Shown: one piece after another, positions 1 to 64,000 of the stretch
How the letters are laid out: each line of letters starts with the position of its first letter
Numbering within the stretch: position 1 is the first letter of the stretch
Assembly: GCA_015057375.1 (NCBI GenBank)
Contig: SVEM01000006.1
Location: forward strand, 1-64,000
Direction of reading: 5' to 3'
From: Lachnospiraceae bacterium
GTDB lineage: Bacteria > Bacillota > Clostridia > Lachnospirales > Lachnospiraceae
DNA length: 64,000 nt
The notes under the pieces: model-generated
The model's input: the letters and a program-made list of their open reading frames with translations, nothing else
The model's database searches: none
What the model was told of the DNA's origin: nothing
Made by a program: the position numbers and the translations under genes

Positions 1-101
1 TTAGGCGCTGCAGCAGTATATGTACTGCCCGTACTAAAACCTGTAACAACCAGTGCGGCTACAAGTGATAATACTATTAGTTTTTTCATGCTTTTTTTCA
101 C
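1..101 (-). CDS. 5' end of a secreted protein (signal peptide only; truncated by window edge)
   Basis: Reverse complement reads ATGGAGGTTGAGCAAGTGAAAAAAAGCATGAAAAAACTAATAGTATTATCACTTGTAGCC..., i.e. MKKSMKKLIVLSLVAALVVTGFSTGSTYTAAAP; GGAGG upstream of the GTG at 101 (alternative in-frame ATG at 116). Same start layout as the next gene. Confidence 0.7.
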   Translation of the reverse strand, partial: MKKSMKKLIVLSLVAALVVTGFSTGSTYTAAAP

Positions 102-155
102 TTGCTCAACCTCCATTAAATTATATTTTATTTATTATAATATATGCAAAAGCAA

Positions 156-3100
156 CTAATTATTAGCTGCATATGCTTCCTCTGTTGTCCACATATGAAT
201 GTTAAGTTTTTCACCCCAGCTTACAGTTCCGTGAAGCGGTGCTGTTTCAATCCATGCATAATCCGGACAATCTGTGATAATAATCGGCTCTGTTACCATT
301 CCGTTATCATCAATACCATTGTTTTCCACATATACTTTACATGGTTTTCCGTTTTTATCAGTTCCCTGAAGTATGTATCTTGCAGAAAGCGTCTGCACCT
401 GTCCGTCAAACTGCTTTCTTGTGTCGACAAATCTGTAATCTACAACACCTGATCCCTTAAACATATTTGTATTTGAAGAACAGGAGAAATAAATCATTGA
501 TCCGGAACCAACATTACCATCTACACCTACACTGCCGCCTATACCAATATTAAATACAAACAATTCCTTATTATAATTCTTTGTTGTATCCGGTCTTACA
601 ACAGGCGGTGGTGTTACAGTTGCATTAGGATTTCTCATAATATCAATAGTCATTCCATTGCTTGTCTCTGTAACAACCCCTTTAAGGTCTGCTGTCTCAA
701 GAAACTGTAAAGCTGAACTGTTAGTATAGATAATAGGTTTAGTTGTTATTGTTCCATCTGCATTTCTTGTTCCATTGTCCTCAATGAATATCTTGCAGTC
801 ATTACCATTCTTATCTTTTCCGGCAACTATATATCTGTTACAGTATTCTTCACTGCCATTTTTATATTTCTTACATACAACAGATGAAGCGTTATCACTT
901 CCGCCGTAGTTAGAATCCTTTCCGGTAAAATAACTTCCGCTAACTTCAACATCAACAAATGTCATTGTTACATCACATGTTGCGCCGTTAACCGTATAAG
1001 TTCCTCCGGTTTCATTTGTAAGCTGTACTGACATTACCTTTTCTGTATACGGGTCAGAACTCTTAAATGCATTTCTAAGGAAATTATACAATCCAGGTCC
1101 CCATGCATTCTCGTCATGACCGGCACCTGCAACTTCAAAATAAGTATGAGGCACACCATTATTTGTAAGTGCAGTATGGAATACGTACGGCTGTTCATGA
1201 ACTGTTGTATCTTTCTCGCCTTTTACTATCATTACCTTTGTATTATTCATATACTGTGAAGGCAATGTAAATGCTGCTTCTGAAGCAAATAATCCGTCTT
1301 CTCCAACTCCTGTCCAGTTAGGAGGATAAGCAAATATTCCATATGTCGGACAGAATGCTCCAACATATCCGAAGTATTCTGATTTAGTGAATCCTATATA
1401 AAGCGATTCACGTCCACCCATTGAGAAGCCTGCTACTGCTGTATTTTCTCTGCCTGTAGCAACATTATAATGACTTTCAATATATGGCATCAAATTGTCA
1501 ATAAGGTCTTCACGGAATGCATCATAGCATTTGTAGTTAGCTGCACTAAATTCATCTTTTATAGAAGAATCAGCACATACTCTTATGTTTGGTATTACAA
1601 TAATAGCTTCTGTTGCTTCGCCTGTTGCAAACAGGTTACCTGCTATTCTTACAATATTACAACTTTCTGCACTTGAACCAAATGAATCTTCACTACAGAA
1701 AATTCCATGAAGCATATATACTACAGGATATTTCTTATTTGAAGATGCATCATATCCCGGTGGGAGTATGATATTAAATGGTCTGTTCGAATTAGTATAG
1801 TTTGAATAATACTCTCCGCTTTCAAATCTTCCGTAACTGTTTCCTGCAATATTTTTATTATAGTTTGCAGCTACAGGATTAATTATATCATCCTTTACAG
1901 TGTTATCTACTTGAGGAGTATCCTTGCTAAATACTATTGATTTGACTGTCATCTTCTTCATGTCGCCGGTACCAAACAAGTCAATAATTGTAAACTTATT
2001 TACCGGATATGTGCCGGCATCAAACTCAATTGTCTTAGAAGTCTCATTAGCATTTATATACCACTTATTATCATTGCTGAAATTCCACCATTTCTCGTCA
2101 CCTGTTCCCTGGTATTTATAGGAGAAATTTCCGCTTGGTATTGATACATCAGCATAATTTATAGTAACTTTCTTGTACTCATTTGCTGCTATTTCATCAG
2201 GAAGAGTAACTGTAATATAATCTTTATTTATACCTGTTGAAGAAATGCTTACGCTTCCGTCTGAATTTAAATATGCACCATTTTCTAATGTCACATAATC
2301 TGCACTTAAATCTACCGCAAAGTCGCAACTCAAATCCGGTGTCGGTGCAGTAGCCGCTGAATTTTCTGTGCTGATATGAAGATTGTCCAAATAAAAATCT
2401 CCATTTCTGTCAGCATTATATCCAGGACCTTCTCCTATGTATATAGTAAGTTTTTCTGTGTTTGCAGGCACAGTGTAGCTTCCCTGAACTCGTGTCCAGG
2501 TTTCCGCTTTACCATATACTATATTATTATTTGAATCATAACAACGATATTTATCACCTTCTGTTCCGGCTGCATCTGCAAACCAGTATATGAATGAAAT
2601 ATCTCCGTTTGATGCATAATTTTTTGCAAGCTTTACATCAAATGCAAAATTCACAACTTCTCCTGCCGCAAAGCTTCTGTTAATCGTATATGCTGCAGCA
2701 GAATAATTATTCCAACGTCCACTGTACACACCATATCCGTCTCTAACACTTGGTGTGTATCCGCCATAATTACTGCTCCATCCGGTATTGCCATTAGAGA
2801 AGTCACCGTTTGCTATAATGTTGGTTGCAGGATTCTCTGTTGGTTCGGCTGTAGGCACCGGTGTCGCCGGCACTGCTGTAGGTCTTACATATGTACCATC
2901 AAACATTGTAAGATCGATTGCATTTGCCATAACATCATAGCCTTCATATGGATGAAGTCCGTCACCTAAAGTATATTCATATTTAATATTCTTTGGATTT
3001 GCAGGGTCTGCAAGCGCACTCTCAAAGTCTATTATTCCGTCAAATCCTGATTCTTCTGAACGCATCCAGTTGTTAAGCATGGTTCTTACCTGCTCGGAAG

Positions 3101-6100
3101 CGTCGCTGTAATAGTCACTTGTTCCGAACGGAAGGATTGGTGCTGCATATATCTTAATTCCATTCGCATGGGCGAGTGCTACCATCTTCTCATATTCAGG
3201 CTTAAGCTGATTATATTTAGAGGTATCACTTAACTTATTAAGATCATTTACACCAAAAAGTACTATACAATAACCCACATTATCATGCTGAAGCAAATCT
3301 CTTGCAAATCTGTCTTTTCCGGCATCTGTAGGATATGAACCCATCATTGAGTTTGCTCCGATACCTTCATTGATTACAGATATGTTCTTAGTTGATGCAT
3401 TTGCTTGAAGTCTCTTTGCAAAATAATCTCCCCATCTTGTATAACTGTCAGGTTTCTTTCCAAGATATCCGGCATCTGTTCCGTAACCATCTGTGATAGA
3501 ATCACCAAAACATACAACCGCCTTAGCATTCTCAGGCTGCATAAGCGAAACATCTGCAAGGAAGAACCAGCTTGTAGTTGTTTTGTAATTACTGAATGTT
3601 CTTGCAGAAACATTGTTTCCGGACATCTGGTATGTAGTTGCTCTTGCTCCTCTGTGTCCTGTTATGTTATTTGTAGGAGTGCTTCCGAAATACATGGATA
3701 TCGCAACATTTTCAAGTGCATTTACAGGGAAATACACCGGATCTGTCACAATAGTCTGTCCCGCAGGGATTGAGAAGGACTCACTTCCATTTACTTTTAC
3801 TACTGTATCTGTTGATGTATCTATAGTGGATTCATCAGCCTTTACCTGCTTTGCGATATGGAGTGACCTTACTGTTACCGCACTTCTTCCGTACTGGTTA
3901 GACAATTTAAGCTTCATCTTATTACCGGATGTTGTAACCTTAATAATCTGTCTTACAGTAGATCCTTCAAGTGCCATCTGAGGCATAGCAGTATCTGTAG
4001 TATCACATTTTTCCTCTGCTGTTCCCCATGTAGCCACCCAAATATCATTATTAGGGTCTTCTGTCGGTGCAACTGTTGCTACCGGAGGTTCTGCATTTTT
4101 GTTACCTATATAGAGATTATCCAGATAGAAGTCGCCTTTTCTGTCACCATTATATCCGGGACCTTCTCCAATATATATAGTAAGTTTTTCGGTATATGCA
4201 GGTACTGTATAGCTTCCCTGAACCCTGGTCCATGATCCTGCATTACCATATACAATATTACTGTTTGAGTCATAACAACGATATTTGTCGCTCTCTGTGC
4301 CGGCTGCATCAGCAAACCAGCATACAAATGAAATGTCTCCGTTTGATGAATAATTTTCTGCAAGCCTTAAATCAAATGCATAGTTTATAACTTCGCCTGC
4401 CGCAAAGCTTCTGTTAATTGTATATGTTGCTGCAGAATAGTTATTCCAACGTCCGCTGTACACTCCGTATCCATTTGTAACCGCAGGTCTAAATCCACCG
4501 TAGTTGCTGCCCCACCCGGTGTTGCCGTTGGAAAAATCACCATTTGTTACAAAGTTGATGGTTGGCACTACAGTTGGTTTTGCTGTTGGCGCCTGTGTTG
4601 GTGCTACTGTTGGCGCCTGTGTTGGTTTCGCCGTTGGGGCTACCATAGGTTCTGCTGTCGGTGCCTCTGTCGGCTCTACAGATGGCAAGCCTTTAAGCGT
4701 AATGGATTCAATAGTTACTTTTCCTCCCTCAACACCACCAAAGAATCTTGAGTTAGCATAACCACTTCCATCTTCATTATTATAGTTAGGAACAAGTGAT
4801 AACTCTCCACTTCCTGTAAAGTTTGCACCACCCCAGTGCGCTTCTTCACCCGGCATCCATCCAATGTTATCAGTTCCGTAGTGTACTGTATATCCTACTG
4901 TTCCCAGATTAGCATCACGATACTTTACAACAACGTCTGTAAAGTTGTAATTATTGTATATCGATGCCGGCACACTAAAACCAAATTCTCCATTTGCTCC
5001 TCTGGTATATGTGTATGAACCATCTCCGTTCTTTGTCTTTGTAATGGTTCCGCTTTCAAACTTAAAGCAGTCATCAAGATTAAGTGTATACTCTGTACGA
5101 GATTCATTCCATCCCCAAGCAGGAACCGGTGCCTGTGTTGGTTCTGCTGTCGGTGCTACCGTAGGTTTTGCTGTCGGTGCCGCTGTCGGCTCCACAGATG
5201 GCAAACCTTTAAGAGTAATAGATTCAATAGTTATTTTTCCTCCCTCTACACCACCAAAGAATCTTGAGTTAGAATAACCATTTCCATCTTCATTATTATA
5301 ATTAGGAACAAGTGATAACTCTCCACTTCCCGTAAAGTTCGCACCACCCCAGTGCGCTTCTTCACCCGGCATCCATCCAATGTTATCAGTTCCGTAATGT
5401 ACTGTATATCCTACTGTTCCCAGATTAGCATCACGATATTTTACAACAACATCTGTAAAGTTGTAGTCATTGTATATCGATGCCGGAACACTAAAACCAA
5501 ATTCTCCATTTGCTCCTCTTGTGTATGTATATGAACCGTCTGCGTTCTTTGTCTTTGTAATAGTTCCGCTTTCAAAAATGAAGCAGTCATCAAGATTAAG
5601 TGTATACTCTGTATGAGACTCGTTCCATCCCCAAGCAAGAGTTGGAGCATTTGTCGGTATAACTGCTGATTCATCATCACTTAAAATAATAGAATTAATC
5701 TTAAGGGATGTAAAAGATGCATCATAAGTAGCAGCTTTCACAAATATGTAATTAGCATTATCATCTGTTGCTGTTAACATACCCTTTATTGGCGATGAAC
5801 TTGTAGGAATAATATTAGTTACTGCAGTATCAACAGCATCCTTTACAAGATATAATCTTGGTGTGCTTCCCGCCGCAGTATAATCCATAGTAATATAGGC
5901 CGACTGAGCATTGTCTAAAACATATTCTTCAGGAACAGGAATCATTAAACCTGAGAATCCTTCTGCCCTTTCAAATGATATACTTCCATCCGAATTAACA
6001 GTTGCTCTCGCACCATCTCCTCCATTAACAACTACAACTTCATTTGCATCGAATGTTAATGAAATCGGAGTTCTTGATGATGTGGATGCAGATGCCGCAT

Positions 6101-6185
6101 TAACCACTCTCGAAAGTGGAGCATCTGAGATAACCATCGCTACGACAAGTAATAATACCACTAATTTTTTCATCATTTTTTTCAC
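156..6185 (-). CDS. Giant modular secreted esterase: N-terminal module, two WGWN modules, CenC/CBM4_9-like module, SGNH/GDSL hydrolase, second CenC-like module, CE1-type (feruloyl/acetylxylan) esterase, two C-terminal DUF3237-like repeats
   Basis: ORF open to 6236, but GTG at 6185 preceded by GGAGG is the likelier start (VKKMMKKLVVLLLVVAMV signal peptide). SGNH blocks GDSITDG, GxND (GVNDLNK), DGLHP; CE1 nucleophile GFSMGGRES and GAGHDENAW; PT-rich linkers. Confidence 0.85.
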   Translation of the reverse strand: MKKMMKKLVVLLLVVAMVISDAPLSRVVNAASASTSSRTPISLTFDANEVVVVNGGDGARATVNSDGSISFERAEGFSGLMIPVPEEYVLDNAQSAYITMDYTAAGSTPRLYLVKDAVDTAVTNIIPTSSSPIKGMLTATDDNANYIFVKAATYDASFTSLKINSIILSDDESAVIPTNAPTLAWGWNESHTEYTLNLDDCFIFESGTITKTKNADGSYTYTRGANGEFGFSVPASIYNDYNFTDVVVKYRDANLGTVGYTVHYGTDNIGWMPGEEAHWGGANFTGSGELSLVPNYNNEDGNGYSNSRFFGGVEGGKITIESITLKGLPSVEPTAAPTAKPTVAPTAEPTQAPVPAWGWNESRTEYTLNLDDCFKFESGTITKTKNGDGSYTYTRGANGEFGFSVPASIYNNYNFTDVVVKYRDANLGTVGYTVHYGTDNIGWMPGEEAHWGGANFTGSGELSLVPNYNNEDGSGYANSRFFGGVEGGKVTIESITLKGLPSVEPTEAPTAEPMVAPTAKPTQAPTVAPTQAPTAKPTVVPTINFVTNGDFSNGNTGWGSNYGGFRPAVTNGYGVYSGRWNNYSAATYTINRSFAAGEVINYAFDLRLAENYSSNGDISFVCWFADAAGTESDKYRCYDSNSNIVYGNAGSWTRVQGSYTVPAYTEKLTIYIGEGPGYNGDRKGDFYLDNLYIGNKNAEPPVATVAPTEDPNNDIWVATWGTAEEKCDTTDTAMPQMALEGSTVRQIIKVTTSGNKMKLKLSNQYGRSAVTVRSLHIAKQVKADESTIDTSTDTVVKVNGSESFSIPAGQTIVTDPVYFPVNALENVAISMYFGSTPTNNITGHRGARATTYQMSGNNVSARTFSNYKTTTSWFFLADVSLMQPENAKAVVCFGDSITDGYGTDAGYLGKKPDSYTRWGDYFAKRLQANASTKNISVINEGIGANSMMGSYPTDAGKDRFARDLLQHDNVGYCIVLFGVNDLNKLSDTSKYNQLKPEYEKMVALAHANGIKIYAAPILPFGTSDYYSDASEQVRTMLNNWMRSEESGFDGIIDFESALADPANPKNIKYEYTLGDGLHPYEGYDVMANAIDLTMFDGTYVRPTAVPATPVPTAEPTENPATNIIANGDFSNGNTGWSSNYGGYTPSVRDGYGVYSGRWNNYSAAAYTINRSFAAGEVVNFAFDVKLAKNYASNGDISFIYWFADAAGTEGDKYRCYDSNNNIVYGKAETWTRVQGSYTVPANTEKLTIYIGEGPGYNADRNGDFYLDNLHISTENSAATAPTPDLSCDFAVDLSADYVTLENGAYLNSDGSVSISSTGINKDYITVTLPDEIAANEYKKVTINYADVSIPSGNFSYKYQGTGDEKWWNFSNDNKWYINANETSKTIEFDAGTYPVNKFTIIDLFGTGDMKKMTVKSIVFSKDTPQVDNTVKDDIINPVAANYNKNIAGNSYGRFESGEYYSNYTNSNRPFNIILPPGYDASSNKKYPVVYMLHGIFCSEDSFGSSAESCNIVRIAGNLFATGEATEAIIVIPNIRVCADSSIKDEFSAANYKCYDAFREDLIDNLMPYIESHYNVATGRENTAVAGFSMGGRESLYIGFTKSEYFGYVGAFCPTYGIFAYPPNWTGVGEDGLFASEAAFTLPSQYMNNTKVMIVKGEKDTTVHEQPYVFHTALTNNGVPHTYFEVAGAGHDENAWGPGLYNFLRNAFKSSDPYTEKVMSVQLTNETGGTYTVNGATCDVTMTFVDVEVSGSYFTGKDSNYGGSDNASSVVCKKYKNGSEEYCNRYIVAGKDKNGNDCKIFIEDNGTRNADGTITTKPIIYTNSSALQFLETADLKGVVTETSNGMTIDIMRNPNATVTPPPVVRPDTTKNYNKELFVFNIGIGGSVGVDGNVGSGSMIYFSCSSNTNMFKGSGVVDYRFVDTRKQFDGQVQTLSARYILQGTDKNGKPCKVYVENNGIDDNGMVTEPIIITDCPDYAWIETAPLHGTVSWGEKLNIHMWTTEEAYAANN
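4680..5650 (-). repeat. Tandem near-identical duplication of an approx. 455-bp module inside the giant esterase (copies approx. 4680-5135 and 5198-5650, 516-bp offset)
   Basis: Both copies encode WGWNES(R/H)TEYTLNLDDCF...GFSVPASIYN(N/D)YNFTDVVVKYRDANLGTVGYTVHYGTDNIGWMPGEEAHWGGANFTGSGELSLVPNYNNEDG...RFFGGVEGGK(V/I)TIESITLKGLPSVEPT with very few DNA differences. Confidence 0.9.
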
Positions 6186-6361
6186 TTGAACGACCTCCAT
6201 TACTGAAAATAGCTTTAGTTTGTATGCAAGATACATAAAATTATACTAACATATAAAAAATAATCATTCAATAAACATATATTTTTTATTAACAAAATAT
6301 ATGTTTTATGTCACAAAAGATAGCAGGGAATTAGCTGCTGCATTTACTTTGTACATAAAAA

Positions 6362-6390
6362 CCAGTTGCGACATTATTTATCGCAACTGG
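6362..6390 (-). terminator. Rho-independent terminator downstream of the start-less CE1 ORF
   Basis: CCAGTTGCGA (6362-6371), loop CATTATTTA, TCGCAACTGG (6381-6390); T-run on the minus strand (GGTTTTTATG). Confidence 0.85.
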
Positions 6391-6417
6391 CTTTATATTA
6401 CTTAATATGTATATTTC

Positions 6418-7332
6418 TTACTGTACCTTGAATATTCTGGACACGAAGTTGTAGAATCCAAACTTAAATACATCATCTCCATGATCTCCGTTTCCAGTCT
6501 CGTTATATCCTCCCATAGTTTCATAATACATATGAGGAACACCATTATCAGTAAGTGCATCATGATAATCTTTAGGGAACTTATGAACCATTCCATCATT
6601 TATTCCTTTAATGATCATTACAAAAGTATCGTCCATATATTTATCCTTAAGAGTAAAACTTTCTTTTGTAAATAATCCAACATCTGTAACTCCCTGATCA
6701 GTATAATCAAATATTCCCGGTGCCGGACAAAAAGCACCAACATATCTAAATGTATCCTGAAGTGTAAATCCAAGGTGAAGTGATACACGTCCTCCCATTG
6801 AAAATCCACATATTGCTGTGTTGGCACGGTCTGTGAGAGTTGAATAGTGTTCATCTATATACGGCTTAAGACACTGTTCGAAATCATTAAGGAAGTTATT
6901 ATATGCCTTATAATGTTCAGTATTAAAACCAAGCCCGTTATCTTTTCCCGATTCATTGGCACAGCCGTTAGGAAATACAAGAATCATCTCTTCTGCATCT
7001 CCGTTTGCAATAGCATTCCAAAGAACATTCTGAACATGACATCCATACATAGTTGTTTCATTTCCAAATATACCATGGTTCATGTATACCACAGGATATT
7101 TCTTGCTTTCATCATATCCCTTAGGAAGAATAACATATGCTTTTCTGTAAATGGTGCGACCTTCAACAATAGCTGTTGAAGGATATGTGATATGTTCAAC
7201 AGTTCCTTCAACGCTACTGTTAATTGTCTCAAAATTCTGTGGTACTGAGTAATTAGTATTCTTCAGTATCTCACTTATAGGTACGTAAGCAGTATCATTA
7301 TTTAGTTTTTTTTTCCGTAGAAGATTACGGAT
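6418..7332 (-). pseudogene. CE1-type esterase ORF with no canonical start; continues the 1580-aa upstream ORF in the -1 frame
   Basis: Frame is open from 7332 to the stop at 6418; the first ATG/GTG/TTG I find is the GTG at 7092, inside the conserved KKYPVVYMNHG strand. Translation across the join: KKKLNNDTAYVPISEILKNTNYSVPQNFETINSSVEGTVEHITYPSTAIVEGRTIYRKAYVILPKGYDESKKYPVVYMNHGIFGNE...CGFSMGGRVS. See finding at 7302. Confidence 0.75.
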
Positions 7333-10300
7333 TTAATATTGCCTGTTGATACATTATTAAAAGCTCTTATTATCTTTACAGCCTTAATTGAATCTACTTC
7401 ATTACTAAATAATGCATATGGAGTATAGCCTAAAATCTTGTTCTCACTTTCTGACTTAGATTCAGTTGGAAGTTTATCAGATAACCCTGGGGCACCATTT
7501 CCAATATTAGCTCCATTAAATTCTTCTCCAAAAAGATAGAAATGAAGATTTCTATTGTTTTCAAGAACAACATCTACCTGTGTATATGTCACACCGTTAT
7601 TAGGTGCCAAAATTGCTATACTCTGTCCATTATTTGCTCCAAAGTTTAACACTCCATTGTTATAGTTTGCTGCTGTTTCGAGGTTATCTGTTATGTAGTT
7701 TGACGGATTAGACAAATCTACTTTGTGGTAATCAAGAGCTTCTACAAGTTTAAGGTCACATGCATAGACATCACCAAGACCATAATAACTAGGTCTACTT
7801 GTTACACTACTGTAGTATATCTCATAATTTCTAGTAATAGAGTCACTATCATTTACCATCATATCAAATGCCATTGTCTTATTCAAGCGACCGCCATTAT
7901 TAAATGGAATTTTGTACTCTATCATGTATCCTTTTCCATCGCTATCAATAGAATATCTTGCACAGTCACTAGTGATATTGTTTGCAAGACTTCCCGGACC
8001 ACCAACACCTATTTGAAAACCATTATTGTCAGCTTCAAGATTAGACTGTCCTAACAATCCTCCGTCAAGTCCTGAAATACGATACTGGAAAGCATCTGTA
8101 TTATTGTCATATCCCGTTTCTCTGCTAGCATTTTCATCAAGGAAAAACTCGATACCATCTTGAAGATGTGCAGCAGTATTTGCTTTAGATATCTCAGCAT
8201 CCTTTACATGAACAAGACAATATAAGTTATTCTCATCCCATGCAATTTTTGTGTTTGCAATTGTAGTGCTTGAATTAGATCCTTCCCCTGTTGCCAATTT
8301 AGTATCCATCGGAGTCCAAGGAATTGATTCCCATATTTCATCTGCAACACCGTCGATATTAATAGGTGTAGTTACCCGATATGCATACTTAGTTTCGTAT
8401 GGGGAAGGCGTCGCTGTTGGTACAGGTGTAGCCACATTCTCATAGGATAAAAACTTCACCGACTTGAAATTAATGTCTGTTGAACCATCCATTGTTACAA
8501 ACTTAATAGCTCTTATAACATCTTCCGGATCAGTCCAAATCTGAGTTGTCTCTCCGTTCGTAGCTGTTATCTTTTGATTAGCTAATCTATCACTCTGACC
8601 TGGAGAACCATTCGTTATTTGGCCATTAAATGCACTACCAAACACGAACGGATTAAGATTATAACTACTTGTGTATGTCACTTCAACCGCAGTAAAATCA
8701 TAGCCAGTCGGAGCTATAAACGCCACACCTTGATAGTTAGCAAAACTCGCTTCCAGCAACCCTGTTTCTGAATTATAAGCCACTGTACCACCATCTGCGT
8801 CCCAGGTGTCTTCATCGGAAAGATCAATTTCGTACACATATGTTGGTGTTGGCACTGATGCACCACCTTCAACAAGCTGAATTGTTCCCATAAGACCTGG
8901 GTTGTTGTAAAGATTACCATTGGAAAGAAGATAAATCTCATTTCTTCTTTCGTTTGCAATACAATCCATTACATATATTTCAAATCCCATTCCTACTCCA
9001 GGCTGAACAGTTAAAGGATTAACAAATGGAATATATGCCTCTACTATATATCCACCAGTAACCATTGTATGCGCTGTTTCAATACCAGCGTATAATGTGC
9101 TAGCATCATTTCCTTGCGAAGCTACACCATTAGTAATTACACCATCTTCAGAAAGCTGAGTATAACGATACTGGAATGCATCCGCATTGCTAGCATATGA
9201 AGTTTCTTTCGAAAGATCTTCATCCAAGTAGAACTCAATACCATCATTCTCCCATGCGTTACCATTACTAGCAATAACCGTATCGTCTTCAACATTTACA
9301 AGCAAGTAAATTCCTAAATCATCCCAAAGAACCTTTGCAGTAGCAGTTGTATTTGTCGATGTACCACTACTATATGTTTCAAGTTTGAGAGTCTCTGCAT
9401 CAGCCCATGCTGCATCATCAGCACTACCATCTACTTCAATGTCTTTATCTGTCTTATATACCTGAAGATCCGCTTGATCAGCATTAATTATCGGACGGAA
9501 TGTAGGTATAGGTGTTGGTGGAGCTGTTGGTGGAGCTGTTGGCGCAGCCACTATACCTGAAAGTGTAATAGATTCAATTGTAACAGAGCCTCCAACTGTT
9601 CCATCAAAGATTCTAGAGTTGGAATAGTTAGCATCATAACAGTATACATTTCCTCCGTCTGCTTCCGCATATTTATAATAGTAATCCGGATTAATTACCC
9701 ACTCATCATCTCCAGCCAATTCATAAACATTCCATATACCATTGTCAGGATTGACATGAGTAACCGTGTTAGTTCCATAATGAGCAGTGTGACCTACCCT
9801 ACCATAATTTGCATCACGGTAATCTATAACCACCTTAGTAAATCTATTATTTTTATATTCTTTTTCAGGTATCTGGAAACCAAACTCTCCTCCATCTCCT
9901 CTTGTAAAGGTATATGTACCATCCTCATTCTTAACTTTAGTTTCATTATCATTATTCCAAAGGCAATCATCAAGATTAAGAGTATATTCCGAATGATCCT
10001 CATTCCAGCCCCAGAAAGGTGTTGGCACAGGCGGTTCTTCGTTCTCAGTACTAATGTGGAGATTGTCTACATAGAAAGTATTCGTCCTGCTTGAAGTATA
10101 ATTAGGTCCCTCTCCAATATATATCGTAAGACTTTCTGTATATTCTGGTACTGTGAATGTTCCCTCAACTCTCGTCCATGATTCTGCATTACCATATACT
10201 CTGTTGCCTTCCGAATCATAACAAATATATTTACCTTGATAATCACCACCAGAAGTATATTCACCTGAATCAGATGCAAACCAACAAGCAAACGAGTAAT

Positions 10301-12044
10301 TAGTATCGTTATAATTCTCTTCAAGTTTAACATCAAATGCATACTTTACGACATCCCCTGCAGCAAATCTTCTGTTAATTTTATACCATGCTGGAGAATA
10401 GCAGTTTACGCGGTCGTCAATAACACCATATCCATTTGTAACACTAATACCTGACCAACCATCCCATCCAATAGTTCCTTCAGAGAAGTCACCATTTGTT
10501 ATAATGTTAGTTGCAGGATCCTTTGTTGGTATCGGCTTAGCATCTAATTCGAATACTACAGACTTAATCTTGATGTGGAAAGATTCATTTCCACTGTATA
10601 TCTTATAGTATTCAAGTTGGCGATATGCATCAAATGTTTCGTCTTTAGTACCTGAACCGGCAGATTCATTAATACTTCCTGTTTCACTTCCACCAACATA
10701 ACGATAATTTCTTGTAAAACCATCATTTGCATCCTCATATGTGATACGAATGCCTGTTATAGCATAGTTGTTATCATATATTTCTGGAGGTGCAAAGAAT
10801 GATATTCCTGCAAAACCTTGTCCTGCATCAAATATACACTCATTATTATAATTAAATGTAAATGTACCTTTTTTATAGGCGCCTGTTGTTTCATCGAAAT
10901 CTATTTTAACGGTGTCTGCATTCAAATCTAACACATACTCTGATTTATCAGCATTAAATCCTGTCTCAGGAGGAGCTCCAAGTGTAGAAGGATATTTTAC
11001 GGTAATACTTGAAATTACCCATCCCTCTATCTTATTACCTTCATTATAATGATCTGGTTTAAATGTTAAGAAACTACATTCTTCTGTAATATCTTCTTTA
11101 ACTTTTATTGTGACTTTTCCTTCATATGAGTTGTCTTCACTTATATCCACATTTAAATACGAACTAGAAGCATTCTCTGTATATTTACTACCATTATTTA
11201 TATCCGAAGAACCGACAGCCCATACTCTAATACCTTTTCCAGGCCAATTCTTACCTGATACGGTTACTTCAATCTCCTGTCCCGGTTTAACTGAAGGGTT
11301 CAAAGGAAAATGCAACTCTGTCGTATTAGTATCTTCTCTAACATCATTAATTATTAAATTGTTATTCTCATCAAAAGTAGCAATATCTGGATTGTTTAAT
11401 TCTTCTAATTCTTTCAAGTCAATAACCACAGTATTCTCAAAATCTTCAAGATTCTCCTGTGTAAGCAATTTATTTCCAATATATAAGTTGCCGTCTTCCT
11501 TAAGGTTCAACCCCTGATAATCAGCTTCCATAGCTTCCACTAATCCTGCAACAGTTCTGGTTTCTGTGTTTGAAGACGGATTAATAATATTATCAGATTC
11601 GCCTTCAGCAACTTCAGCTTTATACTGAACATGACCTTTTATTGTTATTTCTGTATCCTTATTAGCATAAGGAATTCCACTAAGAACAACAGCATATATT
11701 ACGGAATCATTTGCAACATTCTTAGAATACACCTTGTTATGTATCTGTTCACTATTATTACCTTCAAATGATGAAGTACGGACAAAAACAGACCTTCCTT
11801 CAACGGTAATCTCTATAGCACAACCGTTAGCCGCACTTGCATTATTAATCTGTATTGCCATTCTCATAGACTGTCTTCCGTTAGTTTCACCCAATTTAAG
11901 TGTAGCACCGAGCACTTCAGCTGTCGGCACTTTTGAAGGATCAGCAGCTTTAGCTGCCTTAGGTGAATAAACCAGTCCTGACAATACAATGGCTACTGCC
12001 ATAATAAATGCCAGTAATTTCATTCCTCTTGTTGACATTGTCAT
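7302..12044 (-). CDS. Modular secreted protein (N-terminal shared domain, CenC-like module, WGWN module, two CBM9-like modules, other beta modules); no catalytic domain in this frame
   Basis: Signal peptide MKLLAFIMAVAIVLSGLVYSPKAAKA; GGAGG 5' of ATG; CBM9-like KDIEVDGSADDAAW...NDGIEFYLDE and PINIDGVADEIW...DGIEFFLDE; ends FYGKKN at TAA 7302-7304. Confidence 0.85.
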   Translation of the reverse strand: MTMSTRGMKLLAFIMAVAIVLSGLVYSPKAAKAADPSKVPTAEVLGATLKLGETNGRQSMRMAIQINNASAANGCAIEITVEGRSVFVRTSSFEGNNSEQIHNKVYSKNVANDSVIYAVVLSGIPYANKDTEITIKGHVQYKAEVAEGESDNIINPSSNTETRTVAGLVEAMEADYQGLNLKEDGNLYIGNKLLTQENLEDFENTVVIDLKELEELNNPDIATFDENNNLIINDVREDTNTTELHFPLNPSVKPGQEIEVTVSGKNWPGKGIRVWAVGSSDINNGSKYTENASSSYLNVDISEDNSYEGKVTIKVKEDITEECSFLTFKPDHYNEGNKIEGWVISSITVKYPSTLGAPPETGFNADKSEYVLDLNADTVKIDFDETTGAYKKGTFTFNYNNECIFDAGQGFAGISFFAPPEIYDNNYAITGIRITYEDANDGFTRNYRYVGGSETGSINESAGSGTKDETFDAYRQLEYYKIYSGNESFHIKIKSVVFELDAKPIPTKDPATNIITNGDFSEGTIGWDGWSGISVTNGYGVIDDRVNCYSPAWYKINRRFAAGDVVKYAFDVKLEENYNDTNYSFACWFASDSGEYTSGGDYQGKYICYDSEGNRVYGNAESWTRVEGTFTVPEYTESLTIYIGEGPNYTSSRTNTFYVDNLHISTENEEPPVPTPFWGWNEDHSEYTLNLDDCLWNNDNETKVKNEDGTYTFTRGDGGEFGFQIPEKEYKNNRFTKVVIDYRDANYGRVGHTAHYGTNTVTHVNPDNGIWNVYELAGDDEWVINPDYYYKYAEADGGNVYCYDANYSNSRIFDGTVGGSVTIESITLSGIVAAPTAPPTAPPTPIPTFRPIINADQADLQVYKTDKDIEVDGSADDAAWADAETLKLETYSSGTSTNTTATAKVLWDDLGIYLLVNVEDDTVIASNGNAWENDGIEFYLDEDLSKETSYASNADAFQYRYTQLSEDGVITNGVASQGNDASTLYAGIETAHTMVTGGYIVEAYIPFVNPLTVQPGVGMGFEIYVMDCIANERRNEIYLLSNGNLYNNPGLMGTIQLVEGGASVPTPTYVYEIDLSDEDTWDADGGTVAYNSETGLLEASFANYQGVAFIAPTGYDFTAVEVTYTSSYNLNPFVFGSAFNGQITNGSPGQSDRLANQKITATNGETTQIWTDPEDVIRAIKFVTMDGSTDINFKSVKFLSYENVATPVPTATPSPYETKYAYRVTTPINIDGVADEIWESIPWTPMDTKLATGEGSNSSTTIANTKIAWDENNLYCLVHVKDAEISKANTAAHLQDGIEFFLDENASRETGYDNNTDAFQYRISGLDGGLLGQSNLEADNNGFQIGVGGPGSLANNITSDCARYSIDSDGKGYMIEYKIPFNNGGRLNKTMAFDMMVNDSDSITRNYEIYYSSVTSRPSYYGLGDVYACDLKLVEALDYHKVDLSNPSNYITDNLETAANYNNGVLNFGANNGQSIAILAPNNGVTYTQVDVVLENNRNLHFYLFGEEFNGANIGNGAPGLSDKLPTESKSESENKILGYTPYALFSNEVDSIKAVKIIRAFNNVSTGNIKSVIFYGKKN
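7305..7314 (-). other. A9 homopolymer / A_AAA_AAC slippery heptamer immediately 5' of the stop codon
   Basis: Coding strand reads TAC GGA AAA AAA AAC TAA; T9 on the + strand at 7306-7314. Confidence 0.9.
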
Positions 12045-12069
12045 AGTAACTTTACCTCCAATTCACGGC

Positions 12070-12092
12070 TCATAAACATTGATTGTTTATGA
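12070..12092. promoter_or_regulatory. Inverted repeat in the 5' UTR of the 1580-aa gene
   Basis: TCATAAACA-TTGAT-TGTTTATGA, 9-bp perfect arms, between a TATAAT-like box and the GGAGG. Confidence 0.55.
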
Positions 12093-12222
12093 AATTTTAT
12101 TGTTTTTTTATTAGATTTGATTATAGTAACCCTCAGAATAGTTGTATCACAATGAGGTCAAGTAATCAATAACCTAATTAAATTTTTATAAAAATATTAT
12201 ATTTCCCTTGTTTGTTTTGTAA

Positions 12223-12936
12223 TTATTCTACATTCATCCCCTCATATGCAACTATTGCAGCCTCCTTATTCATACTGCAATACATTTCATAAGACGGAAT
12301 TTCTGTCAGAAGTCTGTCAATAAGGTCCAGATATTTTATTATCTCTGTTTGATTTTTAGGTAGAATTACCTGATGCATAAGTTGTGGTATTGCTTCTTTG
12401 GCTACAATCCTTTCGATATGGTTTTCACCTCTTTTCAAAAAACATATGGCATTCAGCGGAGCACATGTGTTTATATTCCAACCTTCTTTGCCGCACCACG
12501 GTGTTCCGTATACCATAAATGTATTATCAACAAGTCTTATAATAGGTTTATCTCCGTTTATTATATGGGCTTTGTCACCATATACCTGTTTCCAATACAT
12601 GAGGTGCGTGCTTTTTCCGGTCCCGCTTTTTGCACAGAATGCATAAACTCTACCACCCATCTCTATACATGCTCCATGCATGAGAAATGCATCATAATGT
12701 ATAAGCTGTCTGCTTATCTCACGATATATACAGATGCTTTCGCAATACGGGAGCGGATATTCGATTCCCTGTGATTTGTATGAGTCTTTCTGTTCTTTCT
12801 CGATGTCGCCATCCGATACACTTACCTGCATGGATATATCGTCCGAATCAGTTATGTATTCTTTGCACATATTCCGGACGTATTCGTATTTATTATCTAT
12901 TCTTATATTAATGTCTGCCAATCTTATGTAAAACAT
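12223..12936 (-). CDS. HPr kinase/PEP carboxykinase-like P-loop protein (HprK-like)
   Basis: Walker A AFCAKSGTGKSTH; INGDKPIIR; 237 aa, shorter than canonical HprK and without its N-terminal domain. Confidence 0.65.
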   Translation of the reverse strand: MFYIRLADINIRIDNKYEYVRNMCKEYITDSDDISMQVSVSDGDIEKEQKDSYKSQGIEYPLPYCESICIYREISRQLIHYDAFLMHGACIEMGGRVYAFCAKSGTGKSTHLMYWKQVYGDKAHIINGDKPIIRLVDNTFMVYGTPWCGKEGWNINTCAPLNAICFLKRGENHIERIVAKEAIPQLMHQVILPKNQTEIIKYLDLIDRLLTEIPSYEMYCSMNKEAAIVAYEGMNVE

Positions 12937-13043
12937 GTCTCTTTACCTTTACTAATGTTATTCGAACTCATTTGTAATATGTGTAATCACAGTTAATTTT
13001 TGATAAATCAGCACTCATAGCAATTCACATATTTTATTAGTAA

Positions 13044-13946
13044 TTACACTTTCTTCCACTTGCCCTCATTCGCATCCCACTGATTCTCAAATACTTCTCC
13101 ATTCATAACAGCAGTATACGGTTTACATAAAAATTCCTGTATACTCTGCAAAATTACCGAAAACTCATCCATTTCTATATCAATCTTTTTTGTAAATGTT
13201 TTCCACTTCTTCTGCATTCCGTCATCTTTATCAAACGTCATAATCTGTTCAAACTGCTCCATCGTAAATTTATGCTCACGATTAGCAAATGTTTTACTTA
13301 ATGCTTCACACAAAACTTTTCCTTCAAAATCAAACTTATGTGCCAAATAATAGATATCATAGTAATCTTTCATTCTACTTGAAAACTCCATTAATGAAAG
13401 AATTGCATCTATTTTCTCAGCCACCGTTGTCTCTATTGAATACGTATTGATAACCGGAGCATCAAAATCGTCCAACTGTGTTGGTATTTTTCGTTTTTCC
13501 TGTTTTGGAACAATAACGTCTCCAACACCAAAATCAATACTAAAAGGCGTGCGTGTATTTTTTATTTTCGCTATCATTGTAACACCAACACCAACATATT
13601 TTTTAGCCACAGCTATCGGGGCCACGTCTTTTATTTCAAAACTCACGAAATCATTTCCTGTTTCTACTGCAATAATTTCTTCTACAACACTTCTTAACTG
13701 TTCTGGTGTATTTGGTATCTTTCTTAAAAGAAAATCTATATCCACAGTCACCCTGCTATCAAACTCCGTCAAAGAATATATGAACAATCCTCCTTTTAAT
13801 ACTAGATTTTCTACGTGTCTTGACTTTTGAAGCCTTCTAAGAAATTCTTCTTGGCAAAATAATTGCAGACATAACTGATAACTTCTACCACTTTCCTTTG
13901 CCTTATTTTTTAGTCTTGCAAGCACCGAACTAGCTATGTCACCCAT
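13044..13946 (-). CDS. AbiEii-type nucleotidyltransferase toxin
   Basis: ENLVLKGGLFIYSLTEFDSRVTVDIDFLLRK nucleotidyltransferase motif; overlaps the AbiEi-like gene by 8 bp. Confidence 0.8.
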   Translation of the reverse strand: MGDIASSVLARLKNKAKESGRSYQLCLQLFCQEEFLRRLQKSRHVENLVLKGGLFIYSLTEFDSRVTVDIDFLLRKIPNTPEQLRSVVEEIIAVETGNDFVSFEIKDVAPIAVAKKYVGVGVTMIAKIKNTRTPFSIDFGVGDVIVPKQEKRKIPTQLDDFDAPVINTYSIETTVAEKIDAILSLMEFSSRMKDYYDIYYLAHKFDFEGKVLCEALSKTFANREHKFTMEQFEQIMTFDKDDGMQKKWKTFTKKIDIEMDEFSVILQSIQEFLCKPYTAVMNGEVFENQWDANEGKWKKV

Positions 13947-14544
13947 TCAGCATTACCTCCATCAATTCAGTAACTTTTTTATATACCCTCATTTCCTTTG
14001 CATACTTTGACAAATTGCTCAAATTTTTATTATTATCTGCAACATAAGCATTTATTGCTTTATTAAACATTTCATTATCCATTTTCGATTTATGTTTAAA
14101 ACAATCGCAAATTGTTCTTTCTCTGTCATATACCGGAAGTTCTATTCCATTAAAAATACCTTCCGTTTTTCCAATAGCGAGTTTATCTTCTTGTACGTAA
14201 TAAACTTTGCATGGAAAATTATCAATCTTTATTTTGGTGCGAGATATTTTTCTTGGAACAGCAATGGTCCACACCAACGGTGTTTTATCACTATACCCAT
14301 AATAAAACAATGCCGATTCCATGCACACAACTCCTTCTTCTAAAAAAACAGAAATCATCTTTTCTTCTGAAATTTCCATATGATTAGCTACTTGGTAATA
14401 TCCATGTTTCACTCTCTCGATTTCTCCACTTTCACACATTTTCTTTATTTCAGAATTTTGTATTCCAACTTCATTCAGTTGTGCTGTTTTTGCTATTCCA
14501 CCATTATTTTTTATAATTGATTTTGCAATATCTGACTTCTTCAT
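13939..14544 (-). CDS. AbiEi-type antitoxin (winged-HTH transcriptional regulator)
   Basis: N-terminal GGIAKTAQLNEVGIQNSEIKKMCESGEIERVKHGYYQV, typical AbiEi wHTH; coupled to AbiEii. Confidence 0.8.
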   Translation of the reverse strand: MKKSDIAKSIIKNNGGIAKTAQLNEVGIQNSEIKKMCESGEIERVKHGYYQVANHMEISEEKMISVFLEEGVVCMESALFYYGYSDKTPLVWTIAVPRKISRTKIKIDNFPCKVYYVQEDKLAIGKTEGIFNGIELPVYDRERTICDCFKHKSKMDNEMFNKAINAYVADNNKNLSNLSKYAKEMRVYKKVTELMEVMLNG

Positions 14545-14639
14545 AAATTCACCATTTTTACTAAATTATTTTATACTATTGCCTAGTTTACTAGTATATA
14601 TTATTTTATATAATTTTTCAACCACAAAAATTTGATTTT

Positions 14640-14801
14640 GTGTATCAAAAATTATATTTATTAAAAAGTGCCAATGCTCTTGGCATCATCATTAATATAT
14701 TTATGGATTTTGATATAGAAACTGTATCGGATGTTCTCTCATTATTATTTAAAACGGATGAACAATTAGACTTGAAGCAGGAAGAAAAGAAAGGATCCTA
14801 A
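14640..14801 (+). pseudogene. Possible gene remnant on the opposite strand to its neighbours
   Basis: Open frame VYQKLYLLKSANALGIIINIFMDFDIETVSDVLSLLFKTDEQLDLKQEEKKGS* with protein-like composition; no ribosome-binding site; not in the ORF track. Confidence 0.35.
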
Positions 14802-14836
14802 ATAAAATGTTGCCACTAATATATGTGTGAAAGTCC

Positions 14837-15340
14837 TTATATTCTGCGCCTTGCATGGCTTGTAACTATTCTGCCTCTATAATATATATACCTGAATGGA
14901 AATATCATGTTCCATATACGCACATATAATCTATATAATCTGTCTGTATCTTTTATTGTCCTGTTCTTTCGATATATCTGCGTTACTGCTCCAAGTATAT
15001 TTTCGCGTTTTATATGTTCACAGGTTAAGCAATTGTCTCCACGGGTTATCATGTTGCCGTCTTGTTTTATCTTTATAAGGCGGTGAATTATAAACTTGCC
15101 TCCGTGCTCAAATAAGATTAGATCGCCTTTTCTTATTTCTCCGGAAATAGGCTCAACAAGTACTTGTGTTGCTTTTTTATTCAATTTGTCATACAAAAGC
15201 GGCTGCATGCTGACGCCGGATGTTGATATGATTACAAACCGACCTTCCTGCAGTTCTTTTTTTACGTTGCTTGTTTCCGGGAGCATAGTGTATACCTTTT
15301 CTTTCTGATAATATTCTTTGTCACGACTGTCCATATTCAA
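14837..15340 (-). CDS. S24/S26-family signal peptidase-like protein
   Basis: STSGVSMQPLL (Ser), IRKGDLILFEHGGKFIIHRLIKI, TRGDNC: type I signal peptidase boxes. Confidence 0.75.
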   Translation of the reverse strand: MNMDSRDKEYYQKEKVYTMLPETSNVKKELQEGRFVIISTSGVSMQPLLYDKLNKKATQVLVEPISGEIRKGDLILFEHGGKFIIHRLIKIKQDGNMITRGDNCLTCEHIKRENILGAVTQIYRKNRTIKDTDRLYRLYVRIWNMIFPFRYIYYRGRIVTSHARRRI

Positions 15341-15365
15341 GTCTTAACTTCTTAAAAATTTACAA

Positions 15366-15406
15366 AAGGGAATGTTCATGCCGCAACACCAAACATTCCC
15401 TTATCA
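15366..15406 (-). terminator. Hairpin with T-run upstream of the S26 gene (terminator or attenuator)
   Basis: AAGGGAATGTT / AACATTCCCTT 11-bp perfect arms; minus strand continues CCCTTTTGT. Confidence 0.6.
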
Positions 15407-15459
15407 TGGTTCGTTTTTCTAATTATATTCTATACTAGAAGCAGAAAAAAATCAAATAT

Positions 15460-15680
15460 ATTTTTGTTATATAACATGGTATTGAAAAGCAGGCTTCGTC
15501 TAATATCATTGGATAGAATTTTTGTCCTAATAATTTCAAATCTTAGAAGAGCCAGTAGGGTGGTGAGCAGCAATCTTGTCCTAATAACCTCAATCTTTAA
15601 AAGGTTTAGTAGGACGCCGGACTTGTTTTTCACCCTACTGAACTAAGTACAATGCAAGATTAGTAGGACAGCGAACTAAA
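15460..15680. repeat. Degenerate short repeats downstream of the tRNA-Ser pair
   Basis: GTCCTAATAATTTCAAATCTT and GTCCTAATAACCTCAATCTTT (approx. 54 nt apart); AGTAGGACGCCGGAC, AGTAGGACAGCGAAC, AGTAGGGTGG. Confidence 0.5.
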
Positions 15681-15686
15681 AACACA

Positions 15687-15731
15687 AAGACTGCCACCTT
15701 GCGAACTCTAATTCGCCTAAGTGACAGCCTT
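15687..15731 (-). terminator. Long terminator hairpin after tRNA-Ser(GGA)
   Basis: AAGGCTGTCACTTAGGCGAA...TTCGCAAGGTGGCAGTCTT, about 18 pairs with wobbles, followed by TGTGTTTTT on the minus strand. Confidence 0.7.
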
Positions 15732-15738
15732 ATTAAAA

Positions 15739-15827
15739 CGGAGAAGGAGGGATTTGAACCCTCGCGCCGCTATTAACGACCTACTCCCTTTCCAGGGGAG
15801 CCCCTTCAGCCACTTGGGTACTTCTCC
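15739..15827 (-). tRNA. tRNA-Ser (anticodon GGA)
   Basis: GGAGAAG/CTTCTCC acceptor, long variable arm, anticodon loop CTGGAAA, GGTTCAAATCC T-arm. Confidence 0.95.
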
Positions 15828-15872
15828 ATGCGCCTTATTTTCTTATTTTCCTATATTTTGACATAAAAAAAG

Positions 15873-15958
15873 CGGAGAGGGAGGGATTCGAACCCTCGGT
15901 GCCTTGCGGCACGCCGGTTTTCAAGACCGGTGCACTAAACCAGCTATGCGACCTCTCC
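15873..15958 (-). tRNA. tRNA-Ser (anticodon TGA)
   Basis: GGAGAGG/CCTCTCC acceptor, anticodon loop CTTGAAA, long variable arm, GGTTCGAATCC. Confidence 0.95.
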
Positions 15959-15998
15959 TTAACTGCTCGACTAGTATAACACTATTCAAACAAGCATG

Positions 15999-16694
15999 TC
16001 AAGCATTATTTTTAATATTATTTGAAATTATTAACATATCTTCCGGAGTTGTAAGTTTGATGTTTGAATAATCTCCCATCACAAGCTTTACTCGTCTATT
16101 ATCATATATCTCCCATATCATAGCATCGTCTGTTACCATTGCTGCTTTTTCTTCTTTCATGTAACTGTCAAACGCTTTAACAAGTCCTTCCATCTCGAAT
16201 GTCTGTGGTGTCTGCATGTTCCACACACTTTTTCTGTCAGGCGTACAGGTTATATAGCCGTCCTCATCAGCCAGCCTTACAGTATCTTTGCTCGGCACTG
16301 CAGGCACAACCGCTTTGGTTTGTTTAACTTCTGTAATAATTCTGTCCAAAAGCTCATTATTTATACATGGTCTTGCTCCGTCATGAATCATTACATAATC
16401 ATGCGGTCCAAGATTCTGCAGTCCGTTATATACGGAGTTATAACGTTCTTTTCCGCCCTCTGCTATGGCACGCACTTTTTCTATGTTATACTTTTCAACA
16501 ATCTCTGTGCGGATCATTTCATGATACTCAGGCGCAGCGACAATAACAATATCATCAACCTCTTCATGCATGTCGAAACATTTTAAGGAATAATACAACA
16601 CAGGTTTTCCCCATACATCCATATATTGTTTTGGCATATCGCTGTTCATTCGGCTTCCGGTTCCGGCCGACAAAAGTACAACTCCTATACTCAT
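15999..16694 (-). CDS. ispD: 2-C-methyl-D-erythritol 4-phosphate cytidylyltransferase
   Basis: SAGTGSRMNSDMPKQYMDVWGKPVLYYSL; VMIHDGARPC; DDAMIWE. Confidence 0.93.
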   Translation of the reverse strand: MSIGVVLLSAGTGSRMNSDMPKQYMDVWGKPVLYYSLKCFDMHEEVDDIVIVAAPEYHEMIRTEIVEKYNIEKVRAIAEGGKERYNSVYNGLQNLGPHDYVMIHDGARPCINNELLDRIITEVKQTKAVVPAVPSKDTVRLADEDGYITCTPDRKSVWNMQTPQTFEMEGLVKAFDSYMKEEKAAMVTDDAMIWEIYDNRRVKLVMGDYSNIKLTTPEDMLIISNNIKNNA

Positions 16695-16706
16695 GTTTTT
16701 TCTCCT

Positions 16707-17786
16707 TTAGTCTCCGAACTTAAGGTTTGCAACTGCATTAAGGTCATGTCCGTGGCGGACACCCTGCATGTATTCGTAATATCCGGCCGCACCAATCATT
16801 GCCGCGTTGTCTGTACATAAAACAGGATCAGGATAATACAAGTTGAATCCTGCTGCCTCACATGCCTTTTTCATTTCTTCACGAAGAGCTGAGTTGCAGG
16901 CAACCCCTCCTGCCATTGCTATATCTTTATATCCATATTCTTTTGCAGCCTCTATTGTATGTCCTACAAGCACATCCGTTACTGCCTTTTGGAACGATGC
17001 TGCAACGTCTGCCTTGTTGTATGGTTCATTTTTCATATTACAACCGTTTACATAGTTAAGTACCGCTGACTTTATACCGCTGAAGCTGAAATCATATTTA
17101 TGTCCATCGATGTGGCCTCTAGGGAATTTTATTGCGTCTGCGTTTCCTTCTTTTGCAAGCTTATCTATCTTTGCGCCTCCCGGATATGTAAGCCCTATGG
17201 TTCTTGCCACTTTGTCAAACGCTTCACCGCAGGCATCATCTCTTGTTCTTCCTATGATGTTATAGCGACCGTAATCGCTTACTTCTACAACATTGGTGTG
17301 GCCACCGGATACGACAAGACAAATGAACGGCGGTTTAAGCTCAGGATGACATATATAGTTAGCCGATATGTGACCGCCGATATGATGAACTCCGACAAGC
17401 GGTATGTTCTTTGCATAAGCCATTGCCTTTGCTGCTGACACTCCGACGAGAAGCGAGCCAACAAGGCCCGGTCCGTATGTGACGCATATGGCATTTATAC
17501 GGTCAAGTTCTACATCCGCCTGCAAAAGCGCCTCTGTTATAACAGGATTAATACACTCTATATGTTTTCTTGATGCAATTTCAGGAACGACTCCACCATA
17601 CATTGTATGGATGTCTATCTGTGATGCGATTATATTGGAAAGAACATCCCTGCCGTTACGAACCACCGCAGCCGATGTTTCATCACATGAGCTTTCTATT
17701 GCAAGAACATATATATCATTATCATTTTTTTCTGTTGTATGCTCTACTGCCGCATTATAAAAACTTATATTTTCATCCATTTTCAT
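16707..17786 (-). CDS. tsaD: tRNA N6-adenosine threonylcarbamoyltransferase
   Basis: [55 protein letters not shown]. Confidence 0.96.
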
Positions 17787-17788
17787 GA

Positions 17789-18697
17789 TTAATCCTCAAA
17801 TTCAAGTGTAATACTCTTTCTGTCTTTTCCCGGTTTCGCACCAGGGAATATTTTTCTTACTTTATCCATGTACTGTTCAGGATTTATGAGTGACGGACTG
17901 TAATGTGTAAGCCACATTTCTTTTGCTTCCGCTTTTTTTGCAAGCTCAGCTGCCTCATAAAATGTCATGTGCTTTTTCTCTTTTGCGTTGCTAAGCTTAT
18001 CCTCTTCTCCGTACATACCCTCGCATATAAACAGATCCGAACCGCTTGCTTTCTCCGCTATAACCGGAACCGGTCTTGTATCTGTACAATAAGTAAGCTT
18101 AATACCTTTTCGAGGCGGTCCGAGAACCATGTCAGGCGTAAACACTTTATCATCACATACAACTTCATTACCATTTTGAAGTGCATTCCAATATTTCACA
18201 GGAATCTGCGCTTCATTTGCACGCGCCACGTCAAACATTCCTTTTCGTGGTATGGAAATGCTGTATCCGTAACAGGTTATTCCGTGATTAACTTTAAATG
18301 CTTCTATTATCATTCCATGAGATGTTATCGTATGTTCATTTTCCGTAAGTTCCATAAACTCGATTTCAAAAGGAAGCTCCGGCGCTATCACCATAAGCGA
18401 GCGCACATATTTTTCAAGTCCTCTCGGGCCCACAAGTTTCAAAGGCTCGGTACGGTCTGAGTTGCCCATGGAAAGGAGCAGTCCCGGAAGTCCGCTTATA
18501 TGATCACCGTGATAATGGGTAAAACATATCATGTCTACAGGATTGACGCTCCATCCCTTCTCACGTATGGTAACCTGGGTTCCCTCACCGCAATCTATCA
18601 AAAGACTGCTGCCCATATACCTGACCATAAGCGCAGTAAGATACCTCTTCGGGAGCGGCATCATACCTCCGCAGCCTAACAAACATACATCTAACAT
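17789..18697 (-). CDS. rnz: Ribonuclease Z
   Basis: [63 protein letters not shown]. Confidence 0.93.
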
Positions 18698-18708
18698 TCT
18701 CTATCTCC

Positions 18709-18918
18709 TCATAATACTTCTGATTTTTCTTCTTCCTTTACCGGCACGGAAAATGATTTGATCATTTCGTCATAGCAAGACTCACAAAGTGCAAAGCTGT
18801 GAACTGCCAAATCTTTCTTTGAAAAGTATCCCCATTCTTTTCTTACTTCACACACATCTTCCAGCAATATGCCGCTGTCATCTTCTATTATTTTTCTTCC
18901 ACATTTGTTACATATCAT
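18709..18918 (-). CDS. Small zinc-ribbon-like protein
   Basis: CxxCGRKI...CESCYDE, 69 aa. Confidence 0.6.
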   Translation of the reverse strand: MICNKCGRKIIEDDSGILLEDVCEVRKEWGYFSKKDLAVHSFALCESCYDEMIKSFSVPVKEEEKSEVL

Positions 18919-19000
18919 CCTCTGTTCTCCCCTTTATCTCATATTCTTCCGATATATACTAATAGTATAGAAGAAAACTATGATAATTCACAGTGGTAAA

Positions 19001-19447
19001 TCATGGGTTCATCATGACAAGGGCATCCTCCGTAGGACTTGTGTAATACCCTTTCCGTCTTCCGATAGTCTTAAACCCCATTTTCTCATACAAACCGATG
19101 GCCGGAGCATTTGACTCTCTTACTTCAAGAAGAAATGATTCTACGCCTTTATTTTTTGCATACCCTATAACATCCTGCATCATAAGACCTGCTATGCCCT
19201 TTTTTCTATACGACGCAGCAACCGCAACATTCATAATGTCGGCACTGTCATAAGTAATGCGCAGCATAAGATATCCGCAAACTCTGCCGTCGCAAACAGC
19301 AACTACCGAATAATCCGACTCCGTGTCTACGGAATACTTAAATGATTCTTTTGTCCAGGGTTCCGTAAAGCATTCGGCTTCTATCGCAAATATTTCTTCT
19401 ATGTCATTGTAATCCATCATTCTTATGGTAATATTGTCAGCCATCAT
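19001..19447 (-). CDS. rimI: Ribosomal protein S18-alanine N-acetyltransferase
   Basis: GNAT fold; EAECFTEPWTKESF, VAASYRKKGIAGLMM; overlaps tsaB. Confidence 0.92.
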   Translation of the reverse strand: MMADNITIRMMDYNDIEEIFAIEAECFTEPWTKESFKYSVDTESDYSVVAVCDGRVCGYLMLRITYDSADIMNVAVAASYRKKGIAGLMMQDVIGYAKNKGVESFLLEVRESNAPAIGLYEKMGFKTIGRRKGYYTSPTEDALVMMNP

Positions 19448-20139
19448 TTTTCTTTCTCAAGCCTTTCTCTCTCAGCCTGCGACATGCGAAGATACACCGG
19501 CGAGAAATCCAAGGCATTCATATATTCTCCGCGCTCATACATACTTTCTGCAATTTCACAGATTGCGGCTGCATTCTGGTATCTGAGATGAGCTGGCGCA
19601 AAGTACGCTCTTTCGCCCATTTTTTCAATAATAGCATCTTTGTGAACGGCAACACCATCACCGGCAAATGTCACTTCATCTGAAGCAAGTATCTCTAAAA
19701 GTTCATCTATACCCATTGCACAAGGTTCTGTAATAACATTCATATCGCTGTCATAGACAGCTGTGTACACCTGATTTCTTCTGGCATCCATGATAGGGCA
19801 TATCTTTGTACTGCAATTGTAAAGGTTGCGCGCGATAATCTCCAATGAAGATATAGGTATAACCGGCTTATCTATCGCAAGGCAAAGTCCTTTTACGGTT
19901 GCGGCCCCGATACGGAGTCCCGTAAATGAACCGGGACCTGCACCTACCGCAACAGCGTCAAGTTCGTCAGGCTTTATGCCCGCTTCACTCATAACACGAT
20001 CAATCATAGGAAGCAGTGTCTGTGAATGTGTAAGCTTATTATTAACCTGTGATGATGACTTGATAATGCCATCCGAGTATACTGCTGCCGTTGCAACTAT
20101 TCCTGAGCTGTCAACTGCAAGAAGCTTCATAATCCACAT
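19444..20139 (-). CDS. tsaB: tRNA threonylcarbamoyladenosine biosynthesis protein TsaB
   Basis: LAVDSSGIVATAAV; VGAGPGSFTGLRIGAATVKGL. Confidence 0.94.
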   Translation of the reverse strand: MWIMKLLAVDSSGIVATAAVYSDGIIKSSSQVNNKLTHSQTLLPMIDRVMSEAGIKPDELDAVAVGAGPGSFTGLRIGAATVKGLCLAIDKPVIPISSLEIIARNLYNCSTKICPIMDARRNQVYTAVYDSDMNVITEPCAMGIDELLEILASDEVTFAGDGVAVHKDAIIEKMGERAYFAPAHLRYQNAAAICEIAESMYERGEYMNALDFSPVYLRMSQAERERLEKEK

Positions 20140-20566
20140 CTCCCTTCACACTGATTGTTCTGTAATCAAATCCTTTTTCAAGGTCCTTTTCTATAAGTAT
20201 CTGAATGGCATCCTCCGGAATAAGACCTTCTATAAGCTCAGCCCATTCTATGAGGCATACTCCTTTTCCGAAAAAATATTCTTCATAACCAAGCTCATAC
20301 ATTTCCTCTTCATCACCGATGCGGTAAACATCAAAGTGATACAATGGAAGTCTGCCACTCTCATATGTCTGCAATATGGTAAATGTAGGACTGTTCACTA
20401 TCTCATCAACTTCAAGTCCCTCAGCAAAACCTTTTGCAAATACTGTCTTTCCGGTCCCAAGATCTCCGGAAAGAAGATATATCTGACCTGCCTTTGCACC
20501 TTTTGCAATCTCTTTTGCAAATTCGGCTGTTTCTTTTATATTAAATGATTCTTTTATTATATTCAT
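20111..20566 (-). CDS. tsaE: tRNA threonylcarbamoyladenosine biosynthesis ATPase TsaE
   Basis: LSGDLGTGKTVFAKGFAEGL; VNSPTFTILQTYESGRLPLYHFDVYRIG. Confidence 0.95.
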   Translation of the reverse strand: MNIIKESFNIKETAEFAKEIAKGAKAGQIYLLSGDLGTGKTVFAKGFAEGLEVDEIVNSPTFTILQTYESGRLPLYHFDVYRIGDEEEMYELGYEEYFFGKGVCLIEWAELIEGLIPEDAIQILIEKDLEKGFDYRTISVKGDVDYEASCS

Positions 20567-21189
20567 TTTCCTGTCTTCTCACGTATTAAATTCACAACGG
20601 CATCAGCATCTTCCATCTGATCTTTCGGAAGAATAAATGCCAAAAGCGGGGATGTGTAAATCATAACTGCTTTTCCTGTGATGCGAAGTCTCATAACCCC
20701 TTCCCACGGAACATTTGCATACTCTTCATCCTGCTTTATAACGATTCCTTCTTTGCACAGATAATAATCTATAGGTTTCTGGAACATTTTCTGTTTCTTA
20801 ACCTGGCGGCGTGCCTGGAATAAAATCTGAACAGGTCTTATAACAGTAAAAAGCAAACCAAGGAATAATAAGATTCCTGTCTCGATTTCAGAATACTTAT
20901 CACGCCCCATGTATACCATCACAAGTGCTGCTACACTTATCACAACTCCGAACCATCCGGATATGGATGAGTAATTATGCTTGAAAAGAAAATGTCTCAT
21001 ATCCTTTACTCGCATTTTTATCTTGCACAAAATGCTGTCTGTTGTATCATAAGGTGCTTCTCTTTCTGCTTCTTCTTTCGCTGCAGCTTCAGCTTCCTTA
21101 GCAAGTTCTTCCTCAGTAGGCTCTGCCATCTCTTTTAATTTGTCCATATAATCATTATTTTTCATATGCATATCTCCTTGTAAAAACAA
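20563..21189 (-). CDS. YcxB-like membrane protein
   Basis: Two hydrophobic segments then IVIKQDEEYANVPWEGVMRLRITGKAVMIYTSPLLAFILPKDQ; coupled to tsaE. Confidence 0.6.
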   Translation of the reverse strand: MFLQGDMHMKNNDYMDKLKEMAEPTEEELAKEAEAAAKEEAEREAPYDTTDSILCKIKMRVKDMRHFLFKHNYSSISGWFGVVISVAALVMVYMGRDKYSEIETGILLFLGLLFTVIRPVQILFQARRQVKKQKMFQKPIDYYLCKEGIVIKQDEEYANVPWEGVMRLRITGKAVMIYTSPLLAFILPKDQMEDADAVVNLIREKTGK

Positions 21190-21332
21190 TATATCACACT
21201 ATTCATAATAGTATAACAATCATTGACTGCACATGGCAAGAAAGAAATGAAAAAATGTATCGATATTGCATATTTTGCATGCATATGTTACGCTTGCATC
21301 ATATAAAAATAACTATTTTGAAAGGTAAAGTT

Positions 21333-23357
21333 ATGCAGATAGATATTATAATTCCTCACTATACGGGAACGCATTTTTTGAGCGATGCATTTAAGAGTAT
21401 AATTCCGGCTATATCACCGGAAGACGATGTAAAATATAACATTATTCTTATCGTGGATAACTGCGAAGGAAAAGACCTTAAGGACATTCCGGGCTATACG
21501 CATCCGACTGATGAAGAAAACAGAAATGATATTAAAAAGCTTGTTGCAGAAACTGATTTCGGAAGTCATGTAAATGTTAAGACAGTATATCCAAGCGGCA
21601 GGCAGACTGTTGCATCTTTAAGAAATCTTGGATTAAAGCATGCTTCGGGCGATTATGTGTATTTCATGGACAGCGATGACTACCTGTACCCTCAGGCATT
21701 ATCACTTCTTGCCGCCAAAGCCCGTGAAACAGATGCGGACATTGTACACGGTGCAATGTGCAAGAGCAGATACAAGTATAGCACAACTGTCTCCGCCGAA
21801 CCTGCCAATGTTTCGTCAGAGCTTGTAGATGTTTTGTGTTTCTATAACTTCACTGCTTTACATATGCTTATAAAAAACAAACCTGATCTTGTTGGTTCTT
21901 TTGACGAAAAAAATGAATTGTATCCCGACTTATTCTTTACAGCTGAGCTTATTGCACGTACCGATAATATCGTTATGGCGACGGATTCTATCTATGTTAA
22001 GAGACTCAGAAACGACAGCATAAGATATCCTGCTCTAAGTCAGCTTGCCCGCTCAGACAGAAAAGAAATTCTTCTGGGGATCTACAGAAGACTTAGCAGG
22101 AATTATAAAAAGCATCCTGTTATAAGTAAAGCACTTAAAATGATTACAAAGACAAATCGCGCAAAACGTTTGTCAAACATCAAAAAACGTATAAAAGCAT
22201 TTATTAAAAAACCGATATTTTTATACAGAATGATTGAAAAATATATTTTCCGCAGAATGAGCATGAAGGACAACTGGATTGTGTTTGAGAGTTTCCTCGG
22301 AAAGAATTACAGTGACAGTTGTAAATATATTTACAAATATCTTGCCTGTACAAGAGGACCTGCATACCGTTATATATGGGTGGTTAATGACAAAAACACC
22401 CGCATCCCGGGCAGGGTTACAAAGGTTAGATATTTAAGTCTTAAGTGGTTTTACTATACTTCGCGCGCACGCTATTATGTTAACAACATGCGCCAGCCGA
22501 AATGGATGCACAAAAGGGAAGGAAGTACGCTTCTTGAAACCTGGCACGGAACACCGCTTAAGAAGCTTGTATTTGATATGGATGATGTTCATTCCGCAAC
22601 ACCTTCTTACAAAATGGATGTGTATAGCCAGTCAAGAAAATGGGATTATCTTATATCGGACAATCCATTTTCAACAGAGACTTTTGAACGATGCTTTTTG
22701 TATCCAAAGTCAAAGATTTTAGAGACCGGTTATCCGCGAAATGACATTCTTTATGCCGAGGAAAAGGATCTTGTTGCCGGATCAATCAAACGCGAGCTTG
22801 GTATTGCAGCAGACAAAAAAGTTATTTTGTACGCTCCTACCTGGCGTGATGACGAATATTACGGACCGGGTTCATATCAATTTGCGCTTAAGCTGGACCT
22901 TGAAAGACTTAGAAAAGAATTATCCGATGAATATGTAATACTTCTTCGTACACATTATTTTATCGCAGATGCGATTGATACACAGGGCATGGAAGGATTT
23001 GCATATAACGTCAGCAGATATAACGACATTGCGGAACTGTACCTTATTTCCGACATATGTATCACGGATTATTCGTCAGTATTTTTTGACTTTGCAAACC
23101 TTAAACGCCCGATATTGTTTTATGTTTACGATTTTGATAAATATAAAGACGAGCTTCGCGGCTTTTACATCGATATGCACACAGAAATTCCGGGACCTCT
23201 TCTTTATACAGAGGACGAACTTATACACGCAATCCACAATATTGACAGTATCAGCGAAGAGTTTGCTGTAAGATATGACAGGTTTTACGAAAAATTCTGT
23301 TGCAAAAGCGACGGACATTCATCAGCACGTATTGCAAATAGTGTATTTCACATGTAA
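21333..23357 (+). CDS. Bifunctional GT2 glycosyltransferase / CDP-glycerol (polyol-phosphate) glycerophosphotransferase
   Basis: MQIDIIIPHYTG...YFMDSDDYLYP (GT2) and LLETWHGTPLKKLVFD...YAPTWRDDEYY...ICITDYSSVFFDFANLKRPILFY (Glyphos_transf). ATG at 21333 preceded by GAAAGG. Confidence 0.88.
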   Translation: MQIDIIIPHYTGTHFLSDAFKSIIPAISPEDDVKYNIILIVDNCEGKDLKDIPGYTHPTDEENRNDIKKLVAETDFGSHVNVKTVYPSGRQTVASLRNLGLKHASGDYVYFMDSDDYLYPQALSLLAAKARETDADIVHGAMCKSRYKYSTTVSAEPANVSSELVDVLCFYNFTALHMLIKNKPDLVGSFDEKNELYPDLFFTAELIARTDNIVMATDSIYVKRLRNDSIRYPALSQLARSDRKEILLGIYRRLSRNYKKHPVISKALKMITKTNRAKRLSNIKKRIKAFIKKPIFLYRMIEKYIFRRMSMKDNWIVFESFLGKNYSDSCKYIYKYLACTRGPAYRYIWVVNDKNTRIPGRVTKVRYLSLKWFYYTSRARYYVNNMRQPKWMHKREGSTLLETWHGTPLKKLVFDMDDVHSATPSYKMDVYSQSRKWDYLISDNPFSTETFERCFLYPKSKILETGYPRNDILYAEEKDLVAGSIKRELGIAADKKVILYAPTWRDDEYYGPGSYQFALKLDLERLRKELSDEYVILLRTHYFIADAIDTQGMEGFAYNVSRYNDIAELYLISDICITDYSSVFFDFANLKRPILFYVYDFDKYKDELRGFYIDMHTEIPGPLLYTEDELIHAIHNIDSISEEFAVRYDRFYEKFCCKSDGHSSARIANSVFHM

Positions 23358-23400
23358 AATAATAACATCAATCATACGTATTTAACGAAAGGAGATTTTT

Positions 23401-24540
23401 ATGGAGTACAGAAAAATGCAAACATGTGGTGCTAACACCTCTCTTCTCGGTTTTGGATGCATGAGATTCCCTACAATTAATAAGGACGGAAAAGATGTTA
23501 TTGACAGGGAAGCCGCAGAAGAAATGCTCGACCTCGCATACAAAGCAGGCGTAAATTATTTTGACACCGCATATCCTTACCACAACGGTGAAAGCGAATT
23601 GTTTGTCGGCGAAGCGCTGAAAAAATATCCGCGTGACAGTTTTTATCTCGCCACAAAACTTCCGATGTGGGACGTTCACAGCGCAGATGACGTAAGAAGA
23701 ATATTTGAAAAACAGCTCGAAAAGCTTCAGATGGATTACGTTGATTTTTATCTTCTTCACGGTCTCAATGACGGCAGTTTCAAAACTGTTGTTGAATTTG
23801 ACATTGTAAGCATTCTTGAGGAACTTCGTGGCGAAGGAAAAATAAGAAATATCGGTTTTTCTTTCCACGGCGGATATGATACATTTGAAGAAATTATCAA
23901 CTACTATTCATGGGATTTCTGCCAGATTCAGTTTAACTACATGGATCAGGACGAACAGGCAGGAATGAAGGGTTACAAGCTTACTGAAGAACGTGGCATA
24001 CCGCTTGTAATCATGGAGCCTGTAAAGGGTGGCTCACTCGCCAACTATTCCGACGATCTTAAGGAGCAGTTCTATAATTTCAAACCGGGATATTCTGTTG
24101 CTTCATGGGCTCTCAGATGGGTAGGAAGCATGCCTAACGTACATGTTATCCTCAGCGGAATGAGTACAAAGGAACAGGTTCTTGACAACCTTGATACTTT
24201 TAATAATTTTGAATATATGTCAGATGAAGAACTTGCTTTTATTGATGAGATGATTGTTAAGATCCGCGCACATGTTAATAACGGCTGTACAGGGTGCAGA
24301 TATTGTATGCCTTGTCCTCACGGTGTTGATATTCCTCGCAATTTCCGTCTTTGGAATTCATATGCGATGTATAACAATCCGGGCGGACTCAACTACGAAT
24401 ACAATGATATGCTCAAGAACAAGACAACTGCTGATATGTGTAAGGAATGTGGTCTTTGTGAAGGCAAATGTCCTCAGAATCTTCCTATCAGAGAACATCT
24501 TAAGGCAGCATTTGCAGAGCTTAGCAGCGTAGTTAAGTGA
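23401..24540 (+). CDS. Aldo/keto reductase with C-terminal 4Fe-4S cluster motifs
   Basis: LLGFGCMRFPT; DTAYPYHNGESE; CTGCRYCMPCPHGVDIP; CKECGLCEGKCPQNLP. Confidence 0.92.
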   Translation: MEYRKMQTCGANTSLLGFGCMRFPTINKDGKDVIDREAAEEMLDLAYKAGVNYFDTAYPYHNGESELFVGEALKKYPRDSFYLATKLPMWDVHSADDVRRIFEKQLEKLQMDYVDFYLLHGLNDGSFKTVVEFDIVSILEELRGEGKIRNIGFSFHGGYDTFEEIINYYSWDFCQIQFNYMDQDEQAGMKGYKLTEERGIPLVIMEPVKGGSLANYSDDLKEQFYNFKPGYSVASWALRWVGSMPNVHVILSGMSTKEQVLDNLDTFNNFEYMSDEELAFIDEMIVKIRAHVNNGCTGCRYCMPCPHGVDIPRNFRLWNSYAMYNNPGGLNYEYNDMLKNKTTADMCKECGLCEGKCPQNLPIREHLKAAFAELSSVVK

Positions 24541-24646
24541 TTTTGTACATATTATGTAGTGCAAACAAGTTATGAGTAGAAATTTAGTTGTAGTTTAAGC
24601 GACCGTTTCACGCGGCAAGTATCTATACAAAAAAATCTTTCTATCA

Positions 24647-24675
24647 GAACCACTTTTTGACAAAAAAGTGGTTCT
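24647..24675. terminator. Bidirectional terminator hairpin
   Basis: AGAACCACTTTTT-GAC-AAAAAAGTGGTTCT followed by ATTTTGTT. Confidence 0.75.
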
Positions 24676-24831
24676 ATTTTGTTACTTTTTCCCCATAGAT
24701 ACTAATCAGAGCAAAAAAGCACAAAAAACCAAAAAAAGTGGATCTAAATCAGAAGTTTTCTCATATAGATACTCACCACCACAAAACACTTACCAAATAA
24801 CATTCCCCATGACAAGCACCTGCACCAAAAA

Positions 24832-24856
24832 AGAGCCATCACAATGTGACAGCCCT
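24832..24856 (-). terminator. Terminator downstream of the SEC-C gene
   Basis: GGGCTGTCACATTGTGATGGCTCTTTTTT on the minus strand. Confidence 0.7.
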
Positions 24857-24874
24857 TCATATCAAATGTCTTTA

Positions 24875-25384
24875 TTATCTTCCGCAGCAGAACTTATATT
24901 TCTTTCCGGAACCACATGGACATGGATCATTACGTCCAACTTTCTTGTCTTTAACTACTGTTCCTGAAGCTTTCTGCTCCTTATATAATTCTTTACGTCT
25001 TTCTTCTGTAAGAAGTGCATCCCACTCAGGAAGTTCATAAAGCCAGTCAGCTTTACAATCTACCATGTTACGGTACAACTTCTCAATATCAAATCCAAGA
25101 TTAACTTCTGTATCTTCAGTCATCTCTTCAATAGGATTAGGCTCTTTAAGACTGTCATTGATTCCATCAAGGAAACCTACCATGTAAAGAACAGCAAGAT
25201 CATACTTTTCTGCAAGTTCTTTTACAGTTCCTTTAACAACATTATCAGGATCAGCAAGAAGCCCTTTATATATCTCTTTCTCAAGAACGAAGTACTCGCC
25301 CCAGAATCTCTCGCCTTTCTTTCCTCTCATTTCCTGGCCGTATGCCAGCTCTCTCCACTGTTTTAATAAACTGTTATTGCTCAT
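24875..25384 (-). CDS. SEC-C motif protein
   Basis: C-terminal [23 protein letters not shown]. Confidence 0.88.
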
Positions 25385-25541
25385 TTTTTTACTCCTTGTA
25401 CAACATATTCATATTATCTAAGGTTTTTCCACATGTTAGAATAACACTTTTTTATCCTGCAGTCAATGTTATGCTTGCATCAAATATCACACGGAAGTAT
25501 ATTTGTATTATAAAAATTATTCAAGAGGAAAATATTAACAT

Positions 25542-26225
25542 ATGAAACTTTTTTACTCCGTATTTATATCCATCGTGATTGCGCTTTTTATAATATCAAC
25601 ATCCATCGCACTTCCGATAGTTGTTCGTCCGTTTTATTATTTACAGATTGAAGATTTAGAACTTGAGGAATTCAGCGGCTATAGTGAAACTCAGATTCGT
25701 ATGGCTTATGACGAAATGCTTGATTACTGTCTGTATCTGACCAACGACTTTTCCACCGGAGACCTGGCATGGTCCGAATCAGGGAAGAGTCATTTTGATG
25801 ATGTGCGTAAGCTCTTTGCATTTGACCTTATAGTTGCTGTAACTTCTGCTGTTATTCTCATGCTTACTTTTATAATTAACAGAATAAGACGCACAAAACT
25901 ACGTCGCATATTCGGACTTAGCCCATTATTTTATGGCGGTATTATGCCCGGTGTAATTTTTTCTGTGCTTGCTGTTTTTATTGCAGCAGATTTCAACAGC
26001 GCATTTACCATTTTCCATAAACTCTTCTTCCCGGGTAAAGATAATTGGATTTTTAACCCAAGAACAGACGCCATTATAAATATACTTCCTGAACAGTTCT
26101 TTGCACGTTGTGCACTGTTTATAGGGATAAGCATAATTATAATGTGCGCCTGCTTTATTGTTGTTTCGATATTAATTACTCGCCGCGAGCGACTCTCTCA
26201 TAATCGTAACCACGGTCACTTGTAA
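25542..26225 (+). CDS. Hypothetical multi-pass membrane protein
   Basis: Several hydrophobic segments; 227 aa; 3' end overlaps the convergent GH39 gene by 50 bp. Confidence 0.6.
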   Translation: MKLFYSVFISIVIALFIISTSIALPIVVRPFYYLQIEDLELEEFSGYSETQIRMAYDEMLDYCLYLTNDFSTGDLAWSESGKSHFDDVRKLFAFDLIVAVTSAVILMLTFIINRIRRTKLRRIFGLSPLFYGGIMPGVIFSVLAVFIAADFNSAFTIFHKLFFPGKDNWIFNPRTDAIINILPEQFFARCALFIGISIIIMCACFIVVSILITRRERLSHNRNHGHL

Positions 26226-27684
26226 TTTCTGATTTCTTACACTCAAAATATACAACACCGGATTCCTTTACTTCCTGAGATATACGGAGAACTCCGTCGT
26301 TTGCATCAATTCTGCCCGATTTTACAAATGGCACTGCTGCCTGTCTGAGGATAGCTTTTTCATCCTCACTTAATGATGACGGTTCACCAAGATCATGCCA
26401 TACTTTCAGTGGATTACAGGTTTCAGGATCAACGACTCTGTATGTTATGCTGTATTCACCGCATGCATCTTTCGGCAATTCTATCTCATAATCAAGATTA
26501 AGCGTTTCACCACAATCTCTTAATGTGCTGTTCCACATGATACCTCGGTATTCATTTTTCTTATCTGATACGATAACGGTATTGTTACTTCTATAAATGC
26601 AGTCAAAGCCTTTAAGCTTTTTGTAAAATGCAAAGGTCCACAATGTAGGCTTTGGAATAACACCGTTTGCCACCATACCGAATCCGCCATGGAATGGAGT
26701 AAACGGAACCCCGCGCTCCTCAAATATATCACCAAATGTCCAGTAAGAATATGACTCATTATCATCTCCGAGCCATGAAAGCTGTCCGGACATATATGCT
26801 GCATTGCGGTTTGTATCATGCAATGGATTGTTTGGTATGTATGATGTATTAAACTCTGTTATGTGTATCTCGCTTCCTTTGTATGCCGGGAAGCTGTCGA
26901 TAATCTCTCTTGTAACATGCAGATTATTTTTTCCGTACTCCGGATCGCTAAGCTCCTGATAACCGTAATGTCCCACAGGTTTAGGAAACTCTGTTGTATA
27001 ATGATGTCTGGAAACAAAATCTATCTTAAGTTTTCGCTCATCGCAGAACTCCATAAACTTTCTGATCCACACTTCATCATTGACTCCGCAGATTGCAGGC
27101 CCACCAACGCGGAATCTTTCATCAACCTCTTTAATTGCGTTAAAAGATATTTCAAAAAGTTTGAAATATTCTTCCATATCAGCACCCTTAAAGAATCCCG
27201 GAAGATTAGGCTCATTCCATACTTCTATCGGCCATGTAAGAACTTCTTCTATTCCGTATCTTGCTATAAAATGTCTGAGCATATTCTGCAAAAGATCTGC
27301 CCATCTTTCATAAGAACTTGGTGGAGTAACATTTCCTTTCCAGTAAAATACTGTCTGATCTCCGCTTGCAAGTTTTTCAGGCATAAATCCGAGCTCAAGA
27401 AATGGTCTTATTCCTACTGAAAGATATGAATCCATCACAAGATCAAGATATGTATAATTATATTCTACCGTAGTAGTTCCGTCTTCTTCCTTATATTCCT
27501 GATATATAGCCATATCATCGGTCAAAAGTCCGTGACCTCTTATGTACTTAAATCCAACCTGCTCCTGTACAAACTTGAGCTGCTCAAAATACTCTTTTCC
27601 GAGTGCCAGCCCGATACGGCCGGTGCCAACACAAAAATCAACATTGTTATTAAACTTTACATTATCCGAATAAGATATTCTCAT
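26176..27684 (-). CDS. GH39 family glycosidase (beta-xylosidase-like)
   Basis: VGFKYIRGHGLL; WPIEVWNEPNLPGFFKGADMEEYFKLF; IHITEFNTSY. MRISYS start at 27684 preceded by GGAGAA; the ORF-track start at 27789 is likely too long. Confidence 0.88.
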   Translation of the reverse strand: MRISYSDNVKFNNNVDFCVGTGRIGLALGKEYFEQLKFVQEQVGFKYIRGHGLLTDDMAIYQEYKEEDGTTTVEYNYTYLDLVMDSYLSVGIRPFLELGFMPEKLASGDQTVFYWKGNVTPPSSYERWADLLQNMLRHFIARYGIEEVLTWPIEVWNEPNLPGFFKGADMEEYFKLFEISFNAIKEVDERFRVGGPAICGVNDEVWIRKFMEFCDERKLKIDFVSRHHYTTEFPKPVGHYGYQELSDPEYGKNNLHVTREIIDSFPAYKGSEIHITEFNTSYIPNNPLHDTNRNAAYMSGQLSWLGDDNESYSYWTFGDIFEERGVPFTPFHGGFGMVANGVIPKPTLWTFAFYKKLKGFDCIYRSNNTVIVSDKKNEYRGIMWNSTLRDCGETLNLDYEIELPKDACGEYSITYRVVDPETCNPLKVWHDLGEPSSLSEDEKAILRQAAVPFVKSGRIDANDGVLRISQEVKESGVVYFECKKSEITSDRGYDYERVARGE

Positions 27685-27769
27685 CCCATTTGTTCTCCAA
27701 TCCAATACATTATTTATATCGCAGGAATTGCCATATATAAATAATGTTATCATTTTTTGCCATGTATGT

Positions 27770-28894
27770 CTATAAAATAAATGTATCACTAAGAAGCAGC
27801 CAGTTGGCCCTAAAAAGCCTCATTAACTGCCAGTATCCGACACCTCTGAGATTATATTCAGACACGAGTGCAAACTTAGCTCTCATACTCCGCACGTCTT
27901 CAAACCACACCTCGTGTTCTACACCTGTATCATCTTGATAATTAAAGAACGGTGACTGTGCAGTTTCGTCAAATATTATCGTTGCGCCATACCTGACTGC
28001 TATCTCAATTGCCTCTATATTTCCTATGGTTCTTGCCTTTGTCACTCCTCTTTCATACGGCAGTGGCCAGTCATATCCGTAGTTTGGTATTCCCAAATCT
28101 ATCTTTGCAACAGGTATCTCTGTAACTGCATATTCTACAACTTCACGCACTCGGTTTATCGGCGCAACCGCCATGGGCTGACTGTATGTATATCCCCACT
28201 CATAGGTCATAAGAAGAACACTGTTTGCCGCAACCCCTAGTCCCCCGTAATCCTTACCCTCATACAAAAGCCCCGGCTGGTCTGCCCTGACCTTCGGCGC
28301 AAGTGCAACAGAAACGGTATATCCGTTTTCATTCATTCGCTCCGTCAGTCTCGCAACAAATGTCGTGAAATTATCACGGTCATCCGCAAGAATAAATTCA
28401 AAGTCCACATCTACTCCACCAAAACCGCGCGACGATACTTCTGTGAGAAGTTCTTCTATAAGATTTTCCGAAGCTTTGGGATTGTTTACAACGGCACTTA
28501 TAAGATTATTATTAAACTGTCCGTTTACATCAAAAGGCGTAAGTGTGAGTATCGCTCTTACGCCTGATTCATTTGCCGCTTCAATCATAAAATCATCCGA
28601 AACAAAAGGAGGTATCAGTTCTCCTGCCGCTGTAAATCCATACGAAAATATAGATAAATCATCCAGATACTCAAGAGTCTCATCTAAAATCTCTTCATTA
28701 ATAAATGGATATGCATACCCATTCACATTGATACTACGGGTTCTGTCATATCCATTTCTTATATATAATGCCTGCCCCACTGCAAGAGCATACGGATACG
28801 CAATCTGATTGTCATAAACAAGCTGCTCTGCAGATATACCAAATGCTGCTGCGATAGAATCAACATTATCACCGGGCACTACAACATATATCAT
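27770..28894 (-). CDS. LysM + GH18-like protein (YaaH/SleL-type)
   Basis: MIYVVVPGDNVDSIAAAFGISAEQLVYDNQI (LysM); GFGGVDVDFEFI (GH18 DxxDxE-like). Confidence 0.85.
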   Translation of the reverse strand: MIYVVVPGDNVDSIAAAFGISAEQLVYDNQIAYPYALAVGQALYIRNGYDRTRSINVNGYAYPFINEEILDETLEYLDDLSIFSYGFTAAGELIPPFVSDDFMIEAANESGVRAILTLTPFDVNGQFNNNLISAVVNNPKASENLIEELLTEVSSRGFGGVDVDFEFILADDRDNFTTFVARLTERMNENGYTVSVALAPKVRADQPGLLYEGKDYGGLGVAANSVLLMTYEWGYTYSQPMAVAPINRVREVVEYAVTEIPVAKIDLGIPNYGYDWPLPYERGVTKARTIGNIEAIEIAVRYGATIIFDETAQSPFFNYQDDTGVEHEVWFEDVRSMRAKFALVSEYNLRGVGYWQLMRLFRANWLLLSDTFIL

Positions 28895-28952
28895 ATATTT
28901 TCCTTATGGTTTAAGCTTTCTTATATATATTCAAAAAATTACGCAAATATTC

Positions 28953-29609
28953 TTATTCATTTATAAGCTTTGCTATATCAAGCAGCGAGTCTTCAATATA
29001 ATCTGCTCCGTTTTCTTCAAGCTCTCCGGGATCCGCAAAGCCGCATCTTACACATGCGGTCTGTATGCCAAATTCCCTTGCACCGAGTATATCATGCTTT
29101 CTGTCGCCGATCATGATTATTTCTTCCCGGTCATATGACGAAACATAAGAAAGAGCATTTCTTATAATATCAGCTTTGGAATAATACAAATTATCAAGTC
29201 CGCTTCCACAAATGTGGTCAAAATACTTTGCTATACCGTAATGCTCACATATCTGTATCGCAAACGGTTCCGGCTTGCTTGTTGCCACCAAAAGCGTAAG
29301 TCCTTTTTCCTTAAACAATTCAAGCGCCTTACATGTATCAGGATATAGTCCGTTTTCAAATATTCCTTTTTCGGAATATCTTTCCCTGTAATACAACACC
29401 GCCTCATGGCATTTTTCTTCATCAAGCCCGTAAAAATCATGAAATGACTCTGTAAGCGGCGGTCCGATAAATCTGAGAAGATTTTTCCTGTCTTCTTCTA
29501 TACCAAGCCTGCTGAGTGCATATTGTACACATTTTGTTATTCCTTCACTCGGATTAGTTAAAGTTCCGTCCAGATCAAACAATGCTATTTTTTTATTTTT
29601 CATACTCAT
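28953..29609 (-). CDS. HAD-superfamily hydrolase (phosphoglycolate phosphatase-like)
   Basis: ALFDLDGTLTNPSEGI; VATSKPEPFA; IMIGDRKHDILGA. Confidence 0.92.
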   Translation of the reverse strand: MSMKNKKIALFDLDGTLTNPSEGITKCVQYALSRLGIEEDRKNLLRFIGPPLTESFHDFYGLDEEKCHEAVLYYRERYSEKGIFENGLYPDTCKALELFKEKGLTLLVATSKPEPFAIQICEHYGIAKYFDHICGSGLDNLYYSKADIIRNALSYVSSYDREEIIMIGDRKHDILGAREFGIQTACVRCGFADPGELEENGADYIEDSLLDIAKLINE

Positions 29610-31290
29610 TTTCTTCCTTTTGTTCTATATAGTATACTTTTTTGTGCTCGTAGTCGTACAGCACCCATTTGCTGTCTTCAAAGAACTCAGGCGTTCCATT
29701 CAACACATCATAATGATACGGCTCTAAATGACAATATCTGTGGTCGCATCCAAGCTCTTTAAGCTTAATTCCGGTGTCGGCATGTCTTTTATTTGCAAAA
29801 TAAGGACGAGCCTTAGATCTTTCCCTGACATACAAATCATGCACGAGAGCTTCTTCATAAAGCTGTCTGTCCGATTCGCACACTGACAATGCAAACTCGT
29901 AAACTATCTCGGTACGCTTAACCCTTGAATAAACCGGATTAACATATCCGTTTTTCTTATACCAGTCCGCCAGGTCAAGATACATCTCAAACGGACTGTC
30001 AAAATGTCTCACAAGAGCCCTAAGAAATGTAAGAAACTGCCCACTATTATAATGTATCTCAAGCATCTCTTCGACTTTCTTAATCTCTATCATTTCATCA
30101 TAACTAAGCCATTTGGTTGCCATGACTTCGTACGGCGGTTTGTCGTGATACAAAAGGCCGTATTCCCTTGCCATATTATGCATATACGAACCCTTAAGCA
30201 CCTTAAGGAATCCAAGCTGCAGCTGCTCGCAGCCAAGTCTGTATATCTCATCAAAAGACCTTCTAAAGGACTCATAATCCTCATACGGAAGTCCTGCAAT
30301 AAGGTCAAGGTGCTGATGGACATTATGGGCATTATGTATCCTGAAATAATTATCTTTAAGCTTATCAAGATTCATTCTGCGCCTTATCTCTGTAATAGTC
30401 TTTTCATTTGTTGTCTGAACACCTATCTCAAGCTGCACAAGACCCGGGCGCATTTTATTTAAAAGTTCGATTTCCTCATCATTTAACAAGTCAGCCGATA
30501 CTTCAAAATGAAAATTAGTCACACCATTATCATGCTCATAAATATATCGCCATATGCTGATGGCATGTTCATGACTGCAGTTGAATGTTCTGTCCACAAA
30601 CTTTACCTGCTTTACACGATGATCTATGAAAAATTGCAATTCTTCAAATACAAGAGACAAACTTCTGAATCTTACTTTTTTTTCTACAGATGAAAGGCAA
30701 TACGAACACGAAAACGGACATCCTCTGCTCGTTTCATAATATATGATACGATTAGAAAAGTTTTCGATATCACTGTAGCAAAATGGCAGCTCGTCCATTG
30801 AAAGAAGCTTCGTCTTTTCATTAATATGAAGATCTCCATGCTCATCACGCCATGCTATGCCGTCCATTTTATACAATTTGTCCGAATCATTTCTACAGCA
30901 ATAGAATACGGAAACCCGGCAAAAAGTATCCTCACCCTCACCAATCATTATTCCCGTAACCATAGGATATTCTTTCAGAAAATCAAGCGAATCATATGAA
31001 ACTTCAGGTCCTCCAAGCCATATAGGAACATCAGGACAAAGCTTATGATATTCTGTTATAAGCTCTTTTATAAACTCAATATTCCATATGTAACAGGACA
31101 GACAAAGAACGTCTGCCTGCTGTTTATATATGTCGCTCAGCACATCGCCGACTTTTTGATTAATGGTATACTCCAAAGTCTGCACATCAATTCCTTTATT
31201 CTTCGAATATGCTTTAAGCGAATATATTGCCAGATTAGAATGTATATATTTTGCATTTACTGCTACAAGTAATATGTTTATATCTTTCAT
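29593..31290 (-). CDS. B12-binding-domain radical SAM protein (DUF4080-like)
   Basis: N-terminal B12-binding-like fold; YYETSRGCPFSCSYCLSSVEKKVRFRS radical SAM CxxxCxxC. Confidence 0.88.
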   Translation of the reverse strand: MKDINILLVAVNAKYIHSNLAIYSLKAYSKNKGIDVQTLEYTINQKVGDVLSDIYKQQADVLCLSCYIWNIEFIKELITEYHKLCPDVPIWLGGPEVSYDSLDFLKEYPMVTGIMIGEGEDTFCRVSVFYCCRNDSDKLYKMDGIAWRDEHGDLHINEKTKLLSMDELPFCYSDIENFSNRIIYYETSRGCPFSCSYCLSSVEKKVRFRSLSLVFEELQFFIDHRVKQVKFVDRTFNCSHEHAISIWRYIYEHDNGVTNFHFEVSADLLNDEEIELLNKMRPGLVQLEIGVQTTNEKTITEIRRRMNLDKLKDNYFRIHNAHNVHQHLDLIAGLPYEDYESFRRSFDEIYRLGCEQLQLGFLKVLKGSYMHNMAREYGLLYHDKPPYEVMATKWLSYDEMIEIKKVEEMLEIHYNSGQFLTFLRALVRHFDSPFEMYLDLADWYKKNGYVNPVYSRVKRTEIVYEFALSVCESDRQLYEEALVHDLYVRERSKARPYFANKRHADTGIKLKELGCDHRYCHLEPYHYDVLNGTPEFFEDSKWVLYDYEHKKVYYIEQKEENEYEK

Positions 31291-31332
31291 TTTTTTCTGT
31301 TCTTTCTGTATGATTATATATAATACAGTTAA

Positions 31333-31809
31333 TCAGCGAATAAGTAAAGAACCCGCATAGTCACTCATTGTTCCAAAATAGTAACATTTGTTATATTCTT
31401 TGTCTTTAGAGTAAAACCATATAATTATAGGCCTATGGTCCACATACGGATACATTTCAAAAAAATCTCTGTCCGCATATCGTACTGCCATTAATGCCTT
31501 ATCCATTTCTCTTAAAAATATATCATTACGAAGCTTTTTTGTTCCGATTCCATTCGGCGGATCCACAAGAACTACTCCTGATATGATAAGTTTGTCATCG
31601 TCATATTTGATATTAAGAAGAACTTCATCACGCATCTTTGTTATCTTATCTTCCGCATATGAAAGTCCTACAACAACATTTATTATTGCTGTTTCATCAG
31701 AATGTGTTACTGTATATTTTCGTCCTACGATAGGATATTCATCCGTCACGTCGTCACGAAATTCGCTTGTTGTTTTTTTCACGTCAAAATCTGCGACATT
31801 GTTTTGCAT
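31333..31809 (-). CDS. Staygreen (SGR)-like protein, putative Mg-dechelatase family
   Basis: GRKYTVTHSDETAIINVVVGLSY, MRDEVLLNIKYDDDKLIISGVV, LRNDIFLREMDKALMAVRYADRDFFEMYPYVDHRPIIIWFYSKDKEYNK: order and spacing match plant SGR YTLTHSD / RDEVVAEW / IFCKELPVVLKA..GD..L...P.L..A.VWVYFHS..QEFNK. Confidence 0.75.
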   Translation of the reverse strand: MQNNVADFDVKKTTSEFRDDVTDEYPIVGRKYTVTHSDETAIINVVVGLSYAEDKITKMRDEVLLNIKYDDDKLIISGVVLVDPPNGIGTKKLRNDIFLREMDKALMAVRYADRDFFEMYPYVDHRPIIIWFYSKDKEYNKCYYFGTMSDYAGSLLIR

Positions 31810-31896
31810 GAACTGCCACCAATATTATATTTTTAATATATGATATGAGGGATATGTTATTTGGTACACAAAAAAATAATCAATTCAAAATATCCC

Positions 31897-31925
31897 TTGA
31901 CATAACTTGTCGTTAGATATAGAAT
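31897..31925 (+). promoter_or_regulatory. Sigma-A type promoter
   Basis: TTGACA (31897-31902), 17-nt spacer, TAGAAT (31920-31925). Confidence 0.8.
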
Positions 31926-31988
31926 ATATTTTGTTAGATTATAGTTTCCTTATTATATTTTGTTTCAGAAAGGCGGGACAGATTAATA

Positions 31989-32141
31989 ATGAAAAAAGAA
32001 TATCTTGATTTTGAGATTTCTGTAATTGTTTTTCAAAACGAAGATATCGTAACTGCATCAGGTGGATTATTAGATTTTGGAGCCGATAACGAAGGTGATT
32101 TTGACTTTGGCAATTTGTTTCCTGAATTGTTTGGAAATTAA
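31989..32141 (+). CDS. 50-aa acidic peptide, candidate leader-type or exported small protein
   Basis: MKKEYLDFEISVIVFQNEDIVTASGGLLDFGADNEGDFDFGNLFPELFGN*; AAAGGCGGG upstream; own promoter and terminator; below the size cutoff of the ORF track. Confidence 0.75.
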   Translation: MKKEYLDFEISVIVFQNEDIVTASGGLLDFGADNEGDFDFGNLFPELFGN

Positions 32142-32200
32142 TATCACTTAAATTTTGATAGCAGTACGCTATATTCGCATGATATATAAACAGAATATGG

Positions 32201-32227
32201 AACCGGTGATTTTTGTCACCGGTTTTT
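32201..32227 (+). terminator. Rho-independent terminator after the 50-aa peptide gene
   Basis: AACCGGTGA-TTTTTG-TCACCGGTT followed by TTT. Confidence 0.85.
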
Positions 32228-32298
32228 GTCGTGCCTTTTTTTATTTGTTTCATTTTGACGATATGGCTTACTTACTTTCTATGATATATTTTCACAAA

Positions 32299-32332
32299 AA
32301 CAAGCTGCACACTATAAAATGTGCAGCTTGTT
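32299..32332 (-). terminator. Terminator of the 1205-aa esterase gene
   Basis: AACAAGCTGCACA / TGTGCAGCTTGTT 13-bp arms; minus strand continues TTTTTGTG. Confidence 0.85.
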
Positions 32333-32352
32333 TAATAAGACTATTCTGTTAT

Positions 32353-35300
32353 CTAATACTTAACAATTATATTTTCAATTGTAAGACCATTTATTTTTGC
32401 ACTACCAATACTCTTAAATGTAAGCATTGAACAAACATCTTTTGTTACCAAATTAAATGATTCTTCAAATTCTCCACTAGGAAGATCGGAGTGATTAAAC
32501 ACCTTCACGTCATTAACTAAACTATTATGACCATTGCCCAGCCACACTCTAAATCCGTTTGTTCCTGTATATGAACCTTTAATAGTTACAGTAGCTGTAG
32601 TGTTTGTCGGAATCTCACCATTTAATGGAATAAATACTAAACTGGTTCCATCATCTACTGCATCAATAATAAGTTTTCCTGTTGCCATATCATATGAAGC
32701 GCCATTTAAATTATTAAGTTCTGCATTACTCAAGTTAAGACTTCCTTCAGGTTTCTTTATCGATTCTTTTATGGTAATCGAGTTAATCTTAAGTGATGTA
32801 AATTTTGCACCATATGTATGTGATTTAACATAAATGTAATTAACATTATCAGTTTTTGCAGTTAATGTGCCTACTAATGGTGAAGGTCCTGCTGCAATAA
32901 TATTACTCTGTGCATTATCTGCAGTTCCTGACAAAAGATATATTCTGGCATTATTTTCTGCAGATTCGTAATCCATTATAATATCAAACGATTCTCCATT
33001 ATTAAGCACATATTGCGAAGGAATAGGAATTATAAATCCAGTAAAGCCTTCTGCTCTTTCATATGATATACTTCCAGCTGCATTAACTGTAACGTTTGCG
33101 CCGTCTGAGCCACCCACTACTATAACATCACTTGAATTAAGTGCTACTGTTGCAGGTTCTCTTGTTGGTGTAGGTATCGCATTTGCATCATCAGCTAATG
33201 TTATTGACTTAATCTTAAGTGATGTAAATGTTGTATCCCATGCTGATGCTTTTACAAATATATATTTCGCTCCGTCTCCTGTAGCTGTCATTTCACCTTC
33301 CAAAGGCGAAGCTCCCGGACCAAGTTGATCACTTCTTTTGTTTTCACCACTATCATTTGCACTATTAAGAAGATATACTCTTGCATCACGACCTGTTCCT
33401 TCTGACTCATAATTAATATGAATATAGAAAGACTGTCCGGTTCCTATTACATATTCCGCTGGAAGTGGAATCATCATTCCACTAAATCCTGATTCCTGTT
33501 CATATGATATACTTCCATCTGTATCAAGTGTGGCCTTTTCTCCCTCAGGAGCACCTACTATAACAATACTTGAAGGATCAAATGTCATTGTAACAGGATC
33601 TCTAGGTGGTATTGCTGTTGGTACTGCTGTTGGTACAGGTGGTTCTGCATTCTTTGTACCGATGTGGAGGTTATCTATATAGAAAATACCATTTCTATCA
33701 GTTGGCCATTGACCAGTGCCTTCTCCAATATATATAGTGAGATTATCAGTGTATGCCGGTACTGTATAACTGCCCTGAACCCTCGTCCATATTTCTGCAT
33801 TACCATATACTACATTTCCTTTAGTATCATAGCAACTATATTTTGTTCCCTCTGTTCCATCACTAAATTCAAACCAGTATGAAAATGAAGTATCACTATT
33901 TTCCTCATAATTCTCTTCAAGTTTTACATCAAATGTAAACTCTACAACATCACCCGCAGCAAATCTTCTATTAATCGTATAAGTTGCTGCAGAAAAACTG
34001 TTCCAACGACCACTATATACACCATATCCATCTACAACAGTTGGTGTATATCCACCATAGTTACTTGTCCATCCGGTATTTCCGTTAGAAAAATCACCAT
34101 TTGTTGCAAGGTTAGTTGCAGGATCTCTTGTTGGCTCAATTGTCGGTACCGGTGTAGCCGGCGCTGCTGTAGGTCTTACATATGTACCATCAAACATTGT
34201 AAGATCAATCGCATTTGCCATTACATCATAGCCTTCGTATGGATGAAGTCCGTCGCCTAAAGTATATTCATATTTAATATTCTTTGGATTTGCAGGGTCT
34301 GCAAGTGCACTCTCAAAGTCTATAATCCCGTCAAATCCTGATTCTTCCGAACGCATCCAGTTGTTAAGCATGGTTCTTACCTGTTCAGATGCGTCACTGT
34401 AATAGTCACTTGTTCCGAATGGAAGAATTGGTGCAGCATATATCTTAATACCATTAGCATGAGCAAGCGCTACCATCTTTTCATATTCAGGCTTAAGCTG
34501 ATTATATTTAGAGGTATCACCTAACTTATTAAGATCATTTACACCAAAAAGTACGATACAGTATCCTACACCATCATGCTCTAACAAATCTCTTCTAAAT
34601 CTGTCTTTTCCTGCATCTGTAGGATATGAACCCATCATTGAGTTTGCTCCGATACCTTCATTGATTACAGATATGTTCTTCGTTGATGCATTTGCCTGGA
34701 GTCTCTTTGCAAAATAATCTCCCCATCTTGTATAACTGTCAGGTTTCTTTCCAAGATATCCGGCATCTGTTCCGTAACCATCTGTTATGGAATCACCGAA
34801 ACATACAACCGCCTTAGCATTTTCAGGCTGCATAAGCGAAACATCGGCAAGGAAGAACCAGCTTGTAGTTGTCTCGTATGAACTAAATGTCTGAGCCGAA
34901 ACATTATTTCCTGACATCTGATATGTAGTTGCTCTTGCTCCTCTGTGTCCTGTTATATTATTAGTAGGAGTTTTTCCAAAATACATGGATATAGCAACAT
35001 TCTCAAGTGCATTAACAGGGAAATCAACAGGATCTGTCTCAATAGTCTTTCCTGCAGGGATTGAGAAGGATTCACTTCCGTTTACTTTTACTACTGTATC
35101 TGTTGATGTATCTATAGTGGATTCATCAGCCTTAACTTGCTTTGCAACATGAAGTGACTGTACCTCAACTGCACTTTGTCCGTACTGATTAGACAGCTTA
35201 AGTTTCATTTTGTTACCTGTTGTTGTAACCCTAATAATCTGTCTTACAGTAGTTCCTTCAAGCGCCATATGTGGCATTGCAGTATCTGTAGTATCACATT

Positions 35301-35952
35301 TTTCCTCTGCAGTTCCCCATGTAGCTACCCAGATAGCATTATTCGGATCTGCTGTTGGTCCCGTGTAATTCCTTATATCCTCTAAAGTAAGCTTATCAGT
35401 TCCATTATTTTTGTATAAAACACCATTAATGAGACTTATATTTAATCCAGGAAAATCTCTTTTTATTTCAGAAACAATTCCGTCTACTGTTCTAGTAATA
35501 CTCTCTGAAGATTTTGTCTCAGGAGACGCAATTAATTCCGCATGTCCCTTTATTCCGATGTCTATTGAAAAACAATTCTGAGGAATATTACTAAGAATTA
35601 CAGCATATACAACAGAATCGTTTTCCGGATCCTTTAAATACATCTTATCATGTATAACCCTTGTAGCCGAAGCCACTCCGTCAGTTGCTATTGTCACTGT
35701 TTTATTTCCTACAGTAAGATCAATAGAACAACTCTTTGCCATACTCGCATTATCTACGGTAATGGCTATTCTCATAGACTGGTTTCCATTTGCATTATAA
35801 TCGCCATCAAGTTTTAAGCTTGCTCCAAGCACACTTACCTGAGGTTCAGCAGCCGCTGCTGCCGATTTTGGCGAATACACAAATCCTGTCAATATAAATG
35901 CAACAGCAATTATAAATGACAATATTCTTTTGCCTCTTTCTGACATTAACAT
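32353..35952 (-). CDS. Modular secreted SGNH/GDSL esterase (shared N-terminal domain, SGNH, CenC-like module, two FTSLKI modules, C-terminal beta module)
   Basis: Signal peptide MSERGKRILSFIIAVAFILTGFVYSPKSAAAA; GDSITDG/GVNDLNK/DGLHP; near-identical SGNH domain to the 156-6185 protein. ATG at 35952 lies about 11 nt after GGAGG (ORF track start 35970). Confidence 0.87.
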   Translation of the reverse strand: MLMSERGKRILSFIIAVAFILTGFVYSPKSAAAAAEPQVSVLGASLKLDGDYNANGNQSMRIAITVDNASMAKSCSIDLTVGNKTVTIATDGVASATRVIHDKMYLKDPENDSVVYAVILSNIPQNCFSIDIGIKGHAELIASPETKSSESITRTVDGIVSEIKRDFPGLNISLINGVLYKNNGTDKLTLEDIRNYTGPTADPNNAIWVATWGTAEEKCDTTDTAMPHMALEGTTVRQIIRVTTTGNKMKLKLSNQYGQSAVEVQSLHVAKQVKADESTIDTSTDTVVKVNGSESFSIPAGKTIETDPVDFPVNALENVAISMYFGKTPTNNITGHRGARATTYQMSGNNVSAQTFSSYETTTSWFFLADVSLMQPENAKAVVCFGDSITDGYGTDAGYLGKKPDSYTRWGDYFAKRLQANASTKNISVINEGIGANSMMGSYPTDAGKDRFRRDLLEHDGVGYCIVLFGVNDLNKLGDTSKYNQLKPEYEKMVALAHANGIKIYAAPILPFGTSDYYSDASEQVRTMLNNWMRSEESGFDGIIDFESALADPANPKNIKYEYTLGDGLHPYEGYDVMANAIDLTMFDGTYVRPTAAPATPVPTIEPTRDPATNLATNGDFSNGNTGWTSNYGGYTPTVVDGYGVYSGRWNSFSAATYTINRRFAAGDVVEFTFDVKLEENYEENSDTSFSYWFEFSDGTEGTKYSCYDTKGNVVYGNAEIWTRVQGSYTVPAYTDNLTIYIGEGTGQWPTDRNGIFYIDNLHIGTKNAEPPVPTAVPTAIPPRDPVTMTFDPSSIVIVGAPEGEKATLDTDGSISYEQESGFSGMMIPLPAEYVIGTGQSFYIHINYESEGTGRDARVYLLNSANDSGENKRSDQLGPGASPLEGEMTATGDGAKYIFVKASAWDTTFTSLKIKSITLADDANAIPTPTREPATVALNSSDVIVVGGSDGANVTVNAAGSISYERAEGFTGFIIPIPSQYVLNNGESFDIIMDYESAENNARIYLLSGTADNAQSNIIAAGPSPLVGTLTAKTDNVNYIYVKSHTYGAKFTSLKINSITIKESIKKPEGSLNLSNAELNNLNGASYDMATGKLIIDAVDDGTSLVFIPLNGEIPTNTTATVTIKGSYTGTNGFRVWLGNGHNSLVNDVKVFNHSDLPSGEFEESFNLVTKDVCSMLTFKSIGSAKINGLTIENIIVKY

Positions 35953-36183
35953 TTGGTCAATAACCTCCATTTAAAATTTTGTTAGTTTCCATTATTATTG
36001 TTTCTTATGTTTCTTGTGGTATGAAATATAATATATACTATATAAAAAGCATTATACATACCCATACATGATGTATTATATCATTAATATATTTTTATAT
36101 TCATTATTACGTTATTGCGTGTTTGCTTTTTGCAATAAAATACCATCATTTTGCAATGTTTTTTGCTGTTCATTTTTTACAGG

Positions 36184-36212
36184 TTGACTAAAAGAAATAT
36201 GAAATATATAAT
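36184..36212 (+). promoter_or_regulatory. Promoter upstream of the 162-aa membrane protein
   Basis: TTGACT (36184-36189), 17-nt spacer, TATAAT (36207-36212). Confidence 0.75.
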
Positions 36213-36260
36213 TATATAGTCGCAGTTATACTTTAATCTAAATATGATAGGAGTTTTTAT

Positions 36261-36749
36261 ATGAAGCGTAAAAATAGTTGGCTTACGATAGTTGTATATG
36301 TTATTGTCGCGTTAATATTGCTTTTAACAGTTATAGTTATTGTTGACAGCATTATTCCTGATAAACCTAAAAATGAAGCGACTTTTGAATTAGATGAAGA
36401 CGACTTTACATTAGAGAATCAGGAAGACGGAACAAGCAATTCAGGAACAAGCTCTGATAGCAATAATAATGCTCCTTCTGATCCTGATACACCTGTTTCA
36501 AACAACAATTCAGATTCTAACGAGTCGTCAAATAATAACACTGACGATAACAGTAGTTCTAACAGCAATAATAGCAACAACACAGATTCTAACAATACTA
36601 CGGACTATAATGAGACTGTTGTTCCTGATAGTAATAACTCTGATCCGGGAACCGATCCTAATCCGGGAACGGGCGAAGATGAAACTCTTACCGATATGGA
36701 TGTTACCGGCCAGGAATTTGAGATTGATTTTGAAGATTTGTTAGATTAA
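36261..36749 (+). CDS. Single-pass membrane protein with Ser/Asn/Asp-rich low-complexity tail
   Basis: Basic N-terminus plus TM (WLTIVVYVIVALILLLTVIVIVDSII); tail of S/N/D/T/P repeats; acidic end FEIDFEDLLD. Confidence 0.7.
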   Translation: MKRKNSWLTIVVYVIVALILLLTVIVIVDSIIPDKPKNEATFELDEDDFTLENQEDGTSNSGTSSDSNNNAPSDPDTPVSNNNSDSNESSNNNTDDNSSSNSNNSNNTDSNNTTDYNETVVPDSNNSDPGTDPNPGTGEDETLTDMDVTGQEFEIDFEDLLD

Positions 36750-36798
36750 TATTTTTAAGATTCATAAATTTTATAAGTGATAAGTATCTATATTAAAA

Positions 36799-36831
36799 AA
36801 GGCTTTATAAGTTCCAAACTTATAAAGCCTT
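36799..36831. terminator. Bidirectional terminator between convergent genes
   Basis: AAGGCTTTATAAGTT-CCA-AACTTATAAAGCCTT, 15-bp perfect arms, A- and T-runs outside. Confidence 0.88.
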
Positions 36832-36858
36832 TTCATTTGCAATTAATTATTTATAAGA

Positions 36859-37710
36859 TTATTTTACAGTCTTTTTTGCCGCATCTACAACATGACTTAT
36901 AAGCACGGATGTTGTAACACTTCCTACTCCGCCCGGAACAGGTGTGATGGCATCTACTATTTCAGCAACTTCGTCATATGCAACATCTCCCACAAGTTTG
37001 CCCTCGTCATTTACATTGATTCCTACATCAATAACCGTCTGACCTGCACTCACATAGTCTTTTGTTACAACTCCTGCTTTGCCGGCTGCCGCAATTATTA
37101 TATCGGCATTTTTGCTAATATCACTCATATTCTTTGTCTTTGTATGACAGATGGTAACAGTTGCATTTCTCGCAAGAAGCATCATAGATACAGGTTTTCC
37201 TACCACAAGCGAACGTCCGATGACAACAACATTTTTTCCTGTTATGTCAATTCCATAGTAATCAAGTATTTCTATACAGCTCTGAGGTGTACAGGCAGGA
37301 TATCCTGTATTACTTCCCGTAAATATACCCGACAAAGAACCCTCCGTCATGCAGTCAACATCCTTCTCTGGGAGAAGTGCATTCTCAACTTTCTTACTGT
37401 CAATATGTTTTGGAAGCGGTCTGAAAAGAAGCACGCCATGTATACCCGCATCATTGTTAACCTCTTCTATAACCTTCAAAAGATCTTCTTCTGATATATC
37501 TGCCGGAAGCTCGTATTTCTTGTATTCTACACCTGTAAGCTCACATCTCTTGACAGCTCCTCTTTCATACGAAAGATCACTTGGATTTTCTCCAACTCTT
37601 ACAATAGCAAGACATGGCGAAACACCCTGCTCCTTTAACATAATCACATCTTCTGTAACTTTTGCGCTTATGGCATCTGCCACAGCTTTTCCTGATAATA
37701 TTGTTGCCAT
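36859..37710 (-). CDS. folD: Methylenetetrahydrofolate dehydrogenase/cyclohydrolase
   Basis: GVLLFRPLPKHID; VVIGRSLVVGKPVSMMLLARNATVTICHTKT; TPVPGGVGSVTTSVL. Confidence 0.95.
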   Translation of the reverse strand: MATILSGKAVADAISAKVTEDVIMLKEQGVSPCLAIVRVGENPSDLSYERGAVKRCELTGVEYKKYELPADISEEDLLKVIEEVNNDAGIHGVLLFRPLPKHIDSKKVENALLPEKDVDCMTEGSLSGIFTGSNTGYPACTPQSCIEILDYYGIDITGKNVVVIGRSLVVGKPVSMMLLARNATVTICHTKTKNMSDISKNADIIIAAAGKAGVVTKDYVSAGQTVIDVGINVNDEGKLVGDVAYDEVAEIVDAITPVPGGVGSVTTSVLISHVVDAAKKTVK

Positions 37711-37718
37711 ATAAACCT

Positions 37719-38351
37719 CTACTTTCTTATTAACTTCATTACTTTATCATAGGTTTCATCCGCAAGTGCACAGTATTTCGCAAGCATGGAATCCGCCTTA
37801 TCATTAAGCTCATTTGCAAGTTTCTCATCCTTCATTGATGCTGTGTTTATATACACATTAAATGATGCGCCGCAAAGTGCAGCTTTCGCACAGGCTGCCG
37901 CCACTCCTGCATCAGATATTGCAAGTCGGCTTCCTTTGTCTGCAAACTCACTTATAACCTCTATCGCTTCGCAGCATTTCTCCATAATAGCAAGCGGCAC
38001 ATTGCTTGCAATAAGAAGTGCTTCTGCCATTATCTTATCTCTTTCTTCTATTTCCTCCGGGGTGTTTTTCGGAAGTCCGTATGCTTTTGACAACGGCTCA
38101 AATGCAACAGCATCTTCGTCCACAAGCTCTATAAGACAAAGTCTTATTTTTTCAGCCCTATCCATAAGAATACGTATGTCTTCCTCTACATCCTGATATT
38201 TCTTTTTGCCGAGTGTAAGACTTCCAACCATACTTCCAAGTGCCATACCTACCGCACCCACAAGAGCAGATGCACCACCACCGCCCGGAACAGGTGCCTT
38301 TCCTGCAAGTTCTGTCAAAAAATCTTCACAAGATTTTTTACAATATCCCAT
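37719..38351 (-). CDS. Cyclodeaminase/cyclohydrolase family protein (FchA-like)
   Basis: LAGKAPVPGGGGASALVGAVGMALGSMVG; ISDAGVAAACAKAAL; adjacent to folD. Confidence 0.88.
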   Translation of the reverse strand: MGYCKKSCEDFLTELAGKAPVPGGGGASALVGAVGMALGSMVGSLTLGKKKYQDVEEDIRILMDRAEKIRLCLIELVDEDAVAFEPLSKAYGLPKNTPEEIEERDKIMAEALLIASNVPLAIMEKCCEAIEVISEFADKGSRLAISDAGVAAACAKAALCGASFNVYINTASMKDEKLANELNDKADSMLAKYCALADETYDKVMKLIRK

Positions 38352-38371
38352 AACATTTCTCTCCTATATCA

Positions 38372-39739
38372 TCATTCTATGTCTGTTACAATATCACTAA
38401 GCCATATGCCTTTTTTAAGCATAACAAGCCCGATAACAGTTTTTATAATGTCAATCATCTGTACTATAAAATAAATACTAATGATAAACAATCCCGTATA
38501 TTTCGTTATTGCAAATGCAATCGGTATTGAAATGACCCATACATAAGTACTATCAAATAAAAATGTAATGAACGTCTTGCCACCTGACCTTATAATAAAG
38601 TATGTTGCATGAAGCACAGCCTGTATAGGCATGGCAATCGCAGTTATCCGTATAAAACTTGTTGCAAGCTCCTTAACTTCATTTGTCGTATTATAAATAT
38701 CCGGGAATAATGGAGCTACTATAAATAATATTGCACCTATGACCACATTACTTACAAATGTAAGCCAAACACATTTTGTTGCGCTCTCCATTGCCTCATC
38801 AAATCTCTGTGCGCCAAGATACTGTCCCACTATTATCGCAATCGCTGAACCTACGGCAATAAACATTATGTTAAACAGATTTGCAATGGTTGAAGAAATA
38901 CTTAGCCCTGCTACAACCGCAAGTCCTCTATTAGAATAAATCTGCGTAAGCACAGCCATTCCTGCTGCCCAAAGACATTCATTAAACAGAAGCGGCGTTC
39001 CCTTTATAATTATCTTCTTAACAAGCGCACCCGGTATTGAGAAATTGCGGTATGCACCAACAATAAACATGTTTTTCTCCTTATGAGTATGTGTCCATAT
39101 AACAACTATCAGACACTCTACCACTCTTGCCGTAACCGTAGCAATAGCCGCACCCTGTACGCCAAGCTCCGGTGCTCCGAACTTACCAAATATAAGTATG
39201 TAATTAAGTACGGTATTGCTAACAACTGCAATTATACCCGCTTTCATAGGAAGCACGGCCTCATTGGTTTCCCTGAGTGTTCCTATATAACACTGCTCAA
39301 ATGCAAACGGTATAAGTCCCAAAAGCATGATATGCATATACTGCATACTGTACTTAAGTGTTTCTTCCACACTTCCGGTATCACTGCCCTGATGCATATA
39401 GAGCATAGCAAGTTCTTCTCCGAACAGTACAAATACTCCTATGCCCAGACCCGCTATAATGGCACATACTACAAGCTTAAATCTAAAAGAATGACGTACA
39501 CCTTCGTGATTCCCTTGCCCAAAGAACTGTGCGCCAAATATCCCTGCACCGGATATTGCACCAAATACACATATATAAAATACAAACATAAGCTGATTGA
39601 CTATCGATACGCCCGACATCTGATTGGTTCCGACAGCACCAATCATAATATTGTCAAGAAGCGCCACAAAATTTGTTATGGCATTCTGTACCATAATCGG
39701 AACAGCTATTTTAAACAACGCATTAATTAACTTCTTCAT
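38372..39739 (-). CDS. MATE family efflux transporter
   Basis: 12-TM MatE pattern; ALFKIAVPIMVQNAITNFVALLDNIMIGAVG. Confidence 0.9.
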   Translation of the reverse strand: MKKLINALFKIAVPIMVQNAITNFVALLDNIMIGAVGTNQMSGVSIVNQLMFVFYICVFGAISGAGIFGAQFFGQGNHEGVRHSFRFKLVVCAIIAGLGIGVFVLFGEELAMLYMHQGSDTGSVEETLKYSMQYMHIMLLGLIPFAFEQCYIGTLRETNEAVLPMKAGIIAVVSNTVLNYILIFGKFGAPELGVQGAAIATVTARVVECLIVVIWTHTHKEKNMFIVGAYRNFSIPGALVKKIIIKGTPLLFNECLWAAGMAVLTQIYSNRGLAVVAGLSISSTIANLFNIMFIAVGSAIAIIVGQYLGAQRFDEAMESATKCVWLTFVSNVVIGAILFIVAPLFPDIYNTTNEVKELATSFIRITAIAMPIQAVLHATYFIIRSGGKTFITFLFDSTYVWVISIPIAFAITKYTGLFIISIYFIVQMIDIIKTVIGLVMLKKGIWLSDIVTDIE

Positions 39740-40023
39740 TATTCCTCTATATGTTCTCTGCCTGTTGCAATTATTGAACGCACATGATCATCCGCAAGCG
39801 AATAAATAATGGATTTTCCATCACGTCTGCCTTTTACAAGCCTGCTCTGTTTCAATATACGAAGCTGATGTGATATCGCTGACTGTGTCATATCAAGCGC
39901 ATTTGCAATATCACATACACACATCTCAGTCTCAGATAATTCAAACAAAATTCTTATTCTGGTCGAATCTCCAAACACCTTAAAAAGTTCCGCAAGCTCG
40001 TCTGCGCGCACTCGTTCTATCAT
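39739..40023 (-). CDS. ArsR/SmtB family metal-responsive repressor
   Basis: ELAELFKVFGDSTRIRILFELSETEMCVCDIANALDMTQSAISHQLRILKQSRLVKGRRDGKSIIYSLADDHV. Confidence 0.95.
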   Translation of the reverse strand: MIERVRADELAELFKVFGDSTRIRILFELSETEMCVCDIANALDMTQSAISHQLRILKQSRLVKGRRDGKSIIYSLADDHVRSIIATGREHIEE

Positions 40024-40054
40024 ATCATAACTCCCTTCATTTATAAACCTGTTA

Positions 40055-41923
40055 TCAGAGTTTTTTTACAAACAATGCCCTGATTGCATTAAGAACTGCT
40101 ATTACCATAACTCCTACATCGGCAAATATTGCAAGCCACATATTTGCTATTCCCATCGCTCCGAGTATAAGACAAATAAACTTAATTCCTATTGCAAAAT
40201 ATATATTTTCATATACTATGCGGATACATTTTTTTGCAATTCTTATAGCCTTTGCTATCTTAAGCGGATCATCATCCATAAGCACAACATCTGCCGCTTC
40301 AATGGCAGCATCAGAACCGAGTGCCCCCATTGCTATTCCTATATCGGCACGCTTAAGCACCGGAGCATCATTTATTCCGTCACCGACATATACAACTTTT
40401 CCGTTTCCTGTCTTATTCTCAATTATTTTTTCAAGAAGACTTACTTTTTGATCAGGAAGAAGCTCAGCATGCACTTCATCAATCCCAAGCTCAGCACATA
40501 TATTCTCCGCTACCAAATCCCTGTCTCCCGTAAGCATGACGGTCTTTTTAATACCTTCTTTTTTTAGTTTTCTTATCGCTTCTTTTGCGCCTTTTTTTAC
40601 TACATCAGATATAAGAATATATCCTGCATACACATCATTTTTTGCAATATATATTACCGTGCCAGTCTTATCAGTCTCGTCACAGACAATATTTTGCCTC
40701 TTCATAAGCTTATAATTGCCTGCACATATCTGTGTGTCATCCGAAAGCGTTGCTATTACACCTTGTCCGCTTATCTCCTGTATATCATTTATAAACGAGA
40801 GGTCAATATCACGTCCATATGCTTCTTTTATACTCTTACTAATAGGATGTGACGAATGGCTTTCGGCATAGGCTGCATATCTGAGCAATTCTTCTTCACC
40901 CATACCGGAAGAGTATATCTCTGTCACACGAAATGTCGCTTCTGTTACAGTTCCTGTTTTATCAAATACTACATATCCCGCTTTTGCGAGTGCTTCAAGA
41001 TAACTTGAACCTTTTACAAGCACGCCCTCTCTGCTCGCCCCGCCGATTCCTGCAAAAAACGAAAGCGGTATACTTATAACAAGCGCACATGGACAGCTTA
41101 TTACAAGAAATGTAAGCGCCCTGTAAATCCATCCAGAAAACAGCGGTGCATTTCCGGCAAAAATATTTATGACCGGCGGAACAAATGCAAGGGCAAGAGC
41201 TAGATAACATACAACAGGAGTATAATATCTTGCAAACCTCGAAATGAAGTTTTCTGATCGCGACTTCTTTGATGTTGCATTCTCAACCAGATCAAGTATT
41301 TTGGAAACAGTTGATTCTCCAAACTCTTTTGTTGTCTTAACCTGTAATACACCGGTCATATTGATACAGCCGCTTATAATCTCATCACCCGTCGAAACAT
41401 CTCTCGGTATGCTTTCTCCTGTCAGTGCACTTGTATTAAGCGAAGAACTTCCCTCAATTACTATACCGTCTATCGGACACTTTTCGCCCGGCTGAACAAT
41501 AATAATACTTCCCGGCTCTACTTCATCGGGATCAACTTTCACAAGCTTATCATCCTGCATTATGTTGGCATAATCCGGTCGTATATCCATGAGCTCGCTT
41601 ATGTTTCTTCTGCTCTTTCCTACCGCATAGCTTTGGAACAGCTCACCTATCTGGTAAAACAACATTACGGCAGTACCCTCAGTGTATTCACCTATAATTA
41701 TCGCTCCGATTGTCGCAACCGCCATAAGGAAATTCTCATCAAACACCTGACCTTTGATAATTCCCTTAAATGCCTTACGGAGTATGTCATATCCGATTAT
41801 AAGATACGGAATCATGTATAAAATAAAACGGACATATCCATAAACCGGTATAAAATTGAGCACTATCATAAGCAATACGCTAATGATTATTCTTATAAGA
41901 ACCTTTTTCTGTTTCTTAGTCAT
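40055..41923 (-). CDS. Heavy-metal P1B-type ATPase (Zn/Cd/Pb-type, CPC motif)
   Basis: SALTGESIPRD; ISCPCALVISIP; FDKTGTVTEATF; VGDGINDAPVLKRADIGIAMG; no N-terminal HMA domain. Confidence 0.95.
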   Translation of the reverse strand: MTKKQKKVLIRIIISVLLMIVLNFIPVYGYVRFILYMIPYLIIGYDILRKAFKGIIKGQVFDENFLMAVATIGAIIIGEYTEGTAVMLFYQIGELFQSYAVGKSRRNISELMDIRPDYANIMQDDKLVKVDPDEVEPGSIIIVQPGEKCPIDGIVIEGSSSLNTSALTGESIPRDVSTGDEIISGCINMTGVLQVKTTKEFGESTVSKILDLVENATSKKSRSENFISRFARYYTPVVCYLALALAFVPPVINIFAGNAPLFSGWIYRALTFLVISCPCALVISIPLSFFAGIGGASREGVLVKGSSYLEALAKAGYVVFDKTGTVTEATFRVTEIYSSGMGEEELLRYAAYAESHSSHPISKSIKEAYGRDIDLSFINDIQEISGQGVIATLSDDTQICAGNYKLMKRQNIVCDETDKTGTVIYIAKNDVYAGYILISDVVKKGAKEAIRKLKKEGIKKTVMLTGDRDLVAENICAELGIDEVHAELLPDQKVSLLEKIIENKTGNGKVVYVGDGINDAPVLKRADIGIAMGALGSDAAIEAADVVLMDDDPLKIAKAIRIAKKCIRIVYENIYFAIGIKFICLILGAMGIANMWLAIFADVGVMVIAVLNAIRALFVKKL

Positions 41924-41937
41924 ATATCATCTATCTC

Positions 41938-42156
41938 CTACAGATATATCTCACAGTCATCCTCTACCTTTTTACAGTTTTTAAGAACTTCTTTCATAAC
42001 TGCTTTTATATCTGCATCTTCTTCAAATTCAACATTCATCTTAAGCATCATAAAATTAACGGATGCATCTTTTACCCCTTTTGTATTCTTAGCTGCAAGC
42101 TCCATCTTATTGGCACAGTTTGCACAGTCAACTTCAATTTTATAAGTCTTTTTCAT
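41938..42156 (-). CDS. Stand-alone heavy-metal-associated (HMA) domain protein
   Basis: KIEVDCANCANKMELAAKNTKGVKDASVNF; 72 aa; 14-nt gap to the ATPase gene. Confidence 0.88.
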   Translation of the reverse strand: MKKTYKIEVDCANCANKMELAAKNTKGVKDASVNFMMLKMNVEFEEDADIKAVMKEVLKNCKKVEDDCEIYL

Positions 42157-42186
42157 TTCAAAAATCTCCTTTTAATATCTAATCAT

Positions 42187-42218
42187 ATAAACATATGAAT
42201 TATTATTCATATGTTTAT
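42187..42218. promoter_or_regulatory. Probable ArsR/SmtB operator
   Basis: Perfect 14-bp inverted repeat ATAAACATATGAAT-TATT-ATTCATATGTTTAT directly downstream of the -10 box. Confidence 0.82.
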
Positions 42219-42223
42219 GTTTC

Positions 42224-42251
42224 ATTATACTATTATTTACAGATATGTCAA
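42224..42251 (-). promoter_or_regulatory. Consensus promoter of the metal-efflux operon
   Basis: Minus strand TTGACA (42251-42246), 16-nt spacer, TATAAT (42229-42224). Confidence 0.82.
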
Positions 42252-42282
42252 CAAATAATTATATATGTTTTCACAAAAACAC

Positions 42283-42316
42283 AAAAGCATTTGTCGCGTC
42301 AACGACAAATGCTTTT
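42283..42316. terminator. Terminator between cysE and the metal-efflux operon
   Basis: AAAAGCATTTGTCG-CGTCAA-CGACAAATGCTTTT, 14-bp perfect arms. Confidence 0.88.
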
Positions 42317-42324
42317 TAAGTTTT

Positions 42325-43200
42325 TTATTTATTTGCAATCACTCTTGCGCCTGCTTCAACCGACGAAGTGATAAATGCATTACCTCCGATAATAGCATTT
42401 TTACCGATAACGGTTTCGCCTCCGAGTATTGAAGCTCCGGAATATATCGTAACATAATCTTCGATAGTAGGATGTCTCTTTTGACCTCTGATATCCTGTC
42501 CGCCTCTGGTTGATAATGCTCCAAGTGTAACACCCTGATATATCTTTACATGTTCTCCTATTTCCGTCGTTTCTCCGATAACAATTCCGGTTCCGTGATC
42601 TATGAAGAAATATTTCCCAAGCGTTGCTCCAGGATGTATATCTATTCCGGTACGGGAATGTGCATACTCAGTCATTATTCTTGGAATAAGCGGCACGCCT
42701 AAGAGATATAGTTCATGAGCCAATCTGTTCACGGTTATGGCATACAGTCCCGGATAGCAATAAATTATCTCATCATAACTTGTTGCTGCAGGGTCGCCTT
42801 CATAAGCGGCAAGCACGTCTGTTTCAACGTACTCGCGCACTTTTGGAATTGTCGCCAAAAACTGTGTGGTCAGCTTGTGTGCCCTTGCTTCTATCCACTC
42901 AGATTTTTTTGATGTATCATCATTTACACTTTTTAATGTAACTGCAATCTGCTTATTCAGGTTGTAGAGTATATCTTCAATAATGACTGACAGATTATTT
43001 TTTACATTATATATTTTATATTTGTTGTCCTTGTAATAACCCGGATACACTACCTGCATAAGCTTCTTAAGTAAATCAAGAATCTCATCTTTATCAGGCT
43101 GGTTAAACACATCCAGCTTATCTATCGTTCTTTCCCTGCTGTAATCTTCAAGTATATATCCGGCAATTGCATCAATCTCTGCCAATGTCCTACTGTTCAT
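42325..43200 (-). CDS. cysE: Serine O-acetyltransferase
   Basis: THSRTGIDIHPGATLGKYFFIDHGTGIVIGETTEIGEHVKIYQGVTLGAL hexapeptide repeats. Confidence 0.92.
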   Translation of the reverse strand: MNSRTLAEIDAIAGYILEDYSRERTIDKLDVFNQPDKDEILDLLKKLMQVVYPGYYKDNKYKIYNVKNNLSVIIEDILYNLNKQIAVTLKSVNDDTSKKSEWIEARAHKLTTQFLATIPKVREYVETDVLAAYEGDPAATSYDEIIYCYPGLYAITVNRLAHELYLLGVPLIPRIMTEYAHSRTGIDIHPGATLGKYFFIDHGTGIVIGETTEIGEHVKIYQGVTLGALSTRGGQDIRGQKRHPTIEDYVTIYSGASILGGETVIGKNAIIGGNAFITSSVEAGARVIANK

Positions 43201-43217
43201 ATATCTCTCCTATCAAT

Positions 43218-44885
43218 CTATTTTACTGTTACATTAAATGTAAGTTCCTTATACTTAGGATCAATGTCTCTGTCCTTTGACATGTTATATACAGGATCTC
43301 CATATACATCAAAATGAACTCTTCTGATAGCTGTACTTCTTGTAGCCCAGCCCGGTGTGAGTTTTGCATGATATGTTATCCATGTATCACCATTTTCATC
43401 CTTGTAAAATCCATTATGTCCAGGTCCGTACTCTCCCTCTACTGAATGAGCCGAAAGAAGCGGAGTTACTGACTTGGTCCACGAATTAATATCGAGAAGG
43501 TCAGCATCTATATCTGCTGTCATGTTTGCTACTACATATGAGTAACCACCGGCAGAGCCGCCTGAATAAGCAATATGTACTTTATTATCAGTAACAAGAG
43601 GATATGGTCCTTCGTTATTGATTGTTCCGTACTGATGCTCCCAACCGTAAAGCGGTCTTGTGAGAAGCATAGGCTCGCTTGTGATAACATATGGTTTTTC
43701 TTCATTTGTCTCTGCAATGTATATCATTGAGCCTGAATCAAGGTCGCTTCCGATATGATATCTTTCAGACCATACAAGGTATGATTTATTATTTACCTTA
43801 AGATATGTCATATCGAGTGTAATGCCACCTTTTTCTATAGGTGAACCGTCTTTTCTTACAACTTTTACAGGAGTCTCCCAGTCATTTGCATTAAGAATAT
43901 TTCCACCCTCTTTAAGCTTCATCATGTGACTGTGTGGTCCCCAGCTCTTTGGTCCGACTGCAAATAGGATATAAACACTTCCGCCTATCATATGAAACTC
44001 AGGCGCCCAGAATGTCTGTATAAACTGCTTTTCCTCATCATAATCAAGAATTACATGTTCTTCTACATCCTTTGCAAATAATCCGTCAATGGTATCCGCT
44101 CCTCTTACAAAAAGTCCTACATCGTCTGTATTATCATTTGTTGCGATGAAATACCATTTACCCTCATAGAAAAATACAATCGGATCAGCATAGCCTTCAG
44201 CAAGCGGGAATTTATATTCAGGCTGAGTCATAACTCCTTTAACTGTATATGTTCCACCTTTTGCAAAGTCGATCTGTGACGCATCAATACTTACATATTT
44301 ATCATGGTATGAACCATCTGAATATAATGCTCTAACCTTTATGCCCTTAAGGTCATCTTCAGAGCTTACAGTTAAGTTTTCACTATATTCTACACCTGTA
44401 TTATAAATAGGTATCCAGAGTCTTCTTATAGCGTTATATTCCTCTTCGGATATCTCCATCTCATATGTATCATTTTTCTGTGCACAGAGTTCTTTAAGTG
44501 AATCTGCATCTACTCCTAGGTCTGCTGCCGCCTCGTCGTAAGACATAAGTCCGACATCTGTAAAATGTTCCATGTCTTCAGTTTTCCAGTACAAAATCTT
44601 GTCTGCTACAGCTTCATCAACATTTCCGTCTTTATCTACACGATGTGCAAGGAAACCATAACCGCCTGCAGCTCTTTTTGCCATAACAGGATACATAGCT
44701 CCTCTTTCATCTATTGTATTATTTTCACGGATATTAGCCTCAGCAAAAAGTATTCCGTAATTCTGGTTAAGAATCTCATACTCATTTCCATCTTTACTTA
44801 CTTCCATATGAATACTGTATGCAAGTGCTGAAGGATATTCATCTCCTTCTCCCGGTGTTCTTGTAAATAATCTGATATAACTCAT
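43218..44885 (-). CDS. GH43-type glycosidase with bacterial Ig-like domain
   Basis: YADPIVFFYEGKWYFIATND; FWAPEFHMIGGSVYILFA; NNEGPYPLV; Ig-like NLTVSSEDDLKGIKVRALYSDGSYHDKYVSI. Confidence 0.82.
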   Translation of the reverse strand: MSYIRLFTRTPGEGDEYPSALAYSIHMEVSKDGNEYEILNQNYGILFAEANIRENNTIDERGAMYPVMAKRAAGGYGFLAHRVDKDGNVDEAVADKILYWKTEDMEHFTDVGLMSYDEAAADLGVDADSLKELCAQKNDTYEMEISEEEYNAIRRLWIPIYNTGVEYSENLTVSSEDDLKGIKVRALYSDGSYHDKYVSIDASQIDFAKGGTYTVKGVMTQPEYKFPLAEGYADPIVFFYEGKWYFIATNDNTDDVGLFVRGADTIDGLFAKDVEEHVILDYDEEKQFIQTFWAPEFHMIGGSVYILFAVGPKSWGPHSHMMKLKEGGNILNANDWETPVKVVRKDGSPIEKGGITLDMTYLKVNNKSYLVWSERYHIGSDLDSGSMIYIAETNEEKPYVITSEPMLLTRPLYGWEHQYGTINNEGPYPLVTDNKVHIAYSGGSAGGYSYVVANMTADIDADLLDINSWTKSVTPLLSAHSVEGEYGPGHNGFYKDENGDTWITYHAKLTPGWATRSTAIRRVHFDVYGDPVYNMSKDRDIDPKYKELTFNVTVK

Positions 44886-44912
44886 TATCTGTCTCCTTTT
44901 CTTATGAAATTA

Positions 44913-46313
44913 TTATGATAATTCAAATGAACCTAAAGTTGCATTTCCATGTCCGCGGTATGTGATATAAATTGCATGGATTCCATCAGGAATTGAAATG
45001 TCTGCACTATATTTTTCCCATACATTACAGTTAAATACAGGAATCGTAGCAAGCACTTCTCCATCATATGATGTACGGATCTCAAAATATCCTCCTGACA
45101 TATAACCTCTTACCTTCAATGTGATTTTGCTCACATCTTTTATGTCAAGATATTTGAAACCTGCTGTCGCATAATCTTTCATATTACATACATATCCGTA
45201 TTCCTCATCTCCGTCACGGCCGTCCTGACTTACCTTAGGGAAACGGTCGTCTCCCACATACATCTGAGGAGTATTATTGAACAAATGACATGCAAGATAT
45301 GCCGGGTATTCACATTTTCCTTCTAACGGTCCGCCGTTAAGACCGCATGAAGTAATCTCAACCTGAGGTATGCTTCCGTCAGCAAGTACCTGTATTTTCT
45401 CAGCGCATCCCTGTCTGCTGTACCATGTTCCGTTTGTCTGTCTGTGATAGAAAATGTACCAGTCATCATTTATCTGAACGATACTTCCGTGGTTGTTTGC
45501 TCCGTATGCCATCGGAAGGTCAGCCGGTTTATATGTGTCAATATGAAGATCACAGTTGCTGACTATGACACCGCCATATGTAAACTTTCCTGTCGGTGTG
45601 TCGCTTGTTGCATAGCAAAGTTCATGCATAGGTGTTGATGAATAAATAAGATAATATGTATCTCCTATTTTACGGATTGAAGGAGCTTCAAAAAATGCGT
45701 GTCCCTCGTATCCTGTTCCTGCTTCATATTCAACTCCCGGTGCTACAATTACAGGGTCTTCTATAATAGTAAGCATGTCAGGTCCAAGAACTGTTGCCTG
45801 TGTACCTGTTCTTGATTTGTCACCTCTGCCACAGAATCCTGTATACAAATATGTCTTATCGCCTTCTGTGAGCACACCCGGATCAAACTGCGGCTCATCG
45901 CCTTCTCTGTCTCCGAGTTTCGTACCGTCTGCATAATGAACATATCCGTAGAATTCATATTTTCCTGCCGGTTCATCACATACAGCTACCGACACAACTG
46001 ATACATGGTCTAGTACATAGTAAAGATAATATCTTCCGTCAGGTCCTACTGTAACATCCGGTGCATACAGACACATTTTTCCGTCTTTGTTAAGCGGATC
46101 TTCTGTCTTGTCATATATCACACCTTCATAACGCCAATCTGCGAGGTTATCTACCGGCGCAGACCAGCACACATAATCTCCCATACAGAAAACATATCCG
46201 TTAAAGAAGTCATGTGATCCGTAAACATATACTCTTCCGTTAAATACATACGGTTCACCGTCAGGTATGTACTCCCATGACGGAAGGTAAGGGTTAAATG
46301 CCTGTTTTTTCAT
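44913..46313 (-). CDS. GH43-type glycosidase with C-terminal CBM6-like region
   Basis: FNPYLPSWEYIPDGEPYVFNGRVYVYGSHD; LYAPDVTVGPDGRYYLYYV; FFEAPSIRKIGDTYYLIYS. Confidence 0.87.
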   Translation of the reverse strand: MKKQAFNPYLPSWEYIPDGEPYVFNGRVYVYGSHDFFNGYVFCMGDYVCWSAPVDNLADWRYEGVIYDKTEDPLNKDGKMCLYAPDVTVGPDGRYYLYYVLDHVSVVSVAVCDEPAGKYEFYGYVHYADGTKLGDREGDEPQFDPGVLTEGDKTYLYTGFCGRGDKSRTGTQATVLGPDMLTIIEDPVIVAPGVEYEAGTGYEGHAFFEAPSIRKIGDTYYLIYSSTPMHELCYATSDTPTGKFTYGGVIVSNCDLHIDTYKPADLPMAYGANNHGSIVQINDDWYIFYHRQTNGTWYSRQGCAEKIQVLADGSIPQVEITSCGLNGGPLEGKCEYPAYLACHLFNNTPQMYVGDDRFPKVSQDGRDGDEEYGYVCNMKDYATAGFKYLDIKDVSKITLKVRGYMSGGYFEIRTSYDGEVLATIPVFNCNVWEKYSADISIPDGIHAIYITYRGHGNATLGSFELS

Positions 46314-47851
46314 TATTTTGCGTTCCTTTCTATTCTTTCTTTTATATGATTTGCAAGAAATGCAATAAATTCATCTTCTTCTCCATTAATAGAAGATACC
46401 ACGCCACCTTTGCCAAATAAAACGCCATTAGGATTTTCCTTTGTATACGGAAGCCACTCAGGCATATCAGTGCCGTCTGCATCTTTTCCGTTAGGATTTC
46501 CTGTCTTTATGAAATTCGACCAGTAGTTACACATAATTCTTGCCATATCGTAATGGTATCCCTTAAACGGTCTCCAACATTTTGCGAGTGTCTCAAAGAA
46601 GAACCAAAGCTCAACTGAATGGAAATTGCCCGGATTATCCCATCCCGGAATATCTGTATCAAATTTGTAATAGAAGCAGTCAACATCATTTCCAAGTTCT
46701 TTATTAATCATGGAAATTGCTTTTGCAGTACACTCAATTCCGTTTACAAAACCGTACTCGCCCGGCTTCATATTGCCTTTTTCTTTACAAATGCGGATAA
46801 ATTCATCGCCTTTGTCGCCAAATATTTCACGTGCTTTTGCCTCAAATTCTTCGTCATTTGCTACATTTATCATGTTAGGGAACTCATCGGAAGTATTTCC
46901 TGCCATGATAGGTACCATAGCTCTCTTATTCTGTGCAAATAATGTCATTGGATCACCAACGCAGAACTTATCATCCTGAACAACGAAAAATCTTTCATGA
47001 TTTTCCGCATATACTGCATAACGGTCACGAATATAAAATGCATCGAGCTCTCTTGCTTCTTTAAGAGACTTAACACCAAGGAAATCAAAAAACTCCTCTC
47101 CATGCTTTTCTTCTTCGCTAAGATGCTTAGGTATACCTACTCCAAAGCCTGTATACGGATCTCTTATCATTGCGCTCTGAACAATCGCTTTTTTAATAAG
47201 CGGGAAGTTTGCTTCACAAGTAATCTGACTCATAACGCTTCCGCCGCCTGCTGACTGTCCTGCGATTGTGATGTTCTCCGGATCACCACCAAATGCCGCT
47301 ATATTACGGTGAACCCATCTGAGACCTGCCTGCTGGTCAAGGCTTCCGAAGTTTGCAGGAGCATCAGGTGCTTCCTTTGTAATCTCAGGATGTGTAAGGA
47401 ATCCGAACACACCTATTCTATAATTAACAGTTACAACAACTACACCTCGTCTTGCAACTCTCTCCCCGTCAAATTCCATCTCTGAAGGATAGCCCCACTG
47501 AAGTCCTCCGCCAAAATACCATACAACTACAGGAAGCTTTTCATCCGGACTTTTCGCATTGGTCCATATATTAAGATATAGGCAATCCTCATTCATAGGC
47601 ACATCCGGATCTACGTGCCACTCTCTGATATAAATGTTATCTCCTATACCAGGTGTATCCTGCATTGAAATAGGTGCAAACTTGTATGCCTTTAAAACCC
47701 CGTCCCAATCTTTGCAAGGCATTGGTGCACGCCATCTGTTTTCGCCCACAGGCGGTGCTGCAAACGGAATTCCCTTGAAAGAAGTAATTCTCGGATCAGC
47801 TGCAGGAAGGCCTTCAACTAAACCATTTTCTGTCTTTACTACCCTAAGCAT
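46313..47851 (-). CDS. Type B carboxylesterase (alpha/beta hydrolase)
   Basis: FKGIPFAAPPVGENRWRAP; ITIAGQSAGGGSV; FHSVELWFFF. Confidence 0.93.
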   Translation of the reverse strand: MLRVVKTENGLVEGLPAADPRITSFKGIPFAAPPVGENRWRAPMPCKDWDGVLKAYKFAPISMQDTPGIGDNIYIREWHVDPDVPMNEDCLYLNIWTNAKSPDEKLPVVVWYFGGGLQWGYPSEMEFDGERVARRGVVVVTVNYRIGVFGFLTHPEITKEAPDAPANFGSLDQQAGLRWVHRNIAAFGGDPENITIAGQSAGGGSVMSQITCEANFPLIKKAIVQSAMIRDPYTGFGVGIPKHLSEEEKHGEEFFDFLGVKSLKEARELDAFYIRDRYAVYAENHERFFVVQDDKFCVGDPMTLFAQNKRAMVPIMAGNTSDEFPNMINVANDEEFEAKAREIFGDKGDEFIRICKEKGNMKPGEYGFVNGIECTAKAISMINKELGNDVDCFYYKFDTDIPGWDNPGNFHSVELWFFFETLAKCWRPFKGYHYDMARIMCNYWSNFIKTGNPNGKDADGTDMPEWLPYTKENPNGVLFGKGGVVSSINGEEDEFIAFLANHIKERIERNAK

Positions 47852-49214
47852 GTTTTATACCTCCGATTTTTTTAATCCATTTTCCACTCTTAAGACGCCA
47901 GATACACCAAAATGCTTTTACAAACTGGTCGATCTTTAAGAAGAAATATATCCAGAACGGCGGAAGATGAAAATACAGTCCTGCCAGATATCCAAGCGGT
48001 ATGGATAACACCCACAGGAATATATTATCGGCTATCATGAGACACTTCGTATCTCCGCCACCCCTAAGAACACCTTTTGTCATAATGGAATTAGCCGACT
48101 GGAATATAACGATAAATCCAATCGCATCCATAAGCTGCCTTGCTATAAGCCTTGTTTCTTCTTTTATGTTATAGAAACTTATAATATAATCACCTGTAAA
48201 GATAATGAACAGACCGGCAAAGGTTCCTACCAAAAAACCTACAAACATAAAAGTCCATCCATATTTCTTTGCTTTGTCAATTCTGCCTTCTCCAAGGTAA
48301 TGTCCTGTCACAATACAACCCGCCTGCGAGGTTCCTGAAATAATTACCGTACTAAGCTGCTGTGTTATAGTTGTAATTGAATTTGCCGCAACAAATTCCG
48401 GTCCTATTCTTCCCATAACCATTGCAACAACATTGGTTCCGAGTCCGAGAATGAGGTCACTTATAAGTACAGGTATGCTGATTGTAATATAATCATGAAT
48501 CATATCACTGCATTTCATAAACAAATGCTTTATTCTGTAGCATGCTTTTTTCTCGATAAGAACAAGATATCCGCAGTTAACACCAAATTCCACAATTCTT
48601 GCAATAAGTGTTCCGAGAGCCGCACCGGCAATTTCCATCCTCGGTGCCCCCAGATTACCGAATATAAATACCCAGTTTGCAAATATATTAATACCAAATG
48701 AGATGCATGACCCTATAAGAGGAACCCTGGTCTGTCCCATACTTCTCATGGCAATGGTACATGTTGTCGTTAATCCCATAAGAAGAAAACAAGGTATTGA
48801 CCATCTCAGGTAAATTGCTCCCTGCTCAATAATCACAGCATCATTCGAGTATATCTTCATAATACCTGTCGGTGTAATGATATCTGCCACCGTAAAAAGC
48901 AATCCGATAATAACGGTAAATCTTATCATAAGTGTGATAGTCTTTCTAAGAGCTTCAAGGTCTTTCATCCCCCAAAATCTTGATACAAGCACAGATGCTC
49001 CCATACCAAGTCCCATACAACAGATATGATAAAAACTTATGTATGATACCGCCAAAGCAGATGACGATAACGGAATCTCCCCAAGCTTACCAAGCATAAT
49101 GTTGTCAACCAGATTAACACCTATTGTAATAAGACTTTGCAGTGCAATCGGAATTGCAATCAAAGCAGTATTTTTATAGAATTTTTTATCACCGAGATAC
49201 TCTTTTATATTCAT
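47844..49214 (-). CDS. MATE family efflux transporter
   Basis: NTALIAIPIALQSLITIGVNLVDNIMLGKLGE; MNIKEYL start at 49214 preceded by AGAGGC; 3' end overlaps the carboxylesterase start by 8 bp. Confidence 0.9.
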   Translation of the reverse strand: MNIKEYLGDKKFYKNTALIAIPIALQSLITIGVNLVDNIMLGKLGEIPLSSSALAVSYISFYHICCMGLGMGASVLVSRFWGMKDLEALRKTITLMIRFTVIIGLLFTVADIITPTGIMKIYSNDAVIIEQGAIYLRWSIPCFLLMGLTTTCTIAMRSMGQTRVPLIGSCISFGINIFANWVFIFGNLGAPRMEIAGAALGTLIARIVEFGVNCGYLVLIEKKACYRIKHLFMKCSDMIHDYITISIPVLISDLILGLGTNVVAMVMGRIGPEFVAANSITTITQQLSTVIISGTSQAGCIVTGHYLGEGRIDKAKKYGWTFMFVGFLVGTFAGLFIIFTGDYIISFYNIKEETRLIARQLMDAIGFIVIFQSANSIMTKGVLRGGGDTKCLMIADNIFLWVLSIPLGYLAGLYFHLPPFWIYFFLKIDQFVKAFWCIWRLKSGKWIKKIGGIKHA

Positions 49215-49264
49215 GTATTCTGCCTCTTGAAATGAAAAATAAGATATGCTAAAATGTAGCACAT

Positions 49265-49337
49265 GCCGTTATAGCACAGTAGGTAGTGCGACGCACTCGT
49301 AATGCGTAGGTCACCGGTTCGATCCCGGTTAGCGGCT
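49265..49337 (+). tRNA. tRNA-Thr (anticodon CGT)
   Basis: GCCGTTA/TAGCGGC acceptor, anticodon loop CTCGTAA, GGTTCGATCCC T-arm. Confidence 0.93.
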
Positions 49338-49346
49338 TCTGTGGTA

Positions 49347-49559
49347 TGTAGGCGTCAGCCTACATATCACGTTACTAAAAGGAAGCGTCAGCTTGCTTTT
49401 AGTCTTGCTTTAATAAGGAGTCGAAGACTGCTTTTAGTCTTGTTATATTTAGTCTTGTACTAAGGAAGCGTAGCTTGCTTTTAGTCTTGCATCAAGGAAG
49501 CGTAGCTTGCTTTTAGTCTTGCATCAAGAAAGCGTCAGCTTGCTTTTAGTTGTACCCAG
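49347..49559 (+). repeat. Tandem hairpin/repeat array between tRNA-Thr and its terminator
   Basis: Two perfect consecutive copies of GGAAGCGTAGCTTGCTTTTAGTCTTGCATCAA (49464-49495, 49496-49527) plus degenerate copies at 49381, 49417 and 49528; preceded by the hairpin GTAGGC-GTCA-GCCTAC. Confidence 0.85.
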
Positions 49560-49580
49560 TAGGCAATGCCTGCTTTTTTT
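49558..49580 (+). terminator. Terminator of the tRNA-Thr/repeat transcript
   Basis: AGTAGGC-AAT-GCCTGCT followed by a T-run. Confidence 0.8.
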
Positions 49581-49583
49581 ATT

Positions 49584-50393
49584 TTATAAAACAACAACCC
49601 CGGCCATATTACCTCTTTTGCCGTCCGTTTCCCTGTGCGATATCATAAGCTCAGGATTATGATAAGTACATATACCACTCACTTGTATATGTTCATCTTT
49701 TATTCCCGCACTCTTAAGCACATACCTGTTAGCTTCCCACAAATCAACCAGAAACTTACCATCTCCGTGCGGACTGCTTATACTGTTTGCCATATCCTTA
49801 CCATATGCATCTGAAAATCCGTCCACGACATCACTGCTAACCTCATAACAGTTACCACATATCGAAGGACCAACAACAGCAAGAACATCTTCTCTTTTAC
49901 ACCCGTTATCACCGACAAGTTTATCAACCATAACACGGCCTATACCTGCCACGGTTCCCCGCCATCCCGAATGTGCTGCTGCCACAACCTTTTTCACAGG
50001 ATCATAGAAAAACAACGGAACACAGTCTGCATAAAATGTCATAAGCGGCACACCCGGAACATCCGTAATAAGACCATCCATTCCGGTGATACCCTTTTTG
50101 CTGTAAAATCCTGAATCTTTCTCTGTTACATGAGCTATATCTGTCTTATGAATCTGATCTGACAAAACGGTTTTCTCATAATCATAACCTACAGCCTCTG
50201 CAAATCTTTTGTGATTCTCCACAACACAGGCCTCGTCATCTCCTCTGTTGAACGAGAGATTCATACTCTTATAAATGCCCGAACTTACGCCACCTACTCT
50301 TGTAGAAAAACCATGTGTAAGCCCTGCTCTGCTAAACAAATCAAATGTAATATATAAAACACCGTTATCTGCCAAAACAAATCTTGACTTCAT
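49584..50393 (-). CDS. pgeF: Peptidoglycan editing factor PgeF / laccase-domain protein
   Basis: GFSTRVGGVSSGIYKSMNLSFNRGDD; ADCVPLFFYDPVKKVVAAAHSGWRGT; GPSICGNCYEV; MKSRFVL start at 50393. Confidence 0.9.
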   Translation of the reverse strand: MKSRFVLADNGVLYITFDLFSRAGLTHGFSTRVGGVSSGIYKSMNLSFNRGDDEACVVENHKRFAEAVGYDYEKTVLSDQIHKTDIAHVTEKDSGFYSKKGITGMDGLITDVPGVPLMTFYADCVPLFFYDPVKKVVAAAHSGWRGTVAGIGRVMVDKLVGDNGCKREDVLAVVGPSICGNCYEVSSDVVDGFSDAYGKDMANSISSPHGDGKFLVDLWEANRYVLKSAGIKDEHIQVSGICTYHNPELMISHRETDGKRGNMAGVVVL

Positions 50394-50394
50394 A

Positions 50395-51123
50395 TTACTT
50401 GTATCCAAAATACTTATCAACTCCATTTGCCATTCCATATGCAAGTTTTTTCTGATAACTACTATTATTCAACTTCTTATCTTCTGACGGATTCGTAAGG
50501 AATCCCATCTCAATCAATGTAACCGGGATAGTACTCCAGTTAGTGCCTGTGAGATCATCACGCACAGATAATCCTCGGTTTCGGCAGCCTGCACTTACAC
50601 ACATCTTAGAAAGCACTGCCTCCGACAGCTTTTTACACTTGCCGCTTAATTTACCTATATACTTATTCGAAGATGATGGATAAAGCGCACTTGCACCACA
50701 TACCGACGGATTATTTATCCCGTCTGCATGAAGCCTGATACAAATATCCGCAGACTTATTAGCCTTAAGTGCACGTTCCTTATTGCTTATATTCACATTG
50801 TTGGTCTTACGTATCATAACAACCTTATAGCCTCTGCTAACAAGTTCTTTTTTAAGTTTCTTTGCCACCTTAAGAGTAACCTTATATTCCGGGACCTTCG
50901 TAGATACACCGCTTGTACCGCCGGCAACTTTTGCTTTTTTCGTCTTTGAGCCCGGTGCAACAGGCTCTAATGAACTATCTCCCTTTGCCTGGTGTCCCGC
51001 GTCAATCGCAATGACTTTATCAGCTCTCGTACCTTTCTTAGACTTAGCACTTGCCACACTTCCTAAAGACAGCAATCCAACAATTAAAAACAAACAAAAA
51101 ACAGTAAAATATATCCTTCTCAC
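50395..51123 (-). CDS. N-acetylmuramoyl-L-alanine amidase (Amidase_3), secreted
   Basis: Signal peptide; VIAIDAGHQAKGD; IRLHADGINNPSVCGA; VTLIEMGFLTNPSED. Confidence 0.92.
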   Translation of the reverse strand: MRRIYFTVFCLFLIVGLLSLGSVASAKSKKGTRADKVIAIDAGHQAKGDSSLEPVAPGSKTKKAKVAGGTSGVSTKVPEYKVTLKVAKKLKKELVSRGYKVVMIRKTNNVNISNKERALKANKSADICIRLHADGINNPSVCGASALYPSSSNKYIGKLSGKCKKLSEAVLSKMCVSAGCRNRGLSVRDDLTGTNWSTIPVTLIEMGFLTNPSEDKKLNNSSYQKKLAYGMANGVDKYFGYK

Positions 51124-51220
51124 AAATCATATTCTCCCTTGTATAATCTGACCATTATTTCTTGTAAAAAATACCACAATCGTATAGAATATATAGTACT
51201 ACAACTAAAGGGAGATAACA

Positions 51221-52318
51221 ATGAACAATACTGATAATTTTACTAAAAAAGATACCCTTGCAATCAAGGCTCTTGCGGTTATGCTTATGATAATTCATCA
51301 TCTTTTTGCATTTCCCGACAAGTTCTCTGAGGGTGTCAGCTTAAACAATCTCATAATATTATCCGACGGTAGTCCGCTTTCGGAAATTGCCGGTAATTAC
51401 GGCAAGCTCTGTGTAGCTCTTTTTATGATGTTAAGTGGTTACGGATTGTATATAAGCCATAAGAACAGCGATGGAAATGTAACTGCTACCGTATTAAAAA
51501 GAATCAAAGCCGTTTATATAAAATACTGGCAGGTATTTTTTGTAATGATACCTCTCGGAATCATAATCGGCGTAGAAAAAGTATCCGTATCCTGGTCAAC
51601 CATGCTCAAAAACTTCCTTGCAATAGAAACTACGGTAAATGATGAGTGGTGGTTTATGACCCTTTACGTGATTATGCTCTTCCTCTTCCCGATTATCATA
51701 ACCTGGGTTGACAGAAAAAATGCTAACTTTTTGAAAGACTTTGTTTATTTACTGTTATTCAATACATTTGTAAATACTGCGTTACTTACATTTACACAGA
51801 CAAATGCTTACATGGCGTCATTTAACGGAACATACTTCTGGCAGAAAATGAGCGTTGCACTCGTTATGCTCCCTATGTTTACAATAGGATGTATGCTTGC
51901 AAAATATGACGTTATTTCGCTTGTATTAAAGAAAGTTCCTGACCGCCTTTTCAGAATATTTCTCGGAATCGGTTTGCTTATCCTTACCATAACTCTCAGA
52001 CAGTCATGGGCGATGAGAAGCAACTGGGGATGGGACAGACTTGATTATATATATGCGGCTATATTTACCATTGCATTTACCCTCATATTATATAATACAA
52101 AGAAGATTAAAGATGTCCTGGCTTTTATAGGAGCTCAGTCAACAGGAATCTGGCTTATACACACATTCCTGTGCTACTACTATTTCCATGAAGTATTTTT
52201 TGCAGTCAAATTCCCGATACTTGTGTTCCTTTTAACATTTTCGGTATCACTTCTGCTTTCATGGGTAATTTCATATGTGTGTCACCGCGTGTGGTCTATA
52301 TTTTCAAAGATTTCCTGA
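51221..52318 (+). CDS. Acyltransferase 3 family membrane protein
   Basis: KALAVMLMIIHHLFAFP; multi-pass; GKLCVALFMMLSGYG. Confidence 0.88.
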   Translation: MNNTDNFTKKDTLAIKALAVMLMIIHHLFAFPDKFSEGVSLNNLIILSDGSPLSEIAGNYGKLCVALFMMLSGYGLYISHKNSDGNVTATVLKRIKAVYIKYWQVFFVMIPLGIIIGVEKVSVSWSTMLKNFLAIETTVNDEWWFMTLYVIMLFLFPIIITWVDRKNANFLKDFVYLLLFNTFVNTALLTFTQTNAYMASFNGTYFWQKMSVALVMLPMFTIGCMLAKYDVISLVLKKVPDRLFRIFLGIGLLILTITLRQSWAMRSNWGWDRLDYIYAAIFTIAFTLILYNTKKIKDVLAFIGAQSTGIWLIHTFLCYYYFHEVFFAVKFPILVFLLTFSVSLLLSWVISYVCHRVWSIFSKIS

Positions 52319-54855
52319 TTAATTCTTGCAATCTCATCTTTAAGGCCATTTGCAGATAAACGGATTGCACCGGAACCGAATATTATTATCTGCTCCGTTG
52401 CATCTGAAGTTGCTACAGTTACATTATAATCACGGCTGATTCTGTGAACAGTTTTTTCTATATAGCTGTCTGCAGTTTCAGCCTCTTTTGTATAAACGAT
52501 GTGAATATTATTATATTTTATCGTGCTTCCCGGATTACCTTTTACACGGTATGCATCAAAAACGAGTATGACCGTACAGTTTTTATAGCCCTGATAATTG
52601 CATAAAATCTCAGCAAGTCTTATTCTTGCACTTTCCAGATTGTCTTTCGCAAGTTCTTTAAGTTCATCCCAGGCATAAATAATATTATATCCGTCAACAA
52701 GCAGGTAATCGTCCTTTTTTTTCTTTTCAGTTTTCTTTTTCAGATACTTCGGGTCTCCGGTATATTCACCGGTTTTTTTCTTATTATAATCAATAACACG
52801 TCTTGTATCCGTCTTTCTTTTTACCGCACCAAATGTACGCTCAAATATAGCATCCAGCTCATCATCGGATACTTCCTTAGTGCTTCTTCTGTGTACAATA
52901 ACCGGTTCTGAAATATCATTTTCATAATCATTTTCCGGAACCTGTCTTGTGTATGGCAAATGCATATACTCCTCAACCTGCTCCCAGCTCACATAGAAAC
53001 CTGCTCCATGTGCACAGAAAATGGACGCAGCAGGATTAGCTATATCACACACAGGGTCATAGGCAATTTTTTCTATAACCTCATCGGCATTATGACACGG
53101 AACATATCCTCCCTGCGTACAAAAAAGACTGCCTTTACCTTTTGTATAAGACGCCAGGGTGCTTTGATAGCCCTGCATACATTCTACGGGAACAGTTCCG
53201 GACAATATAACAAAATCTCCGTCTGTCACGGTAGTATCGGTACTTCCGTTCATACCTGCGATATCATTTATTGCTCGTCCGAGATTCTCTGCCGGAACGC
53301 GAAGCCTGTAATTATATATTGGTTCAAGGAGCACAGACATGCCTCTCATAAGTCCGTGTCTCACGGCACGATAAGAAGCCTCTCTAAAATCTCCTCCCTC
53401 AGTATGTTTCAGATGCGCCCGTCCGTTTACTACAGTTATCTTAATATCTGTAATCTCAGAGCCGGTAAGCACACCGAGATGCTTTTTCTCCTCAAGGTGT
53501 GTCATAATCAGTCTCTGCCAGTTTCTGTCCAGTATATCCTCGCTCACATCACTTGTTATCTGTATTCCGCTTCCACGCTCACCGGGCTCCATATATATGT
53601 GAACCTCCGCATAATGCCTAAGCGGCTCATAGTGCCCGACACCCTCCACCGGTGCTGCAAGAGTCTCTTTATACACTATACTACCCTTGTCGAATGACAC
53701 TTCAAGATCGAATCTCTCTCGTATTATTCTTCTAAGCACTTCGAGCTGAATCTCGCCCATGAGTCTGAGATTAATCTCTGACATTTTTTCATTCCAGACA
53801 ATAGAAAGTTCAGGCTCTTCCTCTTCAAGAACCCGAACTTTTGTATATATATCATGTGCATTAACATTCTCAGGAAGAATTAGTCTGTAATTAAGAACCG
53901 GAGCAAGCACACGCTCATCCGAATCTTTAGCATCACCTATTCCCTGTCCCGGCATAATTTCTGCAAGTCCTGTGACAGCACACAAGGTTCCGGGCAAAGC
54001 TTCGTTTACAGTTACATATGAAGCCCCCGAATATATTCTGATTTGATTGATCTTTTCTTCTCCGATAACCTGCTTCGGTCTTAACACTCCTCCGGTTATC
54101 TTCATATGCGCCTCGCGCATTCCCTTGTCATCTCTGGTTATCTTATACACTTTGGCACCAAATGACTCTGAGCATTCCGGATACTCCATGTAATTATCAA
54201 GTCCGAGCAGAAATTCTTCTACACCTGTAAGCCTTAGTGCAGAGCCAAAGAAACAAGGATATATACTTCTGTCTTTTATGAGTTTTCTTATTGTATCATC
54301 ACTTACAGAATCACTGTCAAGAAACTCTGAAAGCGCATCTTCACTTCCGGTTGCAACATCCTCAAAAAAGTCATCATTATCTGTAAAGCAGACACAGTTT
54401 GCGCTCAACTCTTTCTTAAGTGCATCCATAACCTTGTCACGGTCTGTGTCAGGCATATCCATCTTGTTTACAAATATGAACACCGGGAGCTTATAAATGT
54501 TAAGAAGCTTCCATAGGGTAAGCACATGGCTCTGTATACCCTCGCTTCCATTTATAACAAGAATAACATAATCCATTACAAGAAATGCACGCTCGGTTTC
54601 CGCAGAAAAATCCACGTGTCCCGGTGTATCAAGCAAAACTATATTTTTATCTTCAAGCTTCAACTCTGCCTGTTTGGAAAATATAGTAATACCACGTTCT
54701 CTCTCAAGTTCATTTGTATCAAGAAACGTGTCTCTGTGGTCAACTCTGCCAAGCTTTTTTATATTTCCGCTTGCATAGAGCATACTTTCGGCAAGAGTAG
54801 TCTTTCCCGAATCCACATGCGCTATAATTCCCGTTATAATTCTGCCTGCCTGCAT
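52282..54855 (-). CDS. TetM/EF-G-like ribosomal-protection GTPase fused to a C-terminal NYN (Rae1/YacP-like) nuclease domain
   Basis: GTPase motifs AHVDSGKTT, RGITI, DTPGHVDFSAETERAF, NKMD and EF-G domains IV/V; C-terminal DDYLLVDGYNIIYAWDEL...CTVILVFDAYRVKGN...YTKEAETADSYIEKTV...VATSDATEQ (approx. 52282-52714). Confidence 0.9.
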   Translation of the reverse strand: MQAGRIITGIIAHVDSGKTTLAESMLYASGNIKKLGRVDHRDTFLDTNELERERGITIFSKQAELKLEDKNIVLLDTPGHVDFSAETERAFLVMDYVILVINGSEGIQSHVLTLWKLLNIYKLPVFIFVNKMDMPDTDRDKVMDALKKELSANCVCFTDNDDFFEDVATGSEDALSEFLDSDSVSDDTIRKLIKDRSIYPCFFGSALRLTGVEEFLLGLDNYMEYPECSESFGAKVYKITRDDKGMREAHMKITGGVLRPKQVIGEEKINQIRIYSGASYVTVNEALPGTLCAVTGLAEIMPGQGIGDAKDSDERVLAPVLNYRLILPENVNAHDIYTKVRVLEEEEPELSIVWNEKMSEINLRLMGEIQLEVLRRIIRERFDLEVSFDKGSIVYKETLAAPVEGVGHYEPLRHYAEVHIYMEPGERGSGIQITSDVSEDILDRNWQRLIMTHLEEKKHLGVLTGSEITDIKITVVNGRAHLKHTEGGDFREASYRAVRHGLMRGMSVLLEPIYNYRLRVPAENLGRAINDIAGMNGSTDTTVTDGDFVILSGTVPVECMQGYQSTLASYTKGKGSLFCTQGGYVPCHNADEVIEKIAYDPVCDIANPAASIFCAHGAGFYVSWEQVEEYMHLPYTRQVPENDYENDISEPVIVHRRSTKEVSDDELDAIFERTFGAVKRKTDTRRVIDYNKKKTGEYTGDPKYLKKKTEKKKKDDYLLVDGYNIIYAWDELKELAKDNLESARIRLAEILCNYQGYKNCTVILVFDAYRVKGNPGSTIKYNNIHIVYTKEAETADSYIEKTVHRISRDYNVTVATSDATEQIIIFGSGAIRLSANGLKDEIARINQEIFENIDHTR

Positions 54856-54865
54856 TAATCTCTCC

Positions 54866-55843
54866 TTAATATCCTATAGCCTCAAGCACAGCATCGATTA
54901 CCTTTGCATTTCTGATACTGAATTCCTTCGTAACGTAAGGAACTGCTTCGCCACGGACACATTTTGATAACTGCTCAACCTCAAGTCCGTAGTTGTCTTC
55001 TACATCCATCTCAACAACTCGCACACCTTCATCAGTATAAACCTCATAGCTCATTTTTCCTGACAAATTGTACTGATAAATTCCGGATCTGATATATCCT
55101 TTGGTTCCCATAATCTCAAATCTGTCATGGCGGTTATTAGTTTCCGGCTCATACAACATACCGCATGTAAATGCAGCAGTTTTTCCACTTTCAAACTCTA
55201 TTACTGCATGAGTGTAAAGGTCAACTTTTTCATCAGAAAATGTCGCAACAGCCTTTATGTCTTTTATCTCATCTTCAATAAATCTTAAAATAAAGCTTGA
55301 TCCGTAAACTCCAAGGTCGTATGCACTTCCTCCGAACATTTCTTTTCTCATACGGATATTAGACATATCATAAAATGTTGTTATAAATGCAGTGTCGATA
55401 AATGTTACATCTCCGATTGCGCCGTTTTTTATCTCGTTTGCAAGAGCCTCCATGTAAGGACTGTGCTGATATGCAAATGCTTCCATAAGATACACGCCGT
55501 TTTCTTTGGCAACCTCATACATCTTCTCAGCTACTTCACAAGACTCGGCAATAGGTTTCTCACAAAGCACATGCTTTCCTTTTTTAAGTGCCGCTATTGT
55601 CCACTCATAGTGAAGATTATTTGGCAACGGAATATAAACCGCTTCAACCTCATCATCTGAAAGAAGCTCATCATAGCTAAGATATGTCTTTTCAAATCCA
55701 TATTTCTTTGCATACTCTTTAGTCTTTGCTTCATCACGACCGGCTATAGCATATGGTATACAATGCTCTGCCTTCTGCATACCCACTCCCGTACATGAAA
55801 GAATTCCTGCGGTTCCGAGTACTCCCCATTTAACTTTTTCCAT
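54866..55843 (-). CDS. Gfo/Idh/MocA family oxidoreductase
   Basis: WGVLGTAGI; VYIPLPNNLHYEWTIAALKKGKHVLCEKPIA. Confidence 0.94.
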   Translation of the reverse strand: MEKVKWGVLGTAGILSCTGVGMQKAEHCIPYAIAGRDEAKTKEYAKKYGFEKTYLSYDELLSDDEVEAVYIPLPNNLHYEWTIAALKKGKHVLCEKPIAESCEVAEKMYEVAKENGVYLMEAFAYQHSPYMEALANEIKNGAIGDVTFIDTAFITTFYDMSNIRMRKEMFGGSAYDLGVYGSSFILRFIEDEIKDIKAVATFSDEKVDLYTHAVIEFESGKTAAFTCGMLYEPETNNRHDRFEIMGTKGYIRSGIYQYNLSGKMSYEVYTDEGVRVVEMDVEDNYGLEVEQLSKCVRGEAVPYVTKEFSIRNAKVIDAVLEAIGY

Positions 55844-55859
55844 AAATATCTTCTCCTTT

Positions 55860-56273
55860 TTAAAAATTGTCTTTGCCGTTATCTTTTCTCCACTCGATAT
55901 ATTCTCTAACTTCTACATCAATATAAGTCAAACAAACAATCAAAACAATCGTATCGTCAATATAACCTAGAACGGGTACCCCATCTGGGATAATATCTAT
56001 TGGACTTAATACATAAATCAGCGCACTTACAGTTAATACAACCGATGCCCAACTGATATTAGTATATTCTTTTCTGATATAGCTTCTTACCATTGAAATC
56101 AAGATTGGAACATATGATAATTTTTCTCCTGTATGCGGAATCTTTTTAAATTTGACTTCCAATTCCTGAAGAAATTTTTCTGTTTTATCCACATCTTTTA
56201 ATAACTCTTCTGCTTTCACTTTATTGCTTTCCAACATCTCATCAACTTGTGTGATTTTAATATCTTTTTCCAT
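55860..56273 (-). CDS. YkvA/DUF1232-like membrane protein
   Basis: ALIYVLSPIDIIPDGVPVLGYIDDTIVL; ATG at 56273 with GGAG upstream. Confidence 0.85.
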   Translation of the reverse strand: MEKDIKITQVDEMLESNKVKAEELLKDVDKTEKFLQELEVKFKKIPHTGEKLSYVPILISMVRSYIRKEYTNISWASVVLTVSALIYVLSPIDIIPDGVPVLGYIDDTIVLIVCLTYIDVEVREYIEWRKDNGKDNF

Positions 56274-56408
56274 AGTATACAAACTCCTTTTCTCTTGCAT
56301 TTAATGAAATGCGTAAACCATGCAAAAACTAATTATTATTTTGTGTTTCAATTTATACTCTAAAAGCTATTTTAGTTTTCTTTTCAGAGCTCTTTATTTA
56401 GTTGATTT

Positions 56409-57023
56409 TTATTTATCTGTTTCTAACATAAACTCATAACCCTTTTTATCATTTCCTAATAAAAGTAGCCCTAAATCTGCGTAATAATACCCATTAGCTT
56501 CTTTATTCTCTTTTATATAATTCACTGTTTCCTTAACTTCATCATCAGTTACTGTATTATCCATAATAGGCGAGGCAACATTAATCATATCAACACATTG
56601 CTGAAGATTAGCATCATCCATATATAAACGCATATCTATATCCCCAAAATAATCTTCTCTTACAACGATATCAACAGTTGCATTTCCATATAAATAACTC
56701 TTACCAATAGCATTTTCATACGCAGCAAGTCTAAATTCAGTTCTATAATGAGGGTTTTGTTTGTTAGATGGCACGAAATCTTCTACATACTCTAATGTAC
56801 TATCATTATTAGCATTAAACTCATCTACAAATGTTATTATATTATCCTCAATAGTTATATCTGTAGCATCTGATTCATTCTCGTTCACTTCAACTTCTTC
56901 CATATTATCTTTTGTGGTCACACTATCCGTTGACAAAACAATCTCGTCAGAATTTACAGACTGTCCATCACAACCAGATAATAATACACATGATAACGCT
57001 AAAGTTCCAAAAAACTTCTTCAT
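56409..57023 (-). CDS. Hypothetical lipoprotein
   Basis: Lipobox LSCVLLSGC; acidic mature region. Confidence 0.65.
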   Translation of the reverse strand: MKKFFGTLALSCVLLSGCDGQSVNSDEIVLSTDSVTTKDNMEEVEVNENESDATDITIEDNIITFVDEFNANNDSTLEYVEDFVPSNKQNPHYRTEFRLAAYENAIGKSYLYGNATVDIVVREDYFGDIDMRLYMDDANLQQCVDMINVASPIMDNTVTDDEVKETVNYIKENKEANGYYYADLGLLLLGNDKKGYEFMLETDK

Positions 57024-57047
57024 AAACCACTTCTCCTTTTCTTATTA

Positions 57048-60000
57048 CTATTTTGTTATATAACCCATATCAAATGTAAATTCTATATCCATATCTGACT
57101 TTATAATAAATTCCTCATGTGGTCTTGCTCCCCAACTGTCATCACCTGCAACACCCATCTGCTTCTTTGCAAGCTTGACAACCGAATAATTGTGTGGAGG
57201 AAGCTCATATATATGTCTTGCATTTTCAAGCTCGTGCGGTGTATACGGAAGCACACTTCCTTCCATATATGAAGGCGCATCACTACTTGCAAAATACAAA
57301 CCTGTTCCTTCGTTGTCTATAATTGTAGTATAGCGGATTCCCGTATGATTTCCGCATTCCTGAGGATTAAGATACGGACTCAAGCTGTCTGCAACCATAG
57401 CCTCATATATGCCAAGTTTATAACCACTATTTCTGTCAATATAATTCTCTTCCGGACCATAACCATACCATATCTGTCTGTTAAGATACGGAGCAGTTTT
57501 AAGAACAACGCCAAACTCAGGTGTCTCAGGTCTTTCAACCGCGCCTTTATAGCTTAAAGTCACATTTATTCTTCCCGACTTATATGCCTTGTAAGACATC
57601 TTTACCGAAAGATCCTTATCTATAGGGAACTCGTAACGATATACAACAAGCACATGATCTTCCATAAGTTTTGCTTCTTCAAATATAGCTCTCATGTACA
57701 TACTTGCAACTTTCCAGTAATAGTCCCTTGCACACATGCCGTTACCGTTGTCATTATCTGTAGGCGCTCTCCAGAAATTCGGAGTCATATTGCTTCTGAG
57801 AAGTTCCTTCCCTTTGTATGTATAAGAGATAAGCCCACCGGACTTATTAAACATTGCGGTATAATCATCGCCTCGTACTCCGATATTGTTATCGCAGAAA
57901 TCCACTTCCGGTGCTTCGTCAATTACATTCTCACCTGTACCAACTACAAATGAGTACTGATCAAACGCAACCTCATGACCTTTTTCTGCCCATGATTCAT
58001 CTTCTTTTAATATAAATGAAACCTGATAAGAACACTCGCCTTCAACCTGCATGATTGATGCAACAAGCACATCCGGTATCTCATAAACCCTTTTACCAAG
58101 CGGTTCTACATCTGTCTCAAGAATAACCTCCCCTATCTTAATTCCGTCTGAATACATGCTTATAATACAGTCATATTCTGATGTATTGGTAAATAATGAG
58201 TAGTTCGTTATAGTAATCTTTGACTCTGATAATACACAGTCAATATTCTGATAGTTATGCTTTATCTCAGGCATCTTAGGTGACCATGTTCTGTCGGCAG
58301 TTACGATTCCGTCTGTGCAGAATCCACCATCATTAGGTCTTTCATTAAAATCTCCGCCATATGCAAGGCAGGAAACTCCGTTATCATTCTCATGCAAAAT
58401 AGCCTGGTCTATGAAATCCCATATAAATCCGCCCTGATATCTCGGATTATGCTTTGCAAGTTCACTATACTTTCTGTGACCACCGCAGGAATTACCCATC
58501 GCATGGCTGTATTCGCATAAAATAAATGGTTTATCTGTATGCTCTTTAAGGAACATCTCAATATCCTTTACTTTTGAGTACATCTGACTTTCCATATCAG
58601 ATGTTTTCTCATATTTTCTGCAATGGAATATTCCTTCATAATGAACAAGCCTTGTGTCATCAAGCTTCTTCATATGCTGCGACATTTTATAAATATTTTC
58701 ACCGCCATATGATTCATTCCCGCATGACCAGATAAGAATTGCCGGATGATTTTTCTTGCTTTCAACAAGCGATGATGCACGGTCCAAAAGCACCTCAAGC
58801 CATTCCGGCTTGTCACCCGGCACAAGCTTCGGAGTATTTCCCCAGCCACCCGGATAACACCAGAGTCCGTGTGTCTCGAGATTATTTTCCGCAATCATAT
58901 ACAGACCATATTCATCACAAAGCTCATAGAAATACGGCTGATTAGGATAGTGGCTTGTACGCACTGCATTTATATTGTTCTTTTTCATGGTTAATACGTC
59001 CCAAAGCATCTCCTCTTTGGTAACCGCACGACCATTCACATGGCTGAAATCATGTCTGTTTACACCTGAAAACATAATACGTTTTCCATTGATGTGCATG
59101 ATTCCGTTCTTCATTTCAAACTGTCTGAAACCGATACGCTCCGCAACTTCTTCTACAACTGTATCATCCTCAGAATACACGGTTATAACGAGTTTATATA
59201 GGTTAGGTTTTTCTGCACTCCAGAGCTTAGGAGCCTTCACTTCGCTCATTACAAGAGTCTCGGAAACATCACCGATATCTGCCGTCATCTCATAAACACA
59301 TGCATCTGTTTTAATATCATTTACTGACATATGATATTTACCGAAAACACCCTCAGGTTTCTGCCAGGTTATGCGTACACTGAGCATGGCATCTTTATAA
59401 TCATTGATAAGTCTTGTCTTTACAAATATATCATTTACATGTATCTGTGGCACAGAATACATATATACATCACGGAATATACCACCGAGTCTCCAGAAAT
59501 CCTGATCTTCAATCCAGCTTCCCGATGACCACTTAAACACCTGAACGGCAATACGGTTACTGCCAGGTCTTACAACATCTGATATATCAAACTCTGATGC
59601 GTCAAAGCTGTCCTCGCTGTATCCTATAAATGTACCGTTAATCCAAAGCGCAAATGCACTTTCAACACCTTCAAACTTTATGTATACCTTTTCTCCAAAA
59701 TCCTTTGGTACATCTATATCTCGAACGTAACTGTATACTGAATTACGCTTCTCCGGTATCTGTCCCGGAACGATATCCTCATGCCCGTCCCACGGATACA
59801 TAACATTCGTATATATAGGCACTTCAAGGTCAGGTCTAAGAATAGGAACATTGCCCGGAACTTTAATTTCATCCCAATCACTTACATCGTAATCTTCCTT
59901 ATAAAAATCCTTAATACAATCCGCTATACATTTATCAAAATGAAACTTATATGTTCCGTTCAGGTCAATATAATTACACCCCTTTGTATAGTGATTGTCG

Positions 60001-60071
60001 CTATGAGGTTTACATCTGTTGACCTCAAATATCTCCGGATTTTTTATTATCCCGTAATCAAAATTATTCAT
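57048..60071 (-). CDS. GH2 beta-galactosidase (LacZ-type)
   Basis: FSGVNRHDF; NNINAVRTSHYPNQPYFYELCDEYGLYMIAENNLETHG; WSCGNESYGGEN; FILCEYSHAMGNSCGG; MNNFDYG start at 60071 with GGGAGAAA. Confidence 0.93.
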   Translation of the reverse strand: MNNFDYGIIKNPEIFEVNRCKPHSDNHYTKGCNYIDLNGTYKFHFDKCIADCIKDFYKEDYDVSDWDEIKVPGNVPILRPDLEVPIYTNVMYPWDGHEDIVPGQIPEKRNSVYSYVRDIDVPKDFGEKVYIKFEGVESAFALWINGTFIGYSEDSFDASEFDISDVVRPGSNRIAVQVFKWSSGSWIEDQDFWRLGGIFRDVYMYSVPQIHVNDIFVKTRLINDYKDAMLSVRITWQKPEGVFGKYHMSVNDIKTDACVYEMTADIGDVSETLVMSEVKAPKLWSAEKPNLYKLVITVYSEDDTVVEEVAERIGFRQFEMKNGIMHINGKRIMFSGVNRHDFSHVNGRAVTKEEMLWDVLTMKKNNINAVRTSHYPNQPYFYELCDEYGLYMIAENNLETHGLWCYPGGWGNTPKLVPGDKPEWLEVLLDRASSLVESKKNHPAILIWSCGNESYGGENIYKMSQHMKKLDDTRLVHYEGIFHCRKYEKTSDMESQMYSKVKDIEMFLKEHTDKPFILCEYSHAMGNSCGGHRKYSELAKHNPRYQGGFIWDFIDQAILHENDNGVSCLAYGGDFNERPNDGGFCTDGIVTADRTWSPKMPEIKHNYQNIDCVLSESKITITNYSLFTNTSEYDCIISMYSDGIKIGEVILETDVEPLGKRVYEIPDVLVASIMQVEGECSYQVSFILKEDESWAEKGHEVAFDQYSFVVGTGENVIDEAPEVDFCDNNIGVRGDDYTAMFNKSGGLISYTYKGKELLRSNMTPNFWRAPTDNDNGNGMCARDYYWKVASMYMRAIFEEAKLMEDHVLVVYRYEFPIDKDLSVKMSYKAYKSGRINVTLSYKGAVERPETPEFGVVLKTAPYLNRQIWYGYGPEENYIDRNSGYKLGIYEAMVADSLSPYLNPQECGNHTGIRYTTIIDNEGTGLYFASSDAPSYMEGSVLPYTPHELENARHIYELPPHNYSVVKLAKKQMGVAGDDSWGARPHEEFIIKSDMDIEFTFDMGYITK

Positions 60072-60216
60072 GTGTCTTTCTCCCAAATAATCATTTGTTA
60101 TAGTCTAAAATATTTTGCTTTTTTTTGCAATATAAAGTATAATAATTGTTGGCAGAGAACATAGGTTCACACATGTCTATTTTTATTATTTTTATATATG
60201 AATGGAGTATGTATTA

Positions 60217-62154
60217 ATGGAAAGTTATACAGGCAGTCAGATAGTAGTTCTCGAAGGTCTTGAAGCTGTAAGAAAGCGTCCCGGTATGTATATCGGAAGC
60301 ACCGGAAGCAGAGGCCTTCATCATCTTATATGGGAGATTCTTGATAACGGCATAGACGAGCATCTTGCCGGTTTCTGTGACAGCATCTCTATCACACTTC
60401 TCAAAGACGGAGGAATAAAGATTCAGGATAACGGACGTGGTATCCCTGTGGATATTCACCCTGTTAAGAAGATTCCTACAGTCCGTGTAGTATATACACT
60501 GCTTCACGCAGGAGGAAAGTTTGGCAACTCAGTTTATAAAGTTTCCGGCGGTCTTCACGGTGTTGGTGCATCAGTTGTAAATGCACTTTCAACAAAGCTT
60601 GTAGTTGAAGTAAGACGCGGCGGACTTATTTACACTGATACATATAAAAACGGCGGTAAACCCGTTACAAAACTTGTGAACGGTCTTATTCCTGCAACAG
60701 GCAAATGTAACAAGTCTGATACAGGTACATGCGTAACCTTCTATCCGGATCCGGAGATATTTGACACGATTGATTTCAAGGCTGACACAATCAAGAAAAA
60801 GCTTAAAGAGATAGCCTATCTTAATAAAGGTCTCAAACTCATTTTCAATAATGAAAAAACCAAAGAATCATTTACATATTATGAGGAGCACGGTATAAAA
60901 AGCTACATTTCTTATATCGTTAATTCCCTTAAGGAAACATCCCCTGACATCACTACTCTGCATGACGAGCCTGTTTATATAGAAGGCAGCAGCGGTGATA
61001 TCGAAGTAGAGATTGCTTTCCAATACACAACTAACTATAACGAACAGATTAATTCATACTGCAACAGAATCAATACTTCTGAGGGCGGAACTCTTGTAAC
61101 GGGATTTAAGACTGCCCTTACCAGAGTTATGAATCAGTATGCAAAAGAACTTAACATGATAAAAGATAAGGACAAGCCTGACGGAAGAGACTACCGTAAC
61201 GGTATGATAACCATTATCTCCATCAAGCATCCTGATCCTCAGTTTGAAGGCCAGACCAAAACCAAGCTCGGAAATTCCGATGCACAGCTTGCGGTTGATG
61301 AAGTGTTCACACGTGAGGTTCAACTTTTCTTTGACAAAAATGTTGAGATATTAAAAAAGATTCTTGAGAACTCGCTTCGCGCATACAACGCACGAAAAGC
61401 AGGCGACAAAGCAAGAAATGCGGTTCTGAAGCAGTTAAATGACGTAGACGTAAAAAGCAAGCTTGCTTCCTGCTCATCAAGAAAGCCTGAGGAATGTGAG
61501 CTTTACATCGTCGAGGGTGATTCTGCCGGCGGTACTGTTAAAACTGCAAGAGACAGACGCACACAGGCGGTCCTTCCTCTTCGCGGAAAAATACTTAACG
61601 TAGAAAAAGCCGCACTTGAAAAGATTCTTATGAATAACGAAATAAAAAATATGATTGCCGCATTCGGCTGCGGAATCGGTGATGATTTCGACATAAGCAA
61701 ACTTAAATATGACAAAATCATCATCCTTACCGATGCGGACGTGGACGGTGCCCACATAAGCACTCTCCTGCTTACATTTTTCTATCGTTTCATGCCGGAG
61801 CTTATTACACAGGGCAAAATATACCGCGGACTTCCGCCACTTTATAAAGTGGATTATTCAGACGGCAAAAAGAAAGTTTCAAAATATCTTTTTGACGACC
61901 GCGAGCTGGACCGTTTCAGAAAAGAATCCGGCAAAAAAATCATTTCTCTCCAAAGATACAAAGGTCTTGGAGAAATGGATGCCGATCAGCTTAAAGAAAC
62001 CACGCTTGACAAGTCATCACGTATACTTGCCCGCGTAGAAATAAATGACACTATAGAAGCCGACCAGATAACCAATATCCTTATGAGCAGCAGCGTTCCT
62101 CCAAGACGTGAATTCATAATGGAAGAAGCAAGATACGCTAATCTGGATATATAA
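60217..62154 (+). CDS. Type II DNA topoisomerase B subunit (GyrB/ParE family)
   Basis: RKRPGMYIGSTGSRGLHHLIWEILDNGIDEHLAG; GGLHGVGASVVNALS; VEGDSAGGT; LTDADVDGAHI. MESYTGSQ start at 60217; alternative start at 60202. Confidence 0.92.
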   Translation: MESYTGSQIVVLEGLEAVRKRPGMYIGSTGSRGLHHLIWEILDNGIDEHLAGFCDSISITLLKDGGIKIQDNGRGIPVDIHPVKKIPTVRVVYTLLHAGGKFGNSVYKVSGGLHGVGASVVNALSTKLVVEVRRGGLIYTDTYKNGGKPVTKLVNGLIPATGKCNKSDTGTCVTFYPDPEIFDTIDFKADTIKKKLKEIAYLNKGLKLIFNNEKTKESFTYYEEHGIKSYISYIVNSLKETSPDITTLHDEPVYIEGSSGDIEVEIAFQYTTNYNEQINSYCNRINTSEGGTLVTGFKTALTRVMNQYAKELNMIKDKDKPDGRDYRNGMITIISIKHPDPQFEGQTKTKLGNSDAQLAVDEVFTREVQLFFDKNVEILKKILENSLRAYNARKAGDKARNAVLKQLNDVDVKSKLASCSSRKPEECELYIVEGDSAGGTVKTARDRRTQAVLPLRGKILNVEKAALEKILMNNEIKNMIAAFGCGIGDDFDISKLKYDKIIILTDADVDGAHISTLLLTFFYRFMPELITQGKIYRGLPPLYKVDYSDGKKKVSKYLFDDRELDRFRKESGKKIISLQRYKGLGEMDADQLKETTLDKSSRILARVEINDTIEADQITNILMSSSVPPRREFIMEEARYANLDI

Positions 62155-62177
62155 AATTTCAACGGAGGTTATGACAA

Positions 62178-64000
62178 ATGGCTAAAAAGAATAGTTCTAC
62201 AGCAGTAGTTCAAGAGAATATAATATCCATGGATTTTACGGAGGAAATGAAAAGCTCTTACAGAGATTATGCTGTCAGCGTAATCATCTCACGAGCACTT
62301 CCCGATGTAAGAGACGGTCTAAAACCGGTTCAGCGAAGAATCCTTTATTCGATGCGTGAGCTTGGTCTGTCTCCTGAAAAACCACACAGAAAGAGTGCCA
62401 GAATTGTCGGAGATACGATGGGTAAATTCCATCCTCACGGCGACAGTTCCATTTATGATGCACTCGTACATATGACCGAAGATTATTCCCTTTCCGTACC
62501 TCTTGTTGACGGACACGGAAACTTCGGTTCCATAGACGGCGACAGCGCTGCTGCCATGCGATACACGGAAGCAAGATTATCTCCGGGTGCCATGACACTT
62601 TTATCAAACCTTGATAAAGGGCTTGTTGATTTCATGCCTAACTTTGATGAAAGTGAAAAAGAGCCTGTCGTGCTTCCTGCCATGCTACCTAATCTTCTGA
62701 TAAACGGAACAACAGGTATCGCGGTAGGTATGGCAACAAATATTCCGCCACATAACACAGCAGAAATTATAGACGGAGTTATCGCCTGCATTGACAAACC
62801 ACGTATTACACTTCCTGAACTTATGGAATATATACCGGGTCCTGATTTCCCTACAGGCGGCACAATAATCAACAGAGAAGAAATTGAAAACATATATGAA
62901 ACCGGCGAGGGAAAACTTCGTATACGCGGAAAATGTGAGATTGAACCGGGCACACTCGGAAGAACCAATATTATCATTACCGAAATTCCGTACACCATTG
63001 CCGGAAACAAAATGAAACTCGTTGAAAATCTTGTTCAGCTTATGAAGGACAAGGTATTTGACGAAATATACGATGTTCGTGACGAGTCTGAGAAAGACAT
63101 CCGTATAGTTGTAGAAGTAAAGAAGGACCGTGATGCCAACAATCTTCTTAACGGACTTTATAAGAAAACTCCTCTCGAAGACACATACGGAGTAAATCTT
63201 CTTGCAGTAAAGGACAAGCAGCCTATACAGTTTGGATTAAAATCTATTATAGAAGAATTTATTTCTTTCCAAAAAGAGCTTTATACTAAAGAATATACAC
63301 ATTTACTCGACAAGGCCGAGAAACGTCTTGAAATCGTGGGCGGTCTTATAAGAGCAACAGATGTTATCGATCTTATTATAGAAGTACTCCGAGGAAGTAC
63401 ATCACTCGCTCAGGCTAAAGGATGTCTCATTCACGGTGATATTACCGATATTAAATTCAAGAGTGAAGCTTCTAAAAAACAGGCAAAAGAATTTGACTTT
63501 ACCGAAAAACAGGCCGATGCCATTCTTGCAATGCCTTTATCAAGACTTATCGGTCTTGAGATTATCAAACTTCATGAAGAAGAAGAAACTCTCGCATCAG
63601 AAATAGAGAATTACAAAAAAGTTCTCGGAAGCGAAAGAGAACTTCTTAAGGTTATCAAACAGCGTCTTCGCGGATATGCAAAAGAATTTGCCGAGGAAAG
63701 AAAAACTGTTCTCGCTTCTATCCAGAATGCTGTATACGAAAAGAAAGTTGTCATCGAAGATATATATGTCCTTATAGACAGATTCGGATACACCAAAACA
63801 ATTGATGCTGCAAGCTATCAGAGGCTTACTCCGGATACACTGGCAGAATATCCTCACATTGTATCCATGAAGAGTGACGATAAGTTATGCGTATTTACCG
63901 CGCAGGGCAATATGCACCAGGTTAAGGCTTCTGCACTTCCACGTTGCCGTATCAAAGAAAAGGGTACATTAATACATTCTCTTTGCAAGGTCGGAAATGA
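62178..64000 (+). CDS. Type II DNA topoisomerase A subunit (GyrA/ParC family), truncated by window edge
   Basis: ATG at 62178 after [63 protein letters not shown]; not in the ORF track. Confidence 0.92.

Follow-up and report, generated by a model that had tools for sequence, protein, structure and literature searches.

How could an intact esterase be made from a reading frame that has no start codon of its own and lies behind the stop codon of a different protein? This question is raised by a locus on the minus strand of a 64-kb stretch of Lachnospiraceae DNA (the whole stretch analyzed, hereafter the window; GC 38%), where the gene of a secreted binding protein ends at a run of nine adenines and a CE1 esterase follows in another frame.

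The binder and the start-less esterase

The upstream gene (ORF1, 7302–12044, minus strand), characterized by Pfam and by a search of the genus, encodes a secreted, multimodular binding-type protein of 1580 aa, with a signal peptide, an N-terminal module common to the genus (17 places in seven of the 10 genus genomes) and two CBM9_1 modules (Pfam E 4e-63). Pfam gave these two CBM9_1 matches and nothing else, in agreement with a preliminary description of this DNA in which only binding-type modules had been recognized in this part. Direct reading of the 3′ end of ORF1 gives TAC GGA AAA AAA AAC TAA, as that description had it: the A9 run (7306–7314, minus strand; T9 on the plus strand) is the site of the frame transition and holds the in-frame heptamer A AAA AAC, which lies directly before the TAA stop (7302–7304, minus strand). 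A repeat scan and folding added a feature absent from that description: a perfect 6-bp inverted repeat, TCCGTA-atcttc-TACGGA (7314–7331, minus strand), which adjoins the run on its 5′ side and whose last A is the first A of the A9 run.

Behind this stop, an intact 296-codon CE1 esterase continues in the -1 frame relative to ORF1. The whole frame (ORF2, 6418–7332, minus strand; ORF reading, Pfam and structure match) is open from 7332 to 6421, a total of 304 codons, with its stop at 6420–6418, and its translation reads KKKLNNDTAYVPISEILK...GFSMGGR. Its domain belongs to PF00756 (E 6e-20, comparable values for the three sister copies described below being 9e-22, 6e-19 and 1e-21), with a GxSxG nucleophile and a full-length match to the alpha/beta-hydrolase fold, which bears out the earlier claim of some 295 codons of CE1 esterase with GFSMGGR in this frame. 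Among solved structures, the closest are the ferulic acid esterase AmCE1/Fae1A (PDB 5cxu; E 2e-54, aligned residues 21–293) and XynZ of C. thermocellum (PDB 1jjf; E 1e-27), to both of which the whole CE1 domain aligns; these are ordinary expressed CE1 domains, whereas those of the window and of its sister species lie behind a shift site or a stop. The nearest named relative of the window CE1 is from a Lachnospiraceae MAG (48% identity).

The CE1 fold begins at about 7250, and a scan of the first 72 codons of ORF2 found no ATG, GTG or TTG; the first start-like codon in frame is a GTG at 7090–7092 (minus strand), which the alignment to 5cxu places inside the fold, just as had been claimed. Likewise, the single terminator noted earlier behind both parts is present as a terminator-like inverted repeat with a T tail (ccagttgcga-taaataatg-tcgcaactgg-ttttt, 6357–6390, minus strand), seen by direct reading and passed over by our pattern scan on account of its 9-nt loop, and a scan of the region found no terminator between ORF1 and ORF2 on the minus strand. 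Downstream, the next gene (156–6236, minus strand) specifies a protein of 2026 aa in which GDSL and CE1 esterase domains, a CBM_4_9-like module and repeated modules that resemble tandem duplicates are fused in frame.

Possible slippage or frameshifting at the A9 run

A frame change would have to fall within an overlap of about 30 nt, from the stop in the -1 frame to the stop of ORF1, and the A9 run lies within it; a gain of one A or a loss of two puts CE1 in frame with ORF1. No other A/T run of at least nine occurs in the window, CE1 alone among the window's long start-less ORFs carries a conserved domain, and the whole 1.97-Mb assembly gives 21 overlapping matches to such runs, or about 18 runs (our genome-wide statements come from searches and from sampled stretches of the genome). 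We rejected the A9 run by itself as decisive proof of any one cause, since mutation, sequencing error, phase variation and slippage all favor homopolymers and its location alone therefore does not decide among them.

The inverted repeat is predicted to form a stem-loop in the nascent RNA (7314–7331; -7.0 kcal/mol, z -3.9 to -4.3, no shuffle equally good), and this is the strongest upstream fold among all A runs of at least nine in the genome. About 1% of ORF1 positions fold as strongly, and by this modeling the stem-loop beside A9 would be about a 1-in-100 chance match. Two features of transcriptional slippage sites are thus found here, an A/T run of at least nine inside a two-frame overlap and, as a prediction, the 5′-adjacent stem-loop that is present in some known cases; conservation of the site, a third, is absent, with no A9 homologue in relatives and with sister loci that carry UGA or are fused.

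The closest precedent is the IS1447 transposase gene of C. thermocellum (IS3 family), in which an A9 run follows directly 3′ of an mRNA stem-loop that takes two of its A's, the first of the run as in the window; about 16% of the transcripts gain one A and about 16% lose one A (PMC6211511). Both hosts belong to the class Clostridia, and the fused IS1447 product requires transcriptional slippage. IS1447 differs in being a mobile-element gene with two overlapping ORFs, whereas the window holds a chromosomal gene for a secreted carbohydrate-active protein, for which slippage is predicted. The classic cellular A9 slippage case, dnaX of T. thermophilus (PMC1088944), likewise gives products with and without a C-terminal part, but there the unslipped mRNA specifies the long product and in the window it would specify the short one (PMC1088944, PMC5009743). 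An IS630 element of Roseiflexus, in which slippage is stem-loop-mediated, also has an inverted repeat adjoining the 5′ side of its slippage run, which is a T5C5 motif that undergoes deletion only, unlike the A9 of the window (PMC5009743).

The preliminary description had put forward a -1 ribosomal shift at A_AAA_AAC. The heptamer is indeed there, of the form X XXY YYZ, in frame and directly before the TAA, and in one IS family for which a stimulator is not established, shifting at this motif has been proven (PMC4066793). The proposed mechanism has become weaker: no stimulator was predicted at the usual 5–9 nt downstream, the nearest helices lying about 15 and 36 nt after the AAC, no element resembling a Shine-Dalgarno sequence could be read 10–14 nt upstream of the heptamer, and the sole strong structure nearby is 5′ of the A run. 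We therefore regard ribosomal frameshifting, as opposed to polymerase slippage, as a rather unlikely source of the fusion; the stem-loop directly 5′ of A9 and the lack of a downstream stimulator lead us to prefer slippage. The anatomy of the window fits stem-loop-assisted transcriptional slippage rather than a stimulated -1 frameshift.

Sister species carry an in-frame UGA at the corresponding joint

When CE1 and ORF1 were used to search 10 genomes of the genus, the same order, binder then CE1, emerged in two sister genomes (G003 and G004); in both, the binder ORF terminates just ahead of CE1. Here, by reading of the sequence, the joints contain no frameshift and a single in-frame TGA: GCT TGA ACT in L105 (G004:C11), and ATA TGA ACT in both L106 (G004:C86) and L107 (G003:C15). 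A further genome, G007, carries the same architecture fused in frame (contig C5). Among the genes that combine the N-terminal module with CE1, the joint is interrupted in four of five, compared with one of 55 other CE1 places in the genus, the one being a decayed fragment (Fisher 5e-5, but with only two origins; the UGA loci represent two independent genomes and probably one UGA origin). In that fragment (L125, 1540–2058, G009:C1), a truncated CE1 is joined to unrelated sequence past a TGA; it resembles a genuine remnant and illustrates the appearance of decay in this genus. At all four interrupted loci, CE1 is open from end to end, with its catalytic motifs intact. The anatomy and its recurrence at this joint are well supported.

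A candidate in G004:C15 was rejected as a second UGA interruption, its TGA being an ordinary terminal one, and CE1 frames of about 290 codons in other genera (G148, G225) were rejected as start-less cases on account of their normal starts. A scan of viral contigs found no relatives of the UGA-type CE1.

Sequence features expected of stop readthrough are present at the sister loci: a single in-frame stop, a conserved and start-less coding sequence behind it, and a leaky stop context, UGA followed by A in all three. No ATG, GTG or TTG occurs in the first 54 codons after the UGA in L106 or in the first 71 in L105; L107 has an ATG 22 codons after the UGA, a chance start that its orthologue lacks. 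Between the UGA copies, CE1 is under strong constraint (dN/dS 0.13–0.145, p 3e-11 to 1e-22), stronger than that on the binder before the UGA (0.37–0.51). Constraint extends to the first 60 codons after the UGA (0.15–0.19, p 0.016 to 4e-4), which precede any start in L105 and, in all but the last few codons, in L106. The relaxed selection and lesions of a pseudogene were not found, with dN/dS at 0.13–0.17 and no lesions; the decaying esterase frame in relatives, which the preliminary description had named as evidence against recoding, did not materialize, the sister CE1 frames being intact with dN/dS of 0.13–0.15. In the tree, the UGA copies of CE1 form one clade (83/79), and dS between L105 and the other two is 1.4–1.7, so that the UGA has long been kept if, as the tree suggests, it is ancestral. 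The window CE1 groups with the intact copy in G000:C40 (100/100), its closest intact paralogue, with dN/dS of 0.16–0.17 between them and protein end branches of 0.059 for the window and 0.16 for G000:C40. As the window's frameshift may be of any age, the window's own dN/dS does not prove present translation of its CE1.

A tRNA-Leu(caa) gene precedes each of L106 and L107, which look orthologous. Their binders share only about 42% identity past the signal peptide, and from about the UGA on their DNA is 93% identical and in frame; different binding modules have thus been joined in frame to the same unit of UGA and CE1. If CE1 were never translated together with the binder, it would be difficult to account for the in-frame retention of this unit despite replacement of the binder.

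Other meanings of the UGA were considered. Selenocysteine was rejected, as no SelB above the curated cut-off occurs in any of the 10 genus genomes; reassignment of UGA to tryptophan was rejected, as UGA ends about one quarter to one third of the long ORFs in sampled stretches of G003 and G004; and a suppressor tRNA-Trp was rejected, as the tRNA-Trp genes found in eight of the 10 genomes all have the anticodon CCA and none UCA. The UGA loci are accounted for neither by pseudogenes nor by homopolymer errors. Folding of the RNA behind the UGA gave no conserved stimulator, the folds there being no stronger than those of shuffles (z about -1). In E. coli, tRNA-Trp reportedly tends to misread a UGA that is followed by A (PMC5289835), and the sister loci share with that case both the UGA-A and an intact in-frame coding sequence behind it; they differ in encoding a cellular modular enzyme, for which readthrough is inferred. 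A broken top pair of the tRNA-Trp anticodon stem has also been linked to UGA readthrough (2026, PMC13092985). The tRNA-Trp genes of G003, G004 and G001 (L214, L215, L216) have G27-U43 as this top pair, the other genus members found having A27-U43, and both UGA-carrying species are among these three; since G-U is still a pair, its relevance to readthrough is only a lead.

We found no other start-less ORF preceded by a long ORF in the same frame in 400 kb of two sister genomes, and no stops inside the listed GH43 or GDSL domain hits of the genus. In G007:C16 (L133, 3674–4573), an SGNH/DHHW-like protein has a TGA at an expected Gly codon, beside a broken MBOAT gene, and is probably a pseudogene; in G007:C46 (17838–18655), a GH43 is split over two frames within its catalytic domain, unlike the interruptions located at joints.

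Two proposed products from one gene, and the alternatives

We consider it probable, though well short of certain, that the interruption is a selectively maintained form of recoding, which would provide a free binder alongside one armed with the esterase, through slippage in the window and through UGA readthrough in the sister species. The host would be a plant-fiber-degrading bacterium in which standard decoding stops at the TAA and yields the secreted 1580-aa binder. RNA polymerase would slip on the A9 run, aided by the nascent-RNA stem-loop directly upstream as in IS1447, leaving a minority of transcripts with one A too many or two too few; on these, ribosomes would continue into CE1 and produce a secreted fusion of about 1875 aa. 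In the sister species, the UGA-A at the homologous joint would be read through, most likely by near-cognate tRNA-Trp, with the same outcome, and selection would keep the mixture of bare and esterase-armed binder. We infer in this way the synthesis of the fusion, its mechanisms (slippage and readthrough), the ratio of the products and their benefit. The binder alone is also a plausible product, since binder-only paralogues end at the same module boundary. The original suggestion of two products from one gene remains the best reading and is strengthened by the sister UGA joints, which the preliminary description did not include, even as the -1 shift that was to produce them has become the weaker part of it.

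The alternatives differ in how much of this pattern they reach. Assembly error and phase variation are possible for the window alone. The true window sequence could be A10, and thus a plain fusion misread in a homopolymer, the usual site of such errors; only one assembly shows the A9 form, and the fused relative in G007:C5 shows that such genes exist. We think this unlikely: four other mid-gene A9/A10 runs in the assembly keep their gene frames intact, which disfavors a systematic homopolymer error, the UGA loci are interrupted at the same joint with no homopolymer, and a genuine A10, itself prone to slippage, would yield two products all the same. Replication slippage could instead toggle the tract within the population between A9 (binder only) and A10 (fusion), and poly-A/T phase variation is on record for genes of secreted proteins, the class to which this A9-bearing gene belongs (PMC3711429); the UGA at the homologous sister joint cannot switch in this manner, and we judge phase variation somewhat less likely again than an error.

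Ordinary decay would make CE1 a dead leftover past the point where the binder naturally ends; it would agree with the boundary at which the binder-only paralogues terminate and has a true example in the decayed fragment of G009. The four fully open CE1 frames with intact catalytic motifs and dN/dS well below 1, together with retention of the UGA and in-frame CE1 through replacement of the upstream module, make it quite improbable. Least probable of all, in our estimation, is independent translation of CE1, beginning at an internal or non-canonical codon. Other genera do have free CE1 genes whose starts are ordinary, and L107 has its ATG shortly past the UGA, but starts are lacking over the initial codons of L105, L106 and the window, and codons ahead of any start are constrained as well. 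Such a product would also have no signal peptide, whereas the intact paralogue that we inspected, G000:C40, opens with a signal-like leader.

Recoding by slippage and recoding by readthrough are each known. To our knowledge, selectively maintained stop readthrough in cellular bacterial genes, beyond selenocysteine and pyrrolysine, has rarely been documented, and searches of the literature that joined carbohydrate-active enzymes with recoding or frameshifting gave us no description of recoding in modular enzymes of this type. The new element is the apparent use of two unlike forms, slippage and readthrough, at one and the same domain joint in secreted carbohydrate-active proteins, where the enzyme behind the stop is under purifying selection. 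With two unlike interruptions at one joint and an intact, selected enzyme behind each, the question is directly testable with a dual reporter. Annotation pipelines may miss such esterases or label them pseudogenes.

A broader proposal, to which we give slightly less than even weight, is that this lineage of fiber-degrading Clostridia uses recoding generally to set the ratio of bare to enzyme-armed binders: CE1 would travel as a cassette with its own leading UGA, so that any binder placed in front of it becomes a two-product gene, and a sister would reach the same end through A9 slippage. If true, this would be selectively maintained UGA readthrough, independent of selenocysteine, in bacterial chromosomes.

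Two tandem genes in G004:C11 (L105, 774–2816 and 4203–5717) have a near-identical signal peptide and N-terminal module and then diverge, pointing to module shuffling by recombination.
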